Source of the DNA: Spirosoma aerolatum
GTDB taxonomy: Bacteria; Bacteroidota; Bacteroidia; Cytophagales; Spirosomataceae
Reading direction: 5' to 3'
NCBI RefSeq assembly: GCF_002056795.1
Contig: NZ_CP020104.1
Span: 5,093,501-5,157,500 of the forward strand
Length of the DNA: 64,000 bases
Shown one piece after another: positions 1 to 64,000 of this stretch. The notes below the pieces were generated by a model. That model was not told the DNA's origin. It was given only the letters and a program-made list of their open reading frames with translations, and made no database searches. Both the position numbers and the translations under genes were made by a program. Numbering within the stretch: position 1 is the stretch's first letter; every line of letters begins with the position of its first letter.

Positions 1-459
1 GTAAAGCATTTCCCGCACAGTCAGTTTGCCCAATGCCGGATGAGGCATACAATACGCATCCAATTCCTGTTCCGCCCAGCTTTTTATTGCATTGTTTACA
101 GCCTTATACATCGCTGTAAATCGATCAATGACAACCTGTTTTTCGACATCCATATCCTCAGGCCGGGGAACGAAAGGCGTTGGCGCTTTCATGCCTGTGG
201 AAAGCACAGCGTTATACTCCGCAGCAAGCTGGTCGTAGAGTTTGGGCAGATGATCAGCTTTCCCCCATTGAGCCAATACTTCACGTGGGCCAGTCATTAC
301 TTTAACAACAGGCCGGGCCGATAGGTACAGATGCTGCATCACATCAGCTACGGACCATTTATCGCCGATATGACGCTGAAATTCCTCTTCCGATAATCGG
401 TTAGCCACATCGACAAATGCCTGACAATCGGCGGTAATTCGTTCTGAAATCGTTTGCAT
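1..459 (-). CDS. DinB-like superfamily protein, 3' end cut by window edge
   Basis: The reverse strand is open from an ATG at 459 to the window edge, giving 153 codons without a stop. The product starts MQTISERITADCQAFVDVAN and contains GDKWSVADVMQHLYLS, the typical first-helix region of DinB/DUF1569 four-helix-bundle proteins, with the candidate metal-ligand histidine in MQHLY. DinB-family proteins often act as metal-dependent thiol transferases or hydrolases, but the substrate here cannot be told. It is divergent from the DUF4920 gene. The C-terminal part with the remaining ligands lies outside the window. Family assignment is by pattern only. Confidence 0.7.
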   Translation of the reverse strand, partial: MQTISERITADCQAFVDVANRLSEEEFQRHIGDKWSVADVMQHLYLSARPVVKVMTGPREVLAQWGKADHLPKLYDQLAAEYNAVLSTGMKAPTPFVPRPEDMDVEKQVVIDRFTAMYKAVNNAIKSWAEQELDAYCMPHPALGKLTVREMLY

Positions 460-627
460 AGCGTTTTCTTCACCCCTAGCCCCCCTCCCGTTTTGGGAAA
501 CGAGAACTAAGCAGGCTTTCACTTATTTTTCTAATTGATGGTCAAAGTAATAAAGTCTATGCTATAATTTACAAAGCGGTGTTGTATGCGAACTGTAGCA
601 TTGACCAGCGGATACCACAAAAAGTCG

Positions 628-635
628 TACTTTTG
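628..635 (+). promoter_or_regulatory. Candidate Bacteroidota -7 box (TACTTTTG)
   Basis: TACTTTTG matches the Bacteroidota sigma-A -7 consensus TAnnTTTG and lies 31 bp before the ATG of the DUF4920 gene. A TTG at 601-603 could be the -33 element, though the 24 bp spacer is slightly long. Confidence 0.5.
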
Positions 636-666
636 ACGAACACTCGTTCATCAAAATAACACAGTA

Positions 667-1116
667 ATGAAACACTTCCTGCTTACCGCGTTTTTGCTTA
701 CCGCTTCGATCGGCGTCTTCGCGCAAACCAGCTTCCATGGCAAAAAAATTACAGAGACCGGCGCCATTCCAGCTACTCAGCTAGCCAATAAAATGGGCGA
801 CAAACCACAAATGCCAGCTAAAGTAGAAGGTACGGTTGAGTCGGTCTGCAAAGTAAAAGGCTGCTGGATGAAGCTGAAAACGGCCGATGGTCAAACCATG
901 CGCGTCACGTTTAAAGATTACGGCTTCTTTGTGCCAAAAGATATTGAAGGCAAAACCGTGGTTGTTGAAGGATTGGCCGAAACCACCACTACGCCCGTAG
1001 CCGACCTGCGTCACTACGCACAGGACGCTGGAAAGTCGAAGGAAGAAATCGAGAAAATTACCCAGCCCGAAAAAGCGCTGACATTTGTTGCCGATGGCGT
1101 TATCGTAAAAAGATAA
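667..1116 (+). CDS. Secreted DUF4920-type protein
   Basis: This 149-residue protein has a cleavable signal peptide (MKHFLLTAFLLTASIGVFAQ, cut after AQ) and then a small beta-rich domain with VEGTVESVCKVKGCWMKL, a two-cysteine segment characteristic of DUF4920 proteins of Bacteroidota, followed by a lysine/glutamate-rich tail. The fold resembles OB-type domains, and a periplasmic role is likely. Function is unknown; the two close cysteines (CKVKGC) could bind metal or form a disulfide. It stands alone behind its own candidate promoter. Confidence 0.75.
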   Translation: MKHFLLTAFLLTASIGVFAQTSFHGKKITETGAIPATQLANKMGDKPQMPAKVEGTVESVCKVKGCWMKLKTADGQTMRVTFKDYGFFVPKDIEGKTVVVEGLAETTTTPVADLRHYAQDAGKSKEEIEKITQPEKALTFVADGVIVKR

Positions 1117-1173
1117 TCGGCTCCTACAACCCTTTTTTTAGTTCTTGAGTCTTGCTAAAAAAAGGATTATAGT

Positions 1174-1605
1174 ATGATACAGTTAAAGAAAAAGCTTTCT
1201 GGTTTACTCTTCGTTGGAACACTTGTTTTTGCTGCTTGTCAACATGCCAACACCGACCCTACTGATCAGGTATCGTTAGGGCTTCATCAATCAGCCCGGA
1301 TCGGTTCCGACGTAACCGTTCGGGTCGATTCCATTCAGGACAGCCGCTGTCCAGCCAATGCCACTTGTATCTGGGCAGGCCAGGCAAAGGTTAAAATGCT
1401 GCTATCGAACGATCGGGATTCTACCACCGTTCGATTAGCCCTGGGTGCCGATCCCGGTGTGAGTAACAACAAACGTCCTGATTCAACGAATGTAACGCTC
1501 AGTAGTCAAACCTATAAAGTGATCCTGCGTGAAGTAAACCCTTATCCAGGCACGACACCAAGCAATCAGCCTCAAACGGCGGTTGTGCAGGTCACGAAGC
1601 TATAG
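1174..1605 (+). CDS. Lipoprotein of unknown function, first of a tandem pair
   Basis: A 143-residue protein with an N-terminal hydrophobic segment and lipobox (FAAC, predicted lipidated Cys near residue 22). The mature part carries LGLHQSARIGSDVTVRVDSI and then DSRCPANATCIWAGQAKV, a two-cysteine motif that recurs in small extracytoplasmic beta-sandwich proteins of Bacteroidota. It ends in a beta-rich stretch (TYKVILREVNPYPGT). The next gene, 38 bp on, encodes a clear paralogue. The protein probably sits on the periplasmic or outer face of a membrane. I do not recognise a function. Confidence 0.7.
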   Translation: MIQLKKKLSGLLFVGTLVFAACQHANTDPTDQVSLGLHQSARIGSDVTVRVDSIQDSRCPANATCIWAGQAKVKMLLSNDRDSTTVRLALGADPGVSNNKRPDSTNVTLSSQTYKVILREVNPYPGTTPSNQPQTAVVQVTKL

Positions 1606-1643
1606 GCGCTCAGACCTTACCCGATGAGTAAAAATCAGAATCA

Positions 1644-2051
1644 ATGAAGCGACTCCTGATTATTGGAACCATTGTCTTTTCGGCTTGTCAATCCAATGAC
1701 ACGCTACCAGCCAATCAGGTATCAGTGAGGCTTCATCAATCAGCCCGACTGAGTTCTGATGTTACAGTTCGCGTTGATTCTATATGGGACAGCCGCTGCC
1801 CAAACTCAAGCTATATGTCTTGTTTGACAGCAAGCTCAGCAACCGTTAAACTGCTCCTGTCAAAGACGATCGACTCCAGCACAGTCCGATTGACGTTGGG
1901 GTTCTATGACAAGAACAATAGCCAGGATTCAACGAAGGTTACCCTGCGTAGTCAGGCCTATAAAGTGGTTCTAAAGGATGTGACACCCTATCCAACTTCG
2001 TTTATGCCCGATCCAACTCAAAAAGCGGTTATTGAGATTGCCCGGTTATAG
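1644..2051 (+). CDS. Lipoprotein of unknown function, second of a tandem pair
   Basis: This 135-residue lipoprotein (lipobox FSAC) is a diverged copy of its upstream neighbour: both have VRLHQSAR..SSDVTVRVDSI-type cores, the DSRCP motif and the TYKV/AYKV..V.PYP ending. In this copy the CIWAG part of the cysteine motif has become CLTASSATV, so the conserved Trp-Ala-Gly is lost while both cysteines remain. A tandem duplication followed by divergence is the simplest reading. A strong terminator follows. Function unknown. Confidence 0.7.
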   Translation: MKRLLIIGTIVFSACQSNDTLPANQVSVRLHQSARLSSDVTVRVDSIWDSRCPNSSYMSCLTASSATVKLLLSKTIDSSTVRLTLGFYDKNNSQDSTKVTLRSQAYKVVLKDVTPYPTSFMPDPTQKAVIEIARL

Positions 2052-2080
2052 GCATTTGTAGCGTCTTTTCCGTATTTTCA

Positions 2081-2110
2081 GGCTGTAACGAATTCGTTAC
2101 AGCCTTTTTT
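2081..2110 (+). terminator. Intrinsic terminator after the lipoprotein pair
   Basis: A perfect 24-nt palindrome built on GGCTGTAACGAA is followed directly by six or more T residues, 30 bp after the second lipoprotein gene. Confidence 0.85.
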
Positions 2111-2130
2111 GTACCCAACCACTATAGTCA

Positions 2131-3408
2131 ATGAAAAAAATATACCTACTGGCTGGCCTCTCGCTACTGGCTTTCCCCCTTTTTGCCCAGCGTACACTTA
2201 TTCACTGCGGTAATCTGTTCGATGGGATTGGCAACAGTATCCAGCCGCAAATGACCATCGTAGTCGAAGGAAACAAAATTACGGCCGTTCAGAAAGGCTA
2301 TACCGCAGCCTCGAGTCAGGACCAGGTCGTTGATCTCAAATCGAAAACTGTACTGCCCGGCCTGATCGATATGCACGTTCACCTGGAAACCCAGACCCGA
2401 CGTGGTGGAGCCATCGATGGTTTTACGAGCAATCCGGCCGATGTGGCGTTCCGGGCTGCGCGCTTTGCGAAAACTACCTTGCTAGCTGGGTTTACAACGG
2501 TTCGGGACCTGGGCGGCTCCGGCATTAATGTATCGCTCCGCAACGCGATCAACGCTGGTCTGGTGGAAGGGCCACGCGTATTAACGGCAGGAAAATCCAT
2601 CGCTACCACGGGTGGTCATGCCGACCCTACGAACGGCTATCGCAAAGATTTAATGGGAGACCCAGGTCCGGAAGATGGGGTTATCAATGGCCCGGATGAT
2701 GCCCGCAAGGCCGTTCGACAACGGTACAAAGACGGTTCTGATCTGATTAAAATTACGGCTACAGGTGGCGTTCTAAGTAATGCCAAGGATGGTTCAGGAC
2801 CACAGTTTACGGAAGAAGAAGCCAAAGCGATTGTGGATGCGGCCAAAGATTACGGTTTTTCGGTAGCCGCTCATGCGCATGGTGCCGAAGGCATGAAACG
2901 AGCCATTCGGTCGGGTGTTCAAACCATCGAACATGGCACTTTCATGGACGATGAAACCATCGAACTATTCAAAAAACACGGCACCTATTTTGTGCCCACC
3001 ATCATCGCCGGAAAAACAGTAGCCGACTCAGCCAAACATTTCGGCTATTACACCGCTCTGGTTACGCCCAAAGCCTTGGCCATCGGACCAAAAATTCAGG
3101 CTACGTTTGCTAAAGCCTACAAAGCGGGGGTAAAGATTGCGTTCGGGACCGATGCGGGTGTATTCATTCACGGCTATAACGCTAAAGAGTTTGAGTACAT
3201 GGTCGAAGCCGGAATGCCATCCGTTGAAGCTATCAAATCGGCGCTGCTAACCAATGCCAAACTGCTCAGTATGGACGCACAAATCGGGTCGATTGAATCG
3301 GGCAAATTTGCGGACATCATTGCCGTCGATGAAAATCCCATTCAAAACATCAAGACCCTACAGGCCGTCAAGTTTGTCATGAAAGACGGCAAGGTGTATA
3401 AGCAGTAG
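2131..3408 (+). CDS. Secreted metal-dependent amidohydrolase
   Basis: A 425-residue exported enzyme (signal peptide MKKIYLLAGLSLLAFPLFAQ) of the amidohydrolase superfamily, closest in pattern to imidazolonepropionase-like and Xaa-Pro/Xaa-Arg dipeptidase members. The first metal site HVH is in LPGLIDMHVHLET; the bridging lysine is in DLIKITATGG; later metal histidines are in AAHAHGAEG and TIEHGTF; the catalytic aspartate is in FGTDAG. The C-terminal GKFADIIAVDENP restores the outer beta-sandwich. It probably hydrolyses a cyclic amide or a dipeptide in the periplasm; the substrate cannot be read from sequence. Confidence 0.85.
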   Translation: MKKIYLLAGLSLLAFPLFAQRTLIHCGNLFDGIGNSIQPQMTIVVEGNKITAVQKGYTAASSQDQVVDLKSKTVLPGLIDMHVHLETQTRRGGAIDGFTSNPADVAFRAARFAKTTLLAGFTTVRDLGGSGINVSLRNAINAGLVEGPRVLTAGKSIATTGGHADPTNGYRKDLMGDPGPEDGVINGPDDARKAVRQRYKDGSDLIKITATGGVLSNAKDGSGPQFTEEEAKAIVDAAKDYGFSVAAHAHGAEGMKRAIRSGVQTIEHGTFMDDETIELFKKHGTYFVPTIIAGKTVADSAKHFGYYTALVTPKALAIGPKIQATFAKAYKAGVKIAFGTDAGVFIHGYNAKEFEYMVEAGMPSVEAIKSALLTNAKLLSMDAQIGSIESGKFADIIAVDENPIQNIKTLQAVKFVMKDGKVYKQ

Positions 3409-3420
3409 ATCTCCCTACTT

Positions 3421-3500
3421 ACTTAAGCCGCGAGAAGCCGAGATGCAAGAAGTCTAAAAGCTACCCATCAAATCGTTGCGATCTCGCGGTTTAACTAAGT
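3421..3500. repeat. Imperfect inverted repeat between convergent genes
   Basis: Left arm with CCGCGAGA and right arm with TCTCGCGG face each other between two convergent genes, with ACTTA/TAAGT at the outer ends. It is a likely bidirectional terminator of the same loose class as the other long intergenic repeats here. Confidence 0.55.
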
Positions 3501-3512
3501 TCTACCTATTAC

Positions 3513-4151
3513 TTATTTCTTTTTTGCGACCAGTTCATCGGGAATAAACTGGCAACCAGGCAACACCTCAACTACCTGGCTCCAGCCGCGAATAAGCCAG
3601 TCTTTTCCGGGTTCGGCAATCAGTACTTTATGTGATTTCGTGAATAGCCAGATCACTTTTTCAACGCCAAACTGAAGGAGTTTTGTGGTTTTCTGCTCGT
3701 AGTAGTCAAATTCAGAGTCAAATTGGTTCAGGTTTGCTTTCGTATCTACTTCAATTGCAATTTTTGGAGGCACCCAGGCATATTTTGTCTCGTCCTGGCC
3801 TTCCAATGTACTTAACTCGAAAATGGCTACATCACAAGCTCGCCAATCCCCCTTACTGAATTGAATACCTAGTTCATTTCCTAATACATCGTAGACGTCT
3901 AAATTTAACACCGATAATAAATAAGCAGACAGTCGAACGACTAAACGACTCTGTAAAATACTTGAACTCATAACCTGCTCTACTGTTTTTACCCCTTTCA
4001 GGACTCCTTCGTAACCAGCGTAATACACCGGCTTGCCAGCCCACATTTCGTAGACGAGCGATTTCAGCAAACGGGCGCGTTCGACCCGGCGCTGTTTCTG
4101 TTCAGCAGTAAGAGGAGGACGTTTGGATTTATTGGCAGCTTCCATCATCAA
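3513..4151 (-). CDS. Uma2-family (DUF820) PD-(D/E)XK nuclease-fold protein
   Basis: A 212-residue protein with a charged N-terminus and then the Uma2 core. ACDVAIFELS supplies the first catalytic aspartate and PPKIAIEVDTKAN the E-x-D/K strand of a PD-(D/E)XK nuclease fold. Uma2 proteins are abundant in Cyanobacteria and Bacteroidota, often near mobile DNA, but their biological job is not established. The gene is isolated, convergent with the amidohydrolase. Several near-adjacent ATG codons make the exact start uncertain (MMMEAANK). Confidence 0.8.
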   Translation of the reverse strand: MMMEAANKSKRPPLTAEQKQRRVERARLLKSLVYEMWAGKPVYYAGYEGVLKGVKTVEQVMSSSILQSRLVVRLSAYLLSVLNLDVYDVLGNELGIQFSKGDWRACDVAIFELSTLEGQDETKYAWVPPKIAIEVDTKANLNQFDSEFDYYEQKTTKLLQFGVEKVIWLFTKSHKVLIAEPGKDWLIRGWSQVVEVLPGCQFIPDELVAKKK

Positions 4152-4236
4152 ACGATTTTACAGCACTAATATACGAAAAACAGTCGATAGGCACTCGCCG
4201 TCAGTGATTGGCTTTGTACCTATCGACTGAGGAGTA

Positions 4237-5415
4237 TTAACTCAGTAGTCCCAGCATCAGGCCACGCAATTCAGCCAGGCCACGCAACCGGCCGATGGCT
4301 GTATAACCGGGATTAGTCCGTTTTCCCGATGTCAGGTCGTCGAGCATTCGGTGGCCGTGGTCAGGGCGGAACGGCATCCGTATATCCGATCGTCCTTCGT
4401 CCTGTCTGCGTTTTTGTTCGGTAAGCAGCGCCCGCATAACGGCTGGCATCGGCACATCACCTTCGAGGTGGTTAGCCTCCTGGAAGCTTCCGTCTGTATC
4501 GCGCTGAGTACTGCGCAGGTGAATAAAATGGATATTTGGCGCGAGTCGTTCGGCCATACCTGCCAGGTCGTTGTCGGCCCGGACCCCATAGGAGCCTGTG
4601 CAGAAACACAGCCCATTCGACGGTGAATCGGCAGCCGCCAGCAAGGCACGGGCATCGGCTTCGGTACTGACTACACGGGGAAGGCCCAGAATCGGGTACG
4701 GAGGATCGTCGGGGTGAATGGCCAGCCGGACGCCGACCGATTCAGCAACCGGGACAATTTCCCGTAAAAATGCATACAGATTCTGTCGGAGTTCGCGGTC
4801 ACTGATGTCCTTATACGCTGCCAGCGCATCGCGAAACTTCTCGACCGTATAGCTTTCCTCGGAACCCGGCAATCCTGCAATAATGGTGCGCGTCAGCCGT
4901 TTGACCTGTGCATCGCTCATACTATCGAGCTTGGCTCTGGCCAGCCGTTTCTGTTCGTCATTATACAGATACTCAGCCCCCGGACGCTGGAGAATATACA
5001 ACTCAAAAGCCGCAAACTCCGTAGCGTCGAACCGAAGGCCGGTCGAACCGTCGGGCATTGGGTAATCGAGATCGGTACGCGTCCAGTCGAGAACCGGCAT
5101 AAAATTATAGCAGACGGTATCAATACCGACCTCCGCCAGATTCACAATCGACTCTTTGTAGTTGTCAATGTACCGTCGAAAATCGCCGGTTCGGGTTTTG
5201 ATTCCTTCATGCACCGGAATACTTTCGACCACCGACCAGCTCAGATGGCTTGTTTCGATCAGGGCTTTCCGGGTCTGAATTTCCTCAACGGTCCATACTT
5301 CGCCGTTCGGAATATGATGCAGGGCGGTTACAATACCCGTAGCGCCTGCCTGTCGGACATCATTGAGCGATACCGGGTCGTTCGGACCGAACCATCGCCA
5401 GGTTTGTTCAAGCAT
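4237..5415 (-). CDS. uxuA: Mannonate dehydratase
   Basis: A 392-residue protein starting [20 protein letters not shown], with [18 protein letters not shown] and [15 protein letters not shown], which are signature segments of UxuA. It dehydrates D-mannonate to 2-keto-3-deoxygluconate in the cytoplasmic glucuronate pathway, using Fe2+/Mn2+. Length is normal for the family (about 390-400). Candidate metal ligands lie in [12 protein letters not shown], in [10 protein letters not shown] and in the [10 protein letters not shown] segment near the C-terminus. It is divergent from the hexuronate transporter, sharing a 186 bp region with a long inverted repeat. Confidence 0.95.
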
Positions 5416-5446
5416 AAAAACAGTTGTTAATCATCAATGGCTGTTT

Positions 5447-5541
5447 GGTATTTACGGTATTCGGTTTCGCCGACTGACGCAACCAGGCTGACGGGTCAGT
5501 CTACCGTAAACCATAAACCAACTACCGAAAAGCCGTAAACC
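5447..5541. repeat. Nested inverted repeat in the uxuA-exuT divergent region
   Basis: Outer arms (5447-5465 and 5524-5541) share TTACGG and TTCGGT against ACCGAA and CCGTAA; inner arms GACTGAC (5472-5478) and GTCAGTC (5495-5501) are perfect. The element fills most of the space between two divergent start codons, so it cannot be a simple terminator and may be an operator or cruciform. Confidence 0.6.
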
Positions 5542-5601
5542 ACTTTTTTCGGGTAAATAAGCATTTTAATTTTCTTTTCTCCCCAACCTATTTTCATTGT
5601 T

Positions 5602-6963
5602 GTGCAAATTCCAACCCCTTCGGGCCGCTTTCGCTGGCGTATTGTCGCGTTGTTGTTTCTGGCAACGACCATAAATTACGTAGATCGGCAGGTGTTATCG
5701 TTTACGATGACCGACGACCTGTTCCGAAAGGAAATGCTCGACGTAGCGCCCAACACCGTTCTGACCAAAGAAGCCACCGACCGCTTTAAAGTGCTGTATG
5801 GCGATGTGGATGCGGCATTCAAATTCGCGTATGCGATTGGCTTTCTACTGGTTGGCTGGCTCATCGACCGGTTTGGCACAAAGCGGGGTTTTTCATTGGG
5901 TATCCTTGTCTGGAGCATAGCCGCTGTGACGACCGGATTTGTCCATAATATGGCTGGCCTTCGGTGGGCGCGGGCTTTTCTGGGTCTGGGCGAGTCGGCC
6001 AACTTTCCATCGGCTATTAAAACCGTATCTGAATGGTTTCCAAAAACTGAGCGATCGTTTGCGAGTGGCCTTTTCAATGCTGGAACCAATGTTGGCATTA
6101 TTGTGACGGCCTTTGTGACGCCTTATCTGATTCTTGAGCTTGGCTGGCGCAGTTCATTCCTGATTACCGGGATGCTGGGTTTTGTCCTGCTAATTATCTG
6201 GTGGTTTACGTACACCAAGCCTGAACGACAGGTCAATCTTTCGACCGAAGAGCTTGCCTACATCCGCAGCGACAATGAGAAAGCAATTCCGGTACATGTT
6301 TCGTGGGGGCAACTGCTGGGCTACAAACAGACATGGGCCTTTGCCGTAGGCAAGTTCATGGCTGACCCGATCTGGTGGTTTTATATTTCGTGGCTTCCCG
6401 ACTTCTTCAACTCCAACGATGCCTTTGAAGAAAAACTGGAGCTCAAAACGTTTGGGGTTCCCTTTCTAATTATCTACATCGTTTCGGATGCTGGCAGCAT
6501 CTTTTTTGGCTGGCTCAGTACGCAGTTCATGAGTTGGGGCTGGACCGCCAATCAGGCTCGTAAAACTACGCTGATGATTTGTGCGGTCTGTGTAATCCCG
6601 ATTTTCTTTGCAGCCCAGACCAGTAGCCTTACCGTCGCGATCGGTCTGTTAGCCCTAGCCACAGCCGCTCACCAAGGCTGGTCGGCCAATATGTACACCT
6701 TTGCCTCGGATCTTTTCCCAAAAAATGTGGTGGCCTCTGTGACTGGCATTGGCGGTATGTTTGGGGCAGTAGGCGGTATTCTGCTGAGCTTACTGGCTGG
6801 GCGGATTATTACCTCGTTCGGTTATTTACCTATGTTTATCATTGCCAGTTGCTCCTATCTGATTGCCCTTGTACTTATTCATTTAATATTGCCGAAATTG
6901 GAGCCCCTAAAGGCCGAAGATTTAGAAAGTAGCACCCATTGGCTGGCAGGCACTAGATTATAA
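5602..6963 (+). CDS. exuT: Hexuronate transporter, MFS family
   Basis: A 453-residue major facilitator protein with about 12 membrane segments. The first begins FRWRIVALLFLATTINYVDRQVLSFTM, whose TTINYVDRQ is the hallmark of the anion:cation symporter (ACS/ExuT-GudP) subfamily; GWLIDRFGTKRG is the MFS loop 2-3 motif. It imports glucuronate or galacturonate with protons. No ATG fits; GTG at 5602 (MQIPTPSGRF) is the best start. The stop is 6 bp before the sugar kinase, so the two are probably one transcript. A roughly 30-residue insert after segment 1 (about 38-65) is common in Bacteroidota members. Confidence 0.9.
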   Translation: MQIPTPSGRFRWRIVALLFLATTINYVDRQVLSFTMTDDLFRKEMLDVAPNTVLTKEATDRFKVLYGDVDAAFKFAYAIGFLLVGWLIDRFGTKRGFSLGILVWSIAAVTTGFVHNMAGLRWARAFLGLGESANFPSAIKTVSEWFPKTERSFASGLFNAGTNVGIIVTAFVTPYLILELGWRSSFLITGMLGFVLLIIWWFTYTKPERQVNLSTEELAYIRSDNEKAIPVHVSWGQLLGYKQTWAFAVGKFMADPIWWFYISWLPDFFNSNDAFEEKLELKTFGVPFLIIYIVSDAGSIFFGWLSTQFMSWGWTANQARKTTLMICAVCVIPIFFAAQTSSLTVAIGLLALATAAHQGWSANMYTFASDLFPKNVVASVTGIGGMFGAVGGILLSLLAGRIITSFGYLPMFIIASCSYLIALVLIHLILPKLEPLKAEDLESSTHWLAGTRL

Positions 6964-6969
6964 AAACGG

Positions 6970-7962
6970 ATGAAAATAGTCACTTTTGGAGAAGTTATGC
7001 TCCGGCTGAGTCCGCCGGGGGTTGAGCGGTTTGCACAAACCGATTCCCTTGAGATGCATTTTGGCGGTACCGAAGCGAATGTAGCCGTATCCCTGGCGCA
7101 GTTGGGCTTGCAGTCAAACCATGTTACCCGATTCCCCGATCATGCGCTGGGTAGGGCCGCTGCCGGGTACCTGCGCAAATACGATGTCAACACCCAATAC
7201 ATCCAATATGGCGACGGTCGCTTAGGGCTTTATTTTCTGGAAACAGGAGCCGGGAGCCGGGCCAGTCAAATTATTTATGACCGGGCCGACTCGGCCTTTG
7301 CCCGAATAAAAGCGGACGACATCGACTGGGAACCGATTTTGCAGGGCGCCAACTGGTTTCACTGGACGGGGATTACACCAGCTCTATCACAAGGTGCTGC
7401 CGACTGCCTGCTTAAAGGAATCCAGACAGCAAATCGGCTGGGCGTACCCGTATCGGCCGATATTGTGTACCGGAGCAATCTATGGCAATACGGTCGCAGT
7501 CCTCAGGAGATTATGCCCGCCCTGACCGAAGGCTGCACATTGGTACTCGGCAGCAAAGGACTTTTCTCCGAGTTATATGGTGTAGTAGGCAGTACGTTTC
7601 AGGAAGCCGGACGTGCCATGTTCAAACGATTTCCTACTGTACGGTACATTACCGATACCAAGCGAAATTCGCTCAGTGCTTCGCACAATCAGTTTTCGGG
7701 AAAGCTTTTCGACGGACAAGCCGTCTATAAATCAAGGACCTACGACATTCGCCCCATTACCGACCGCATTGGTACAGGCGATGCCTACATAGCAGGCCTG
7801 ATTTATGGTTTACTGACGTTCAATGATCTGCAACGGGCTGTTGAATTCGGGGCAGCAGCCTCTGCGTTGAAACACACCATTTCGGGCGATGTCAATCTGG
7901 CAACCGTAGCCGAAATAGAAACCCTGGCCAGTGGCGATAGCTCGGGCAAATTGAAACGCTAA
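6970..7962 (+). CDS. kdgK: 2-keto-3-deoxygluconate kinase, PfkB family
   Basis: A 330-residue ribokinase-fold (PfkB) sugar kinase. MKIVTFGEVMLRLSPPG is the usual KDG-kinase start, HFGGTEANVAVSLAQLG is the substrate-binding glycine loop, and DRIGTGDAYIAGLIYG holds the GAGD-like motif with the catalytic aspartate (D of GTGD). It phosphorylates 2-keto-3-deoxygluconate, the product of UxuA, to KDPG. Coupled to exuT by a 6 bp gap. The aldolase (kdgA) is not in the window. Confidence 0.9.
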   Translation: MKIVTFGEVMLRLSPPGVERFAQTDSLEMHFGGTEANVAVSLAQLGLQSNHVTRFPDHALGRAAAGYLRKYDVNTQYIQYGDGRLGLYFLETGAGSRASQIIYDRADSAFARIKADDIDWEPILQGANWFHWTGITPALSQGAADCLLKGIQTANRLGVPVSADIVYRSNLWQYGRSPQEIMPALTEGCTLVLGSKGLFSELYGVVGSTFQEAGRAMFKRFPTVRYITDTKRNSLSASHNQFSGKLFDGQAVYKSRTYDIRPITDRIGTGDAYIAGLIYGLLTFNDLQRAVEFGAAASALKHTISGDVNLATVAEIETLASGDSSGKLKR

Positions 7963-8133
7963 GCCGAACAAGTTATAGTGAAGGTAGTTGGCCTCTTAAT
8001 CAACAAAACACAGCTAGTCGCACATTTACTAAAATGAAAGTACGGGTTATTAAAGTAGTTCGTAATATTGCTGAATGATGACGACACCAGCTAGAAAAAT
8101 CGATTTTTGATAACAGTAACGACTACTTAACTG

Positions 8134-9672
8134 ATGACCGAAGAGCCGATTGCCGCCCCTCCAACCATGCCTAAACTAACGCGTTCGACGCATCCCGCTC
8201 CCGTTTATCCCGAAAAAATTCTCCAGTTCGGCACCGGTGTACTGCTCCGGGGCTTACCGGATTATTTAGTCAATAAAGCGAATGCCAACGGCCGCTTTGG
8301 CGGCTCAATCGTCGTTGTAAAATCGACAGATAGCCAGACGGATGAATTTGCAGAACAGGATAACCTATACACAGTCGCTGTCCGTGGTGTCCAACAAGGG
8401 CAGGACGTTTCGGAAACAACCATTGTTTCGGCCATCAGCCGGGTGCTGGCCGCCCAGACCCAATGGAAAGAGGTGCTGATGCTGGCCCGAAACCCGAAAC
8501 TCCAGATCGTTATTTCCAATACGACCGAAGTTGGCCTGAACTATGTCGAGGAAAGCATTTTTCAACATCCTCCACAGTCATTTCCGGCTAAACTGACGGC
8601 TTTTTTGTATGAGCGGTTCCGTAGCGTAGGTGGTTCCAAAGCCAAAGGGTTAATTGTCATTCCGACCGAACTCGTAACCGACAACGGGCTCAAACTCCGC
8701 GAAGCCGTCGAGAAACTGGCGCAGTTCAACGAATTGGGCAAGCTGTTTACCAAATGGCTCAAATTCCATGTTCGCTTCTGTAACTCGCTGGTTGACCGAA
8801 TTGTGACTCGTCCAACCGACGAAGCACAACAGGCTCTGCAACAGGAAGCCGGATACGAAGACAATCTGCTCACCTTTACCGAGCCCTACCATCTGTGGGC
8901 CATCGAAGGCGACGACCGGGTCAAAGAAACGCTCGCTTTTGCGGATGGAAATACTCCGCAAATCATTATTGACGAAGATATTAACTTCTATCGCGAGCGT
9001 AAACTGCGGGTACTGAACGGTACGCATACCCTTACCATGCCACTTGGGTATTTGCTCGGTCTGGAAACCGTTGCCGACGAGATGCGTCATCCGCTCATGA
9101 GCCAGTTCGTTGAGTCGCTGATGCTGAACGAGATCGTACCTACCGTGCCAGACTATGGTGTTTCGGGTATGGATAAAGAAGCCGTTCGCCAGTTCGCTCA
9201 CGACGTACTCGACCGATTCCGCAATCCGCATCTTGATCATTTGCTGCTGAATATCTCGTTGCAGGAAACAGCGAAAATGCAGGCTCGTAACGTAGCCACC
9301 ATTCAGCGCTACTTCGATCAGTTCAACGCCGTTCCGAAGATGACCGCTTTAGGGTTTGCGGCCTACCTACTTTTCATGAAAGCCATTCGCGAAGAAGGAG
9401 GCCAGTTCTTCGGAGAGATCGCGGTAAACGGCGGTATACTCACCTACCCTATCCGCGATGATAAAGCGGGTTATTTCTATGGCGACTGGAAAACCGTTAA
9501 ACCTAAAGACAAATCGACCGTACAGGCGTTTGTAAAAAGTGTTCTGTCCGACCAAAAGCTCTGGCTGGCTGATCTCAGTACGTTGCCGGGATTTGTTGAA
9601 ACAGTTGCCGACGATCTTAGTTCGATGCTTACATCCGGTGTTGAAAAAACGCTGGAGAAAGCGCTCGCTTAA
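8134..9672 (+). CDS. uxaB: Tagaturonate reductase (altronate oxidoreductase)
   Basis: A 512-residue member of the mannitol dehydrogenase/UxaB family. ILQFGTGVLLRGLPDYLVNKA carries the NAD-binding glycine segment near the N-terminus, LIVIPTELVTDNG and KWLKFHVRFCNSLVDRIVTRP are typical UxaB segments, and RKLRVLNGTHTLTMPLGYLLG holds the conserved Lys-Asn-His active-site region. It interconverts tagaturonate and altronate in galacturonate catabolism. It follows kdgK by 171 bp, so it may have its own promoter. UxaC, UxaA and UxuB are not in this window. Confidence 0.9.
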   Translation: MTEEPIAAPPTMPKLTRSTHPAPVYPEKILQFGTGVLLRGLPDYLVNKANANGRFGGSIVVVKSTDSQTDEFAEQDNLYTVAVRGVQQGQDVSETTIVSAISRVLAAQTQWKEVLMLARNPKLQIVISNTTEVGLNYVEESIFQHPPQSFPAKLTAFLYERFRSVGGSKAKGLIVIPTELVTDNGLKLREAVEKLAQFNELGKLFTKWLKFHVRFCNSLVDRIVTRPTDEAQQALQQEAGYEDNLLTFTEPYHLWAIEGDDRVKETLAFADGNTPQIIIDEDINFYRERKLRVLNGTHTLTMPLGYLLGLETVADEMRHPLMSQFVESLMLNEIVPTVPDYGVSGMDKEAVRQFAHDVLDRFRNPHLDHLLLNISLQETAKMQARNVATIQRYFDQFNAVPKMTALGFAAYLLFMKAIREEGGQFFGEIAVNGGILTYPIRDDKAGYFYGDWKTVKPKDKSTVQAFVKSVLSDQKLWLADLSTLPGFVETVADDLSSMLTSGVEKTLEKALA

Positions 9673-9695
9673 CATCCCGGCCTATTGGCCAGCCC

Positions 9696-9739
9696 AAAAT
9701 AACTCCTGTCAGAAAGCATCTGGCAGGAGTTATTTTTTT
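9696..9739 (+). terminator. Intrinsic terminator after uxaB
   Basis: AACTCCTGtCAGA pairs with TCTGgCAGGAGTT around a short loop and is followed by seven T residues, 25 bp after uxaB. Confidence 0.9.
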
Positions 9740-9804
9740 ACATAACGTTTCATTTCGATAACACTTTAAGGTTTAGGTGGTTACAGGCAATAAACCCTGA
9801 CCGT

Positions 9805-10557
9805 ATGAAAACTCTTTCCCTATGGGCCAGTCGGCATACCCCGCTGGCGATTGGCCTTATTATGTTTGGTGAGCTAACCAACGGGGTCAACGCTATACTT
9901 TTAGGAGCGAGTCTATTTAATGATCTTCCCCCGCTCTGGCTATATATCAGCTTGTTATTAATTATCAGCCTGATTCTATCCATCCATATACAGACAACAC
10001 ATTCAGAAGATGGCTATTCCTACTGGTCCGTACGCCGATGGGCTTTTACGGCTTTTGTAGGAAGTTTCCTGTTATTTAGTCTGTTAGGTGGCCTATGGGC
10101 GCATCGCGTCAAGTATTCAGACGCAACAAGTATTGTGCTGGGTAGTCGACAAATAACGGTTGTTAACGATAGCCTCGCCCGGCCCGATAGTGTCCGGCAA
10201 CCTGCTCATTCAGTCGCAAAAGCCAGGTTAACGCGAGCAGACAACACGAATCCTCCACGCATCATGTATATACTCCTGGGAATAGCAGGGATAGCGGTAG
10301 CCTATGTACTAGCAGGTTTGGCATGTAATGTTCTCTGTGCCGGTTATGGTTTTGGAGCCCTGTTGACCTTTTACCTCGGCCTCGGCGGACTGGCGGGCTC
10401 TTTTTACTACTTCAGTAAAGCTTTTCAGCGTTCGCCTAAACGACGACAGGATATGACGGCCGATGAACGGAAGCGCGACAGTCGGCGCTTCTGGCTTTCC
10501 TGGCTGACGCTGATTGTTGTTGCGACGGTAACTTTACTCATCTCCGCCGACAATTAA
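9805..10557 (+). CDS. Integral membrane protein of unknown function
   Basis: A 250-residue protein with about six hydrophobic segments: around residues 12-35, 45-62, 72-92, 155-175, 178-200 and 230-247. The loop between the third and fourth segments (about 95-150) is polar and probably extracytoplasmic; the loop before the last is basic (KAFQRSPKRRQ) and probably cytoplasmic. No family motif recognised. It stands alone between the uxaB terminator and a bidirectional terminator. Confidence 0.65.
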   Translation: MKTLSLWASRHTPLAIGLIMFGELTNGVNAILLGASLFNDLPPLWLYISLLLIISLILSIHIQTTHSEDGYSYWSVRRWAFTAFVGSFLLFSLLGGLWAHRVKYSDATSIVLGSRQITVVNDSLARPDSVRQPAHSVAKARLTRADNTNPPRIMYILLGIAGIAVAYVLAGLACNVLCAGYGFGALLTFYLGLGGLAGSFYYFSKAFQRSPKRRQDMTADERKRDSRRFWLSWLTLIVVATVTLLISADN

Positions 10558-10611
10558 TTGGTTACAGAGTCAGGCTAATTTCTTTCATAAATAATGCACT
10601 ATTGACACATG

Positions 10612-10642
10612 AAAAAGCGGGTTTTGTAGACCCGCTTTTTTT
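10612..10642. terminator. Bidirectional intrinsic terminator
   Basis: AAAAAGCGGGT and ACCCGCTTTTTTT form a stem with A and T tracts on both sides, between two convergent genes. It should stop transcription from either direction. Confidence 0.9.
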
Positions 10643-10645
10643 AGT

Positions 10646-13600
10646 TTATTGCTTGACCACTTTCCAGTTGGCCGCTCGGCCATCCTGCGTTTCAATGTGC
10701 AGAACATAGGATCCCGAAGGCAGGCCCCGCATATCCCACTGTTCCCTGAATGATCGCCCTGCAAGGTTTTTTTGACGAATGTCGCGCCCTTGTTCATCGC
10801 GTAATTGAAGTCGGGCCAATGGCGCAGTACCCGCCTTTAATTCAATCGTTATCTGGTCAGTTACTGGATTTGGGTATACGCTAATTCCTTCCAACAGAAG
10901 CGGCTCATTGGCCAATGCCAGCGCGCTGATCACCATGGAGTTTTTGATAGTACCCGTAGCACAGTTGGCATCGCTCAACCCAGTGATCGATAAGCTGTAG
11001 TTCGTTGGCTGATTGGCTTTAAGGCTCACTACATAAGGCGAATTATCGGCGCGTATAATCTGATTGTCCCAACGTGTAAACTGCCAGGGTGTTGATCCCG
11101 TTAATGTAATAGAAACAAGTGCACTGTCGCCGAGTGGGAACGTAAGCTTATTACTACTGAGCTCAGCAGTAGGTAATGCCGACACAGTGATCTGAAGTGA
11201 GTCGCGTGTGCGCACAACGGGTTGGGAGGCTTCCAGAAAGAACACATACTGACCAGGGGTAAATGTATTCGATATGGGCATCGACACCGTACCCCCCCGA
11301 ACCGTAGCGGGTAAGGTCGTTGTTTTACCAGCCGATTTCACCACAAACCAGTATTGATTTGGGTTGACTACCTTTCCTTGTACGCCATATCCGACCGTCA
11401 GTGAATCGCCGGGGCAATAAACCGTTTTGCCAGTTTGCATTAGGGAAAGTTTGGGTAAGACGGTCACTGACAGAACGGTATCGGCTCCGGCACAACTTCC
11501 AGTATAGCACCGCGCCCGATAGGTGGTGTTGACTTCGGGTTTTACGAGCAGTTGATTAGTTCCCCGAACCAGACGGTTCGTGACCGTTTCGGTTTCGCTG
11601 GCCCATGACCAGATCACGTCGGAGCAGCCAGCCGCCTGAAGTGTAGCACTCTCGCCAATTTCAATGGTCTGCTTAGAGACTGTCAGGGTTGGTGTAGCCA
11701 CATTTGCGCAGGCGCTGTACCGTATTACCTGATAGGCACTGCCGCTAAACCACAGATTGCCGTTGATATCAGCGCTCATGGTACCTATGTCATTTAGCGG
11801 CATAGTCGTTATTTTCTTCCAGCTAAGTCCATCATATTTAAAGATTCCACGAGGAGACGCGTTATCGATTACATATAAATTTCCCAATGGATCGCTGGCC
11901 ATATTATTGACATACGAAATAGGCATTGTGCTATTTTGGCTGAATGTCGTCCAGGTTTGCCCATCATATCGGGCCAGTGGTGGAAATGAGAAGGTCAAAT
12001 CTAACTGCGACACCCACAGATTACCTAATCCATCGATAACTATGCGATTGAGGTACTTTCTCAGTTGTGGTGTATTATCAGCATTAAATACCTGAGTGGT
12101 GCGGGTTAGGGTGTTCAATCGTACCAACTCATACGGCGCAGTAGCGCTGCTACCGTTATATTGTAGTATCCAAACTATGCCCGCCCTGGCCACCGTCTGA
12201 TTTATACCCCGATTTTCGGGAGCGGTATAGAACTTCGCCAGTGTATCGGCTTTCTGCTCATAAATAGCATTGTAGCTATGAAATAACTTAGGTGAAAGGC
12301 TAATCGATGAATAATTAGCGTTCGTGTTATATACCACTGCTTCAGTCAAGTCGACGGTTTGTTCGGCAATTTTCCCTAACTGATAGTACGGCACCGCAAA
12401 GGAGTTCTTAAAAACGTTAACTGATTTTCGATTTGCCAGCCAAACATTGCCCTGATCGTCAGTCGTCAAGATGGCCCCCACATTGCCGATTTTGCCATTG
12501 GTGTTTTTAGGCGTATAGAAACGTATTGTTAAACTATCCAGGCTGATTCGTGCGAGGCCGTTGGCCGTACCGATCCAGGCGGCCGTTGGCGACAGTACCA
12601 GCGCCCCTACATTACTGCCCACTGGCCAGTCTGGATTATGTATGTTGTTTATAAACGACCAGCCATCCGGCATTTTGGCGCTACCTGTTTTGAACGGTAT
12701 AACCGTCCGTGTAAGAAGCCCTGTCGGATAATCCAGTATGTGCGTATTCCATTCTTCTACCTTAATGTAATACTGCGTGTTGGGCTGTAGGTTTTCGGCC
12801 ATTCCAAGCGCGAAATAATAGCTCATGGTATTGGTAGTCGTTCGGGCTGATATTGGTTTGGCAAATGTCGTATCAGTTGCCAACGTCATCTGAATCTCTG
12901 TATGGTCGTGGGGTTTATTAAAAACATATGGAAACGTTAACGGAGCAGCATTGTTTGCCAAAAACGGTAGCCAAATATTATACGATGCCGGATTAATCAC
13001 AAACCGACCTATTGCCGACCAGGGGCCTTTCGTATTACCCACAATCGCTCTGGTTCTCCATAAAACTGTTCCTCTACGGTTCAAACTGACCGTAAAGGAG
13101 GCCGTTGATGTTGAAATAGCCGATGAGTATTTAAAGAGCGGGTCCGTTGACTGTGTAAACTGCATCTCGTAACCCGTAGCAATTTCCACAGGTTGTACCG
13201 CCATCTGGCAAATACCGTTATTGTAAGGGATTAACCGCTGATCCTGCGTTGGTACCAGCAGAATAGGGGGAGCAACTCCAACCACTACACGCTGCAATTG
13301 ACAAATAGTTGACCAGGCTGAAGTACCTAATCTGTTTACAGATCGAACCCGAACATAGTATGTTTGCCCCACTGCCAGTTTGCTCATGGTATAACCATTC
13401 ACCTGAGTGGTGTCGCTGATGATTTTTTGCGCGAAATCAACATCGCTGGCAACCTCCACATCGTACCGTTCGGCCATCGCCTGACCATTCCAGTACATAA
13501 ATGGTATACCCGACAGCGCCAATTGAGTGGGCAACACGGGTGCCTGGTTAGCGGCCGACAGTTTAGGCAGGCTCTTCACTGCGTAATCAGTCATTAACGC

Positions 13601-14350
13601 CTGACAAAGGGGATGAAACGTTATGTTGAGTGCATTATTTACCACCTGACAATAGCTCATGATAGTACCCTGGATCGTTTGCAGAGCCCCCGTATAACAA
13701 TCACCTTCAGCAGTTGAGCAATAATCGATAGGGCCACCGGGCCACGAACAGTTGTGCGTATGGGGTGAACCAAAACAATGGCCCAATTCATGAGAAAGTG
13801 TCGAAAGATCAGTTCCATTAGCCGATATAGCCTGATTACCACCACCCAAACCACCTGCTCCCGTTACGGATTTGGTTGGGAAATACACCCGCTTATCGTA
13901 GGGAATCTGATTGAACTGGGTAGCCCATTTATTCGAAAAAATTGTAGATAGCCTGAACATATCCAGTTCCCCCCGATACGGATCAGCCTCGGTATCTTTC
14001 CAGATATGGAAATAAACAACGACCAGCTGGGTATTGATTTCACGCTCGAAAATCTTCGATGCCTGCTCAATCCGTTCCAGAAAATAACTTCGTATTCGGT
14101 TGGTATCTTTCTCAAATTCCAGATACGTGTCAGAATCAATTTCTACGGCAATTCGGCATACATTCCGTTCACCAGCCGCTTTACGCGCGTTTTGTGCTGC
14201 CATCAGGCGAGGCAATTGCCCCATCAGCCGAATGGTACTATCAGGGAGATTTCGGTCGTCAACTCCGCAAGTGAGAGGTGTTTGTGCAGTAGCAAATGTG
14301 GTTAAGCAAATTAGCAAACCCGTAAAGACAATAGTGTATATATTTTTCAT
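10646..14350 (-). CDS. Type IX-secreted metzincin metalloprotease with propeller-like repeats
   Basis: A 1234-residue exported protein: signal peptide 1-22; a reprolysin-like domain (about 60-270) whose HELGHCFGSPH at 187-197 is the metzincin zinc motif HExxHxxGxxH, with a candidate Met-turn at IMSYC. A fibronectin type III-like region (about 270-360) follows. The middle has repeats such as DDQGNVWLANRKS, DGLGNLWVSQ and DINGNLWFSG, typical of two-component-regulator-type propeller blades. The last 75 residues (VYPNPVTDQITIEL to NWKVVKQ) are a type A T9SS sorting domain. It is probably released or anchored outside the cell. The substrate is unknown. Confidence 0.85.
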   Translation of the reverse strand: MKNIYTIVFTGLLICLTTFATAQTPLTCGVDDRNLPDSTIRLMGQLPRLMAAQNARKAAGERNVCRIAVEIDSDTYLEFEKDTNRIRSYFLERIEQASKIFEREINTQLVVVYFHIWKDTEADPYRGELDMFRLSTIFSNKWATQFNQIPYDKRVYFPTKSVTGAGGLGGGNQAISANGTDLSTLSHELGHCFGSPHTHNCSWPGGPIDYCSTAEGDCYTGALQTIQGTIMSYCQVVNNALNITFHPLCQALMTDYAVKSLPKLSAANQAPVLPTQLALSGIPFMYWNGQAMAERYDVEVASDVDFAQKIISDTTQVNGYTMSKLAVGQTYYVRVRSVNRLGTSAWSTICQLQRVVVGVAPPILLVPTQDQRLIPYNNGICQMAVQPVEIATGYEMQFTQSTDPLFKYSSAISTSTASFTVSLNRRGTVLWRTRAIVGNTKGPWSAIGRFVINPASYNIWLPFLANNAAPLTFPYVFNKPHDHTEIQMTLATDTTFAKPISARTTTNTMSYYFALGMAENLQPNTQYYIKVEEWNTHILDYPTGLLTRTVIPFKTGSAKMPDGWSFINNIHNPDWPVGSNVGALVLSPTAAWIGTANGLARISLDSLTIRFYTPKNTNGKIGNVGAILTTDDQGNVWLANRKSVNVFKNSFAVPYYQLGKIAEQTVDLTEAVVYNTNANYSSISLSPKLFHSYNAIYEQKADTLAKFYTAPENRGINQTVARAGIVWILQYNGSSATAPYELVRLNTLTRTTQVFNADNTPQLRKYLNRIVIDGLGNLWVSQLDLTFSFPPLARYDGQTWTTFSQNSTMPISYVNNMASDPLGNLYVIDNASPRGIFKYDGLSWKKITTMPLNDIGTMSADINGNLWFSGSAYQVIRYSACANVATPTLTVSKQTIEIGESATLQAAGCSDVIWSWASETETVTNRLVRGTNQLLVKPEVNTTYRARCYTGSCAGADTVLSVTVLPKLSLMQTGKTVYCPGDSLTVGYGVQGKVVNPNQYWFVVKSAGKTTTLPATVRGGTVSMPISNTFTPGQYVFFLEASQPVVRTRDSLQITVSALPTAELSSNKLTFPLGDSALVSITLTGSTPWQFTRWDNQIIRADNSPYVVSLKANQPTNYSLSITGLSDANCATGTIKNSMVISALALANEPLLLEGISVYPNPVTDQITIELKAGTAPLARLQLRDEQGRDIRQKNLAGRSFREQWDMRGLPSGSYVLHIETQDGRAANWKVVKQ

Positions 14351-14437
14351 TAAAGCACAATAAGTAAACTACTCTGTGCTTTGACGATAATTAAACAAAA
14401 ACGTCATTATTACTTACTAAAAGAGTCAGTCTGAGAT

Positions 14438-14475
14438 AAAAAAAATACGGCACCAGGTATTAGTTGGTGCCGTAT
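14438..14475 (-). terminator. Intrinsic terminator after the HIT gene
   Basis: Read on the minus strand, ATACGGCACC pairs with GGTGCCGTAT across an 11-nt loop and is followed by eight T residues. Confidence 0.85.
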
Positions 14476-14496
14476 CTTACACGAGAAACAAATAGC

Positions 14497-14886
14497 TTAC
14501 AGAAATGCCCGAATTTTCTCAGCTGTAGCGGCCAGCTCTTCCTGAGTCGGCTTCAGTTTATTGTGAAAATTCATGTCGGCCATCGAGTTGAGCGGAATCA
14601 AATGGACGTGAGCGTGCGGCACTTCCAGACCGACCACAGCTACGCCAATGCGCTTACAGGGAATCGCTTTCTCAATTGCTGGAGCAACCTTTTTGGCAAA
14701 AGCCATCAACCCCATATACAATGTATCGTCCAGATCGAACAGATAATCAACTTCTTTTTTCGGAATCACGAGCGTATGCCCCATAGCCGTAGGCATGACA
14801 TCCAGAAAAGCCAGATACTCGTCGGTTTCAGCAATTTTATGCGCCGGAATCTCACCAGCCACAATTCGGGAGAAGATAGAAGCCAT
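14497..14886 (-). CDS. HIT-family nucleotide hydrolase
   Basis: A 129-residue protein with the histidine triad in VPHAHVHLIPL (HxHxHxx, near residue 95) and the usual N-terminal FSRIVAGEIPAHKIAET. HIT proteins of this HinT/Fhit-like size hydrolyse AMP-linked phosphoramidates or dinucleoside polyphosphates; the precise substrate is not readable. It lies 109 bp downstream of greA on the same strand, separated by a long inverted repeat, so co-transcription is possible but probably reduced. Confidence 0.9.
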   Translation of the reverse strand: MASIFSRIVAGEIPAHKIAETDEYLAFLDVMPTAMGHTLVIPKKEVDYLFDLDDTLYMGLMAFAKKVAPAIEKAIPCKRIGVAVVGLEVPHAHVHLIPLNSMADMNFHNKLKPTQEELAATAEKIRAFL

Positions 14887-14903
14887 AGTTTCTTCTAGTC
14901 ATT

Positions 14904-14986
14904 AGTAGTTAGGAGCGAGGAGTGAAAATGGCTGACGCATTTATTACTCTGGCGTCAGCCATTCTCTCTCCTCGCTCCTAACTACT
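14904..14986. repeat. Long inverted repeat between greA and the HIT gene
   Basis: Arms of 35 bp (14904-14938 and 14952-14986) are complementary except for two positions; the loop is 13 bp. Arm sequence contains GTTAGGAGCGAGGAGTGA and GGCTGACGC. No T tract follows. A related but more degraded element lies between trpS and the malic enzyme gene. Confidence 0.9.
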
Positions 14987-14995
14987 AGCTACTTT

Positions 14996-15469
14996 TTATC
15001 GTCCAATCTCAATTACTTCAAACTCCATAATACCGGCAGGTACCTTAATTTCGGCGACATCTCCGACCCGCTTGCCCAGCAGCCCTTTTCCGATAGGTGA
15101 ACTCACGGAGATACGACCCGCCTTCAAATCGGCTTCTTCTTCCGATACCAGCGTGTAGGTTACCACAGCGCCGTTTTTCTTGTTCTTGATTTTAACCTTC
15201 GACAGTACCGACACCAGCGATGTATCGATGGTCGACTCGTCTAGAACACGTGCATTGGAAAGCACTTCTTCCAGCTTCGATATTTTCAGCTCATGAAGAC
15301 CCTGCGCATCCTTAGCGGCATCATACTCAGCGTTTTCGCTAAGATCACCTTTATCACGGGCTTCGGCAATCTGACGGGCAATAGCCGCCCGGCCTTTGGT
15401 TTTCAACTCATTTAATTCCGCCTTGAGCCGGTTGAGTCCTTCCTCGGTGTAGTATGAAATCTTTCCCAT
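14996..15469 (-). CDS. greA: Transcript cleavage factor GreA
   Basis: A 157-residue protein of normal GreA length: an N-terminal coiled coil (about 1-75, with GLNRLKAELNELKTKGR and RDKGDLSENAEYDAAKDAQG, which holds the D..E acidic tip) and a C-terminal FKBP-like domain (SVSSPIGKGLLGKRVGD). It rescues backtracked RNA polymerase by stimulating cleavage of the nascent RNA. It is preceded by a candidate leader of about 230 nt with its own terminator, described separately. Confidence 0.97.
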   Translation of the reverse strand: MGKISYYTEEGLNRLKAELNELKTKGRAAIARQIAEARDKGDLSENAEYDAAKDAQGLHELKISKLEEVLSNARVLDESTIDTSLVSVLSKVKIKNKKNGAVVTYTLVSEEEADLKAGRISVSSPIGKGLLGKRVGDVAEIKVPAGIMEFEVIEIGR

Positions 15470-15526
15470 AATCCATTAATACTTACGCGTTATTCACATT
15501 GGTTTAGCCTACTCCTTAAAACAAAA

Positions 15527-15548
15527 AGAACGGTACACCGACCGTTCT
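15527..15548 (-). terminator. Intrinsic terminator inside the greA leader
   Basis: On the minus strand AGAACGGT and ACCGTTCT form an 8-bp stem around a 6-nt loop, followed by TTTTTGTTTT. It lies between the candidate promoter at 15708-15738 and the greA start codon at 15469, where it would act as an attenuator or create a short leader RNA. Confidence 0.75.
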
Positions 15549-15578
15549 GCAACCAAATTGGTTTTCTTTGCAGACGCG

Positions 15579-15668
15579 TCAGAGTCGCCGTCGGATACCC
15601 GAAGCAAGCGATTCAGGAATATAAAAAATGGTTCGTCGCATAGGCTGTGCCAGTAAGCGGCTAATCAT
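15579..15668 (-). CDS. Possible 29-residue leader peptide upstream of greA
   Basis: An ATG-initiated reading frame of 29 codons (MISRLLAQPMRRTIFYIPES, then a basic end with three arginines) sits after the candidate promoter and ends about 30 bp before the leader terminator. It could be a leader peptide, an independent small protein or chance. I do not recognise it; the basic composition and position are the only support. Confidence 0.3.
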   Translation of the reverse strand: MISRLLAQPMRRTIFYIPESLASGIRRRL

Positions 15669-15707
15669 GTTCTACTGTCATGCGGTTGGAGCAGCGCATT
15701 GATGAGA

Positions 15708-15738
15708 CAAAAATAGAAAGAGTTCTGCGCTATATCAA
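15708..15738 (-). promoter_or_regulatory. Candidate promoter for the greA leader
   Basis: On the minus strand a TTG (15738-15736), a 20-bp spacer and TATTTTTG (15715-15708) match the Bacteroidota promoter TTG-N19-21-TAnnTTTG closely. Transcription would begin near 15701, giving about 230 nt of leader before greA. Confidence 0.65.
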
Positions 15739-15779
15739 CACATAGGCAATTGACCTATTAAAAACTGATTTACTGATTC

Positions 15780-16703
15780 ATGTCGACACCCCTTCGCATC
15801 ATATTCATGGGCACACCCGATTTTGCCGTTGCCAGCTTACAAAGACTGCTCGGAGCGGGTTACCAGGTTGTTGCCATTGTTACGGCTCCCGACCGCCCAT
15901 CGGGCCGTGGTTTGCAACTAACTCCCTCTCCGGTTAAGAAAGCCGCCGAGGCCGCCAATTTACCAGTCCTGCAACCCGAAAAACTCCGCGACCCCGCCTT
16001 CCTGGAACAACTCGCCAGTTATCAGGCCGATTTGCAGGTAGTAGTCGCCTTTCGAATGCTTCCCGAAGTGGTCTGGGCGATGCCTACTATAGGAACGTTT
16101 AACCTGCATGGCTCATTGTTGCCGCAATACCGGGGAGCAGCCCCCATCAACTGGGCCGTCATCAATGGCGAAACCGAAACGGGCGTTACAACTTTCTTCA
16201 TCGAAAAAGAAATTGATACGGGGCAAATGATTTTTCAGGACCACGAACCCATCTACCCCAGCGACACGGCGGGAACCGTACATGACCGACTGATGGAACG
16301 AGGAGCTAATCTGGTGGTAAAAACGGTGAAAGCTATTGAAGCTGGAGACTATCCGCGGATTCCCCAACCCGCAGCCGATACCCTGAAACCGGCTCCTAAA
16401 CTCAGCCGCGAAACCACCGAGATCAACTGGAATCAATCGGTTCACGCGATTCGAAATTTCGTACGGGGCTTATCGCCCTACCCGGCTGCCTGGACACTGA
16501 TCAATGGTAAAGTATTTAAACTGTATGAGGTTTCGGTTGCCAATGAATCTCCATTTGCTGCTGACCCAGGTCAGGCGTATTCCGACAATAAAAAAACGAT
16601 TTTGGTACGAACTGCCGATGGCTGGCTGCAAATTGACTCGCTCCAGGCCGAAGGCAAACGACGCATGACTGCCGAGGAGTTTTTACGGGGGAATAAGCTT
16701 TAA
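15780..16703 (+). CDS. fmt: Methionyl-tRNA formyltransferase
   Basis: A 307-residue protein with FMGTPDFAVASLQRLL at the N-terminus, the formyl-transferase signature HGSLLPQYRGAAPINWAVINGE with the catalytic Asn-His-Asp set (FNLHGSLLP), and a C-terminal tRNA-binding OB-like domain (ETTEINWNQSVHAIRNFVRGL). It formylates initiator Met-tRNA using 10-formyl-tetrahydrofolate. Length is normal. It is divergent from the greA leader. Confidence 0.96.
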   Translation: MSTPLRIIFMGTPDFAVASLQRLLGAGYQVVAIVTAPDRPSGRGLQLTPSPVKKAAEAANLPVLQPEKLRDPAFLEQLASYQADLQVVVAFRMLPEVVWAMPTIGTFNLHGSLLPQYRGAAPINWAVINGETETGVTTFFIEKEIDTGQMIFQDHEPIYPSDTAGTVHDRLMERGANLVVKTVKAIEAGDYPRIPQPAADTLKPAPKLSRETTEINWNQSVHAIRNFVRGLSPYPAAWTLINGKVFKLYEVSVANESPFAADPGQAYSDNKKTILVRTADGWLQIDSLQAEGKRRMTAEEFLRGNKL

Positions 16704-16734
16704 GGATTAGCCATTCATTTTCATGCCCATTCGT

Positions 16735-16828
16735 TTCATTGATAGTCATTTGGTCGTCATTTATCGTATTACCTTGTGGAAATGGTACTCCAATAAATGG
16801 CTATTAATAGCTACCAAATGACAATGAA
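16735..16828. repeat. Inverted repeat upstream of the deacetylase gene
   Basis: GTCATTTGGT (16745-16754) faces ACCAAATGAC (16813-16822), with TTCATT/AATGAA outside. It lies entirely upstream of the signal-peptide start codon at 16854, which supports that start over the upstream ATG at 16797. Confidence 0.65.
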
Positions 16829-16853
16829 GGCCAACTTAACTCGGTTACCCATC

Positions 16854-17837
16854 ATGAAATTAATCCTAACCAGCCTCTTGCTCACGCTCGCAACCCAGAT
16901 TGCTTTAGCCCAAACCGAAACCTATGCCGAAAAGCTGGGGTTCCCAAAGGGTAAAAAGGTCGTTATTTTACACGTCGATGACGCGGGGATGAGCTATGAC
17001 TCAAATATCGGAACGATCAACGCTATTGACAAGGGCATTGCCAATTCCACCAGCGTTATGATGCCCTGTGGATGGGTGCCTCATTTCTTTGCCTATCTGA
17101 AAGAACATCCCAATGTCGATGCGGGTGTCCATCTGACGCTCACCTCCGAATGGAAAAACTACCGTTGGTATCCCATCGTTGGTCGTGATAAAGCACCGGG
17201 GCTCTACGATGGCCAGGGTAGTTTCTGGCCCGAAGTAGCCGATGTTGTCGCCCATGCTACACCCGATGAAGTAGAGGCCGAAGTTCGGGCCCAACTGGCT
17301 CGGTATCGGTCATTCGGGTTTCAGCCTACCCACATGGATTCGCACATGGGCACGCTGTTCGAACCTAAATTTATTGAGCGCTATGTAAAAGTGGCTATCG
17401 ACGAAAAAATCCCGATTCTGTTTCCCGGTGGCCATGCGGCACTCATCAGCAAAACGAATCGACTGGCCGCGCCTATGCAGCAAATGGCCCGACAATTGGG
17501 CAAACAGCTCTGGGACGCGGGATTACCGGTACTCGATGACCTGGATGGAAGCATCACCAGTTTGAACCTGCCTGCCGGAGCCAAAGACTCGGATTTACAA
17601 AAATTCAAAACCCAGAAATTCATCGAACTGTTGAACACTGTACAGCCAGGTTTAACCTACATCATCATGCACTGCACTGCCCCTACGCCAACGTTTGATT
17701 TGATCAGTAGTTCGGGGCAATCGCGGAAGGGCGATATGCTGGGCATGATGGACCCAGTTCTCAAAGCTTATATCGAGAAAGAGGGCATCATTGTAACCAC
17801 CTGGCGGGAATTAATGGAACGACGGAAAAAATTGTGA
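16854..17837 (+). CDS. Secreted YdjC/ChbG-type carbohydrate deacetylase
   Basis: A 327-residue exported protein (signal peptide MKLILTSLLLTLATQIALAQ) of the YdjC family. KKVVILHVDDAGMSYDSN supplies the first metal-binding aspartates, DAGVHLTLTSEWKNYRW a metal histidine, and PTHMDSHMGTLF the second histidine set. The family removes acetyl groups from N-acetylated sugars such as chito-oligosaccharides; the periplasmic location argues for an imported glycan as substrate. An upstream ATG (16797) would add 19 residues and disrupt the signal peptide. Confidence 0.85.
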   Translation: MKLILTSLLLTLATQIALAQTETYAEKLGFPKGKKVVILHVDDAGMSYDSNIGTINAIDKGIANSTSVMMPCGWVPHFFAYLKEHPNVDAGVHLTLTSEWKNYRWYPIVGRDKAPGLYDGQGSFWPEVADVVAHATPDEVEAEVRAQLARYRSFGFQPTHMDSHMGTLFEPKFIERYVKVAIDEKIPILFPGGHAALISKTNRLAAPMQQMARQLGKQLWDAGLPVLDDLDGSITSLNLPAGAKDSDLQKFKTQKFIELLNTVQPGLTYIIMHCTAPTPTFDLISSSGQSRKGDMLGMMDPVLKAYIEKEGIIVTTWRELMERRKKL

Positions 17838-17912
17838 AAGAGTGAAGGAGTGAAATCCGTTGTGAACTCATTCACTCTTTCACTCTTTCGCTCTTTCACT
17901 CTTTCACTCTTT
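17836..17912. repeat. Tandem 10-bp repeat with inverted partner before folA
   Basis: Immediately before the folA ATG are about four copies of a CTCTTTCACT unit; upstream, GAAAGAGTGAAGGAGTGAAA is their inverse complement. The result is a hairpin-capable simple repeat filling the whole gap between two genes. Confidence 0.7.
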
Positions 17913-18407
17913 ATGAAAATAAGTCTCATTTCCGCAGTGGCGGAAAACGGCGTTATCGGCCGGAATAATGAATTACCGTGGCATCTGCCCGATGATTTTG
18001 CTTTTTTCAAGCGTAAAACAAGCCATCATCCCATTATTATGGGACGAAAATCATTGGACTCGCTAGGAAAACCCTTGCCCAATCGCACCAATATTGTGAT
18101 AACCCGTAACGCCGATTTTAGTGTTCCGAGCGTTACGGTTGTGCATACGCTGGACGAAGCCCTTGGCGAAGCAAAGGCTATCAACCAAGTCGAAATTTTC
18201 GTGATTGGCGGGGCTGAAATCTATAAACTAGCTTTACCCGTCGCCACTACCCTATACCTGACCGAAATCCACCAGGCTTACGAGGGTGATGCTTATTTCC
18301 CCACTTTCGACAAAACCGAATGGCGTGAAGTCAGCCGACACCACCACCCCGCCGACGAACGGCATGCGGTTTCGTTCGACTTTGTGGAGTATGAACGAGT
18401 GGCTTAA
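17913..18407 (+). CDS. folA: Dihydrofolate reductase
   Basis: A 164-residue protein with MKISLISAVAENGVIGRNNE and LPWHLPDDFAFFKRKT, the folate-binding segment with the catalytic Asp, followed by PIIMGRKSLDSLGKPLPNRTN (NADPH site) and FVIGGAEIYKLAL. It reduces dihydrofolate to tetrahydrofolate. The start at 17913 is chosen because upstream codons translate the simple repeat. It lies 75 bp after the deacetylase, same strand. Confidence 0.95.
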   Translation: MKISLISAVAENGVIGRNNELPWHLPDDFAFFKRKTSHHPIIMGRKSLDSLGKPLPNRTNIVITRNADFSVPSVTVVHTLDEALGEAKAINQVEIFVIGGAEIYKLALPVATTLYLTEIHQAYEGDAYFPTFDKTEWREVSRHHHPADERHAVSFDFVEYERVA

Positions 18408-18448
18408 TAACCTATCATCCGTATAGTAACATAGATTGAATTTGGCGA

Positions 18449-18536
18449 TTTTGTCATCCCGACGCAGGAGGGATCTGCAGGCAAACCAATTGAATAGTTA
18501 GTCTGCGCAGATCCCTCCTGCGTCGGGACGACAAAA
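18449..18536. repeat. Near-perfect 30-bp inverted repeat, convergent position
   Basis: Arms 18449-18478 and 18507-18536 differ at one of 30 positions; core GACGCAGGAGGGATCTGC. The outer ends are TTTT and AAAA, so it can act as a bidirectional terminator between folA and the convergent lipoprotein gene. The element at 29331-29415 shares the GTCATnnnGACGCAG arm. Confidence 0.9.
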
Positions 18537-18575
18537 ATCCAGCTAACTCTCTCAATTAATTTATCACAGCCACAC

Positions 18576-18977
18576 TCATTTCCGGGTGGTCAATATCGTG
18601 GGGCCGCTTGGGCTCATCACCTCGGCGTTATCTTCCGCTGTAATAAAAATGTCGGCGGGTTTGGCAATGGATGTGGCTTTCAACCGCGCTTCGAGTGCAC
18701 GCCCGGAAGGCACTAACTGCCCCAGTTTATTGACCGGATCGTTACCCGACTCCATCCAGACTATGTAAGTATTCGATGGCGGACTAAGCTTTTTGGGCTC
18801 GGCCAGATTTCGCACGTTTACATTGACGACGTAGTTTTTGTTTTTATCCTTTCGAACGCCAACTTTCCCCGAAGCCGATGGAACAATCGACGAATCGGTG
18901 AAGACCAGTTGAGGAGTACAGGCGCTAACGGCCGCAGCTACGTATAAAGTAATGAGAATAGATCGGATCGTTTTCAT
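18576..18977 (-). CDS. Small lipoprotein of unknown function
   Basis: A 133-residue protein with a hydrophobic N-terminus and a lipobox-like VSAC (Cys near residue 20). The mature part includes NYVVNVNVRNLAEPKKLSPP, TYIVWMESGNDPVNKLGQL and ADIFITAEDNAEVMSPSG, a beta-strand pattern resembling the C-terminal domain of anti-sigma-K (RskA-like) proteins, but without the N-terminal zinc domain. Function unknown; probably periplasmic. Confidence 0.65.
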   Translation of the reverse strand: MKTIRSILITLYVAAAVSACTPQLVFTDSSIVPSASGKVGVRKDKNKNYVVNVNVRNLAEPKKLSPPSNTYIVWMESGNDPVNKLGQLVPSGRALEARLKATSIAKPADIFITAEDNAEVMSPSGPTILTTRK

Positions 18978-19059
18978 GACGTTACCAATTAGTTAGTCTG
19001 TTAACCGATCCGATTATCTAGATGTTTGGCCGTTAATCGCTCATTAATCTCCTTTTCGA

Positions 19060-19986
19060 TTAGCTTAGCTTCTTGCCTTCAGCTTCCAGGAGCGCTTTGG
19101 TTCGGCGAATTCCTTCCCCCTCAGCCATCCCTTCTCCTTCGAACTCTACCCCAATGTATCCTGTAAATCCAGCCGCTTTCACCAGTTTCAGCATGCGTCC
19201 ATAGTCGATCTTGGTTTCAATACCCTTTGCATCGAAACCGTAACTTTTGGCGCTCACCCCACCTTTGGTATACGGTAGCATTTCGGCCACTCCTTTATAT
19301 CGGTCATACGGGCGCTCGCAGGCCTTTTCGGTACTTCCCCAATCGTGCGACTGGCAGAAATTGCCAAAATCGGGCAATAAACCACAATTCGATTTGCTCA
19401 CCCCCTTAGCCACCGAAGCCATCCAACTGCCATCGGATGAGTAGCCGCCATGATTTTCGGCTACCACATTCAATCCTAATGGTTTAATTCGGTCGGCTAG
19501 TTCCCCCATACTGTCAATGGCTCGCTTCCGCACCTCATCGACTGCATCTTTATTTTGCAGGTTGACCCGAATAGTTTTACAACCCAGAAACGTAGCCGCT
19601 TCTGCCCAGGCATAATGTCGGTTTATGGAATCGGCTCGTTTGGCAGCATCGGCATCGACCAGACTGCCTGCTGTATCGATCATAATCAAGTGATTCACGA
19701 CACCCTCGTTCTGGCTCCTTTTGAGCAGTTCTTTCAGATAAGCCGGTTCATTTTTCACAAACTGATCGACGTACTCGACAGCCGTTATTCCAAAATCACG
19801 TCGGGCGCGAGTCGGGAAATCGAGGGTTGTCGTCTCCTTTTTGGCCAAAGCCCGATGCAGTGACCACTGCGCCAGCGAAATCTGAAAAAATAAATCTTTG
19901 GGTGCTTCTACATCCAGATCCGGAATGAAGGGCAATGCAGATAAGGCACCAAGCTGGCCTAAAAACTGACGACGAGTAGGATTCAT
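19060..19986 (-). CDS. Exported sugar-phosphate isomerase/epimerase-like TIM barrel protein
   Basis: A 308-residue protein with a Tat-like start (MNPTRRQFLGQLGALSALPF) and an AP-endonuclease-2/hydroxypyruvate-isomerase TIM barrel. Candidate metal ligands lie in NVVAENHGGYSSDG, LLPDFGNFC and YIGVEFEGEGM. Such proteins isomerise or epimerise free sugars. The start at 19986 is chosen over an upstream codon because it begins the Tat signal. It is 25 bp downstream of the GH3 gene, same strand, probably co-transcribed. Confidence 0.8.
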   Translation of the reverse strand: MNPTRRQFLGQLGALSALPFIPDLDVEAPKDLFFQISLAQWSLHRALAKKETTTLDFPTRARRDFGITAVEYVDQFVKNEPAYLKELLKRSQNEGVVNHLIMIDTAGSLVDADAAKRADSINRHYAWAEAATFLGCKTIRVNLQNKDAVDEVRKRAIDSMGELADRIKPLGLNVVAENHGGYSSDGSWMASVAKGVSKSNCGLLPDFGNFCQSHDWGSTEKACERPYDRYKGVAEMLPYTKGGVSAKSYGFDAKGIETKIDYGRMLKLVKAAGFTGYIGVEFEGEGMAEGEGIRRTKALLEAEGKKLS

Positions 19987-20011
19987 GGTTGACTTTTTAT
20001 TGTTTATCGTA

Positions 20012-22351
20012 CTACTTCGCACTCAAAACCGACTGCTTATACTTAGCTGTTCGCGCATCGCGGATGACCCCTTTCCAGTTCAGGCCAAAGCCGAAATCGT
20101 AGGTGTTCCCTTCCGAATCTTTGTAACAACTCATATCGCGGGGAACGTCTTCGGCTTGTGCTTCTACCGTTTTCATGTCGGCTGGCATTTGCATGGGCAA
20201 CAGGGCCGAAGGTTCATGTACTCCGGTCAGAATATCCATCAAGGCCTGATCCTGCACACCGAAATGGACCAGGATTGCGTTCGACTGGCCTTCAAACTCG
20301 CTGACCACCGTTGGGTTCGACATATTCAGCGCGACAATCACGGGTTTTCCGTTCATTTTGGCATAGGTTTCCTTGACCATGTTCAGATCGGTAGAGTTGA
20401 TGGTCTTCGCCGTTTTGCCGTTGTACGTCCGGTTGGTGAATGTTTCCATCGGGTCGCCACCGGCCATACTGGGATCGCGGGTACCCTTAGCCGTGTAATC
20501 GCCGTATTGCAGACTGACGGGAACATAGCCCGTACCACCCGCTTTGGCATCGGCGCTGTTGTAGCCACCACCCGAGTTCGGGCTTTGGATAAACACCAGT
20601 GCATAATCGGCTTCGGCCGGATTATCCGTTATATTGAAATATTTCTTGACAATGTTCAGATTGACCGGATAGGCCAGTTTTTCCGGGGTTTCCATACCGA
20701 GGAAATTCCGGCCAGCGGGTGTAAACTGTTTCGGAATATAGACCGTTTTGCCTTTCGCGAGCGGCAGCGCTTTCGCCTTGTTTTTCAGCATCACCACCGA
20801 TTCCAGTTGGGTCTGATAGCCTACTTTCATATACTCGGGTGTTCCCACCGATTTCTGAGACACCTGTGGGTCTAGATATGGATTCTCGAACAACCCAACC
20901 CGGAAAATATTCCTGAGCAACCGAACGGCCGATTGTTCGAAACGGGTACGCATAAACGATTCACCGTGCTCTTTTACGCCCATTTTGTAGGCTTCCATCA
21001 CCGGGCCGGATTCATTGTTCCCGCCGAACTGATCAACGCCATTCATCAGGATTTTGTAGTGTCGCTCGGCTACTGTCAGTTTTTCAACACCCCACGATTT
21101 GCCCGTCAGGAAAACATCGACAGCAGTTTCGTCGGCGGTAATCAGCCAGTCGGTGCAGACAACCCCATCGTAGTTGTATTTGGTCCGCAGCAGGTCGTGA
21201 ATGATGTATTTGCTGTAACTGTTGCCTACGTTCTCGCCATACTTTTTATCCTGACCGTATGAGATGGTATAATACGGCATCACAGCCGCTGCCGTACCGG
21301 TTTTCCCGTTCAGTTTAAAGGCTCCGTTCAGGAATGGAATAAACGCCGTTTCGAAATTTTTTCCGGGATAGACGGCGTATTTACCGTACCCATAGTGGGC
21401 ATCACGTCCACCTTCGCCCGAACCCCCACCCGGCCAGTGCTTCACCATCGCATTAACGCTGTGATAACCCCAGCCCCCCGTAATTTCGTTGGCTCCGTAC
21501 GACGTCTGAAAACCATCAATGTAGGCACGGGCCATGTCGGTTGCCAGTTGTGGGTCTTCGCCAAAGGTACCACTGACACGATTCCAGCGCGGATCAGTGG
21601 CCAGATCGACCTGGGGCGACAAAGCCGTAGCAATGCCCAGCGCCCGGTATTCAGTGGCCGCAATCTGCCCAAACCGTTTTACGGCGTCGGGATTGAACGT
21701 AGCGGCCAGCCCCAGCGAACCAGGCCACATGGAAATGGAGCCACCCGCCCCTGCGTTGTATTCGGCATCGGCGCGGGTGCCATGCCGGGGGTCCGAACTG
21801 CTGTTGATCGGTATGCCCACACCAATCCCTTCGACCAGAGCCTGGGCGTTGTTGTTCCATTCAGCAGCAATTTCAGGACTTTGTACCGATGTAATGAGTA
21901 CGTGCCGAAGGTTATCGTTGGTCAGAAACGCCTTTTGCTGGTCCGACAGATCAGATGCTTTGACGCCACTTTGCGCAAATATTTTTCCGCCGTAGGTACC
22001 GGCAAATGGACCACCCGCAGCCGCCGGAATCGGTTGGTGACGGCTATAGAGCATCAGTCCGGCAATCTGGTCGATGGTCATTTTTGAGGCTAAATCCTTC
22101 GCCCGTTCATCAACCGACAACCGCCAGTCTTCGTACTTATCCAGTTTGCCGTTTTTGTTCAGGTCTTTGAAGGCAAACCCCTTATCAGTCAGCAGTTTCA
22201 CACCCGATGCTGTCGAGTAGCCGATGGTTTTACCACCTTTGTTGGTGACTTTCGTCCAGTTTCCGACTTTCGTTTCGGTCCAGTTCTGGCCACATGCGGC
22301 CGATGCCGTCAACAGAGTCAACAGGCCGAAGGTAATGTTCTTTGTTCTCAT
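20012..22351 (-). CDS. Exported glycoside hydrolase family 3 enzyme
   Basis: A 779-residue protein with a signal peptide (MRTKNITFGLLTLLTASAACGQ). GH3 features: SSDPRHGTRADAEY, FNPDAVKRFGQIAATEYRAL, the KHWPGGGSGEGGRDAH loop, and YDGVVCTDWLIT, where the Asp of TDW is the expected nucleophile. A C-terminal alpha/beta sandwich domain (from about 520) follows. The TDW variant and the FNRTYNGKTAK insert set it apart from ordinary beta-glucosidases, so the exact specificity (beta-glucosidase, beta-xylosidase or other) is open. Confidence 0.88.
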   Translation of the reverse strand: MRTKNITFGLLTLLTASAACGQNWTETKVGNWTKVTNKGGKTIGYSTASGVKLLTDKGFAFKDLNKNGKLDKYEDWRLSVDERAKDLASKMTIDQIAGLMLYSRHQPIPAAAGGPFAGTYGGKIFAQSGVKASDLSDQQKAFLTNDNLRHVLITSVQSPEIAAEWNNNAQALVEGIGVGIPINSSSDPRHGTRADAEYNAGAGGSISMWPGSLGLAATFNPDAVKRFGQIAATEYRALGIATALSPQVDLATDPRWNRVSGTFGEDPQLATDMARAYIDGFQTSYGANEITGGWGYHSVNAMVKHWPGGGSGEGGRDAHYGYGKYAVYPGKNFETAFIPFLNGAFKLNGKTGTAAAVMPYYTISYGQDKKYGENVGNSYSKYIIHDLLRTKYNYDGVVCTDWLITADETAVDVFLTGKSWGVEKLTVAERHYKILMNGVDQFGGNNESGPVMEAYKMGVKEHGESFMRTRFEQSAVRLLRNIFRVGLFENPYLDPQVSQKSVGTPEYMKVGYQTQLESVVMLKNKAKALPLAKGKTVYIPKQFTPAGRNFLGMETPEKLAYPVNLNIVKKYFNITDNPAEADYALVFIQSPNSGGGYNSADAKAGGTGYVPVSLQYGDYTAKGTRDPSMAGGDPMETFTNRTYNGKTAKTINSTDLNMVKETYAKMNGKPVIVALNMSNPTVVSEFEGQSNAILVHFGVQDQALMDILTGVHEPSALLPMQMPADMKTVEAQAEDVPRDMSCYKDSEGNTYDFGFGLNWKGVIRDARTAKYKQSVLSAK

Positions 22352-22389
22352 AGGTTTGGTAGGTATTCTAAATAGATGTCAATCAATTA

Positions 22390-22461
22390 AACCGCAAGGG
22401 CGCGAAGACGCAAAGAAATAGTTCTATCGCCTATTCTTTGCGTCTTCGCGCCCTTGCGGTT
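22390..22461. repeat. Perfect 28-bp inverted repeat upstream of the GH3 gene
   Basis: Arms 22390-22417 and 22434-22461 are exact reverse complements (core GGGCGCGAAGACGCAAAG) with a 16-bp loop. It lies between two genes on the same strand. The element at 26613-26694 belongs to the same family (CCGCRAGGGCGC-GAAG/AAGG-CGCAAAGAA). Confidence 0.95.
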
Positions 22462-22482
22462 CACTATTCTTCTGCATAAAGA

Positions 22483-25400
22483 TTAACTCAGCAATTTCAG
22501 CGCTGCTACCCGCAACACGACAGGTCCGACCAGGCCGGAGTCCAGAAGTGGCGAGTCTTTGGTGTAGTGTTTCCAGGTCGTGAACGTTACGCGCCCGTCG
22601 GCGGGTTTAGGCTTTCCTTCTTTATACCAGGCCGGCAACTCAACAATAGCCCCGCTGCTTAGGCTGGCAAATCCACTAGCCCCACCACCCGGTGTAAACT
22701 TATCGGGATCAGGCAAGTATTCATCGCCAATCAGTCGGTTCGGCCATAAATTGGTTACGCTAATTTCCAGCGTATTGTTGCCAGCCTGCACCGCTTCGGA
22801 AATATCTATCCGGTAGGGACGTTTCCAAAAGGTGCCGAGCGCTTTCCCATTGACCGATACACTGGCGAGTACCTCCACCCTACCCAGATCCAGAAACAAC
22901 CGCCGTCCTGATGAACCCGGTAGCAGCGTGGTCGGTATCTGAACCGTTTTGACGTAGGTCGCCGTACCGGAAAAATGCTTTACCCCTGGCTGCTCATGAG
23001 TATTCAGTGGAATCAGGCTGTCTAACGTGATCTGTTCGGGAGCCCCCATATTGGCCGGAAAGCGAACCTGCCAGCTACCTGTAATTTCCACTGGCGGATT
23101 AATTCCGGCAACGGCCATTGGTGTACTACGTCCTGCTGTATCGCGTGCAACATATTGTCCATTCTGCCAGAACAGTAGCCCACTTTCCCCATTGGCTGCC
23201 ATTTCGACGGTAGGGGTAGCCGTTGATTCAAGACGTTGCTGCGCTGCCAACTGACGGATACGGTCGTCCGATGCGGCTTCCATGAGCAATTGCGGTTCGG
23301 TCATATCGCCATTGTAAAACGAAGCCCCATCGCTCAGGTAGGCTTTACTGATTCCGGGATGAACGATGTCCGTTCCCAATTTTCCCTGCTGAATGAGTTT
23401 GCCGTTCACATAAATCGCCGGGATACCGTCTTTATAGACCACCGCTATATGGCTCCAGCCCGAAATGGGTGTTTGGGCCGACATCCGAAAAACGGGCATA
23501 CCAGTCGTTCGTTCCCAAATCGCCACGCCATTTCGCCCGATGGTTAGCCCGCAGGCAGCATGACCAGCTCCGTATAGATCTGTGCCTGAAGGGGGATAGA
23601 TGGCGTAATAATCTGTCCAGGGCCCTTTTACGTTTTCCAGCAATCCTCCGGGAGCCAGCATGATATTCAATTCCGGCTTGGCCCACAAACTAATCGTAAA
23701 GGTATTGGAAACGTCTTTGTATAGCCTGCGGGTCGGAATCGGGAAAGGTTTGGTACTCAATACGGTTTCTGCCCCTTTGCTGATGGCTTGCAGCGTTTTT
23801 TTGGCAGGTGTTCGAAATACGACGAACACAGAACCCGACGGGTCGAACTGCACAGGTACACGGGTTTGTCCGGCCACGGTTTCGTAGATCGGCATGGGCG
23901 TCATTTTCCCCGTCGAAGCATCCCAGCGTTCAGGCTGTTTGCCCGCTACCCGGAACGTACAGACCGTTTCTTCGACCGTCCGACGCTGGTTGGCCAGAAA
24001 GTACACCTGTACCTCGCCAATTCGTCGGTGTATCCATGTAATGGGCGCATCACCGGAACGAGACGTCACTTCCACATCGGGCCTGATCGCCAATAGGTTG
24101 AGCACTGCCGGGATAGACTGCCCCCAGAACACACGCCCTTTGCCGAATTTGTTTTCTGTTATCGTCGTCCCGTTGATAGGCCCCCAGATATCGGTCAAAA
24201 GTTGCTTAAACTCGGTATAGCCTTCCGAATGTCGATGCAAACCGAGCGTTGTTTCAGGCTTTTCGCCCACGATAACCAACCCTTCTTTTATGTAGTCCCG
24301 CAGTTTTCGGAGCAGTGGCAGACTCAACGCTTTATGATTCTGAAGTACCAGGACCCGGTAACTCATGCCATCGGGCAGCACCAGCTTTCCATCCTGAACA
24401 CGAGTGCGTTTCAGGAGTGTTTCGCCATTGATGAGATCGTAATCGTAACCCTGTGGTGGTGTTGGCGTGAGTTCGTGCGACTCTACTTTGGTGTACTGAT
24501 TTCCATCTTCTCCTGTAAAATAGGCCAGGTCGGCCACAAACAGTCCCTGCTGCAGCAAGCTTTGGCATCGGGCCAGGTAATCCAGCCACGCCCGCCCCTG
24601 ATGCCACCAGGTCGTTGTCCGGTCGAAGTGGATACCCCAGGGGCCCATTGTCATACCCGGCACGGCGGTTGGATGGGGCTGATGTGCGTATCGGTGAAAA
24701 ATAATCCGGTTCAATCCCTGGGTAAACATCCGGTCGCCCAGTGCTTTCATACCGAAAGGGTATTCCTGCCAGCGAGCCGATTCGGGCTCTCCCGTAAAGG
24801 CTTCGGCTCCAACCAATTGTGGATTAGCGGGTGTACCTCCACCGGCGTTTTTACCGTTGATATGAGCAATGGATGCTGCCAGTTTGGTCGTCCGGCGCAT
24901 GGTCCAATTGTTCTGAAACAACGACGACAGCCCATGCCAGAACTCGCCCATGTTGACATCGACTCGTGCCCCAATCTGCATTTCTTCCATCGGGCCACGG
25001 TCATACGGCTCGGCATAAGCAACGATACCCTGCTGATGGCACAACTCCGTGAATCGGGCGTAATAATGATCGGCCATCAGATCGGCCAGTACACGGCGAA
25101 AATCCCAGAGGAACCGCTCAGTGAGGTCTACGTTTTCCACAATACGGCCCGTCAGCGCTGGTAAATAAGCCAGCAGTGAATCGCCAACCCGTTTCTGAAA
25201 CTCCTGCGGAAGCTGGGCCGTCCAGTTCTGCATACCCACCTCATAGCTGTCAATCAACAGACCCACCTTGCCTTTCCGGGCCAGCGGTTTGAGTGTCGGC
25301 AACAGGTTTTCCATCATCCGGTTAAAATGGAAATCGATGGCAGCCGGATTGTATTTATCGCATTCGAGACCGATTCCCGTATCGGGTGCCGAACGGTTCA

Positions 25401-26595
25401 GCTCGCCTTTGGGCGTGTAACCGACCCGTAAAACAGTCCAGTTTCCGGAAGGGGCATCCCAGCGTAACGAACCATCTTTATCCATGAATTTCGTCAGATC
25501 GACAATCGAAGACAGCTTAATAGCTGCTTTTCCTGCCGCTTCCGAATCATCCGTTACGCCCATTGCCCCGAAGACCATATTCGTTTTCTTCCGCCAATCG
25601 GCAAGTCGGGCCGTTCCAGAAAACCGTAACTGCGAAAAATGCCGCGCCCCAGGCGACGAAATGCGGAAATATCGTGCCTTTGTCGGCGCAAACTCAATAA
25701 TTGTCAATGCCTCATCCGCCGAACGTCCTGCGCTCCCTGAAGCTACCTTGCGAAACTGCGTACCATCGTCCGACGCTTCCAGTGTAAGCTGAGGCCCTCC
25801 TCCAAAGCCACCTCCACCCGAAGGCGCTTTCCCGACGGGTTTGCTGACAAAAGCGATTGACTGAGCTTCGTAAGGCGCCTTAAACTCAAGCAGTATCGTA
25901 GCTGGCTGACCTTCAGCACTCGGCTGTACAGTCAGTCCTTCTCCTCCGGCCAACTGCTCCGCTGGCTTCGAATCAGCTCCACCAGTAGCTGTGATTTTAG
26001 TAATCAGCGAGGCTAGTGATGCTTCACCGGGGAGCGATGGGTAGGCCAGCACCGTCACATCGCGGTAGTAGTTCAGTTTTGCGGGCGGTCTGGGCAGTGA
26101 GATCGTTACCGGCTGACCACCTGCCAGATACGCTTCGCTCCAGGTCACCTCCTGCATGGCCAGCTCGGGCGTGATCCAGGGCCCACCACTCGACGACCAG
26201 CCGGGGCAATTGTGCATGGTAAACTCCAGACCCAGCCGATCGGCCTCTTTCATGGTGTGCTGTTTCAGGCTCAGCCATTCAGGACTTAGGTATACCACTG
26301 GACCTTTCGGTATACCTGTTCCAGCATCGAAATTCTGAAAGCCTCCCAGCCCGATTTGTTGCATGGCTTCCAGATCGCGGGTGATGCCGTCGGCTGTTAC
26401 ATTGCCATTCATCCAGTGCCACCAGACCTGTGCCCGCGCCGACATGGGCGGATTGACAAAGGCATCGACAAACGATTCAGCCGCCTTGGTATCAAGGATA
26501 GATGGCTTTTGCTTGAATTCAATGATGCCTGCCGGAGTAACCAGTGCCGCTAAACCAGCCGTAGCGGTATTCTTTAAAAAGGTTCGTCGTTTCAT
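22483..26595 (-). CDS. Exported GH106-type alpha-L-rhamnosidase with LamG-like insert
   Basis: A 1370-residue protein starting with a twin-arginine type signal (MKRRTFLKNTATAGLAALV). QVWWHWMNGNVTADGITRDL and GLEFTMHNCPGWSSSGGPWI are characteristic of the GH106 rhamnosidase family. A discoidin-like segment (about 235-330) and, around residues 990-1130, a LamG/concanavalin-like domain (NTFTISLWAKPELNIML, HIAVVYKDGIPAIYVNG) are inserted. The C-terminal beta-sandwich (about 1200-1340) has FLDLGRVEVLASVSVNGK. It should remove L-rhamnose from pectic side chains such as rhamnogalacturonan. Confidence 0.85.
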   Translation of the reverse strand: MKRRTFLKNTATAGLAALVTPAGIIEFKQKPSILDTKAAESFVDAFVNPPMSARAQVWWHWMNGNVTADGITRDLEAMQQIGLGGFQNFDAGTGIPKGPVVYLSPEWLSLKQHTMKEADRLGLEFTMHNCPGWSSSGGPWITPELAMQEVTWSEAYLAGGQPVTISLPRPPAKLNYYRDVTVLAYPSLPGEASLASLITKITATGGADSKPAEQLAGGEGLTVQPSAEGQPATILLEFKAPYEAQSIAFVSKPVGKAPSGGGGFGGGPQLTLEASDDGTQFRKVASGSAGRSADEALTIIEFAPTKARYFRISSPGARHFSQLRFSGTARLADWRKKTNMVFGAMGVTDDSEAAGKAAIKLSSIVDLTKFMDKDGSLRWDAPSGNWTVLRVGYTPKGELNRSAPDTGIGLECDKYNPAAIDFHFNRMMENLLPTLKPLARKGKVGLLIDSYEVGMQNWTAQLPQEFQKRVGDSLLAYLPALTGRIVENVDLTERFLWDFRRVLADLMADHYYARFTELCHQQGIVAYAEPYDRGPMEEMQIGARVDVNMGEFWHGLSSLFQNNWTMRRTTKLAASIAHINGKNAGGGTPANPQLVGAEAFTGEPESARWQEYPFGMKALGDRMFTQGLNRIIFHRYAHQPHPTAVPGMTMGPWGIHFDRTTTWWHQGRAWLDYLARCQSLLQQGLFVADLAYFTGEDGNQYTKVESHELTPTPPQGYDYDLINGETLLKRTRVQDGKLVLPDGMSYRVLVLQNHKALSLPLLRKLRDYIKEGLVIVGEKPETTLGLHRHSEGYTEFKQLLTDIWGPINGTTITENKFGKGRVFWGQSIPAVLNLLAIRPDVEVTSRSGDAPITWIHRRIGEVQVYFLANQRRTVEETVCTFRVAGKQPERWDASTGKMTPMPIYETVAGQTRVPVQFDPSGSVFVVFRTPAKKTLQAISKGAETVLSTKPFPIPTRRLYKDVSNTFTISLWAKPELNIMLAPGGLLENVKGPWTDYYAIYPPSGTDLYGAGHAACGLTIGRNGVAIWERTTGMPVFRMSAQTPISGWSHIAVVYKDGIPAIYVNGKLIQQGKLGTDIVHPGISKAYLSDGASFYNGDMTEPQLLMEAASDDRIRQLAAQQRLESTATPTVEMAANGESGLLFWQNGQYVARDTAGRSTPMAVAGINPPVEITGSWQVRFPANMGAPEQITLDSLIPLNTHEQPGVKHFSGTATYVKTVQIPTTLLPGSSGRRLFLDLGRVEVLASVSVNGKALGTFWKRPYRIDISEAVQAGNNTLEISVTNLWPNRLIGDEYLPDPDKFTPGGGASGFASLSSGAIVELPAWYKEGKPKPADGRVTFTTWKHYTKDSPLLDSGLVGPVVLRVAALKLLS

Positions 26596-26612
26596 GAAGG
26601 GTGGGAGTCGAA

Positions 26613-26694
26613 TTTATTCACCGCGAGGGCGCAAAGGCGCAAAGAATTAGCAGACTTTAATTCTTTGCGCCTTTGCGCCCTCGCGGTGAATAAA
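26613..26694. repeat. Perfect 37-bp inverted repeat upstream of the GH106 gene
   Basis: Arms 26613-26649 and 26658-26694 are exact reverse complements over 37 bp with an 8-bp loop. Core CCGCGAGGGCGCAAAGGCGC. This is the longest perfect hairpin in the window. Confidence 0.97.
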
Positions 26695-26700
26695 TCGTGT

Positions 26701-27855
26701 TTATTTAAACAGCATTGGAGTGTACTCATTCAGGTATTGCCGCCAGTTGATCCAGGTGTGGCCGCCCGACGATTCCTTATACTGGTATTTGATGTTGTGT
26801 TTATCCAGCAGAGCCAGTGTCTTTTTATTGGCATCCATCACAAAATCATCCTTACCAATGCTTACCCAGAAGAGCTTCTTGCCTTTGTTGAAATTGGGAT
26901 CGTTGAGCACTTTGGCGTATTTGGTATCTGCTTCATCTGCCGTTGCGCCGAAGAAACCAGAGCTAAACACACCTACGTAGTTGAATAACTCGGGATGCGT
27001 TAAGGTTACGTCCAGCGTCTGGAAGCCCCCCATAGACAGCCCGGCAATGGCACGGTTTTCCGCATTGGGCAGGGTGCGGTAGTTCTTCTCCACATACGGC
27101 ATCACCTCTTTCAGCAGTTCGCTCGAAAATAGGTCGCGCAATTGATTCATCATCTGCGCATTAGGCATACCGTTCATGGGTGGCAGCGGCATACTGCCAT
27201 TCGGCATAACCACAATCATGGGTTTCGCTTTTCCGGCTGCAATCAGATTGTCCAGAATGAAACCAGCCCGCCCGATTGTATTCCAGCCCGAATCGTCATC
27301 GCCCCCGCCATGCAGGAGATAAAAAATGGGGTATTTTGTGTTGCCTTTTTCGTAGCCCGGTGGCGTGTATACATGCATCCGGCGCATCATGTTCAGCGTG
27401 TTCGACGAATACCACACCTCCCGCACTTCGCCATGCGGCACCGCTTTGTTATCTTCAAATGCGGTTTCCGGGCCCGGTACAGCCATCATATTTTCCAGAC
27501 TACTGATTCCCTGCTTGATAACCGGATTTTTAGGATCCATTGTCCGTACGCCGTCGACCATCAACGTATATGAATAATAGTCAGGCTTTAGTGGGCCAAT
27601 CAGAACCGACCACACCCCCTGCTCATTCTTCTTTAAGCTTAGCGGTTGCGGATTCGACAGGAAGTCACCCCCAACGGTTACTTCGCTCGCTTTAGGGGCA
27701 TAAATCTGAATCAGAACCCGCTTATCGGCCAGCACATTGGGCGATTTAAGGGTGTCGTTGGGCGTTGGCGTTCGCTGTGCCATTTGCGCCATTGCCAGCG
27801 GGGCCATAAAAACCGTACATACAGCCGTGCACAGAAGTTGTTTGGAGAAACGCAT
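26701..27855 (-). CDS. Secreted CE1-type esterase with N-terminal CBM48-like domain
   Basis: A 384-residue exported protein (signal [20 protein letters not shown], ending MAQ) made of an N-terminal immunoglobulin/CBM48-like domain ([15 protein letters not shown], about 50-135) and an alpha/beta-hydrolase of the feruloyl-esterase/esterase D class. [17 protein letters not shown] is the oxyanion region, [13 protein letters not shown] carries the nucleophile serine, and [12 protein letters not shown] the catalytic histidine. It probably cleaves ester-linked acyl or feruloyl groups from plant polysaccharide. The start at 27855 begins the signal peptide. A paralogue lies 110 bp upstream. Confidence 0.88.
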
Positions 27856-27887
27856 AATTGGGTTGGGAATGTAAATACAGAATGAAC

Positions 27888-27958
27888 AATGGATAATGAA
27901 GAATGAATAATGGAAGAGCCGACAATGATTATACATTGTTCATTTTACATTATCCATT
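27888..27958. repeat. Imperfect inverted repeat between the two esterase genes
   Basis: AATGGATAATG on the left faces CATTATCCATT on the right, continuing with AATGAA/TTCATT pairs; the arms are about 25 bp with a few mismatches. AT-rich, unlike the G+C-rich elements elsewhere. Confidence 0.7.
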
Positions 27959-27964
27959 AACTAG

Positions 27965-29155
27965 TTATTTGCTGCGCCAGAGAGCAGGCAAAAGCTTATA
28001 ATACAACAGATGCCGCCAGGTGCCCCAATCGTGGGCTCCGTCGCCACCTACGTAATACTCGTGTTTGATGTTATGACGCTGCAGGGCTTCATGCAGGGCG
28101 ATCACTCGTTGTCCGATGGGTGCATTGGCCTCATTGGTGCCCTGCCCGACCAGCAGATAATCGACTTTCTGATTGGCGGATGGGTCATTCAGAAAAGCAG
28201 CACTGGTGGTTTCGCTGTCCACATCGCCCGCACTCAGGATGCCGAACGAACTAAACAGATCCAGATTTTTCAGGCCGACAAACTGCGTGTGCCGCCCTCC
28301 CATCGACAAACCCGATAAAGCCCGGCCCTTCCGGGTCGCGATGGTGCTGTACGTTTTGTCGACAAACGGGATAATCTGTGTTTTCAGCTCGTCTTCAAAG
28401 AGAGGGAATGTTTTGGCTGTGTGGCTTGGGTCGCTGCGGTGAACGACCTGATTGTTGGGCATGGCAATAATCATCGGCACCATTTTGCCCTCAGCCAGCA
28501 GGTTATCGGCAATAAAATTAGCCCGGCCGTCCAGTGCCCAGCCGGAGGCCAGTTCTCCACTACCGCCCACCAGATACAGCACCGGATACTTCTTTTTAGG
28601 CGAATAACCGGGTGGTGTATAGACGTACATTTCCCGTTCGCCATTCAGAACCGTCGAATGATAGATATGCCGCGTTACGGCCCCGTGCGGCACAGGTTTG
28701 GCGTCGTAATAGGCAGGCCCATCGCCCGGAACAACCAGATTGCTGTACCCAGGCTGATCGTTGAAACCCGTCAGTGTGTTGTTCGGATCAGGCACCGTTA
28801 CCCCGTCGATCACGAACTTATACACGTAGATATCCGGCTTTACTGGCCCGACCGTCAGGGTCCACAGGCTATCGGTTTCCTTTTTAAATGGGATCGGATT
28901 TTTGGCCGATAGTGCCAGCAAGATTGGGCCTCCCGTCAGCATGACCTGTTTAGCTTCGGGGGCCTTGAGTCGAAAGGTAACTGTACGGTCGTCGCGAACT
29001 TCGGGGGAGATGACACTGGCCCCAAAAGGCATCAGATTCTGTGTATTCTTCTGTGGATTCCAGTCCAGATTGACATGCGCCTGCTGCGCGTTCAGGCCCC
29101 AACAGGCTGTGACTACCAGAGCGATACTCAGACTGCAAACTCGATACATAGTCAT
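27965..29155 (-). CDS. Secreted CE1-type esterase, paralogue
   Basis: A 396-residue protein with signal MTMYRVCSLSIALVVTACWG, an N-terminal CBM48-like domain (FRLKAPEAKQVMLTGGPILL) and an esterase domain with YPVLYLVGGSGELASGW, RALSGLSMGGRHTQF (nucleophile Ser) and GGDGAHDWGTWRHLLY (catalytic His). The oxyanion loop reads VGGSGE instead of the neighbour's HGGGDD, so the usual LHGGG is changed. The pair probably arose by duplication and could have different acyl or glycan specificity. Start at 29155 or 29149. Confidence 0.88.
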   Translation of the reverse strand: MTMYRVCSLSIALVVTACWGLNAQQAHVNLDWNPQKNTQNLMPFGASVISPEVRDDRTVTFRLKAPEAKQVMLTGGPILLALSAKNPIPFKKETDSLWTLTVGPVKPDIYVYKFVIDGVTVPDPNNTLTGFNDQPGYSNLVVPGDGPAYYDAKPVPHGAVTRHIYHSTVLNGEREMYVYTPPGYSPKKKYPVLYLVGGSGELASGWALDGRANFIADNLLAEGKMVPMIIAMPNNQVVHRSDPSHTAKTFPLFEDELKTQIIPFVDKTYSTIATRKGRALSGLSMGGRHTQFVGLKNLDLFSSFGILSAGDVDSETTSAAFLNDPSANQKVDYLLVGQGTNEANAPIGQRVIALHEALQRHNIKHEYYVGGDGAHDWGTWRHLLYYKLLPALWRSK

Positions 29156-29171
29156 GCAAATAGCTTTGCGT

Positions 29172-29179
29172 CAAAAGTA
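29172..29179 (-). promoter_or_regulatory. Candidate -7 box (TACTTTTG) for the esterase genes
   Basis: On the minus strand TACTTTTG, matching TAnnTTTG, lies 17 bp before the esterase start codon, implying a very short 5' leader. No convincing -33 TTG at ideal spacing was found. Confidence 0.4.
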
Positions 29180-29330
29180 CATAAAGATTATGAGCAACTG
29201 GTAATTCTAAAAGGTTTTTTTGTAGCTTTTTCAGATAAACTATTGATCGACCGTATCGAGCCTGTACAGGGCTATCAGATACCGGTAACGAAGTTGATGG
29301 AACGCTCCAAACGCCATTAAACCTGAATGG

Positions 29331-29415
29331 ACTTTTGTCATTTTGACGCAGCAGAAATCTTAGGAATAATCAATGAGTTAGCTGGAGATTTCTCCTGCGT
29401 CGAAATGACAAAAGT
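29331..29415. repeat. 30-bp inverted repeat in the divergent esterase-GH28 gap
   Basis: Arms 29331-29360 and 29386-29415 match at 28 of 30 positions (GTCATTTnGACGCAG core). The 451-bp gap 29156-29606 holds this, a candidate operator and no gene. It lies between divergent starts, so termination alone cannot explain it. It is related to the element at 18449-18536. Confidence 0.85.
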
Positions 29416-29471
29416 TTTCAGACATTTTCTCAAGAACGATAATTAATCGATCCAGCCTGACAACGTTCCCG

Positions 29472-29482
29472 GCAACGATTGC
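29472..29482. promoter_or_regulatory. Candidate LacI/GalR-type operator upstream of the GH28 gene
   Basis: GCAACGATTGC is palindromic in its GCAA/TTGC arms around a 3-bp centre containing CG, the general shape of LacI-family operators. It is 125 bp before the GH28 start. Only one such site was seen in the window. Confidence 0.3.
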
Positions 29483-29606
29483 GTAAAAAAAGGGCAATCC
29501 TTTCTTGAAAGCGTCTCAATTTTTGGGTCACTTTACTTATCCAATTGGCCCATACACCCTGTTACATCCAAGTGAATAGGCCATCAACGTATTTGTCCCG
29601 ATACCT

Positions 29607-31253
29607 ATGAAAACGCTCGCTGGCTTAGTCCTCGTGGTACTGGCAACCGCCTTTCGTACCACGCTCCCCCATCAATCAACTGCTGGTACCGAACTGCCAA
29701 AGGTGGTAACTCCAACATTTCGGAAGGACACGCTCAGTATCAGCAAATTCGGCGCAGTAGCCGACGGGCTGACACTCAATACAGTCGCCATTACCAAAGC
29801 CATCGAGCAGTGTAACCGGGCTGGTGGCGGGGTGGTTCTGATTCCCCGTGGCTTGTGGCTGACGGGTCCCATCATCCTTAAAAGCCATGTCAATCTGCAT
29901 CTGGCCGAAGGGGCTCTACTGCAATTTACCGATCAGCGCAGTGTGTATCCGCTGGTCAATACTACCTGGGAAGGCGAAGAAGCGTTACGCAATCAGGCAC
30001 CTATTTCGGGGACCGACCTCGACAATATTGCCATTACGGGCAAAGGCATTCTGGATGGTTCGGGCGATGTGTGGCGGATGGTGAAACGGAGCAAACTAAC
30101 TGACGATCAATGGAAAAAGCTGGTCGCATCGGGTGGGGTTGTCAATGAGAAGAAAGACATGTGGTACCCTTCTGAGCAGTCGTTCAAAGGCGCAACGATG
30201 TCGGCGGTAAAATCGGGCCAGCCGATGAGTTACTACGAGGGTATAAAAGACTTTCTGCGCCCCAACATGCTCAGCCTGACCCGTTGCAAGCGAATTCTGC
30301 TGGAGGGAGTTACTTTCCAGAACTCACCCGCCTGGTGTCTGCACCCCCTTCTTTGTGAGCACATCACACTGCGAAAGGTGACGGCTAAAAATCCCTGGTA
30401 CGCTCAGAATGGTGACGGTCTTGATCTGGAATCGTGCCGGAACGGGCTGGTTGAAGACTGCACGTTCGACGTGGGCGACGATGGCATCTGCATTAAATCG
30501 GGTCGTGACGAGCAAGGCCGCAAACGGGGTGTACCGACCGAAAATATCATTGTGCGCAACTGCCGGGTGTATAATGCACACGGTGGTTTTGTGATCGGTA
30601 GCGAAATGTCGGGCGGGGTGCGTAATCTGTACGTATCGAACTGCACGTTCATGGGCACGGACGTAGGGCTTCGTTTCAAAACGGCTCGCGGACGGGGTGG
30701 AATTGTCGAAAACATCTTCGTCGATGGGGTTGACATGACCAACATTGCCGGAGAAGCCATTCTGTTCGATATGTATTATGCTGCCAAAGACCCCGTTCCA
30801 CAGCACGGAGAACGTACTGAATTGCCCCAGATTCCGGCCCAGCCTCTGTCCGAAGGGACTCCCCAATTTCGGGCGTTTCAGATTCGGAATGTAACGTGCA
30901 AAGGCGCTGAAACAGGCATTATGGTACGCGGATTACCCGAAATGGCGGTAAAGGATATTCTGATCGAGAATGCGGTGTTGCAAAGCCGGAAGGGGTTGGT
31001 CTGCATCGAAGCGGAGAACATCCGTCTGAAAAACGTAACCCTGATGTCACCCGCCAAAACCCTGATGCAGATTCAGAACAGCCGCAGCCTTACCCTCGAC
31101 AACATCCGCTATGCCGACGATACCGACCTGCTGATGCACATTTCCGGCGACCGCTCCAAAAGCATTAAGCTACTCAACACACCCACCTCGAAGGCCCGCA
31201 AAACCGTCGAAATCAGCGCCAATGCTCCGCCTAATGTACTGACGATGAAGTAA
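29607..31253 (+). CDS. Exported glycoside hydrolase family 28 (polygalacturonase-like)
   Basis: A 548-residue right-handed beta-helix protein with an N-terminal export signal (MKTLAGLVLVVLATAF). The fold starts with LSISKFGAVADGLTLNT. GH28 motifs are present: NGDGLDLESC (NTD position), VGDDGICIKSG (catalytic DD), AHGGFVIGSEMSGG (GHG position) and LRFKTARGRGG (RIK position). It should hydrolyse galacturonan or rhamnogalacturonan bonds outside the cytoplasm, feeding the uronate genes upstream in this window. Divergent from the esterases. No SusC/SusD pair is nearby. Confidence 0.9.
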   Translation: MKTLAGLVLVVLATAFRTTLPHQSTAGTELPKVVTPTFRKDTLSISKFGAVADGLTLNTVAITKAIEQCNRAGGGVVLIPRGLWLTGPIILKSHVNLHLAEGALLQFTDQRSVYPLVNTTWEGEEALRNQAPISGTDLDNIAITGKGILDGSGDVWRMVKRSKLTDDQWKKLVASGGVVNEKKDMWYPSEQSFKGATMSAVKSGQPMSYYEGIKDFLRPNMLSLTRCKRILLEGVTFQNSPAWCLHPLLCEHITLRKVTAKNPWYAQNGDGLDLESCRNGLVEDCTFDVGDDGICIKSGRDEQGRKRGVPTENIIVRNCRVYNAHGGFVIGSEMSGGVRNLYVSNCTFMGTDVGLRFKTARGRGGIVENIFVDGVDMTNIAGEAILFDMYYAAKDPVPQHGERTELPQIPAQPLSEGTPQFRAFQIRNVTCKGAETGIMVRGLPEMAVKDILIENAVLQSRKGLVCIEAENIRLKNVTLMSPAKTLMQIQNSRSLTLDNIRYADDTDLLMHISGDRSKSIKLLNTPTSKARKTVEISANAPPNVLTMK

Positions 31254-31464
31254 ATTTTTGACTTTACGACTCTTCAGCGCCTTTTATCCGTCTATTGAAC
31301 GTATAACCAAAACTTATTTGATCATTCTATTGCATAACTCCATCCAATCGCCTATGATTGCGAACAATTGTAGATCAATCAGCAGCGTATAAACTAACAG
31401 CACAGAACTATATCTCCTTATCAATCAATAGTTTTCAGTTCCGCAGTTCTGCGTACAATAATGC
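31254..31464. other. Gap between GH28 gene and the first cassette core site
   Basis: I see no gene. The stretch becomes AT-rich and ends at a GTTGGGT core site. If an attI-type site exists it must lie here, but no clear GCCCAAC partner was found within 120 bp upstream. Confidence 0.5.
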
Positions 31465-31471
31465 GTTGGGT
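31465..31471 (+). other. First core site of the array (attI-like or residual attC)
   Basis: GTTGGGT preceded by GC, as in integron core sites, but with no matching GCCCAAC at the usual 80-90 bp upstream. It is the left boundary of the repeated region. Confidence 0.45.
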
Positions 31472-31499
31472 GAACAGCCAAAAAGTGGTGTTCGTGTGC

Positions 31500-31650
31500 C
31501 AGCTTCTGTGCGACAGGCCGCACGTCCGCGACAGGGTGTTTTTTTGCTCATCAGGCGGCTTCGGTTGACAAGCCAACCGCCCCTTAATTTAAGGCTTGAC
31601 AAGTTAGGTAGGTTACTTGTGACACGAGAAACACCCCGGTAAGCAAGTGG
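31500..31650 (+). repeat. GACAGG-repeat leader of cassette 1
   Basis: Copies of a degenerate GCGACAGG/TTGACAAG element spaced roughly 15-50 bp, with a TTTTTTTGCTCAT segment and a closing GTGACACGAGAAACACCCC. The start codon that follows is 200 bp after the core site. The same leader type precedes the genes of cassettes 3 and 5. Confidence 0.7.
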
Positions 31651-31671
31651 GTAGCAAAAAATAAAAAGAAT

Positions 31672-32031
31672 ATGGTTTGTCATCGGGAAATCTTCTTTGA
31701 AAACCAACTACCTTCAATAGAGGAAATAGTCAAGCATGTCAGTCAACGAACTGGTCTTGAGCCAATTTATGATGAGAACGACTGGTCATTGACAAATCCA
31801 CATGATGAGATTGATTCATTTGGAATTTACTATGATGAGTCAAATCAGATTGTATTAACCAACTTCGGCTCATTGACTTATTTACTGGGCGCTACGTTAC
31901 ACACTTTAATTGCTATGGGCGGCAAATATGATGCGAAACCAGCTCAGTGGCCGACAAAGAAATGGAGTGAGGTTGCTGAGAAAGTCAAATCATTACCCCG
32001 ACAGGAGCATCCTGATTGGGTGTTTGATTAA
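31672..32031 (+). CDS. Cassette 1 protein, unknown function
   Basis: A 119-residue acidic protein (MVCHREIFFENQLPSIEEIV; FGIYYDESNQIVLTNFGSLT; KPAQWPTKKWSEVAEKVKSL). It has no signal peptide or membrane segment and looks like a compact alpha/beta cytoplasmic protein; proteins of this general make-up are often immunity-like or orphan cassette products, but no family is recognised. The ATG is 200 bp after the core site and the stop is 57 bp before the attC. Confidence 0.6.
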   Translation: MVCHREIFFENQLPSIEEIVKHVSQRTGLEPIYDENDWSLTNPHDEIDSFGIYYDESNQIVLTNFGSLTYLLGATLHTLIAMGGKYDAKPAQWPTKKWSEVAEKVKSLPRQEHPDWVFD

Positions 32032-32087
32032 TTTCGCATGGGTACCTGTCTGGCGACAGGAAGCGCGTCCCGTAGGCAAGCGGGTCA

Positions 32088-32175
32088 GCCCAACCAAACA
32101 GGGGTGTAAAGGTTGCAAGTGACTTGTGTTCAGGGAGGTAGCTTCATCATCCATCAACCCCTGTGGGTGTTGGGT
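32088..32175 (+). other. attC-like site 1
   Basis: 88 bp from GCCCAAC (R'') to GTTGGGT (R'). Inside, CAGGGGT (L'') is complementary to ACCCCTG (L'), with CAAA and TGGGT as unpaired spacers between R and L stems. The centre has the GTAAAGG and CCATCA segments shared by nearly all six sites. Confidence 0.8.
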
Positions 32176-32551
32176 GGCGGGTCAAAAATGGGTTCATAAG
32201 GCGGGTTACCTGCGACAGGGGAGCCGCCCCGACAGGCTGGCTTTTTGGCTCATTGGTTGGCTTTCGGTCGACAGGTTACACGGCTCCAAGGTGAGTTTTT
32301 TTGCTCATTGGTCGACTCCCGTTGACAGGCCAGCCGCCCCCTAATTCGGGCTTTGCCAAGCTGGGTAGCTCCCTGGCGACACCACAAACGCCCCGGTTGG
32401 GCAGGTTGAGCCAAGCGGTTTAGGTGCGTTGTTGGGCCGGTTCGCCGGTGCGATTCGTGTTTCGGCGTGAAATCGGTTTGCTGCGTTTGTGTTCGCTCGG
32501 CGTGGGCAGGCTCCCGCTGACAGGAAGCACGTCCCGAAGGCAAGCGTGTCA
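32176..32551 (+). other. Cassette 2: leader repeats without a convincing gene
   Basis: The 462-bp cassette holds at least five GACAGG-type elements (near 32213, 32229, 32268, 32323, 32517), the closing GCGACAnnAnAAACGCCCC segment at about 32372, then roughly 100 bp with no good reading frame. A reverse-strand frame across it reads through the repeat and the attC and is judged chance. Confidence 0.6.
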
Positions 32552-32637
32552 GCCCAACCAAACAGGGGTGTAAAGGTTCAGACGGTTCGCGTTCAGTTGA
32601 GTTGTTTGCCCACCATCAACCCCTGTGGTCGTTGGGT
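32552..32637 (+). other. attC-like site 2
   Basis: 86 bp from GCCCAAC to GTTGGGT with L stem CAGGGGT/ACCCCTG and spacers CAAA and TGGTC. A GACAGGAAGCACGTCCCGAAGG segment, shared with other sites, ends about 12 bp upstream. Confidence 0.8.
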
Positions 32638-32842
32638 GCAAAGCTAACAGGGGCTTGCAAGGCGGGTTCCTTGCGACAGACAGAGCGGCTCAAAGGTCAG
32701 GCCTTTTGCTCGTTCGGCGGCTTCCCTGTGACACGAGAAACGCCCCGACAAGTCAGGTTTTGGTTTGCAAAGCAGCATCTTGGCGACAGAATAAACGCCC
32801 CAGTTGGGCAAGCCTTAAAACTTAACAACTTAAACAATTTCT

Positions 32843-33244
32843 ATGGAAGCAAGTACCTCTACTGAGTTAGTATTCCCACCGCTTTGGAAACGAATTGGGG
32901 CTTATGTAATTGACCTCTATTTCATTTTTATGCTGGCTTATGTCCTGATTATCATTCTGCCAGAACCGCTTGCCGATCGATTTCGATTAGCCATTTTCGC
33001 ATTAGCTGTTCTTTATGAGCCTATTTGCAATGCTACATTAGGCTACACATTTGGGTCTTTTCTTTTTAGGTTTCGCGTAAGAGATTCGGCTGACATAAGC
33101 AAAAAATTACCTTTTCATAGGGCTTTACTACGCTTTGTAGTCAAAGCGTTATTAGGGTGGATTTCGTTTTTGACAATTCACTCCGATCCTATGCGTAGAG
33201 CCATCCACGACCGTGCAGCAGGCTCAGTTGTCATTACCAAATAA
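32843..33244 (+). CDS. Cassette 3 protein: RDD-family membrane protein
   Basis: A 133-residue membrane protein with about three hydrophobic segments. LWKRIGAYVIDLYFIFMLAY carries the Arg and Asp of the RDD family in its first segment, NATLGYTFGSFLFRFRV the central motif and MRRAIHDRAAGSVVITK the closing HDR-AG motif. RDD proteins are small inner-membrane proteins, some acting as Na+/H+ antiporters; the role here is unknown. The ATG is 205 bp after the previous core site and the stop is 52 bp before the next attC. Confidence 0.85.
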   Translation: MEASTSTELVFPPLWKRIGAYVIDLYFIFMLAYVLIIILPEPLADRFRLAIFALAVLYEPICNATLGYTFGSFLFRFRVRDSADISKKLPFHRALLRFVVKALLGWISFLTIHSDPMRRAIHDRAAGSVVITK

Positions 33245-33296
33245 AGCATGTGCCGTGTCGCGGGTGACAGGCAGCACGTCCGAAGGAAGGTGAGCA

Positions 33297-33381
33297 GCCC
33301 AACCAAACGGGTGTGTAAAGGTGCAGCTACGTGTGTTTAGTTGAGTTGAGCGCCCACCATTAACCCCCTGGGCCGTTGGGT
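33297..33381 (+). other. attC-like site 3
   Basis: 85 bp from GCCCAAC to GTTGGGT. The L region (CGGGTGT against ACCCCCTG) pairs less well than in the other sites. The centre keeps GTAAAGG and CCATTA. Confidence 0.7.
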
Positions 33382-33726
33382 GGAATATTAATGCCGAATT
33401 TCAAAGTCCAGCATCCGGGCGACAAGTTGCACGGCTCGTGAGGGCAGTTTCGTTCTTTCATTTCTGGCTTCGGTCGACAGGCCGCACTTGGGGACAGGTC
33501 ACCCTTTTTGGGCAGGTCAGGTGGCGGATGCCAGCGGACAATTGGGCGTTGACAGGCTCCCAAAAGCGTCGGTCGACACCAGGTACTTGAGCCGTTGGCA
33601 GGCTCGACAACGTAGCAAGCTGCCGCGTCAAGCTTCGCGCTCGGTTTAATCGGACCGTGCGTTGTTATCGCTCCGCGCGGGGTCGCTGCCGGGTGACAGG
33701 CAGCACGTCCCGAAGGAAAGTTGGCA
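33382..33726 (+). other. Cassette 4: no convincing gene
   Basis: A 433-bp cassette with GACAGG/GACAAG elements near 33419, 33474, 33492, 33549 and 33694. About 345 bp lie between its core site and the next R'' site; short frames on either strand run through the repeats. It may carry a non-coding RNA, a decayed gene or only a leader. Confidence 0.55.
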
Positions 33727-33814
33727 GCCCAACCAAACAGGTGTGTAAAGGTTGCAAGTCACTCGCGTTCAGTGTAGTTTTGCCATCATCCATCAACCCC
33801 TGTGGGTGTTGGGT
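33727..33814 (+). other. attC-like site 4
   Basis: 88 bp from GCCCAAC to GTTGGGT with L arms CAGGTGT and ACCCCTG (one mismatch), spacers CAAA and TGGGT. Confidence 0.8.
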
Positions 33815-34013
33815 GGCGGGTCTAAGATGGTAGTGTAAGGCGGGTTACGGTCGACAGGCAGCGCGGCTCGACAGGTAGCTTTTAGGCTCGTTGGTCGGCT
33901 TTGGTTGACAGGCCAAACAACTGAGTTAGGGAGATAAAAAGTAAGTTTGTTACGTCCGCTGCGACAGGCTAACCATTATAAGCAGGAAAACAATTTAGGT
34001 CCCGTTAGCAAGT

Positions 34014-34523
34014 ATGAGAAGTTTCGTTTTTTCTGAGAATACTGACCGGTATAAAACCTTAATTTGGCGACAATTTTATCACTCACAGAAAAAAGAGTTC
34101 TTTCAACGTAAACGGGTTCAGACAACCGCCTTACTTGTTATACCATTTTTATTGCTTTTGGCATACTTTGCCAATCATAATGCCAATAATTTGGTAGCTG
34201 CTTCCATTCTGTTTTTGGTGCTGTGTCTTTGGATATTGCTCTTTTTCGTAAGAAGAAGTTTGTTGAAGGAAAGTATTGCTGATTTTCCAAATAGACATCC
34301 ATATACGATAACACTAAGTGAGGAGGCTGTTACCTACTCAACAATAGTATCGCAAAGCGAAATAAAGTGGGAATACTTTCTTGAATACGAAGAATTTGAA
34401 AGAAACTTCATACTTTATTCACGCGAAAAACCTAAAGAGCCAATTTATTTGCCATTGTCCTTTTCCCCAGACAGTGAAGCTTTAGCCGCATTAGTTCGCC
34501 AAAAAGTTAAAGAAAGAGAATAA
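34014..34523 (+). CDS. Cassette 5 protein: YcxB-like membrane protein
   Basis: A 169-residue protein with a basic N-terminal part, two hydrophobic segments (about 41-55 and 62-79: ALLVIPFLLLLAYFANH and LVAASILFLVLCLWILLFFV) and a C-terminal YcxB-like domain (YTITLSEEAVTYSTIVSQSE, IKWEYFLEYEEFERNFILYS). YcxB-domain proteins are membrane-anchored proteins of unknown function. The ATG is 199 bp after the previous core site. Composition is AT-rich. Confidence 0.75.
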   Translation: MRSFVFSENTDRYKTLIWRQFYHSQKKEFFQRKRVQTTALLVIPFLLLLAYFANHNANNLVAASILFLVLCLWILLFFVRRSLLKESIADFPNRHPYTITLSEEAVTYSTIVSQSEIKWEYFLEYEEFERNFILYSREKPKEPIYLPLSFSPDSEALAALVRQKVKERE

Positions 34524-34598
34524 AAAAGGGGCTTTGGTATTTCGCATCCTGTCACCCTGCCGGGCGACAGGATGCTCGCCGGTTGGGAAGCTAGGGCA

Positions 34599-34685
34599 GC
34601 CCAACCAAACGGGGGTGTAAAGGTTGCGAGTGGTCTGTGTTCAGGGACGTAGCGTGTTCACCATCAACCCCTGTGGGTGTTGGGC
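34599..34685 (+). other. attC-like site 5
   Basis: 87 bp from GCCCAAC to GTTGGGC, which still fits GTTRRRY. L arms CGGGGGT and ACCCCTG. The segment upstream of R'' is more diverged than in the other sites. Confidence 0.8.
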
Positions 34686-34850
34686 GAATACAACAAGCAA
34701 TAAAAAAGGCGTGTTTACGGGCTTCGTGTGACAGGCTATACGTCTAGCGACAGGGCGGTTCTGGTTCATTAGGCAGTTCCCATTGACAGGGCAAACGCGC
34801 CGACAGATTGGGTTTTCCAGTTAAAATTAAGTGAATTAGTACAGATTTTT

Positions 34851-35513
34851 TTATGTACTTCTTTTATCTGTAACCTTGTTAAGATGATCTAATAATATTC
34901 TAGCAATATCTTCATCGGGAAAAATAGCTCCTTCAGCTTGAGCATTTTCAACTGTCGACCAAAGATTTTGACTTAGCTGCTTAATCATATTTTTAGCATC
35001 TGTATTGTCAACAATTGTATTTGTCTTCTCTACAAATTCAGGATCAAATGTTAGAGTGCTGTGTATTTCGCCGACTATACCTGATACTGCATTAACAAAA
35101 ATCCTGCGTGGCTCAATATCTCGTATTTCGTCACCATTGTACATAGAGCTTTTTATTTTAGCAATTTCGTCTTTTATCTTGTCGGTCTTAAAATCTATAA
35201 TTTCAAAGCTGTGCCCAAACTCATTACGAATTTTTCTAACAATATTTAGATCTGTCATAGCTGTTTTACTCAATAAGCCGATTGAGTAAGAGAGATTTAT
35301 TTTAGACGACAGTGTATTAAGAGATCCATTTGCATTAAATAAATTATCCTTATGCTTTTTGTTTCCAATCAGCTTCCTACGAAGTAGCTTTTCAAGGATG
35401 CTATCAATGTAAGACACCGCCATCAAACAGCATCCTCTGTCAGTTTCTTTATTAAGTTCTTTTCTTAACTTACTGACAGTTTTGAAGTTTTGGTAGATTT
35501 CCTCTTGAGTCAT
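34851..35513 (-). CDS. Cassette 6 protein: MtlR-like family, reversed orientation
   Basis: A 220-residue protein of the MltR/MtlR-like family. Matching segments are GCCLMAVSYIDSILEKLLRR, SLNTLSSKINLSYSIGLLSK and LNIVRKIRNEFGHSFEI, the core helices of that fold (E. coli MtlR is about 195 residues). It is the only cassette gene pointing against the attC direction, so it must have its own promoter. Strongly AT-rich. MtlR-like proteins are found in many contexts apart from mannitol, so a regulatory or defence-type role is possible but not shown. Confidence 0.75.
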   Translation of the reverse strand: MTQEEIYQNFKTVSKLRKELNKETDRGCCLMAVSYIDSILEKLLRRKLIGNKKHKDNLFNANGSLNTLSSKINLSYSIGLLSKTAMTDLNIVRKIRNEFGHSFEIIDFKTDKIKDEIAKIKSSMYNGDEIRDIEPRRIFVNAVSGIVGEIHSTLTFDPEFVEKTNTIVDNTDAKNMIKQLSQNLWSTVENAQAEGAIFPDEDIARILLDHLNKVTDKRST

Positions 35514-35666
35514 AAGTATACGGTATATAATTGCTGCTCTGATTTCTTTGGAGAACGTTTACGAAGTCAAAATTACATGAATATAAATAATGATCGAAGT
35601 TGTATGTCAGCTTCGTGATGTCACCCTTGCGGGCGACAGGCAGCACGTCCTGTAGGAAAGTTTTCA

Positions 35667-35753
35667 GCCCAACCTGCTGAGTGTGTAAAGGCAGCAGGTA
35701 CGTGCGTTCAGGTGAGTAGCTTGTAGAGCCATCAGCACTCAGGGTCGTTGGGT
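35667..35753 (+). other. attC-like site 6 with compensatory stem
   Basis: 87 bp from GCCCAAC to GTTGGGT. The L arms have changed together: CTGAGTG on the left and CACTCAG on the right, in place of CAGGGGT/ACCCCTG in the other sites. GTAAAGG and CCATCA are kept. Confidence 0.85.
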
Positions 35754-35790
35754 GAGAGGTTTTTAAGTAATCCAATAAAAATCACTTTTA

Positions 35791-36264
35791 ATGAAGCACG
35801 TTTTTCATTTACCCCAATTCCCAAATTCAACTTTTGAGATTGAGACCTCTATTTGGACTGGCAAATCAAAGTTGATTATGGACAATGAGATTTTAGAAAA
35901 AATTGACGAAAAAGGAAAACCTTTTTTAATTCCGACTCATGATGCAGGGTTTGTAAAAGCATTTCCTAAATCTTCGTTTCCTGATGCCATTTCAGTATTA
36001 GAAATAAATGGAGAAAATATTCAGATTTTAGAGAGACTAGAATGGTATCAGTACGTGATTGGTGGGCTTCCTATTTTACTACTTTTTGTCGGTGGAGCTA
36101 TTGGTGGTGGAATCGGTGCGGTCGGAGCGGTTACAAACTTCAGTATTTTTAGGCAAGAAGGCAGTGATATTTCTAAATATCTAAAAGTGATTGGAGTTAT
36201 CGTTGGGAGCTATCTTCTTTACCTACTTGTTGCTGGCCTATCTGTCCAATTGTTTAAAAAGTAA
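35791..36264 (+). CDS. Cassette 7 protein: small membrane protein, unknown function
   Basis: A 157-residue protein with a soluble N-terminal half (MKHVFHLPQFPNSTFEIETS; IWTGKSKLIMDNEILEKIDE) and two membrane segments near residues 90-110 (YVIGGLPILLLFVGGAIGGG) and 132-152 (VIGVIVGSYLLYLLVAGLSV). No family recognised. It begins 37 bp after the core site without the repeat leader. No attC follows; its cassette end appears lost. Confidence 0.6.
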   Translation: MKHVFHLPQFPNSTFEIETSIWTGKSKLIMDNEILEKIDEKGKPFLIPTHDAGFVKAFPKSSFPDAISVLEINGENIQILERLEWYQYVIGGLPILLLFVGGAIGGGIGAVGAVTNFSIFRQEGSDISKYLKVIGVIVGSYLLYLLVAGLSVQLFKK

Positions 36265-36489
36265 TGCATCATTATTTAGTAATAGGAAGCAATCCTGTGT
36301 GTAGCGGTGGTATTTCACATACCTGTTGACAAGTTAATCACCGTTCGACAGCACGTTGACAAATACGTTTTGGCCGACAGAGCAACATGCCTTAGTAGAA
36401 TCGTTTGACAGCCTCGGCTTGTTGGCTTCGGCCTCTCCCGGCTTATTCGGTTTCGTGCGTTGTTAGTCAGCCCCGTGTGGCAGGTTTAG
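36265..36489 (+). repeat. Residual GACAGG-type repeats at the right end of the array
   Basis: TTGACAAG, TCGACAGC, TTGACAAA, CCGACAGA and TTGACAGC elements recur at 36326-36412, but no GCCCAAC/GTTGGGT pair follows. GCGTTGTTAGTC near 36459 is a poor core-site match. The array seems to have been truncated here. Confidence 0.5.
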
Positions 36490-36717
36490 ACTTTTATTTT
36501 CGGGATTCGGCTGGATTTAGGCTACCAAGGCTTCGATACGTAATAGGATTGTCAACAGGTTATCATCCCCAAGAAGAAGCCTGGTAAGCAAGCCTTATTT
36601 GACCAAGACCAAGCCGCCAATCGACAAAAGTTCTCTGAGCAAATCTATGCTGAACATTCGATTGGCGGTCTGAAACGGTATCGCATTTTGTCAGATCGGT
36701 TACGGACTCATAACTAG
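36490..36717 (+). pseudogene. IS5-type transposase remnant
   Basis: One frame reads FGIRLDLGYQGFDT, then two stop codons (36541-36546), then DCQQVIIPKKKPGKQALFDQ and AEHSIGGLKRYRILSDRLRT before TAG. DLGYQGF and the E of AEHSIGGLKR are the second and third acidic positions of IS5/DDE_Tnp_4 transposases. Only the C-terminal third remains; no terminal inverted repeats were found. Confidence 0.75.
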
Positions 36718-36811
36718 GAAATGTACAATACAGTAGTCGACGTAAGTGCCGGATTTTGGAATTTTCATCTAACTAACTAGTTCATTATCAGCATTGCAAC
36801 ATATCTTGTAG

Positions 36812-37064
36812 TTAGGGCAAATAGTCTTTACCAGACTTTAAAATGCGTTTGGGTAAAATAGCGATAAACTTGTCAGGAACAATAACCTGTTGCTGGGCTC
36901 CTATATAACACATACTTTGCTGAGCACAAATCAAATGGGCTAAGTCTCAGATAATATTGTTGGTAAAGCCAGCCGGAATTTTGTTTAACTGTTCGTCAGA
37001 TAGACCTGAAATTTGATCAAATACGAACTGTCTGTTTTCTTATTTTGTCAATTTTCCTATCCAT
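36812..37064 (-). pseudogene. Decayed DinB-like gene
   Basis: From an ATG at 37064 the frame reads MDRKIDKIRKQTV, then needs a one-base shift to give NRQFVFDQISGLSDEQLNKI and PAGFTNNII, a TGA where DinB proteins have Trp, and DLAHLICAQQSMCYIGAQQQ. The pattern NNIIW-xLAH is typical of DinB_2 proteins. It carries a frameshift, a nonsense codon and a missing C-terminus. The region 36718-37194 holds nothing else recognisable. Confidence 0.6.
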
Positions 37065-37194
37065 TCTGCTCGTTTACTATAAGTGTCTCGCTACATGCCA
37101 GTATATGACGTTAACGTAGTTGCAAAGTAAGCTATAGACTATGCTAACATAGACTTAGAAAAGCGAACAGCGGCAAAGCTTACGAATGAAGGAG

Positions 37195-37650
37195 CTAGTA
37201 GCCGGGTGGAGCATAGGTCTTTTTAAAATCAAAAGCCAGTTCGGTAGCGCCATTTTCCTGGAGATACGCCAGTTTATCAACCGCTTCCTGCACGGTGGGC
37301 AACTGCCCGGCGGGTACCCACCATAGAGCCAGATACGCCCTGCCGAACCTATGAAACCACTCGCTTCGACGCTTCAAAAAATCAGTATGAACCGTTTTGT
37401 AGGTAAACGTTTTGAGGCTTTCCAGGTTCTCCCAGACTGACAAATTGATAATGATCTGCTCATCATCGAACGGGCTGATGCTGGTTGCCTTGTTCGATTC
37501 GTCTTTGAGCCGCCACACAAAACCCGCGCTGTTTTCAGCCAGGGTATTCACCTGGTCCAGATTGTCGGTAAACTCGGACATCATTGGATCGTCTATCATT
37601 ACGCCTTTCATTCTGGCAATGTTAATCTCGGCTAGGTGGTAGTTCATCAT
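37195..37650 (-). CDS. DUF3291-family protein
   Basis: A 151-residue protein starting MMNYHLAEINIARMKGVMID, with SAGFVWRLKDESNKATSISP and IIINLSVWENLESLKTFTYK followed by WFHRFGRAYLALWWVPAGQL. These are DUF3291 hallmarks, a dimeric ferredoxin-like fold related to antibiotic-biosynthesis monooxygenases. Function unknown. It is the last gene of a five-gene same-strand run, 18 bp after the NmrA-type gene. Confidence 0.85.
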   Translation of the reverse strand: MMNYHLAEINIARMKGVMIDDPMMSEFTDNLDQVNTLAENSAGFVWRLKDESNKATSISPFDDEQIIINLSVWENLESLKTFTYKTVHTDFLKRRSEWFHRFGRAYLALWWVPAGQLPTVQEAVDKLAYLQENGATELAFDFKKTYAPPGY

Positions 37651-37668
37651 CTGAGTTATAAGGCAGTC

Positions 37669-38652
37669 TTATGAAATAAACAGATAAATCCGCAGAAAAG
37701 CACCCTGAATTTTCTGGAGTACCGAGGCTGCCGGAGCCTCAAGATACGCAGGTGCGAATTTTTGACGGGCAAATTCATCCAGTGTTGTGGGCGTTGTGTT
37801 ATGGGCTGTGCGGGGCTCGCCATGAACGCTGGTGGAATTAATACGCTCGTTTGTCTCGGCCAGCAACTGCGCCACATTGGCCGATATGGTCCCCGTGCTT
37901 TTCAGACCGTTGATCATGACGGCTTTTGGAAATTTCAGGTAGCGCAAAGAAGGCCTACCGATAGAAGCCCCCAGGATGGCGGTCACCTCGCTCATCGTAT
38001 AGTCACGTGGCCTCTGGAGATAGTGGATGGTCTTCCCGGTAAAATCTAATTGCTTCAGATACGCTGCCGCTACCATCCCGATGTCCCGGCTATCGATACA
38101 GGGAAAAGCAAAGTCAGGGTTGATGGAAAGACCGTTGATACCGGCCATTTTTATTAACCCGATACTGTAGATGAAATTGTCCATGAACCATACAGCGCGC
38201 AGATGCACCACATTGAGATCGGGTAGGCGGTTAAGCAGGGTCTCCATCAAGTAACAACCGTAAATAGTACCTTTCCTGTCTGCCAGCTCAGCTCCCCAAC
38301 TACTCAGAAACACCACATGCGTCAGACCAGCCACTCGGATGGCTTCCACAATATGTTCGTTGTACTGGCGCTGTTCGTCATGCAGATCGGGCGACAGCGT
38401 ATCGCCGGGCGTCAGCACAAAGGCGGCTTTGGCACCGGCAAACACACGGTTCATAAACGCCTGATCGAGCAAAGAACCTGACCATAGCTCGGCTCCCTGC
38501 TCGGCCAGCTCCGTTAGTTTATCCACATGCCGGGCTACCGCCCTTACGCCAACATTGGCTTTTAGTAGCTGATGAGCTACAACCCTACCCACTCGACCCG
38601 ATGCCCCCAGGACAATAATCGGTGGTTTGGCAGATTTCCGTTTATCGTTCAT
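37669..38652 (-). CDS. NmrA-type NAD(P)-binding protein
   Basis: A 327-residue protein with a Rossmann start PPIIVLGASGRVGRVVAHQL (GxxGxxG) and the atypical-SDR core HVVFLSSWGAELADRKGTIY. No classical YxxxK catalytic pair is evident, as usual for NmrA/NAD(P)H-azoreductase-like members that may sense redox cofactors or act as quinone reductases. 18 bp gaps on both sides suggest an operon. Confidence 0.85.
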   Translation of the reverse strand: MNDKRKSAKPPIIVLGASGRVGRVVAHQLLKANVGVRAVARHVDKLTELAEQGAELWSGSLLDQAFMNRVFAGAKAAFVLTPGDTLSPDLHDEQRQYNEHIVEAIRVAGLTHVVFLSSWGAELADRKGTIYGCYLMETLLNRLPDLNVVHLRAVWFMDNFIYSIGLIKMAGINGLSINPDFAFPCIDSRDIGMVAAAYLKQLDFTGKTIHYLQRPRDYTMSEVTAILGASIGRPSLRYLKFPKAVMINGLKSTGTISANVAQLLAETNERINSTSVHGEPRTAHNTTPTTLDEFARQKFAPAYLEAPAASVLQKIQGAFLRIYLFIS

Positions 38653-38670
38653 GCTCAGGTACGTTGCTGA

Positions 38671-39456
38671 TCAGCGTTTTGACCAAAAAGGTGCCCCTTT
38701 TAGCATGTCTGATTCGGTCGCTACGCCGTCGCTCGACACCACAAATACGTTGCCTTCGGCAGGGGCAGGCCATTGCCTGGCGAAGGCCACAACAGCATCA
38801 GCAACATCCTCTTTCGTTTGCGCCTGGGTCATTCCGGCCACGAAATCTTCTTCCGAAACGCCCGTAAACGCAGCGTATTTTGGCACGACAACATCACCAA
38901 CGCCGGTATCTTTCATGAGTCGCCAAGGCACTAACGTCAGGAAGCGAAGGCCCAGCCCTCCCCGGTTCGAAGCGAGTTGGGCATAGTTGGCCAGAAACAT
39001 CTGCATCCGCTTGGAACCCGCATAGCCACCTGAAATGGGTGAACCACCGATGGCCGCCCCACTGGATAGGAATAAGATCAGGGTACCCGCTTTGGCTGGC
39101 CTTTTGAGCGCATACTGGGTCAGTAAATAGGAGGCTTTCACATCGGTAGTCCAGTTTGTACTGAAGGTCTCCCAGTCCAGGTCAACGACTGGTTGGGAAG
39201 GTGGCATGGCTCCACCCGCCAGAATCACGACGTCGGGAGCGTCCTGGAAGATGGTTTCAACGGTGGTTGTGTCCCTCATGTCTGCCTGTAAGGTACGTAC
39301 ACGGGGCCATTGGCTGACAAGTTCAGCAAGCGAGTCGGGGTTTCTCGCTACCACCCGTACATCGGCACCTTCCTGCAGAAGGGCTTCGACAATGGCGCGA
39401 CCGGTGCCCCGGCTACCGCCAATAACGACTGCTTTTTTGTTTTTTAGAGGTTGCAT
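38671..39456 (-). CDS. SDR-family oxidoreductase (first from operon end)
   Basis: A 261-residue short-chain dehydrogenase: KAVVIGGSRGTGRAIVEALL is the TGxxxGxG cofactor loop, VVILAGGAMPPSQ the NNAG-position strand, LILFLSSGAAIGG the catalytic Ser strand and GGYAGSKRMQMFLANYAQL the YxxxK pair. Start at 39456 (MQPLKNKKAV) fits the family; an upstream frame would only add nine residues. Substrate unknown. Confidence 0.88.
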   Translation of the reverse strand: MQPLKNKKAVVIGGSRGTGRAIVEALLQEGADVRVVARNPDSLAELVSQWPRVRTLQADMRDTTTVETIFQDAPDVVILAGGAMPPSQPVVDLDWETFSTNWTTDVKASYLLTQYALKRPAKAGTLILFLSSGAAIGGSPISGGYAGSKRMQMFLANYAQLASNRGGLGLRFLTLVPWRLMKDTGVGDVVVPKYAAFTGVSEEDFVAGMTQAQTKEDVADAVVAFARQWPAPAEGNVFVVSSDGVATESDMLKGAPFWSKR

Positions 39457-39678
39457 AAATAGGTTACGTGCTTCACTCAGCACGGGGTGTATGATGGATT
39501 AATTTGTTTTTGCTATGGATTGCCCATTTATCTATGATGCGAATTGCTTTCGTGACAGATATTCACGAGCGTATTTTCTAATAGAAGAATTGCTCTGAAC
39601 GATCTGCCCGTCTTTCACTTCGTATATCATAAGTTCATCAATCTTTATCCGGCTAAACCCGGAGTGAAAGCTGAAGTA

Positions 39679-40542
39679 TTAACTCAGCATGGCCTGCATG
39701 CCAAATGCTGTCATAAACTGGTCATATTCCTTTTTCACAGAATTGTTTGCACTGGCAGTAAAGCTGCCAGCAACGGGGTCAACCACCGTCCGCAGGGGGC
39801 GTTGACCGGCGGGGGTGTCAATCAGGCTCAGAATCGCATCGGCAACCAGTTGCGGGTCAGGCTTCAGGGTAGCAAACATCTGGGCAACCCCGGCTCCCAT
39901 CTGACCGGGAACATGGGCCAGCTCACCATACCCAGCAATGACGGTATTGTCTGACCCACTGACAATTTTGCCAAAAATCTCCGTCGGGAAAGCCCCCGGT
40001 TGCACCATGACCACATCCACTCCCAACGGTCTCACTTCGTAATGCAACCCTTCGGTCAGTCCTTCAACGGCAAATTTGGCGCTGTTGTACACCGTCTGAA
40101 ACGGAACCGAGAAGCGGCCTGCCACACTGGAGATGTTGATGATTAATCCTTCTTTCTGCTGGCGCATGTGGGGCAAAACGGCCCTGATCAGGCGCCAGGG
40201 GCCTTTTACGTCCACGTCCATGACATTGTCGAGGTCATCATCCGTAAACGTTTCCGTAATGCCGGTCGCATACAGTCCGGCATTGTTGATCAGCACATCG
40301 ATACGGCCTTCGTGGCCAAGGACGGTAGCTACCGCATCGGTCACCGACGCGCTACGGGTAACGTCGACATCCAGCACGGTTATACCCGCCTGTCGCACTA
40401 GTTCCTGTGCCTTATCGGCATTTCGGCTACTTACGTCGCGCATGGTTGCGTAGACACGATGCCCCGAAGCGGCACAACTCCTGGCTGTGAGCCAGCCAAA
40501 ACCACTGTTCGTGCCGGTGATTAGAATCACTTTCTTGTTCAT
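39679..40542 (-). CDS. SDR-family oxidoreductase (second)
   Basis: A 287-residue classical SDR: VILITGTNSGFGWLTARSCA (cofactor loop), IDVLINNAGLYATG (NNAG), GLIINISSVAGRFSVPFQTV with Ser, and the TVYNSAKFAVEGL YxxxK pair. The R at ATMRD after the second strand favours NADP. A 222-bp gap downstream (39457-39678) separates it from the next SDR gene; I see no gene in that gap. Confidence 0.92.
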   Translation of the reverse strand: MNKKVILITGTNSGFGWLTARSCAASGHRVYATMRDVSSRNADKAQELVRQAGITVLDVDVTRSASVTDAVATVLGHEGRIDVLINNAGLYATGITETFTDDDLDNVMDVDVKGPWRLIRAVLPHMRQQKEGLIINISSVAGRFSVPFQTVYNSAKFAVEGLTEGLHYEVRPLGVDVVMVQPGAFPTEIFGKIVSGSDNTVIAGYGELAHVPGQMGAGVAQMFATLKPDPQLVADAILSLIDTPAGQRPLRTVVDPVAGSFTASANNSVKKEYDQFMTAFGMQAMLS

Positions 40543-40612
40543 GTTCTTTGATTGGTCAATGAGGTAGGCGTATCCGATTCTTCGGACCTCTGCTCAGTAC
40601 GAAAAGGAAGAA

Positions 40613-41404
40613 TTAGTCAGCAATGGCGCCGAGGCTCATGTTTACTACGGTGCCCATCATAGCGCTTGCGTTGTCAGAAGCCATGAATGCCGCCACATCG
40701 GCCATTTCCTGAAGCGAAGGCAGGCGCTTGCGATGCGTTCGCTCGGCAACCAACTGCTGAAATTGCTCGCGGGTAATGTCGTACGCCCTGGCATGAAGGC
40801 CGAAGACTTCTTTTATGGTGTCGCTGTCCGGCATGCCGTGTGTCCGAATACCAAGCACCCGAACCCCTTTCGGTCCCAGTTCGACCGACAGATCACGAAT
40901 CAGCGCTTCCTGAGCAGCCATCGCTACGGCTACTCCGCCCATCAGGGGGTTGGCAACCCGGGAGGGCGTCGACGTAACGGTCATAATTACCCCCGATCCT
41001 GTGGCAGCCATGAGCCGTCCGGCCAGTCGTGCCGTTATAAAATTGGCTTGAACGTGCGTCTGGATGGGTGCCATAAATTGATCGAGCGCCAGGGCGGTGA
41101 GTGGAACGCCTTGTAAGGTGGTGTTGCGAAGCCCAACCGCATTGAATGAAATGTCGAGCTTACCCGCTTGTTCGATCACTCCGGCAAGGTGCATCTCGAC
41201 AGCTCTTTCGTCGAGCGCATCAACCTGGGCAGCCTCGGCAGAGCCTCCGGTGGCATTAATTTTTGCGGCCAATTCGTCCACCCCTGTCCGCGAATGGCCG
41301 GTCAGAAAAAGCGTGGCCCCCTCCCGGGCGAACGTCATGGCCACGGTACTACCTACCGCTCCGCTAGCCCCATAGATAACAGCTACTTTGTTTGTTAATA
41401 ACAT
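40613..41404 (-). CDS. SDR-family oxidoreductase (third, promoter-proximal)
   Basis: A 263-residue SDR with KVAVIYGASGAVGSTVAMTF as cofactor loop and LDISFNAVGLRNTTLQG at the NNAG position (here FNAVG). The catalytic Ser-Tyr region is unusual: VIMTVTSTPSRVANPLMGGV lacks a clear YxxxK, so activity may differ or be lost. First gene of the run, divergent from the GlxA-type regulator, which probably controls it. ATG at 41404 chosen over TTG at 41413. Confidence 0.85.
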   Translation of the reverse strand: MLLTNKVAVIYGASGAVGSTVAMTFAREGATLFLTGHSRTGVDELAAKINATGGSAEAAQVDALDERAVEMHLAGVIEQAGKLDISFNAVGLRNTTLQGVPLTALALDQFMAPIQTHVQANFITARLAGRLMAATGSGVIMTVTSTPSRVANPLMGGVAVAMAAQEALIRDLSVELGPKGVRVLGIRTHGMPDSDTIKEVFGLHARAYDITREQFQQLVAERTHRKRLPSLQEMADVAAFMASDNASAMMGTVVNMSLGAIAD

Positions 41405-41447
41405 CGTTTTCAATTGAGTTATTGAATCCTAATCGCTAGGAATGAGA

Positions 41448-41455
41448 CAAAAGTA
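41448..41455 (-). promoter_or_regulatory. Candidate -7 box for the SDR operon
   Basis: TACTTTTG on the minus strand, 44 bp before the first SDR start codon. No ideal -33 TTG at 19-21 bp upstream, which would fit an activator-dependent promoter. Confidence 0.45.
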
Positions 41456-41503
41456 GTGTCTTGATTTTGACCTGACAGGGTGTAAAATAGACATTTATAC
41501 GGG

Positions 41504-41534
41504 TTGATCTGGACAAAAATTAGCCGTAGTTTTG
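41504..41534 (+). promoter_or_regulatory. Promoter of the GlxA-type regulator
   Basis: TTG (41504-41506), 20-bp spacer, TAGTTTTG (41527-41534): a full match to the Bacteroidota consensus, 16 bp before the regulator ATG. Confidence 0.7.
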
Positions 41535-41549
41535 ACCAAAAAACGAGTC

Positions 41550-42527
41550 ATGAAACACGTTACTATACTGGTTCCCAAAGGCAACGCCAACCTCAGCAGC
41601 ATAACTGGTTCGCATGAAATTCTGACCAGCGCGGACGCGTACTGGCAGCGGCAGGGCAACAAACCCAGGCTGGAGGTTACCTTGGCCAGTACGGAGTCTG
41701 AACTAAAGCTGGATGCCGGGTTTGTTACGGTGCATCCGATCCATATCCAGCAGATCAAGAAAACGGACCTGCTGATTATTCCATCGGCGCCCTACTCGGC
41801 GCAATTGATCCGGGAGAACGAAGCGATGATCGGCTGGATCAGGGAGCAGTATCTGGACGGGGCCGAAATTGCGAGTATGTGTACCGGTGCTTTTTTGCTG
41901 GCGGCTACCGGCTTGATGGACGGCAGAATGTGCTCGACGCATTGGAGTGCGGAAGCCAGTTTCAGGCAGTTGTTCCCCAAAATCAACCTGCAGGCTGATA
42001 AACTCATTACGGCCGAAAAAGGCATCTATACGAATGGTGGAGCGTACTCTTTTTTAAACCTGATCCTGTTTTTAGTCGAAAAATACTTTGATCGGCAGAC
42101 GGCTATCTACTGTTCCAAACTATTTCAGATTGATATGGAGCGCAGCTCGCAATCGCCTTTCTTTATTTTTCAGACCCAGAAAAATCATGGCGATGCCCTG
42201 ATTGAACAGGCGCAGACGTACATTGAAGAAAATCTAAGTGGAAAGATCTCATTTGAGGCATTAGCCGCTGAACTAGCCATCAGTCGACGCAATTTTGACC
42301 GTCGTTTTATCAAAGCCACGGGCAATACACCTGTCGAATATTTGCAGCGGGTAAAAATCGAAGTTGCTAAAAAATCATTGGAGAAAGGTCGCAAATCAAT
42401 TTTCGAAGTGATGGACGAAGTTGGTTATTCCGACGACAAAGCGTTCAGAGAGGTGTTCAGAAAGATAACCAGCTTATCGCCCCTGGAGTATAGAGCCAGA
42501 TACAATCAGGAAGCTACATCTGTATAG
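41550..42527 (+). CDS. GlxA-type AraC-family transcriptional regulator
   Basis: A 325-residue protein: an N-terminal DJ-1/PfpI-like amidotransferase domain (MKHVTILVPKGNANLSSITG; LIIPSAPYSAQLI; GAEIASMCTGAFLLAATGLM, with Cys at the nucleophile-elbow position) and a C-terminal AraC helix-turn-helix pair (ISFEALAAELAISRRNFDRR; FKKA-type second helix VMDEVGYSDDKAFREVFRKI). Such regulators sense small metabolites. It is divergent from the SDR operon with only 145 bp between the start codons. Confidence 0.92.
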   Translation: MKHVTILVPKGNANLSSITGSHEILTSADAYWQRQGNKPRLEVTLASTESELKLDAGFVTVHPIHIQQIKKTDLLIIPSAPYSAQLIRENEAMIGWIREQYLDGAEIASMCTGAFLLAATGLMDGRMCSTHWSAEASFRQLFPKINLQADKLITAEKGIYTNGGAYSFLNLILFLVEKYFDRQTAIYCSKLFQIDMERSSQSPFFIFQTQKNHGDALIEQAQTYIEENLSGKISFEALAAELAISRRNFDRRFIKATGNTPVEYLQRVKIEVAKKSLEKGRKSIFEVMDEVGYSDDKAFREVFRKITSLSPLEYRARYNQEATSV

Positions 42528-42538
42528 TGATCGTATAA

Positions 42539-42937
42539 GGAGTACAGCTGTTTGGGGGTCGGTGGAATCCAAGGGGATATTCCTTACTCTATACGACCTT
42601 TTCCCCAGCTCCGGCTTTAGGCGAATCGTTGGTGCACCAACCTCGGGTTAAGTGCGAAAAGCTGCCGAAGCTATTTCTGTTTACCCTGAAGATACCCGAT
42701 GACTCGTTAACCACTTGGTTGCTGGATGACTTGCCTGCTTACTGGAATGAGGAAAGCGATGAACGAACTCAGTGGATTTTACGGGATTGGCTAAATGAAC
42801 CCACCACCTTGGTGGCGGCTGTCCCGTCTGTGGTAGTGCCGATGTCCTACAATTATTTGCTCCATCCTGCTCACGAGGCTTTTGGTCGAATTCGCATTGT
42901 CCATCAGGAACCTTTTCCTATCGAACGTCGACTCTAG
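42539..42937 (+). pseudogene. RES-domain toxin remnant lacking its N-terminus
   Basis: Right after an in-frame TAA (42536-42538) the frame reads GVQLFGGRWNPRGYSLLYTT, ALGESLVHQPRVKCEKLPKL and ends VPSVVVPMSYNYLLHPAHEA-FGRIRI, the full core of RES-domain toxins (NAD+-degrading, e.g. MbcT/ParT). The first 15-20 residues with the first active-site arginine and any ATG are missing. The antitoxin normally encoded upstream (Xre/DUF2384 type) is absent: the AraC-type regulator ends only 11 bp before. Translation from TTG 42629 would give a shorter, presumably inactive 102-residue piece. Confidence 0.75.
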
Positions 42938-42960
42938 TAGCAGAACGATCTATAATTCCG

Positions 42961-43107
42961 TCATAAGAAAATCTGTACGTCGTCAAGTTTCTGTAAGGCA
43001 TTAAAATAGCGCTCAATGAGTTTTTTCAGGCCCATTTCACTCCCCGCTTGTAGCTGTTGCCAGTACAGTAAATCCAGGTTAGCCTGAGTTTGTACATGCG
43101 TTTTCAT
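42961..43107 (-). pseudogene. Possible ECF sigma factor N-terminal fragment
   Basis: A 48-residue frame reads MKTHVQTQANLDLLYWQQLQ then AGSEMGLKKLIERYFNALQK. LWQQLQAGSE..LKKLIERYF resembles the first helices of sigma-70 region 2 in Bacteroidota ECF factors (LW..l..gde.Af..lf.ryy). The frame stops before region 2.4, so at best this is a fragment. Confidence 0.35.
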
Positions 43108-43804
43108 CGAAAAGACCGATTTAGTGAAGAGTTGCAAATCATTGTGGCATCACGCAAACGCGGACAGAGCCGCGTCGGCCTTAACCGATTATCGGTTTAT
43201 TCCATCTTACTTAAACCTGATGAGTCAATCAGCGATCAACTAAAAAAGCGTAGCTGATTATTTTCTACCCAGCCCCATGCCCTTACCTCGTCCCGGCTTC
43301 CATATTCCAGACAGGCCTACTTCCTGCTTTTAATACCGACTTATCCTAACTTTCTTTTCGTTCAGGCCGTTGCCTTCTAATTGAAACATTCTGATTCAAC
43401 AAAAATTACCAATCTGCTTTTCTTTATTGCAGTGAACTATTTTTATCCTGATCAATGCGGTTAGTCTTACCTGGGCAAGCCAGCAAACCAGACTAACTGA
43501 ATTATACAGAAAGACGGGTTGCCAACATATGGGGGCATTCAACCAGATACGCTTATGTTTTTATTGGCGCCCTATACCGAAGACAAGTTACATCGTCGTT
43601 TATATTTAGTGGCGTCTCATTGGAAACCGTCCTTGACATGATCAATGCCCCGGTAAAGCAGTCGCCCCAAAGCCATCAGGAATGTCCCTGTAGAATCCAG
43701 CAGCTCGTTCAGCGTATTGGGTGAAAACGTTAACCCGTTTCAACCGCTAAACATCCTATAAAGGCCACTAAAATAGTTCAATCAAACGCCTACAACGATC
43801 CTAC
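43108..43804. other. Gene-poor stretch with decayed sequence
   Basis: About 700 bp without a supportable gene. A plus-strand frame at 43089-43258 (DRFSEELQIIVASRKRGQSR ... YSILLKPDESISDQLKK) looks like the tail of a former coding sequence, but I cannot name it. The rest shows short frames only. Confidence 0.4.
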
Positions 43805-45406
43805 TTACCGCCATTTACCCTTTATTGAAGCCAATAGATTCATCAGCACCTTGAAGTCCACAGGCTTAACGAGATGCTCGTTAAAACCGACCTGTTGACT
43901 TCGTTGTTTGTCTTGTTGCTGTCCGTAACCCGTCAGGGCAACAATGAATATGGCTTTACCCCAAGGTTGCTGGCGAATCTGTTGACAGACTGCGTAGCCA
44001 TCCAACCCCGGCATACCTATATCCAGCAGCAATACGTCGGGGCGAAGTTGTTCGGCAGCTTGTATCGCTTCCTCCCCGCCGTAGCGCGTATGCGTTTCAT
44101 ACCCCTGACGCCTGATAAGCATGGCAGTTGTATCAGCCAAATCCCGATTGTCATCGACGACTAGTAGCCGAAATGAATGCATAACAGCTTCCGATTTATC
44201 GGTTGAATGCTTTAGCGTCGAACTCTGGTCAGACAAGGCTGGCAAACGAACGATAAACTCACTACCCTGGCCTAATCCGGCACTTTGAGCTTCCACACAC
44301 CCACCATGCTGTTCAACCAGTTGTTTGACAACCGTTAATCCCAGGCCCAACCCACCCTGTGGTCGATCCAGTGACGTATTCCCCTGAACAAATACCTCAA
44401 AAATACCCGTCAACTGATCAGAGGTCAAGCCAACGCCATCGTCGCGAATATGCACCAGGGCTTCCGGGGCCACCCCGGCTACCAGTTCCAGGGTGATCCA
44501 CACATGGCCACCTTCACGAGTATATTTGACGCCATTGGTAAGCAGTTTTACCAGTACCTGATTAAGCCAGGTCGCGTCTCCATTTACATAAACTGGCTCC
44601 GTTGGCAGGTTAACAAGCAACTGACGGTTCTGACTTTCATACAACGCCTGTATACCTTCAACGGCCTGATTGATCAAAGTACCAAGCTCAACCCGGCCCC
44701 ATTGAAGCGGTATAACGCCCCGACTGATACGGCTCACATCAAGCAAATCATCGACCATACGCTGGAGCTGAACGATTTCCTGATTCATCATCCTAATCGC
44801 TTTGGGCAAAGACAGGCTCGTGTCCTGACCTTGCGTTAACTCCAGTAATAGCAGTGTATTATGCAGGGCAGCCAATGGATTCTGCAGTTCATGGCTGAGC
44901 ATGGCCAGAAATTCATCTTTTCGTTGGTCAGCTATTTTCAATGCTTCTTCTGCCTGTTTCTGGGCCGTTAAATTCCGCATCACTTTAACCAGGCCGATGA
45001 TTGTTCCGTTCTGTTCCTGTAAAGGTGTTGTAACGCCTGAACCGTAAAAGCGCGATCCGTTCTTTCGCATGTGCCAGCGTTCGTTTTCGGCCCTTCCCTC
45101 CTGAACTGCTGTACGAGCCTCCGCCTGAGGCACCCCCATATCCCGGTCTTCTGGAACAAAAAGTATGTCGCCCGCCTGGCCAATAATTTCGTCTTCTGCA
45201 TAGCCAAACATCGCTTCTGCACCAACGTTCCAACTGCTAACCCTGCGTTCCAGATCAAGCGTGAAAATAGCGTAGTCTCTGGCACTTTCCAGGATTAGGC
45301 GTTGCCGTTCTTCCGACTGGCGGAGTGCCTGTTGGAGCCGCACCTGATCGGCGTCGCTATTCAATTGGTCGAATGCCGAATCTGAACGTTCTGACTCGTT
45401 AGCCAT
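43805..45406 (-). CDS. Hybrid sensor histidine kinase with receiver domain
   Basis: A 533-residue protein without membrane segments: a short coiled start, a PAS domain (about 30-150, LILESARDYAIFTLDLERRV ... GWFGYAEDEIIGQ-type), HisKA with FLAMLSHELQNPLAAL (phospho-His), HATPase_c (NGVKYTREGGHVWITLELVA; GGLGLGLTVVKQLVEQHGG) and a C-terminal receiver (LLVVDDNRDLADTTAMLIRR; DVLLLDIGMPGLDG with phospho-Asp). A cytoplasmic sensor, perhaps of light or redox via PAS, though no cofactor Cys is evident. ATG at 45406 chosen over TTG 45421. Confidence 0.92.
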   Translation of the reverse strand: MANESERSDSAFDQLNSDADQVRLQQALRQSEERQRLILESARDYAIFTLDLERRVSSWNVGAEAMFGYAEDEIIGQAGDILFVPEDRDMGVPQAEARTAVQEGRAENERWHMRKNGSRFYGSGVTTPLQEQNGTIIGLVKVMRNLTAQKQAEEALKIADQRKDEFLAMLSHELQNPLAALHNTLLLLELTQGQDTSLSLPKAIRMMNQEIVQLQRMVDDLLDVSRISRGVIPLQWGRVELGTLINQAVEGIQALYESQNRQLLVNLPTEPVYVNGDATWLNQVLVKLLTNGVKYTREGGHVWITLELVAGVAPEALVHIRDDGVGLTSDQLTGIFEVFVQGNTSLDRPQGGLGLGLTVVKQLVEQHGGCVEAQSAGLGQGSEFIVRLPALSDQSSTLKHSTDKSEAVMHSFRLLVVDDNRDLADTTAMLIRRQGYETHTRYGGEEAIQAAEQLRPDVLLLDIGMPGLDGYAVCQQIRQQPWGKAIFIVALTGYGQQQDKQRSQQVGFNEHLVKPVDFKVLMNLLASIKGKWR

Positions 45407-45691
45407 ATAGCGTATAATCAAAGCCTACGAATGGCCACAAGCACTCAAGCTAATTGGATCCTAAACGAGCAGGCATGAACACTGCTCCTAAAACGAACCG
45501 ATGGATATAGGGTTCTGAGCAATTGGGAAACGGTCTTCATTTGAGAAGAGTCCTAACGGAACGGTCAGTATAGAATAAATGCTATTCCGTTTATACTGCA
45601 AACCCGTTTACAAAGCAGAAGCCCGTATTTACCGATACGATAAGTGGAAACGTTAGTATAGGGATAATTGGGGAGCAGGCACTGCATAGCA

Positions 45692-45741
45692 AAGCTATTT
45701 CTGAAAAACACTCATTGGGAAGCGCTTTTCAGAAATAGCTT
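45692..45741. repeat. Perfect 16-bp inverted repeat downstream of the LuxR-type gene
   Basis: AAGCTATTTCTGAAAA and TTTTCAGAAATAGCTT are exact reverse complements with an 18-bp loop. It lies in the 356-bp gap between the LuxR-type gene and the hybrid kinase, which holds no gene. Confidence 0.85.
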
Positions 45742-45762
45742 CTGTTACTCTACTATCTTTTC

Positions 45763-45981
45763 TTACAGCGCCACGATACCCGAGCGCACTGCCCATAACG
45801 CCAGGCCAACCCGACTTTTTACCTGTAACCGATCAAAGAGTGATTCGCGGTATCCATCTACGGTGCGAGGGCTGACACACATTCGGTCAGCAATTTGAAC
45901 ATAGGTCAGTTCAGAACAGGCCAACTGCACAAACTGTGTTTCGCGCTGATTTAGTTTTACAGAATTGAATTGAACATGCAT
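45763..45981 (-). CDS. LuxR-type DNA-binding protein, HTH domain only
   Basis: A 72-residue protein that is little more than a GerE/LuxR helix-turn-helix: LNQRETQFVQLACSELTYVQ, IADRMCVSPRTVDGYRESLF and DRLQVKSRVGLALWAVRSGI. The SPRTVDGYRESLFDRL recognition helix is well kept. Without a receiver it must depend on level or partner for control; such stand-alone HTH proteins occur next to sensor kinases in Cytophagales. It precedes the hybrid kinase on the same strand. Confidence 0.8.
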   Translation of the reverse strand: MHVQFNSVKLNQRETQFVQLACSELTYVQIADRMCVSPRTVDGYRESLFDRLQVKSRVGLALWAVRSGIVAL

Positions 45982-46088
45982 AGTATGGAGTGAGCTTATG
46001 AATGGTTATTTATTTAGTCGACTGAATCTAACCAAACAAAAACACTAATTCCAAATCACATGAGTTAACGGTAGCTTTTTGTTCTTTT

Positions 46089-47066
46089 CTAACTGAATCC
46101 CAGCTTTTTGCGTACACGTTCAATGGTCTGACGAGCAAATAACCGCGCTTTTTCTTCACCAGCTTTTAGTTCAGCTTCCAGCGCATCATTGTTTGTCATG
46201 TAATAATTGAACCGCTCTCGCTCTTTAGCAAACTGGTTCAGGATCAATTCATAAAACGCCTTTTTGGCCATGCCATATCCGTAATTTCCACCTTCATACA
46301 GGCTCCGCATTTCGGCAATCTGCGAATCAGAGGCCAGTAGCGAATACAACTGAAAGGTTATGTCTGTATCTGGGTTTTTGGGCTCTTCCAAAGGTGTCGA
46401 ATCTGACTTGATCTTTTTAATAACCTTCCACAACTCATTTTCGGGCAGGAAAATATCGATGTAGTTGTTATACGATTTACTCATTTTAGCCCCATCGATA
46501 CCGGGTATAGTCATCAACCGATCGTCGATACGCGCTTCGGGCAGCACGAACACCTCTTCGCCATACTGATGATTGAATGCGCTGGCGATGTCGCGGGTCA
46601 TTTCGATGTGCTGGCGCTGGTCTTTCCCAACGGGAATAATTTCTGCATCATACAGCAAAATGTCCGCAGCCTGCAATACCGGATAAACAAACAGCCCCGC
46701 ATTCACCCCCGACAACGCTCGATCCGACTTCTCCTTGAACGAGGTAGCATTGTTGAGCATAGGAAAGGGCGTAAAACAGCTCAGGTGCCAGGCCAGCTCG
46801 GTATGCTCGGCCACCCGCGATTGCCGCCAGAATGTGTTTTTTTCGGTATCCAGCCCAAACGCCAGCCAGGTAGCAGCTACCGCCCGCGTGAACTCCCGAC
46901 GCATATCGCCATCTTTGATGGTTGTCAGCGAATGCAGGTCGGCTATAAACAAAAAGGATTCATTATCAGACTGTTTCGACAGCTCAATGGCGGGTTTGAT
47001 AGCCCCCAGAATATTGCCTAAATGCGGTCGCCCGCTGGATTGGATCCCGGTTAAGATACGTGACAT
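46089..47066 (-). CDS. trpS: Tryptophanyl-tRNA synthetase
   Basis: A 325-residue class I synthetase: GIQSSGRPHLGNILGAIKPA holds the HIGH-like motif (PHLG), and PGIDGAKMSKSYNNYIDIFL the KMSKS motif. It charges tRNA-Trp. Start at 47066 (MSRILTGIQSSG) is the family start; upstream codons belong to an intergenic repeat. 85 bp separate it from the upstream malic enzyme gene. Confidence 0.96.
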   Translation of the reverse strand: MSRILTGIQSSGRPHLGNILGAIKPAIELSKQSDNESFLFIADLHSLTTIKDGDMRREFTRAVAATWLAFGLDTEKNTFWRQSRVAEHTELAWHLSCFTPFPMLNNATSFKEKSDRALSGVNAGLFVYPVLQAADILLYDAEIIPVGKDQRQHIEMTRDIASAFNHQYGEEVFVLPEARIDDRLMTIPGIDGAKMSKSYNNYIDIFLPENELWKVIKKIKSDSTPLEEPKNPDTDITFQLYSLLASDSQIAEMRSLYEGGNYGYGMAKKAFYELILNQFAKERERFNYYMTNNDALEAELKAGEEKARLFARQTIERVRKKLGFS

Positions 47067-47151
47067 AATTATAAGTATTCGGAGTGAGGAGTGAGAATGC
47101 TGGCGCAAGCCAATGATTGCCGGATGGATTCTCGCTTCTCTTTGCTACTAT

Positions 47152-49419
47152 TTATTTCCCCTGTGCCTCCACGACGGCGATGGCAACCATATTGACGATT
47201 TCGCGTTCGGAGGACCCCAACTGCAATACATAAACGGGCTTACGAATACCCAGCAAAATGGGTCCAATAGCGTCGAAGCCGGCAGCTTCACTCATCAGGT
47301 TATAGGCAATATTAGCGGCTGACAGGTTCGGAAAAATAAGCGTATTGGCCCCCTCACCAACCAGCTTACTAAACGGATGATTCTGTTGGAGAAGCTCCGT
47401 GTTGAACGCCAGGTGAGCCTGGATTTCGCCATCTACGATTAAATCGGGATGCTTTTTCTGCAAAATTTCAACGGCCCGATTCATTTTCTCTGCGTCTTCG
47501 CCCTTCGCACTGCCAAAATTGGAATACGTAACTAAGGCAATACGTGGTTTAATATTGAATCGCTCAACCGTCCGGGCCGTTAATTCAGTTATTTCGACAA
47601 TTTCTTCAGCCGTAGGGTTAAAATTAACCGTCGTGTCCGAAAAAAACAGAGGCCCCCGTTTCGTCAGCAGGATATACATCCCCGCTACTTTCTTAACCCC
47701 GGACTCTTTGCCAATGATCTGTAAGGCCGGACGAATCGTATCTGGGTACGAGCGAGTTAAGCCCGAAATCAGGGCATCAGCTTCGCCTGTTTCGACCATC
47801 ATGGCACCGAAGTAGTTGCGGACATTCATCGTTTTCCGCGCTTCAGTTGGATTCACTCCTTTACGTTTCCGTTTTTCAAAAAACAGGTCACCAAATCGCT
47901 GAATGAGCGCATCCTGCTCAGGCGACCGTGGATCAAGAATGGGCGTATCGCCCAAATCCAGGCTGTTTTCGCGGATGAGCTGTTCAATTTTGGATTTCTC
48001 GCCAAGTAATATAGGATACGCAATACCTTCGTCCCGCACCTGCTGGGCCGCTTTTAATACTTTCAGGTTTTCGGCATCGGCAAATACCACCCGCTTCGGA
48101 CTCGCCTTGGCTTTACTCAGAATCACCCTCGAAATCTGGTTGTCCTGCCCTAACCGACGGGCCAATTGCTGTTCGTACCCTTCCCAGTCGGTAATCGGTA
48201 GACGCGCCACGCCTGAATCCATTGCCGCTTTGGCCACTGCCGGTGCAACCGTCGATAGTAAACGGGGGTCAACAGGTTTAGGCAGGATATAATTTCGGCC
48301 AAAAATCAGGTTCGACTCCCCATAGGCCAGGTTAACCAGATCAGGCACAGGCTTTTTTGCCAGGTCGGCCAGCGCGTAGGTGGCTGCCAGTTTCATGGCT
48401 TCATTGATTTCGGTGGCACGTACATCCAGCGCCCCCCGGAATATATACGGAAAACCGAGTACGTTATTCACCTGATTGGGGTAATCGGAACGACCCGTAG
48501 CCATAATAATATCGGGCCGGGCCGCCATCGCATCGTCGTAACTGATTTCAGGATTCGGGTTTGCCATGGCGAACACAATGGCATCCGTTGCCATTGTGCG
48601 AATCAGATCCTGACTGACAATGTTCCCTTTCGATAGTCCGACAAACACATCAGCTCCGGTGAATGCATCGGCCAGCGACTGCACAGGGCGGGATGTGGCA
48701 AACGGGCGCATGATGTCGCTCAGATCGGTTCGGTCGGTTGTCAATGGGCCGTTCACATCGAACATGACCATATTCTCGTGTTTGGCCCCCAACGCAATGT
48801 ACTGACGAGCGCAGGATATAGCCGCGGCCCCCGCTCCCAGAATGACGAACTTCGCCGTTTCGATAGACTTATGAACGAGTTCCAGGGCATTCAACAACGC
48901 AGCACCGCTCACAATAGCCGTTCCATGCTGATCGTCGTGCATGACGGGGATGTTCATTTCGCGCTTCAACCGTTCTTCGATCTCGAAACACTCCGGCGCT
49001 TTGATGTCTTCCAGATTAACGCCCCCAAAGGTGGGTTCGAGAATTTTAACCGTACGAACAAACTCGTCGATATTCTTGGTATTCAACTCAATGTCGAACA
49101 CATCAATGTCGGCATAAATCTTAAACAGTAGCCCTTTACCCTCCATAACGGGCTTACTGGCTGCGGCTCCTATATCACCTAACCCCAGTACGGCCGTTCC
49201 GTTGCTGATAACTGCTACCAGATTGCCTTTGGTAGTGTATTTGAAGGCGTCGTCGGGATTGGCTTCAATAGCCAGACAAGGTTCGGCTACGCCCGGCGAA
49301 TAAGCCAGCGAGAGGTCGCGCTGGGTGTTGTATTCTTTACTCGGAATCACTTCCAGTTTACCAGGGCGCCCTTTGGCGTGGTAATCGAGCGCATCTTCGC
49401 GACGAATTTTCTGCTGCAT
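47152..49419 (-). CDS. maeB: NADP-dependent malic enzyme with phosphotransacetylase-like domain
   Basis: A 755-residue two-domain protein. Residues 1-430 are malic enzyme ([70 protein letters not shown]). Residues 430-755 are the phosphate acetyl/butyryl-transferase-like regulatory domain ([40 protein letters not shown]). It converts malate to pyruvate with NADPH formation; in E. coli MaeB the extra domain responds to acetyl-CoA and acetyl-phosphate. A TACCTTCG element 45 bp upstream of the ATG (minus strand, 49464-49471) is a near-consensus -7 box. Confidence 0.94.
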
Positions 49420-49494
49420 ACGGATTGTGTAGTTGATGAGCTTTGTTGTACCCTTTGGGACCGCGAAGGTACGGAAACTAAGCGGAGTGGTGTA

Positions 49495-50526
49495 TCACGA
49501 TCGGTCTAATACTTTCGGCTGAGCTGTATATACCCAGCCTGCCCAGCAAAAAAGGAGTAGTACACCTAAAAAAGCCGTTCGCTGTCCGGGTTTGGTGTGT
49601 GTTGGTTCCAGGGCGGTTATGGCAGCCCGAAGCCGGAGACCATTCAGCTGCTCAATCCCGAAGACCGAAATATGGTTGAAATTATCATACTTGTCGCCCA
49701 ACGTCAGCGGTTCGGTTCTTAACAGTTTTTTTCGGTAATCGCTGTTCCGAATCAGCACCCGGACTGATCGGTTTATAGCAACTTCCTGCTGCAACATACG
49801 CAGGTCATCCGCATAGGCTTTCCGACTGATGTAAAACTCAAAATCAGGCCAGCTACGTAGCCGAATCGTAAATCCTTTCAGTACACCCCGATCGGCATCC
49901 GGCCTTATACGATCCAGTGTACTGGTCACGGATATAAGCGGTGCAGGCTGCTTGGTCTCAGGGTTATGAGCCAGATACCCGTATACAATGTTGGCCACAA
50001 TCAGCACACTCAGCCCCCCAATCAGCCACCGTAACCGATTCCGTTCTACCCTTGTGATTACCCGTTGCCGGGGCACTATAGCTTTATGGTCGGTAAGCCG
50101 GGCTTTCAAGAGTTCATAAGCCTCAAAATCAATGGATCGGATCGTAAAATAGTCTCCAGGCAGATAGATCACCAACGCCTGGTAGGGCCCTCGCCTATCC
50201 TGATCCAAATATTCGTGATAACCTTCGATCGAGTCGTAAGCGAACTGTCGGGCAGGTTGCGTCCATTTTTTTACGGTGAACTGTTGAGGACCTAACGTGA
50301 TCACTATGGTTTGTTTCCAGGCTTCCGCCAGACAAATAATCCAGACAAATCCAAACAGTACCAACCAAATCGGTGCCTGACTCAGGTCGGGGTAAACCTG
50401 ACCATTTGTTGCCACTTTATAAGGGATGTACAGAAGGGCGACCAAAAGCCCAAACAGAAATCGGTGCAACCATAGCCAGCGACTCCTGATTCGAAACGTT
50501 TCTTCATGTTGAGTAAGTGTAATCAT
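49495..50526 (-). CDS. Membrane protein of unknown function
   Basis: A 343-residue protein with hydrophobic segments near residues 21-40, 52-70, 168-188 and 318-335. The soluble stretch after the second segment (ITLGPQQFTVKKWTQPARQF; YDSIEGYHEYLDQDRRGPY) resembles a PH-like domain of bacterial membrane proteins; a second soluble stretch (about 195-315) is probably on the other side. No named family recognised. Stands alone. Confidence 0.65.
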   Translation of the reverse strand: MITLTQHEETFRIRSRWLWLHRFLFGLLVALLYIPYKVATNGQVYPDLSQAPIWLVLFGFVWIICLAEAWKQTIVITLGPQQFTVKKWTQPARQFAYDSIEGYHEYLDQDRRGPYQALVIYLPGDYFTIRSIDFEAYELLKARLTDHKAIVPRQRVITRVERNRLRWLIGGLSVLIVANIVYGYLAHNPETKQPAPLISVTSTLDRIRPDADRGVLKGFTIRLRSWPDFEFYISRKAYADDLRMLQQEVAINRSVRVLIRNSDYRKKLLRTEPLTLGDKYDNFNHISVFGIEQLNGLRLRAAITALEPTHTKPGQRTAFLGVLLLFCWAGWVYTAQPKVLDRS

Positions 50527-50726
50527 TGTATTTTCGTCTAAAACCTGAACCCTTTATGACTATCGCTCCTATCCAGGCCTAGTCAATCTTTGTAACGAAT
50601 ACTCCTTATAGCTACTAAGACGTATAAAACGTCAATAAATACTTAGCCGATCCTACAGCCAGCCTGGTATGATCCGCTATAATTAGCTAAGCAGAGATCT
50701 AGCGCTTTGGTGTTTGGAAGAGATCG

Positions 50727-51143
50727 TTATACGCTAATCACTGCAACCGTCAACCGGCTCACGCAAACGAGTTTATTGTGTTCGTCAGTAATTCGAATAT
50801 CCCAAACGTGGGTAGTACGTCCGGCATGAATGGGAGTACAACGACCATATACCCAGCCTTCACGTACGGAGCGAATATGGTTGGCATTGATCTCCAGACC
50901 CACGGCCCGTTGCTTTGCCGGATCGTCCAGTAACATATAGGATGCCACACTGCCCAATGTCTCGGCCAGTACAACGGAGGCTCCCCCATGAAGAATACCA
51001 AAGGGCTGATGGGTTCGTTTATCGACGGGCATTCGGGCAGTCAGATAGCCTTCACCGGCTTCAAGGAATTCTATACCAAGGTGTTTGGCGATTGAGTCAT
51101 TATGAATAAACTCGAGTGCATTCAGGTCAAAGCCAGCTTTCAT
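50727..51143 (-). CDS. Hotdog-fold acyl-CoA thioesterase (PaaI/MenI-like)
   Basis: A 138-residue thioesterase: HLGIEFLEAGEGYLTARMPV, THQPFGILHGGASVVLAETL (HGGAS with the catalytic Glu in LAETLG) and NHIRSVREGWVYGRCTPIHA. It fits the DHNA-CoA/PaaI subgroup of hotdog thioesterases that release aromatic or short acyl groups from CoA. Start at ATG 51143 chosen over TTG 51158. Divergent from the phosphatase gene. Confidence 0.88.
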   Translation of the reverse strand: MKAGFDLNALEFIHNDSIAKHLGIEFLEAGEGYLTARMPVDKRTHQPFGILHGGASVVLAETLGSVASYMLLDDPAKQRAVGLEINANHIRSVREGWVYGRCTPIHAGRTTHVWDIRITDEHNKLVCVSRLTVAVISV

Positions 51144-51165
51144 GTTGTTTTGGTCCAATTTCCAG

Positions 51166-51213
51166 GTTTCAGGTTTACTAAGTCATGGTAACCCAAAACT
51201 TAAAACCTGAAAC
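51166..51213. repeat. Short inverted repeat in a divergent promoter region
   Basis: GTTTCAGGTTT faces AAACCTGAAAC between the thioesterase and phosphatase start codons. Confidence 0.6.
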
Positions 51214-51235
51214 AATTTATAACCTGTTTTTTTTG

Positions 51236-51243
51236 TAATTTTG
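51236..51243 (+). promoter_or_regulatory. Candidate -7 box for the phosphatase gene
   Basis: TAATTTTG fits TAnnTTTG. With a start site near 51250, a TTG codon at 51254 would be almost leaderless, while the TTG at 51287 has a 37-nt leader. Confidence 0.5.
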
Positions 51244-51286
51244 CGGCTCAAATTTGACAAAAATTGCCGATAGGCAAGGGGGCAGC

Positions 51287-51925
51287 TTGACACAAAAAAC
51301 AATTTATCTGATTCGCCATGGCGAAACAGACTTCAACCGACGCGGTATAGTTCAGGGAAGTGGCGTCGATTCAGACCTCAATGAAATGGGCCGAGCCCAG
51401 GCAATGGCCTTTTTTCTGGCGTATCAGCATGTGCCATTCCAGAAAATTTACATCTCCGGCCTAAAACGTACCTATCAGACGGCCGAGCCCTTTATTGAAC
51501 TGGGTATTCCATATGAAAAACTTACTGGCCTCAACGAAATTAGCTGGGGCATTATGGAAGGCAAAGCTCCTGGCAACCTGGATAACGAATATTACCGCGC
51601 CCTCATCGAAGCCTGGGAATCGGGACGCACCGACCAGCCTACTGAGGGTGGTGAAAGTCCAGACCAGGTAGCGACCCGCCAAAAAGAAGCCATCGACGCC
51701 ATCCTGTCTCATCCTGGCGAAGAAACGGTTCTGATTGCCATGCATGGTCGGGCTATGCGTATTCTGCTTAGCTGGATCACCAATCAGCCACTGGCGCACA
51801 TGGACCAGTTTGAACACAGCAACGTCTGTCTGTACAAACTTCTCTATGATTACGAGTCGACCACGTTTACGATTACTCAGGCCAACGATACGGCCCATCT
51901 GCTATCCCTGGCACTGATTCAATAA
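51287..51925 (+). CDS. Histidine phosphatase family protein
   Basis: A 212-residue phosphoglycerate-mutase-like phosphatase: TIYLIRHGETDFNRRGIVQG has the RHG catalytic histidine, QKIYISGLKRTYQTAEPF the second arginine, GLNEISWGIMEGK the acid and EETVLIAMHGRAMRILLSWI the second histidine. No ATG fits; TTG at 51287 gives MTQKTIYLIRHGE, the normal family start, and follows GGCAAGGGGGC. The substrate (sugar phosphate, cobalamin-pathway phosphate or other) is not readable. Confidence 0.88.
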   Translation: MTQKTIYLIRHGETDFNRRGIVQGSGVDSDLNEMGRAQAMAFFLAYQHVPFQKIYISGLKRTYQTAEPFIELGIPYEKLTGLNEISWGIMEGKAPGNLDNEYYRALIEAWESGRTDQPTEGGESPDQVATRQKEAIDAILSHPGEETVLIAMHGRAMRILLSWITNQPLAHMDQFEHSNVCLYKLLYDYESTTFTITQANDTAHLLSLALIQ

Positions 51926-52075
51926 GCCCCTATCTGACTTTAGTGGTTACCAGTCAACAATCATCATCGGCCGATAATCCAGGTATATTTCCATTAATAA
52001 TTGCCGGAAACCAATTCTGTGCTGAAACACGTATATTCGTCAATAGTCCAGTAATTAGTGGAGAATGAAGTGAGT

Positions 52076-53164
52076 ATGTCAAAGCAGAAAATATATTGGT
52101 TCTGTCAGCTATTTGGCTGGTCTCTCCTGATGACAGTAGAGTATACGGCTTATTTGCTACAGGACGGCTTCGATCCTGACGCATTATACCTGGCAATTGC
52201 CAATATTTTTCTGGGTATTAGCCTTACGCACTTGTATCGGCTCATGATCCGACGCTGGAATTGGGTACGACTGCCTTTTTTCCGGCTGGCCCCCCGTGTG
52301 CTTTTGTCAATTTTTGTGCTCGCACTCATTATGACAATGGTTAACCTGCCAATGGACCGGCTCATCGTACCGCAACATCTGGCCGACGAACCCTGGCTCG
52401 TTATCGGCTATATCATGACCTGGGGCAAAACAATGCTCACCTGGGTGCTTACCTACACCGCTTATCACTACGTCGAGCAAAATCGGAACGACGAAATAGA
52501 GAAACTGCTGCTCAAAACCAGTGTACGCGAAACGGAAGCCAAAGTCCTGCGTTCACAGTTAAATCCGCACTTCGTTTTTAATGCCCTCAACAGCATCCGG
52601 GCACTGGTTTTTGAAAACCCAACCAAAGCGCAGCAGGGTATTACGCAGTTGTCCAATTTACTGCGAAACTCGCTGCTCGCCGACCGACGAAAAACAGTGG
52701 AATTGCGCGAAGAGATCAAAACCGTAGAGGATTATCTATCGCTCGAAAAAGTTCGTTACGAAGACCGGCTTACGTCTTATATTGAACTCGACAGCCGGAC
52801 ACTTTTCTGGCAGGTTCCCCCCATGATGTTACAAACGCTGGTCGAAAACGCGATCAAACATGGTGTCTCAAAAGCCGTTGGAGGTGGATTCATTGATATT
52901 CGGTCGAGCCTTGAAAGCGATAAGTTGCATATTACCATTCGCAACACCGGTGTGCTGGGCGACAAGGAAGCTTCGGGTGGCTTTGGACTGGCCAATACGT
53001 CTCAGCGTCTTGATTTATTATACGGTCCTGAAGCCCAATTCAAGATTTATCAGGAAAACGATACCCAAGGCGACGGGCCTATTGTGTGTGCCGAAATTAC
53101 CATCCCTGCCCAGTCGGAGGGTATGTTCCGACGTGAAAAACAACCGCTGGGAGCCCGGAGTTAG
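52076..53164 (+). CDS. LytS-type membrane sensor histidine kinase
   Basis: A 362-residue protein with four membrane segments in the first 145 residues, a short coiled linker (QNRNDEIEKLLLKTSVRETE), then the His_kinase domain LRSQLNPHFVFNALNSIRAL with the phospho-His in NPHFVFN, and an ATPase domain (MMLQTLVENAIKHGVSK; GGFGLANTSQRLDLLYG). It phosphorylates the LytTR regulator encoded 90 bp on. ATG at 52076 preferred over GTG 52058. Confidence 0.92.
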   Translation: MSKQKIYWFCQLFGWSLLMTVEYTAYLLQDGFDPDALYLAIANIFLGISLTHLYRLMIRRWNWVRLPFFRLAPRVLLSIFVLALIMTMVNLPMDRLIVPQHLADEPWLVIGYIMTWGKTMLTWVLTYTAYHYVEQNRNDEIEKLLLKTSVRETEAKVLRSQLNPHFVFNALNSIRALVFENPTKAQQGITQLSNLLRNSLLADRRKTVELREEIKTVEDYLSLEKVRYEDRLTSYIELDSRTLFWQVPPMMLQTLVENAIKHGVSKAVGGGFIDIRSSLESDKLHITIRNTGVLGDKEASGGFGLANTSQRLDLLYGPEAQFKIYQENDTQGDGPIVCAEITIPAQSEGMFRREKQPLGARS

Positions 53165-53254
53165 GTGCTAAACGTGAGAATCCTGACGTAAAAAACGATT
53201 ACCGGATAGATTCTCATTCCTCGCTCCAACCCCTTGTCCCTACCCCTCTAAACT

Positions 53255-53989
53255 ATGAAGACACTTATTATTGACGACGAACGTTTAGCCCGCAACGAAC
53301 TCCGCAGGCTTCTCGAAAACTTCCCCAAAATTCAGATTATCGGAGAAGCCGCCAATGCGGACGAAGCCTTGCCCATGATCGAAGAACTGGAGCCCGAGCT
53401 ACTGTTTCTAGACATTCAGATGCCTGGAAAAAACGGCTTTGAGCTACTCCAGTCGATCGAAGGCAAAACGCCGGAAGTGATTTTTACGACGGCCTATGAC
53501 GAATACGCCATTAAAGCGTTCGAGTTCAATGCGCTCGATTACCTCCTCAAACCCGTCGAACTATCCCGGCTGTCGGAAGCCATTCATCGGGTCGAAGAAG
53601 AACAGCATATTCCTGAGGCAACGGGCCAAGCGGTAGGTATTTCGACAAAAATTCTGGGCGAAAATGACCAGGTTTTTGTCAAAGATGGCGAAAAATGCTG
53701 GTTCGTCAAACTCGGCAAAGTGCGACTGTTCGAGTCAATGGGGAACTACGTCCGGCTCTATTTCGACGACCAGAAACCATTGGTTCTCAAATCATTAAAT
53801 GCACTTGAAGATCGTCTGAACCCAACCACGTTCTTCCGGGCCAATCGCAAACATATTATTAACCTTCAATGGATCGAAAAAATCGAGCCCTGGTTTAGTG
53901 GTGGATTGCTGGTTACGCTACGCGGGGGCGATAAAATCGAAATTAGCCGCCGACAGGCTATTCGGTTTAAAGATTTGTTAAGTTTGTAA
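53255..53989 (+). CDS. LytTR-family response regulator
   Basis: A 244-residue regulator: receiver domain MKTLIIDDERLARNELRRLL with phospho-Asp in ELLFLDIQMPGKNGFELLQ, and a LytTR DNA-binding domain (about 140-244: VFVKDGEKCWFVKLGKVRLF; FFRANRKHIINLQWIEKIEP; KIEISRRQAIRFKDLLSL). It works with the LytS-type kinase immediately upstream. The 90 bp between them hold an imperfect hairpin of the GAGAATC/GATTCTC type. Confidence 0.94.
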   Translation: MKTLIIDDERLARNELRRLLENFPKIQIIGEAANADEALPMIEELEPELLFLDIQMPGKNGFELLQSIEGKTPEVIFTTAYDEYAIKAFEFNALDYLLKPVELSRLSEAIHRVEEEQHIPEATGQAVGISTKILGENDQVFVKDGEKCWFVKLGKVRLFESMGNYVRLYFDDQKPLVLKSLNALEDRLNPTTFFRANRKHIINLQWIEKIEPWFSGGLLVTLRGGDKIEISRRQAIRFKDLLSL

Positions 53990-54071
53990 TAGCAGCTACC
54001 TGAACGTGAATGGTTAATTGAAAGACCAGGGACAAGCTCGTAGCGCTTCCTTGATTAGCCCTTGACGCTTC

Positions 54072-54872
54072 ATGAAGCATATCCCATATATCGTTTTGCT
54101 GGCGGGTTTAGCCAGTATGTTTGCTGCTTGCCACACCGCTCAAAGTGACCCTCCGGCCTTAGATCGTCAGCAGTATACGCTGGGCAGTCCTACCCCCTGC
54201 GACACGACAACCAATACGGGAGTGGATGTATCGGTGTCGTACATCCAGTTGAAAGACGATACGGAAGGCGCTCGTAAAATCAACGACAGTTTACGATTGC
54301 TGGCGGTGAACAGTGTGGTCAACTGGCTCGACAGCGCTACCATCGCCAGCCATCCCGATGTTCATAGTAACCTGGCGAAAGCCGCATCGCTTTTTGCCAA
54401 AGATTACGAAGTAATGCGGAAAGACATGGGTAGCCTGGGGGGATGCTGGGAGCTGGAAACCAGTGCTGATACGATGCATGTTGGCCCCAAAGCCTTAACT
54501 GTAAAGGTCGAAACCAGAGCCTATACGGGTGGAGCCCATCCGAACTCAAACCTGTCTTTTTATACATTTGACCGGGAAACGGGCCGGACGCTTACCTTAA
54601 ACGACATGATTGCCGATACGACTGCTTTGCTCGGAGTCCTGGAGTCAGCCTTTCGACAACAACAACACCTTTTACCCCAGGCGAATCTGGAAGAGCAGGG
54701 CTACTTTCTGCGCGATGGCCATTTTTTCCTGCCAGCCAATGTAGGTACCAGCCGCAATGGACTGGTTTTCTATTACAATCCGTACGAAATAGCCGCTTAT
54801 GCTGTCGGACCCATTCAGGTAACTGTCCCCTACGAAAAACTGAACGGTATTCTGCGTGACGACTGGCAATAG
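54072..54872 (+). CDS. DUF3298/RsiV-like lipoprotein
   Basis: A 266-residue lipoprotein (lipobox MFAAC). Residues about 45-150 form a DUF4163-like part (VDVSVSYIQLKDDTEGARKI) and about 150-260 the DUF3298 part: VKVETRAYTGGAHPNSNLSF, GRTLTLNDMIADTTALLGVL and GLVFYYNPYEIAAYAVGPIQ, the usual C-terminal signature. In Bacillus RsiV this fold binds lysozyme, but most members are uncharacterised. Follows the LytTR pair by 82 bp. Confidence 0.88.
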   Translation: MKHIPYIVLLAGLASMFAACHTAQSDPPALDRQQYTLGSPTPCDTTTNTGVDVSVSYIQLKDDTEGARKINDSLRLLAVNSVVNWLDSATIASHPDVHSNLAKAASLFAKDYEVMRKDMGSLGGCWELETSADTMHVGPKALTVKVETRAYTGGAHPNSNLSFYTFDRETGRTLTLNDMIADTTALLGVLESAFRQQQHLLPQANLEEQGYFLRDGHFFLPANVGTSRNGLVFYYNPYEIAAYAVGPIQVTVPYEKLNGILRDDWQ

Positions 54873-54950
54873 ATCGGCTTTTCCCAACCAATTTACAGCG
54901 CCAACCCCATCCGGCTACTAACTGTACTGGTCACTGGCGCCATTATTCCC

Positions 54951-54958
54951 TATTTTTG
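54951..54958 (+). promoter_or_regulatory. Candidate -7 box for the DUF2079 gene
   Basis: TATTTTTG fits TAnnTTTG, 51 bp before the first DUF2079 start codon. No ideal -33 TTG seen. Confidence 0.4.
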
Positions 54959-55008
54959 CCCTTACAACGAGTCACGCTCCATGAAATGGAGATTCGTTTC
55001 CGTATTGT

Positions 55009-56547
55009 ATGAGACCAAATTGGATTGGCCCCGTAGCCATCAGTAGCCTTTTTTTGCTCCTCTTCTTCTGGTTTAAAGTCGTTCGATTTCAGGCGTTGTA
55101 TTATACGTACAACGATATGTACATTTTCCTTCAGGAATCGTATAGCTGGATGAATGGGCGCCCTGTTTTGTACGAAAATATCTGGGGCTACGATGATCGA
55201 ATTCATAATAATTATGCCATGCTCCTGTGGGGGCCTCTTATCTACGTCTGGGGTGCCTATGGAGCCTTTTTCGTTCAGTTCGGTCTCACTCTGCTCAGTT
55301 ATGTATTACTTCTACGTCACCTGGCCATTCGGTTAGCTAACTGGGCTTTATGGCTGATGCTGGCTGTACTGCTGCTGGGGCCGGTCTGGTTTTGGTTTTA
55401 TGAACACCCCAATATCGGCTGGCATCCCGAACTGACATACTTCCCATTATCGATCCTCTTTCTGCTAGCTTTGGTGCACGCGCATACAGGCTGGCTCTTT
55501 GTAACAGCTACGCTTCTGGTACTAGTAAAAGAGGACGGGGCTTTGCTGGCTGGGGCAATTCATCTGGCATTCCTGTGTCTTCAATATCTGGTCACTAACC
55601 GGCAGCAATCTATCTTTGGTATTCTGACGAAACCCCGATTCTGGCTGGTGCTCGGTGGCTGGGCCTTACTGTTTATAGCCGGCATGGCTTTTTTATCCTT
55701 TAAAAACCATGCTGCCGAACCAGAGCCTCGTCTGCAACAGGCACTCAATGCTATCCATACCGGATTAACCTCCCGCGAGTTTATCCGTACCAATCTGCTG
55801 TTGTTTGCCCAGACACTGTTGCTGTTAGCGCCCCCAATTGGCGTATTGAACTATGGCTTATATCGCCTGGATTGGCGACAGGCGGGTAGTATCTTACTGG
55901 TTTACGGTGTTGGGTTGCTGCCTATTTTGCTGTCGAACTGGGTGCAGGGGGCTACGTATTATGGCACCAACGCCCTTTTTGATTTGGTATCGCTGACCTG
56001 GCCGCCCCGCTTTGTGCTTGTTTATGCCTTTTCGACCGTTTATACGATTGCTTTCTGGCTGCTGTACAAGGCAGATCGGGTATCAATCCAACGCTGGCAG
56101 TCAGTACGCATTGGTTTACTATTATTCATTATTCAGCTACCCATAGTACAGTATGCCCGCCCGGACTTTCGGTTGTTTACCATTCTGCGCGACAGTTTTA
56201 CGCATCGTTTCGATCCGCAAAAAGAACCTCTGCTACCAGATGATGATGTGACTGTTGTCAAGAAACTGGCCCAGGCCATTCCTCCCCACTCCAATGTATT
56301 TGTGTTTGACTATCTGATTCCTTTATTTCACAAGCATTATAACATCTGGCCCACTGAAAAGCAGTGGGAAAATGCAGACCTGGCTATCATTCCGTCCAAC
56401 GATTTTCAGAAACTTGGCGATCGTCTGCCTCGGGTGATGAAACACCCTTACAAACCGGTTCGGCTGAGTACCTATACCCTTTACGTTACCCCGGCCTACG
56501 AGCCTTATATAAACGCAGTACTTACTCCTAACGGCAACGCAAAATGA
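55009..56547 (+). CDS. DUF2079 membrane protein, copy 1
   Basis: A 512-residue protein with about nine membrane segments. MYIFLQESYSWMNGRPVLYE, GYDDRIHNNYAMLLWGPLIY, PNIGWHPELTYFPLSILFLL and LVLVKEDGALLAGAIHLAF match DUF2079, a family resembling GT-C/PMT-like glycosyltransferases; the Asp in YNDMYIF and the Glu-Asp in VKEDGA are candidate functional acids. A paralogue of the same length lies at 58438. Probable role in cell-surface glycan assembly, inferred from the fold and the glycosyltransferase nearby. Confidence 0.82.
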   Translation: MRPNWIGPVAISSLFLLLFFWFKVVRFQALYYTYNDMYIFLQESYSWMNGRPVLYENIWGYDDRIHNNYAMLLWGPLIYVWGAYGAFFVQFGLTLLSYVLLLRHLAIRLANWALWLMLAVLLLGPVWFWFYEHPNIGWHPELTYFPLSILFLLALVHAHTGWLFVTATLLVLVKEDGALLAGAIHLAFLCLQYLVTNRQQSIFGILTKPRFWLVLGGWALLFIAGMAFLSFKNHAAEPEPRLQQALNAIHTGLTSREFIRTNLLLFAQTLLLLAPPIGVLNYGLYRLDWRQAGSILLVYGVGLLPILLSNWVQGATYYGTNALFDLVSLTWPPRFVLVYAFSTVYTIAFWLLYKADRVSIQRWQSVRIGLLLFIIQLPIVQYARPDFRLFTILRDSFTHRFDPQKEPLLPDDDVTVVKKLAQAIPPHSNVFVFDYLIPLFHKHYNIWPTEKQWENADLAIIPSNDFQKLGDRLPRVMKHPYKPVRLSTYTLYVTPAYEPYINAVLTPNGNAK

Positions 56548-56831
56548 CTTTCGACCAGTTTACAGCAACCCTGACCCAACCGCAACCCCCAACCAACTTA
56601 CATCCGGTTTTACAAGGGCTTTGGTACGATGCCAACGACGATTGGGAACAGGCCCATTCAATAGCCCAGAGCCGTGAAGGCACCCAGGCGTACGACCGTC
56701 TGCATGCGTACCTCCACCGGAAAGAAGGTGACCGATTTAATGCCAATTACTGGTATCGTCGGGCGGGGGCTTCGTTTTTTACGGGTACATTGGATGAAGA
56801 GTGGGCGGCACTCGTCCAGCAGCATTTATAA
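56544..56831 (+). CDS. Small conserved protein of unknown function, overlapping DUF2079
   Basis: A 95-residue protein (MTFDQFTATLTQPQPPTNLH; LQGLWYDANDDWEQAHSIAQ; AYLHRKEGDRFNANYWYRRA) whose ATG overlaps the DUF2079 stop (ATGA), which implies translational coupling. The repeated W-D-A and W-Y-R-R-A pattern suggests an all-helical fold. Similar small proteins occur in Cytophagales, as far as I recall; the function is unknown. Confidence 0.75.
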   Translation: MTFDQFTATLTQPQPPTNLHPVLQGLWYDANDDWEQAHSIAQSREGTQAYDRLHAYLHRKEGDRFNANYWYRRAGASFFTGTLDEEWAALVQQHL

Positions 56832-56859
56832 ATAGGGCAACTCAGTCCCAGCCAGACAC

Positions 56860-58296
56860 TCAGATAAACTTGATTTTGTTCAAGGCGAAGAAGGTCATTT
56901 TCAGCAGGAGCCAGCCATGCTTAAACCGCGAGATATTGGTTTCGCCGTAGGTACGAGCCCGGTACCGAATCGGAATTTCGACAAACTTAAGATTCAGCTT
57001 AGCTGATCCAAAAATAAGGTCGAAGTCGCCAAACGGATCGAAATCCCCAAAATAAGCCCGGTTCGCACTTAGTCGCTGGTAATTGGCCCGCGTAAGCACT
57101 TTAGTTCCGCAGAGGGTATCTTTGATCCGCTGATTCAACAGCCACGAGAAGGCAATCGAGAAGAATTTGTTACCAATCAGATTCAGCGTCCGCATGGCTT
57201 CTTTTTCCATTGGATACACCAATCGGGTACCGTTGATGTACTCGCCCTTTCCGTTGGCAATGGCTTCGTAAAACTTGGGAAGATCTTCGGGGGGAACGGT
57301 CATATCGGCATCCAGGATCATCAGGATATCGCCCGTAGCCATACCAAACCCTTTCCGAACCGCATCGCCTTTGCCCTTACCTTCCTGCTGTACACACTTA
57401 ATATCGTACTCAGGGGTATACTCGGCGGTTACGCGCTGAATTTCGGACCAGGTATCATCGGTCGAGTTACCTTCCACAAAAATCAGTTCCGTATGACTTC
57501 CCATAGCAGGCAGTCGCTGCACGATGGTTTCAATATTTCCTTTTTCGTTGCGAGCCGGAACGATAACGCTCACCGACGGCAGATCAACCGATTTATTGGC
57601 CTGCATACTACGAGCCACAATAAACGTACACAAGCCGAGCCGGTTGAAAAGAGGAAGATTAGCAATATACTTATTGAGCAGGCCAGACAAGAGCGGGATG
57701 TAGCGTGGCATCAAAAACTTCCGCCCTTCGCGAACGACATCAAATCCGGTCACATCGAGCAAATTTTCAATATCACCCCGGTCGAGCCAGTTTTGCCGAT
57801 GTTCGGGCATTTTCAGGCCAATGGCTTCTGCTGCCGAGAGCAACGGCGTCCAAAGCTGGTTTCTATAGGTAATTATAATCCGCGTGTCGGCGTGGCAAAC
57901 GCTGTGCAATTGCTTAAAGACCTGCTGAACGTCATCGAAATAGCCAATCGTGTCAGAGATAAGGATAAAGTCGAACACCAACCCATTCAGGTCCAGTTCT
58001 TTGGCGTCGGCTGTGCGCAAATCCAGTTTTGGGTACTTTTGCTGGCCATAGCGTATTAGCTCCGCAGTGGTATCGATACCCACTCCCAGAGAGGGCTGCA
58101 ACTGATTCAACACATACCCTGTTCCACAGCCTATTTCCAATATTGATTGGTTGGCGGGAATGTTATATCTCAGAAAATTTACTAAAATGCGATAATAATA
58201 GCTGTTCCGCTTGATCCAATGTTCCCGCTTAGAACCTTGTAAGTCTGATTGAGTACTATTTACCGATAGATCTTCAACATGCCTGAATTCACTCAT
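56860..58296 (-). CDS. Methyltransferase-glycosyltransferase family 2 fusion
   Basis: A 478-residue two-domain protein. Residues 1-230 are a class I SAM methyltransferase (SILEIGCGTGYVLNQLQPSL; DFILISDTIGYFDDVQQVFK). Residues 242-478 are a GT-A glycosyltransferase: VSVIVPARNEKGNIETIVQR, MATGDILMILDADMTVPPED with the DAD metal-binding motif, and the dolichol-phosphate-mannose-synthase-like RYRARTYGETNISRFKHGWL ending. It probably charges a polyprenyl phosphate with sugar, which could supply the DUF2079 GT-C-like proteins on both sides. Convergent with the small gene before it. Confidence 0.9.
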   Translation of the reverse strand: MSEFRHVEDLSVNSTQSDLQGSKREHWIKRNSYYYRILVNFLRYNIPANQSILEIGCGTGYVLNQLQPSLGVGIDTTAELIRYGQQKYPKLDLRTADAKELDLNGLVFDFILISDTIGYFDDVQQVFKQLHSVCHADTRIIITYRNQLWTPLLSAAEAIGLKMPEHRQNWLDRGDIENLLDVTGFDVVREGRKFLMPRYIPLLSGLLNKYIANLPLFNRLGLCTFIVARSMQANKSVDLPSVSVIVPARNEKGNIETIVQRLPAMGSHTELIFVEGNSTDDTWSEIQRVTAEYTPEYDIKCVQQEGKGKGDAVRKGFGMATGDILMILDADMTVPPEDLPKFYEAIANGKGEYINGTRLVYPMEKEAMRTLNLIGNKFFSIAFSWLLNQRIKDTLCGTKVLTRANYQRLSANRAYFGDFDPFGDFDLIFGSAKLNLKFVEIPIRYRARTYGETNISRFKHGWLLLKMTFFALNKIKFI

Positions 58297-58437
58297 ACTA
58301 TTACGTCAGGAAGCGGGTGATTATGGGGGGTTAGCGTTAAAAAGACAAAAATCATGTGCATTCCTACCTACAAATAAAGTTATTTTATTTTTCAGTCACT
58401 CATACTGAGTCGCTTTTTTACCATACAGCCCCGATCC

Positions 58438-59976
58438 ATGATGCCTAAAACCAACAGGCTATTACTCCTTGCATTGACCGCAGGTTTACTTTTTTTCGCG
58501 TTTAAACTGATTCGATTTCAGACCCTCGGCTATACATTCAACGACATGTATGCCTTTATCCAGATGTCGTGTAGCTATATGGACGGTCGGCCGTTTATGT
58601 ACGATAATATCTGGGGCTTTCATCACCGTATCCACAACTATTATACGGTACTTTTTTGGGGGCCTTTTTGCTACCTGTGGGGAGCTTATGGCCTATTTGC
58701 CGTACAAGCTTTCCTCTTAACCGCTAGTTATGCATTGGTTTACAGGCGATTAGCGAATCGCCAGATACCCACCTGGGCCCGGCAGGGTTTGCTGCTCGTG
58801 ATTTTATTGGGCCCGGTAGCCTTCTGGCTCAACGACCACCCTAACATTGGCTGGCATACCGAACTAACGTACCTCCCCTTTGCTCTTTTCTTTATTCTGG
58901 CGCTGACCAGTCGATCTGCATCCCGACAATACTGGGTGCCACTTACTGGTCTGCTTCTGGTGCTGATAAAAGAAGATGGCGCTGTGGTAGCGGCTTTGAT
59001 TCACCTGGGCTGGTTAGCCCTTACATTTCGGCAGGAATCTGATCAACCGTTGATAAAATTGTTAAGCCAGGGAACGTTCTGGCGCATTGCCGGTACCTGG
59101 GTAGCTATTTTCCTGCTGGGGATGTTCTGGCTGTCCTGGAAAAATCACGCAGCAAAACCGGAACCTCGGCTTCAACAGGCCCTTGCTTTATTGACTCAAA
59201 ATATTGCCACGAAGGCCTTCTGGAAAGAAATGCTGTTCTTACTGGGGGCCGTTATTGTACTGCTACTGCCAGCCGTAGGATTTCTGGCTTTACTGGCAAG
59301 GCAGCAACGCGCCAGCGTAATCTGGAGTTGGGTAACGATAGCCGGAGTTGGCTTAACTGCTTTAGTAGCACTGAATTTTGTGCAGAGTGTGTTGTATTAT
59401 GGTCAGCCTCTTTTTTATCTGGTATCGCTGACCTGGCCTCCGCGGTTTGTGCTGTTGTGGGCGTTTGTAGCTGCTTTCCTGATTGCCTGCCTACTCATGT
59501 CAAGTGATCGAATCCCTCAGCGGGCCCCATCGGGTACAACAATAGCGCTACTGGGATTATGGTTCTTTCAAATTCCTATTGTATACATAGCTCGTCCCGA
59601 CATTCCTCCTTTAAAAGATTGGGTGAGCCTGATACGCTATCGACCTGCAAAAGACAAAAACCCAGCCCTCATTCAATCGGCTGATCTGACGGCTATAAAG
59701 TGCATGGCAGCCCAGCTTCCTCCCCGGTCCAGTGTCTTTGCCTTTGATTATGTAATGCCCTTTTTTCATCGGCACTATGGCATATGGCCCACAGGTAATG
59801 CCTATCGTGCTGCCGATATTGCGATCATACCAACAACTGACCCGCAACACCTAACGCAGACGTCAGCCATGCCCAAAGCGGACACGACGTTCCGATTGAA
59901 TGCGTATACGATTTATACCAGTCGTGCTTACGCCCCTTACATCGGTCCATGCCTATCTAACACTGGCCCAAACTAA
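58438..59976 (+). CDS. DUF2079 membrane protein, copy 2
   Basis: A 512-residue paralogue of the protein at 55009, with the same landmarks: MYAFIQMSCSYMDGRPFMYD, GFHHRIHNYYTVLFWGPFCY, NIGWHTELTYLPFALFFILA, VLIKEDGAVV and WLSWKNHAAKPEPRLQQALA, the last nearly identical in the two. The start at 58438 (MMPKTN) could also be the second Met. The two copies flank the methyltransferase-glycosyltransferase gene. Confidence 0.82.
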   Translation: MMPKTNRLLLLALTAGLLFFAFKLIRFQTLGYTFNDMYAFIQMSCSYMDGRPFMYDNIWGFHHRIHNYYTVLFWGPFCYLWGAYGLFAVQAFLLTASYALVYRRLANRQIPTWARQGLLLVILLGPVAFWLNDHPNIGWHTELTYLPFALFFILALTSRSASRQYWVPLTGLLLVLIKEDGAVVAALIHLGWLALTFRQESDQPLIKLLSQGTFWRIAGTWVAIFLLGMFWLSWKNHAAKPEPRLQQALALLTQNIATKAFWKEMLFLLGAVIVLLLPAVGFLALLARQQRASVIWSWVTIAGVGLTALVALNFVQSVLYYGQPLFYLVSLTWPPRFVLLWAFVAAFLIACLLMSSDRIPQRAPSGTTIALLGLWFFQIPIVYIARPDIPPLKDWVSLIRYRPAKDKNPALIQSADLTAIKCMAAQLPPRSSVFAFDYVMPFFHRHYGIWPTGNAYRAADIAIIPTTDPQHLTQTSAMPKADTTFRLNAYTIYTSRAYAPYIGPCLSNTGPN

Positions 59977-59995
59977 TTGCCTGAGTTGTGGAGCT

Positions 59996-60478
59996 TTAGG
60001 GAACGTATGGACCGCCTGTTTCACCCCATCCCCAGGTTGGCATAGGCGCGTCCAGTTCCTCATTTACAGAGTCAGCGTTTGAATTGATAACGGCTAGTCG
60101 GGAGCCCCACTCCAAATAACCCACTAATGCCGAACGGAACTCAGGATCATCTGGCATGCCAACGGAATCGGCCGTATCCAGAATCAGCTCAATCCAGCGC
60201 CGACGCTGGATTTCGGTCAGGTGTCGACCCACATGTTTACGAATCATCTGGTAGTGGTTTCCTTCCTCATGGCTATACCGGGCAGGGCCACGAAACACCT
60301 CGGCAATAAAATGGGCTACATGCTGAGCATGTTCGGGCACCATGTTTCGAAATACCGGCTCAAGGATCGAATCCTGTCCTACACGCTGATAAAACAGGCT
60401 GGTCCAGTCTTCAAAGTTTTCCATCCCTCCCACCCACTCGTATAAAGTAGGGATGGGTGTTTTTGGTTGAGTTTCCAT
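59996..60478 (-). CDS. Group II-like truncated haemoglobin
   Basis: A 160-residue globin: LYEWVGGMENFEDWTSLFYQ, DSILEPVFRNMVPEHAQHVA, FIAEVFRGPARYSHEEGNHY and MIRKHVGRHLTEIQRRRWIE. H of the RKHVGRHL segment is the expected proximal haem ligand, and the tryptophan in RRRWIEL (G8) is typical of group II. Such globins bind O2 and NO or act in oxidative-stress defence. The tail DAPMPTWGWGETGGP is unusual. Confidence 0.9.
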   Translation of the reverse strand: METQPKTPIPTLYEWVGGMENFEDWTSLFYQRVGQDSILEPVFRNMVPEHAQHVAHFIAEVFRGPARYSHEEGNHYQMIRKHVGRHLTEIQRRRWIELILDTADSVGMPDDPEFRSALVGYLEWGSRLAVINSNADSVNEELDAPMPTWGWGETGGPYVP

Positions 60479-60498
60479 ACAATGGTTGCGGTTCGCTG

Positions 60499-60540
60499 GT
60501 AAAGCAAGTAAGCAAATCTAAATTTGTTTACTTGCTTTAC
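60499..60540. repeat. 19-bp inverted repeat upstream of the globin gene
   Basis: GTAAAGCAAGTAAGCAAAT faces ATTTGTTTACTTGCTTTAC with one mismatch and a 4-bp loop. A TAGATTTG -7-like box on the minus strand (60513-60520) covers the loop, so the globin promoter may lie within the hairpin. Confidence 0.8.
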
Positions 60541-60576
60541 TTCTACTGTTTTTAAAATAGATGCACAGCAAACTAC

Positions 60577-60609
60577 AAAAAAAAGGCCACACCCCGAAGA
60601 GTGCGGCCT
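60577..60609 (-). terminator. Intrinsic terminator after ald
   Basis: On the minus strand AGGCCGCAC pairs with TGTGGCCT (one mismatch) and is followed by eight T residues. Confidence 0.85.
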
Positions 60610-60635
60610 GCGTCTGTCGATGAATTAGTAATATC

Positions 60636-61769
60636 TTAATGTGTTAGTTCTTCTTCTGTAAGCACCGAGTTTACATCGGTCAGCGCCAGCCCAAAAGCAT
60701 CGGCTACCCCTTTGTAGACCACTTTGCCTTCTACCACATTCAGACCCAGCTTCAGATCGGCGTTGTCGCGGCAAGCTTGCTGCCAGCCTTTGTTGGCGAG
60801 TTGAATGGCATACGGCAATGTGGCATTGGTCAACGCTACAGTGCTTGTATAAGGAACAGCTCCCGGCATATTGGCTACGCAATAATGCACTACACCGTCA
60901 ATCACATAGGTTGGATTTTCGTGCGTTGTTGGGTGACAGGTTTCGATACAACCGCCCTGATCAACCGCTACATCGACCAACACCGTACCCGGCCGCATTT
61001 GCTTCAGCATTTCGCGGGTAATGAGGTGTGGGGCTTTAGCTCCCGGAATCAGCACAGCTCCTACGATTAGGTCACAGACTTTGATCATCTCCCGAATATT
61101 GTATTCGTTCGACATCATGGTCTGTACGTTTGGGGGCATGATATCCGACAGATACCGCAATCGGGGCAGGCTCACATCCATGATGGTTACGTGCGCACCC
61201 AGACCAGCCGCCATTTTGGCCGCCTGCGTTCCAACAATACCTCCACCCAGAATTAATACGTTGGCAGGCTTTACACCCGGTACACCACCAAGCAGAATGC
61301 CCCGGCCTTTCATTGGCTTTTCGAGGTACTTGGCACCTTCCTGAATTGCCATACGACCCGCAACCTCCGACATAGGCACCAGCAGAGGCAGGCTACGGTC
61401 AGGGCGTTCAACAGTTTCGTAGGCCAGACAAACGGCACCTTTCGCCAGCATGGCCTGGGTCAGTTCTTCCGACGATGCAAAGTGGAAGTAGGTAAACAGC
61501 AGTTGATTTTCTTTAATCAGGTCATATTCAGGAGCGATTGGCTCTTTGACCTTCATAATCATCTCGGCGATCCCGTACACCTCTTCGATGGTCGGCAACA
61601 TAACCGCCCCAGCTGCAATATATTCCTCATCTTCAAAACCACTCCCCTCACCCGCATTCACCTGCACATAAACAGTATGTCCATGTTTACGGAGTTCAGT
61701 AACACCAGCCGGTGTAAGCGCAACGCGATTCTCGTTGTTTTTGATTTCTTTAGGAACGCCAATGACCAT
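60636..61769 (-). CDS. ald: Alanine dehydrogenase
   Basis: A 377-residue protein: MVIGVPKEIKNNENRVALTP, GVTELRKHGHTVYVQVNAGE, the YFHFASSEELTQAML lysine/histidine region, and VLILGGGIVGTQAAKMAAGL as NAD-binding loop. It interconverts L-alanine and pyruvate plus ammonia. It is divergent from an Lrp/AsnC regulator, a common arrangement in which the regulator controls ald. Confidence 0.95.
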   Translation of the reverse strand: MVIGVPKEIKNNENRVALTPAGVTELRKHGHTVYVQVNAGEGSGFEDEEYIAAGAVMLPTIEEVYGIAEMIMKVKEPIAPEYDLIKENQLLFTYFHFASSEELTQAMLAKGAVCLAYETVERPDRSLPLLVPMSEVAGRMAIQEGAKYLEKPMKGRGILLGGVPGVKPANVLILGGGIVGTQAAKMAAGLGAHVTIMDVSLPRLRYLSDIMPPNVQTMMSNEYNIREMIKVCDLIVGAVLIPGAKAPHLITREMLKQMRPGTVLVDVAVDQGGCIETCHPTTHENPTYVIDGVVHYCVANMPGAVPYTSTVALTNATLPYAIQLANKGWQQACRDNADLKLGLNVVEGKVVYKGVADAFGLALTDVNSVLTEEELTH

Positions 61770-61806
61770 AGTGGCTTAAACGAAGGATTGTTGTACGTCG
61801 ATAGCA

Positions 61807-61814
61807 CAAAGGTA
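61807..61814 (-). promoter_or_regulatory. Candidate -7 box for ald
   Basis: TACCTTTG on the minus strand fits TAnnTTTG and is 38 bp before the ald ATG, in the region shared with the Lrp-type regulator. Confidence 0.55.
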
Positions 61815-61941
61815 AAGCAGCTATAAACGTTTTCTAGTAGTTTTTATCTTTTCAGGAAAAGAGGCATTACCTTTATGTGTTTGTAGGAATTTTTCCTATT
61901 AAGAAAATAAATCAGGAACTCTTGCCGTAAAAATTCCGCTT

Positions 61942-62403
61942 ATGGCTCTTGTCGACGCAACTGATCGGAAAATCCTGGACTTACTCCAACAGGATGCCCA
62001 TCTGACCATTCAGGATATTGGTCGGAAGATCAATCTGTCTAAAACCCCCGTCCACGAACGCATCAAACGGCTCGAACGCGAGGGCGTTATTGAACGCTAT
62101 GTAACCCTGGTCGATAAAAAAAAACTGGGTAATTCACTGATGGTTTATTGCCAGGTAACCCTCGATCGACAAACCCGCGATGCGTTTACCGCTTTTGAAA
62201 TCGACGTACGCGAACTCCCCGAAGTACTTGAATGCAATCGGGTATCGGGCACATTCGATTACCTGATCAAGATCATCAGCCAGGATATGGATACCTACAA
62301 CCATTTCTATCAGGAAAAACTGTCGGTCATTCCCGGCACCTTGCATATCAGCAGCTTCTTTGTGATGTCGGAGATCAAAAATTCGACTGTAATTCCGGTT
62401 TGA
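61942..62403 (+). CDS. Lrp/AsnC-family transcriptional regulator
   Basis: A 153-residue regulator: an N-terminal winged helix-turn-helix (DATDRKILDLLQQDAHLTIQ; DIGRKINLSKTPVHERIKRL) and a RAM ligand-binding domain (VLECNRVSGTFDYLIKIISQ; GTLHISSFFVMSEIKNSTV). Members sense amino acids. It is divergent from ald over 172 bp, so alanine metabolism is the likely target. Confidence 0.92.
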   Translation: MALVDATDRKILDLLQQDAHLTIQDIGRKINLSKTPVHERIKRLEREGVIERYVTLVDKKKLGNSLMVYCQVTLDRQTRDAFTAFEIDVRELPEVLECNRVSGTFDYLIKIISQDMDTYNHFYQEKLSVIPGTLHISSFFVMSEIKNSTVIPV

Positions 62404-62494
62404 TGCCTACATCGTGCCGAATCAGAAATTAACCTGTTCAGGAAGGAATTCGGGTTTAGTGGTGTTCTGTAATCATACCAGAATACCCCACGAT

Positions 62495-63211
62495 ATGGAA
62501 ATTGAAATTTGGAGTGATGTGATGTGCCCGTTTTGCTACATCGGCAAACGAAAATTCGAAGCTGGCTTGGCCCAGTTTGCTCATAATAAGGATGTCAAAG
62601 TCGTCTGGAAAAGTTTTCAGCTCAATCCGGGTTTGAAAACTGACCCATCTAAAAATGTTAACCAGCACCTGGCCGATATAAAAGGCTGGAGCCTTCAACA
62701 GGCTGAGCAAATGAACAACCGGGTAACCGATATGGCCCGCGAGGTAGGTCTGGAGTATCATTTCGACAAGGCTATCGTTGCCAACTCCTGGGATGCGCAC
62801 CGGCTGGTTCAGCTAGCGAAAACAAAGGGACTGGGCGATGCCGCTGAAGAGCGACTGTTTCGGGCCTATTTTACCGAAGGGAAAAATACGTCGGATCATA
62901 CAACGCTGGTTGAACTGGGCACCGACATTGGCCTGGATGCATCAGAGGTTAGCCAGATGTTAGCTTCTACGGCCTTTAACGACGAGGTAAGTCATGACCT
63001 GTACGAAGCCCGGCAACTGGGCATACGAGGTGTTCCGTTTTTTGTTCTGAATCGGAAATATGCTGTTTCGGGTGCTCAGGCTCCGGAAACGTTTTTAGGT
63101 GCCCTCGAAACGGCCTGGACTGAATGGGACCAACAACATCCTAAACTCACCGAAGTAGCCGCTGGTGAAGCCGCCTGCACCCCAGAAGATGGCTGCGTAT
63201 TGCCAGAGTAA
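62495..63211 (+). CDS. DsbA-family oxidoreductase (FrnE-like)
   Basis: A 238-residue cytoplasmic thioredoxin-fold protein: MEIEIWSDVMCPFCYIGKRK has the CPFC active site, followed by KSFQLNPGLKTDPSKNVNQH, a helical insert and LGIRGVPFFVLNRKYAVSGA with the cis-Pro. The tail CTPEDGC has two more cysteines, as in FrnE-type proteins. Such proteins catalyse thiol-disulfide exchange and often protect against oxidative stress. Start at 62495 is the family start; an upstream in-frame ATG (62414) would add a non-matching extension. Confidence 0.9.
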   Translation: MEIEIWSDVMCPFCYIGKRKFEAGLAQFAHNKDVKVVWKSFQLNPGLKTDPSKNVNQHLADIKGWSLQQAEQMNNRVTDMAREVGLEYHFDKAIVANSWDAHRLVQLAKTKGLGDAAEERLFRAYFTEGKNTSDHTTLVELGTDIGLDASEVSQMLASTAFNDEVSHDLYEARQLGIRGVPFFVLNRKYAVSGAQAPETFLGALETAWTEWDQQHPKLTEVAAGEAACTPEDGCVLPE

Positions 63212-63221
63212 TAATCGTCGG

Positions 63222-63290
63222 AAAACACTGAGGCACGGATAGTACAGAGATACGCTATAAACCTCTTTGTTCTCCGTGCCTCAGTGTTTT
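63222..63290. repeat. 18-bp inverted repeat after the DsbA-like gene
   Basis: AAAACACTGAGGCACGGA and TCCGTGCCTCAGTGTTTT are exact reverse complements; a T tract follows the right arm, so it may terminate transcription. Confidence 0.85.
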
Positions 63291-63409
63291 TAACCAGTTT
63301 GAATGTTTGTTTTCTGGTTTGATTCCGGAAAGTTCAAACCGTTTTTAGGAGAAAATGAACCGTTGGGCCTTTATCAACCATGTACATGTATTTACGTTTC
63401 CTCTCCTCT

Positions 63410-64000
63410 ATGAAAATCGTAATAGCCAGTAGTTTAGGCGTATTGTTAAACGGTCTGGTACAGGCCCAAAGCTGGCAGCCTGTTACCACCCAGAACAGTT
63501 GTTCGGCCCGTCATGAAAATGCGGCTACTCTCATTGGCGACAGTTTGTATGCGGTTGGCGGACGAGGCATTAAACCATTGGAGGCCCTGAACCTAAAAAC
63601 GCTGGTCTGGCAAACGCTACCGACGCCACCGGCCGAAATGAATCACTTTCAGGCCATTACCTACAATGACGAATTATATGTGATGGGCGCTTTCCAGGGG
63701 CAATACCCGCACGAGACCCCCATTCCAAACATCTATATCTACAGTCCTAAGCAAGGTAAATGGCGGGTTGGTCCCGAAATTCCGAAAGACCGGCTACGAG
63801 GTTCGGCAGGTGTAGTCGTGTATAAAAACAAGATATACATGGCCTGTGGTATCATCGATGGGCATTACGATGGTCATGTAGCGTGGCTCGATGAATACGA
63901 TCCCAAAACCAATACCTGGAAAAAACTGGCTGATGCGCCCCGCACCCGCGACCACATCAGTGCGGCTGTTGTCGATGACAAACTGTATCTGGCGGGAGGT
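63410..64000 (+). CDS. Secreted Kelch-repeat protein, 3' end cut by window edge
   Basis: Open from ATG 63410 to the window edge (197 codons; an in-frame ATG at 63380 is also possible). The signal peptide (MKIVIASSLGVLLNGLVQAQ) is followed by Kelch repeats: ENAATLIGDSLYAVGGRG, QAITYNDELYVMGAF, SAGVVVYKNKIYMACGI and ISAAVVDDKLYLAGG, with tryptophans at TLVWQTLP, GKWRVGPE and NTWKKLAD. It forms an exported beta-propeller; function unknown. Confidence 0.85.
   Translation, partial: MKIVIASSLGVLLNGLVQAQSWQPVTTQNSCSARHENAATLIGDSLYAVGGRGIKPLEALNLKTLVWQTLPTPPAEMNHFQAITYNDELYVMGAFQGQYPHETPIPNIYIYSPKQGKWRVGPEIPKDRLRGSAGVVVYKNKIYMACGIIDGHYDGHVAWLDEYDPKTNTWKKLADAPRTRDHISAAVVDDKLYLAGG

Follow-up and report, generated by a model that had tools for sequence, protein, structure and literature searches.

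An integron-like cassette system in Spirosoma aerolatum with an integrase that lacks the IntI-specific insertion

We analyzed a 64,000-nucleotide stretch of the Spirosoma aerolatum chromosome (the window), which appears to belong to an integron-like system with a second lineage of integrases, one without I2, that would carry out the recombination. We conclude with high confidence that the window contains a satellite array, comprising an attI-like site and six attC-like sites, whose cassettes are probably inserted and excised by a tyrosine recombinase unlike IntI; the gene for this enzyme lies at a distance of ~193 kb and heads an array of 22 sites. Sequence comparisons revealed how the platform is laid out, with stems that covary, an attI-like site whose spacing from the integrase gene is fixed, cassette boundaries exactly at G|TT between two genomes, footprints of circles in relatives and an integrase missing the IntI insertion.

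Integrons exchange genes and are well known as vehicles of antibiotic resistance. In IntI integrons, attC sites are folded and bear boxes of the RYYYAAC/GTTRRRY type, with crossover at G|TT. The system described here resembles chromosomal IntI integrons in having attI beside a tyrosine recombinase gene and cassette arrays that mostly run one way, and also in its R boxes and in the predicted fold of its attC sites and their predicted crossover at G|TT. It differs in that the Spirosoma-type integrase falls in another clade, lacks the IntI-specific insertion and has an extra N-terminal domain; in that the integrase gene reads toward attI, with the attI-like site ~380 bp past its 3' end in Spirosoma; and in that satellite platforms carry copies of attI. 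A cassette would exist as a circle bearing one folded attC, and the recombinase would pair this attC with attI or with another attC, crossing over within GTTGGGT after the G that precedes TT. Entry of new cassettes would be at attI, and the platform in the window would be served in trans by the distant integrase, as the shared attI-like sequence, taken alone, suggests.

The accepted view, as given in a part of PMC7790495, is that the I2 helix gave integron integrases the ability to recombine folded single-stranded attC, both features being exclusive to these enzymes, and that direct proof of the role of I2 is lacking because its deletion kills IntI1. If a natural lineage combines integron architecture with the absence of I2, this question becomes accessible to testing. 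Moreover, with an enzyme that lacks a part held to be essential, such gene capture would run by a second, unrecognized route. In the relevant section of PMC9668308, IntI-type integrons are defined by an integrase with the IntI-specific additional domain, and surveys that require this domain (PMC9668308 and PMC2426708, in the portions used here) would therefore miss such platforms, listing their arrays as CALINs at best. For the 'Integron-like' subgroup of simple tyrosine recombinases, the excerpt of PMC8138268 that describes the subgroup calls the insertion essential for integron function and tells of no arrays for insertion-less members, whereas arrays are present here.

The array in the window and its chromosomal counterpart

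Six attC-like sites had been predicted in the window, and all six were found at the predicted places. Each begins with R'' (GCCCAAC) and extends over 85–88 bp to R', which reads GTTGGGT except in site 5 (GTTGGGC); as described originally, they enclose a complementary stem. An attI-like site, of which the single GTTGGGTG at 31465 is a portion, precedes them, and the features are as follows.

31437..31472, + strand: attI-like site, AGTTCCGCAGTTCTGCGTACAATAATGCGTTGGGTG; expected crossover 31465/31466; differs by 3 bases from the chromosomal site after the integrase gene
31466..32169, + strand: cassette 1; ORF 31672-32031, 119 aa, without a Pfam family
32088..32176, + strand: attC-like site 1
32170..32631, + strand: cassette 2; no ATG-started ORF of at least 70 aa
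32552..32638, + strand: attC-like site 2
32632..33375, + strand: cassette 3; ORF 32843-33244, 133 aa, RDD family
33297..33382, + strand: attC-like site 3
33376..33808, + strand: cassette 4; no ATG-started ORF of at least 70 aa
33727..33815, + strand: attC-like site 4
33809..34679, + strand: cassette 5; ORF 34014-34523, 169 aa, all Pfam matches below threshold
34599..34686, + strand: attC-like site 5
34680..35747, + strand: cassette 6; minus-strand ORF 34851-35513, 220 aa, matching the MtlR family
35667..35754, + strand: attC-like site 6
35748..36470, + strand: array end, with an ORF (35791-36264, 157 aa), cassette-type repeats and no further site; right limit approximate

The stops of the three forward genes of the array precede the following site by ~57, ~53 and ~76 bp, and the conserved flanks proved to be genuine, with a ~55-bp periodic motif inside. 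The description of sites that separate small genes needs correction for cassettes 2 and 4, in which no ATG-started ORF reaches 70 aa. Rfam searches at gathering thresholds gave zero matches within the window.

The larger array lies on the same chromosome in the order tyrosine recombinase gene, attI-like site and 22 sites, and its attI-like site is nearly identical to that of the window. The genome has 33 site matches, of which 28 are within these two arrays and a few stand alone elsewhere. The original statement that there is no integrase is true of the window and not of the genome. In the passages of PMC9024848 and PMC8618304 drawn on here, the term CALIN denotes attC clusters that have no integrase. 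Taken by itself the window is formally alike: its attC-like sites exceed the minimum of two and no integrase gene is near them; unlike a CALIN, it has an attI-like site at the head of the array and an integrase platform in the same genome. The prediction of an integron-type cassette array is supported, while its classification as a CALIN without integrase is too narrow, because an attI-like site heads this array too and a complete platform (integrase, attI-like site and 22 sites) exists in the genome. An orphan CALIN was dropped as a reading, since the integrase-bearing platform is located in the same genome.

The attC-like sites and the linked integrase

Analysis of the L stem in the 28 sites of the two arrays showed 43 cells that had changed on both sides with pairing kept, which none of 500 shuffles equaled, while two of the five measures of covariation did not beat the shuffles. 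The attC-like sites carry R boxes and appear, judging by covariation alone, to have a conserved fold. Their middle part is poorly conserved, and the folding energies of individual sites are modestly low and favor neither strand. A covariance model built on the 28 sites was then matched in 34 of 35 further genomes of the genus that were searched.

An integrase was looked for in the genome and in its relatives, and a tyrosine recombinase was found in both. The alpha-I2 insertion suggested for it was not found, the genome having no match above the integron-integrase cut-off and its integrase lacking the insertion. Against the IntI model this enzyme scored 177 bits (cut-off 265; 508.6 for IntI1). 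The Arg-Arg spacing is 93 residues in the linked integrase vs 134 in IntI (measurable in 112/120 and 99/120 proteins, in 21/29 IntI loci and in 63/120 Flammeovirga-type proteins), and the match to the IntI model stops at model position 177-181 in 18 of 18 array genomes. Phylogenetic analysis placed the linked integrase in a clade apart from IntI; the first tree had very long branches, and the second was built after removal of two long-branch rows and of two distant relatives. The VIA-align rows covered residues 113-388. Catalytic residues were retained in 37-39 of 39 orthologues.

The enzyme shares a catalytic core with XerA, XerC and XerD, and XerA is its top structural match. It nevertheless differs from them in its N-terminal domain, in its linkage to arrays and in scoring below the model cut-offs for XerC (176 of 335 bits), XerD (160 of 330 bits) and XerA_Arch (192 bits, cut-off 220; NF040815, 'site-specific tyrosine recombinase/integron integrase'). 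The relative from Flammeovirga kamogawensis reached 224.7 bits with the last model. Prediction of the whole chain gave a pLDDT of 82.6 and a pTM of just 0.49. The N-terminal domain had no significant structural match, the best being archaeal XPB (E 0.073, probability 0.96), with SMARCAL1 HARP at E 2.5; its predicted fold weakly resembles the XPB damage-recognition domain, and we treat this as a lead only.

The linked enzyme might instead move cassettes on double-stranded sites, as Xer does, the stems being merely inverted pairs of binding sites. The absence of the insertion that IntI uses on hairpins would suit such an enzyme, as would fold energies that favor neither strand. However, pairing in the L stem persists despite sequence change, a pattern that suits an enzyme recognizing a fold more than one recognizing a fixed sequence, and this together with the poor conservation of the site middles makes the double-stranded alternative unlikely. 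We infer that the linked enzyme performs the recombination and that its substrate would be a folded single strand, in which case the extra N-terminal domain may take over the hairpin recognition that I2 gives in IntI.

Layout of orthologous and more distant loci

Orthologues of the integrase stand at the head of arrays of this type in Spirosoma, in Fibrella and in their relatives. Sites in these loci were on the strand of the integrase and on its 3' side in 150/150 tested, these being the best 150 of 185 sites. An attI-like site followed the integrase match by 349-399 bp in 26 of 33 loci and by 810 bp in one, and was absent in the other 6 examined; its context was judged by eye, and a strict pattern gave 16 hits in 34 sources. 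One locus (L177) had no site near its integrase. In the order sample, sites were present in 21/21 genomes with an orthologue vs 4/369 others, counts that are not phylogenetically independent; in surveys exceeding 40 genomes the filters were stricter and few candidates were scored in each, so that the site numbers per genome are lower bounds. An intact or broken orthologue was absent from 11 of 36 genus genomes (one retains a 53-residue piece), and sites were still present in 10 of these 11, indicating that arrays outlive or lack their enzyme.

In other families of the Cytophagales, farther relatives of the integrase head arrays whose attC-like sequences differ and whose layout is the same, including an array of 80 sites in F. 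kamogawensis, and clear repeats follow the integrase in L224. Neither model found a site near the integrase in most other relatives, in many cases because the contig ends there, or in two Firmicutes loci (L046 and L047). Many of the hairpin ends listed by the repeat-first scan were noise.

We also considered an ordinary CALIN derived from a lost IntI integron, with the recombinase at the main array being incidental. The window without an integrase, and the several genomes with sites and no orthologue, are what such a history would leave. However, IntI had no match above cut-off among 390 genomes of the order (positive control, 105/395 in the phylum), the orthologue loci are strict in where the attI-like site and the attC-like sites stand relative to the integrase, and the layout is unchanged in relatives with different sites, all of which render this origin very improbable. 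The 30 IntI loci retrieved from the phylum had too few clear attC sites for a canonical model.

Recombination of the sites by host XerC/XerD, with another role for the linked enzyme, deserves still less credence: the genome does contain XerC- and XerD-like genes (L001 above the XerD cut-off, L003 best with XerC), but the position and strand of attI-like sites and arrays are tracked by the linked enzyme only. XerC/XerD, being encoded by separate genes, were dropped as candidates for the enzyme.

We consider it fairly likely that Cytophagales harbor a second integron lineage, with integrases lacking I2 and having a damage-recognition-like N-terminal domain, with folded attC sites of three or more families and with arrays of superintegron size. 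Recombination of folded cassette ends would therefore have arisen twice or would predate the I2 helix.

Sequence footprints of probable cassette movement

The gene was forward in 124 of 126 gene-bearing cassettes, counted among 163 cassettes of up to 2.5 kb. The analysis of flank motifs and cassette genes covered 33 loci with 212 sites, made up of the 28 of this genome and 184 of the orthologue loci's 185. Cassette boundaries had been predicted to coincide with G|TT between genomes, and this was observed on comparison of cassettes shorter than 4.5 kb. A 603-bp cassette common to two congeneric genomes (99.5% identity) has its limits exactly at G|TT and occupies different array positions, and the flanks of these genomes could be aligned as far as the end of attI.

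In the relatives, R'' was complementary to the previous R', where its own cassette begins, in 91/107 cases, vs 10/119 for its own R'; one Flammeovirga array within this count contributed 69/77 and 9/79, respectively. An additional locus gave 3/4 and 0/5, and the signal was weak in L241 (3/7) and L242 (0/1). We read this pairing as the trace of circular cassettes that were inserted at G|TT, and the shared cassette and the footprints of the relatives together indicate that cassettes are probably inserted in this manner. When the pairing rule was used to predict the attI box in the relatives, it succeeded in 7 of 8 loci and failed in L221.

A reading of the sites as dispersed repeats or as relics of small transposons, with no role in recombination, is scarcely credible: a few do stand isolated in the genome, but the concentration of 28 of 33 matches in two arrays, for which this reading was dropped, the single orientation of all array sites tested, the ends of the shared cassette at G|TT and the match of the relatives' R'' to their own cassette's start all oppose it. 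The circle footprint is weak in Spirosoma-type arrays, whose boxes hardly vary: the better fit is to the previous R' in 13 pairs and to their own in 8, with 2 ties. Cassette 5 of the window is 80% identical across 687 bp to a cassette in another genome (L180).

The array in the window and a larger one headed by an integrase gene

The six attC-like sites of the original prediction were all found in the window, at 32088, 32552, 33297, 33727, 34599 and 35667, each being 85-88 bp long, starting with GCCCAAC, ending with GTTGGGT or GTTGGGC and containing an inner stem. Cassettes delimited by these sites are 433-1068 bp long; three carry a forward gene and one a reverse gene, and two of the six have no ATG-started ORF of at least 70 aa. 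Beyond the last site lie one further gene and cassette-type repeats, and no further attC-like site was found to its right.

The array had been predicted to lack an integrase. This holds for the window array, but a tyrosine recombinase gene heads a second, main array ∼193 kb away on the same chromosome (C1, the single 7.96 Mb contig of the host genome). The main array was detected by blastn with one site as query, which also recovers the window array, and holds 22 sites by our own count.

C1:4908233-4930295, minus strand: main array
C1:4930974-4932221, minus strand: tyrosine recombinase gene heading the main array
C1 ∼4930751-4930999 (plus strand of host locus L039, 11751-11999): 82-aa ORF between integrase and attI-like site, antisense to the integrase 3′ end with slight overlap
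31437-31472 of the window: attI-like site AGTTCCGCAGTTCTGCGTACAATAATGCGTTGGGTG, left of the first window cassette

The recombinase gene is followed by AGTTCCGCAGTTCTGCGTACAATACTATGTTGGGTG and then by the first cassette. The main attI-like site is bordered on its left by a 22-bp inverted repeat (C1 ∼4930599-4930670, minus strand, in L039). The left edge of the window array equals the main attI-like site with three altered bases; we therefore interpret this stretch as a copy of attI and regard the window array as a separate platform without an integrase, ∼193 kb from the main array. Such attI-like copies head four of six further array regions from relatives (two in genome G029 and one each in G023 and G017). 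The satellite arrays, namely that of the window (31437-31472) and those of loci L250, L251, L253 and L254, begin with an attI-like copy of ∼35 bp, and no integrase remnant is visible beside these copies.

Repeated YGACAS motifs follow R′ both in the window and in cassettes of other species, and their spacing is most often 50-59 bp (98 of 281); in the window they lie in 31473-31640, 32177-32540, 32640-32810, 33383-33700 and 33816-33980. GACAGG occurs within 60 bp before R″ at 158 of 212 sites.

Structure of the sites and their linkage to the integrase

The attC-like sites covary. The RNAalifold consensus fold has seven R″/R′ pairs, eight L stem pairs and a short inner stem, and five L stem pairs were altered on both sides with pairing retained. 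Over the whole structure 95.9% of cells were paired, and 43 were changed on both sides against a shuffled mean of 13.4, a value reached in none of 500 shuffles; sliding the structure by 1-3 columns left 31-54% paired and 0-4 cells changed on both sides. Two of five covariation measures, pairs with both-side change and further pair types, were no better than shuffles. Single-site folding energies were only modestly low and did not set the two strands apart.

A covariance model of the 28 sites in the two arrays gave 33 matches at E ≤ 1 in the host genome: the 28 array sites themselves, plus five that stand alone, of which one is weak. Among the 36 genus genomes searched, an intact or broken integrase orthologue was present in 25, host included (60-83% identity over matched pieces in the others), a further genome retains a 53-residue piece, and 35 have sites at E ≤ 0.01. 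Close loci with sites were seen in Spirosoma sordidisoli, Fibrella aquatilis and Fibrella forsythiae. Of 32 orthologue loci of the family, 31 contain sites by this model (185 in total at E ≤ 0.001), and the best 150 of these sites all lie on the integrase strand and on its 3′ side. Including the host locus (33 in total, context judged by eye), GTTGGGTG stands in a similar context 349-399 bp past the integrase match in 26 loci and at 810 bp in one more, and this context is absent from six.

Sites were detected in 25 of 390 genomes of the order, all within one family: in 21 of 21 genomes with an orthologue versus 4 of 369 others, although shared phylogeny means that these counts are not independent. 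Among the 163 cassettes no longer than 2.5 kb, 126 contain a gene of at least 70 aa, forward in 124, and the median distance from gene stop to site is 66 bp.

All 32 orthologue loci examined retain the 82-aa antisense ORF at the protein level, with 51-87% identity, although two copies contain an in-frame stop. The ORF has no Pfam match and may be a gene accessory to the platform.

An integrase distinct from IntI

The main-array enzyme is not IntI. Pfam assigns it SAM-like and catalytic domains, and it scores 177 bits against the integron-integrase model (cut-off 265; IntI1, 508.6). An IntI-type integrase with the alpha-I2 insertion had been proposed as something to look for; the integrase present falls below the cut-off, and the IntI-specific domain is absent. 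In 18 of 18 array-bearing genomes the integrase's alignment to the IntI model breaks off at position 177-181; for ten of them a second aligned piece is listed, which starts at 231-243. None reaches the cut-off. The catalytic Arg-Arg spacing is 93 residues (median; range 92-105; 112 measured of 120 homologues), compared with 134 in IntI1 and 98-99 in host XerC and XerD. No IntI above cut-off was found in 390 genomes of the order, a search in which control genomes gave no match either; a positive control recovered it in 105 of 395 genomes of the phylum, one of these in the host's class.

In a tree, IntI formed a clade (support 100/100), and the array-heading non-IntI enzymes and their relatives formed another (98/91), with relatives lacking a seen array interspersed; Xer sequences fell outside both (100/99). 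The depth of the tree is unsure because some branches are long. Catalytic residues are retained in 37-39 of 39 orthologues. The AlphaFold model (pLDDT 82.6, pTM 0.49) matched XerA first, with IntI4 close. Residues 1-92 are predicted to form a separate domain (pLDDT 86.3), whose matches were weak and non-significant (XPB; SMARCAL1 HARP far down the list).

Two papers treat the IntI-specific domain as the defining feature and search criterion of integron integrases (PMC9668308; PMC2426708), and two others regard both I2 and the recombination of single strands as found in IntI alone, while noting that direct proof is lacking (PMC7790495; PMC4792948). PMC9024848 describes a complete integron in Salinibacter as the first in Bacteroidetes, and PMC8618304 treats the origins of CALIN. 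Our search of open-licence papers found no published account of such a system. Layout, cassette boundaries and circle footprints match those of integrons; the enzyme is other than IntI. By most sequence tests made, the system works like an integron; it lies outside the accepted definition because the IntI-specific domain was tested for and is absent, and we class it as integron-like, with an integrase of a second lineage. That the enzyme is active, its choice of strand, its service in trans and a role for the N-terminal domain are inferences.

A cassette shared between genomes, and arrays with other sites

The prediction also proposed comparing strains for insertion or loss of whole cassettes. 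In the congeneric genomes G133 and G261 the integrase regions align at 94.7%, the alignment ending where the attI-like site ends, and the arrays are unlike except at their far ends (88.6%). The two share a 603-bp cassette, 99.5% identical, which comes after site one in one array but after site three in the other. Both homology limits fall precisely at G|TTGGGTG, coinciding with the expected G|TT point.

The same design occurs with other sites. In G332, a genome of the host's family, an enzyme of 42% identity accompanies four sites whose first box is GTCCAAC or TCCCAAC and whose second is GTTGGAA. Flammeovirga enzymes (∼33% identical; genome G068 matches F. pectinis, G123 F. kamogawensis) stand at the head of arrays whose sites are 68-71 bp long and differ in sequence. 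Of 341 genomes of the order, 17 contain sites of this kind by a second site model; these genomes belong to families f18 and f12, and none to the window's family.

In integrons, complementarity of R″ to the previous R′ is the trace left by circle insertion at G|TT. The F. kamogawensis array has 80 sites on one strand in the 62 kb past the integrase, and the four variable R″ bases pair with the R′ of the preceding site in 69 of 77 cases, with that of their own site in 9 of 79 and with the following one in 4 of 78 (2000 shuffles: mean 8.5, maximum 17). Other loci gave 10/11, 6/7, 3/7, 1/2, 1/1, 1/1 and 0/1 for the previous box, and the pooled count is 91/107 versus 10/119 for the own box. Locus L217, which has longer sites and comes from another family, gave 3/4 versus 0/5. 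In Spirosoma-type arrays, where the boxes scarcely vary, the test is weak: 13 fitted better with the previous box and eight with their own, with two ties. The rule also predicts an attI box, which was found 60-167 bp past the integrase stop in seven of eight loci tried (chance ∼3-7% per locus).

At eight loci (L138, L146, L219, L220 and L225-L228) the contig or retrieved stretch stops on the array side, ∼20-400 bases from where the integrase ends, as would be expected if assembly had failed in repeat arrays. PD-(D/E)XK transposase-family genes occur in three listed cassettes (Pfam was run on two), and a NADAR gene is found in both a Spirosoma and a Flammeovirga array, which have different sites.

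Main array cassettes 14, 16, 19 and 21, and locus L147:6204-6809: PD-(D/E)XK and NADAR genes
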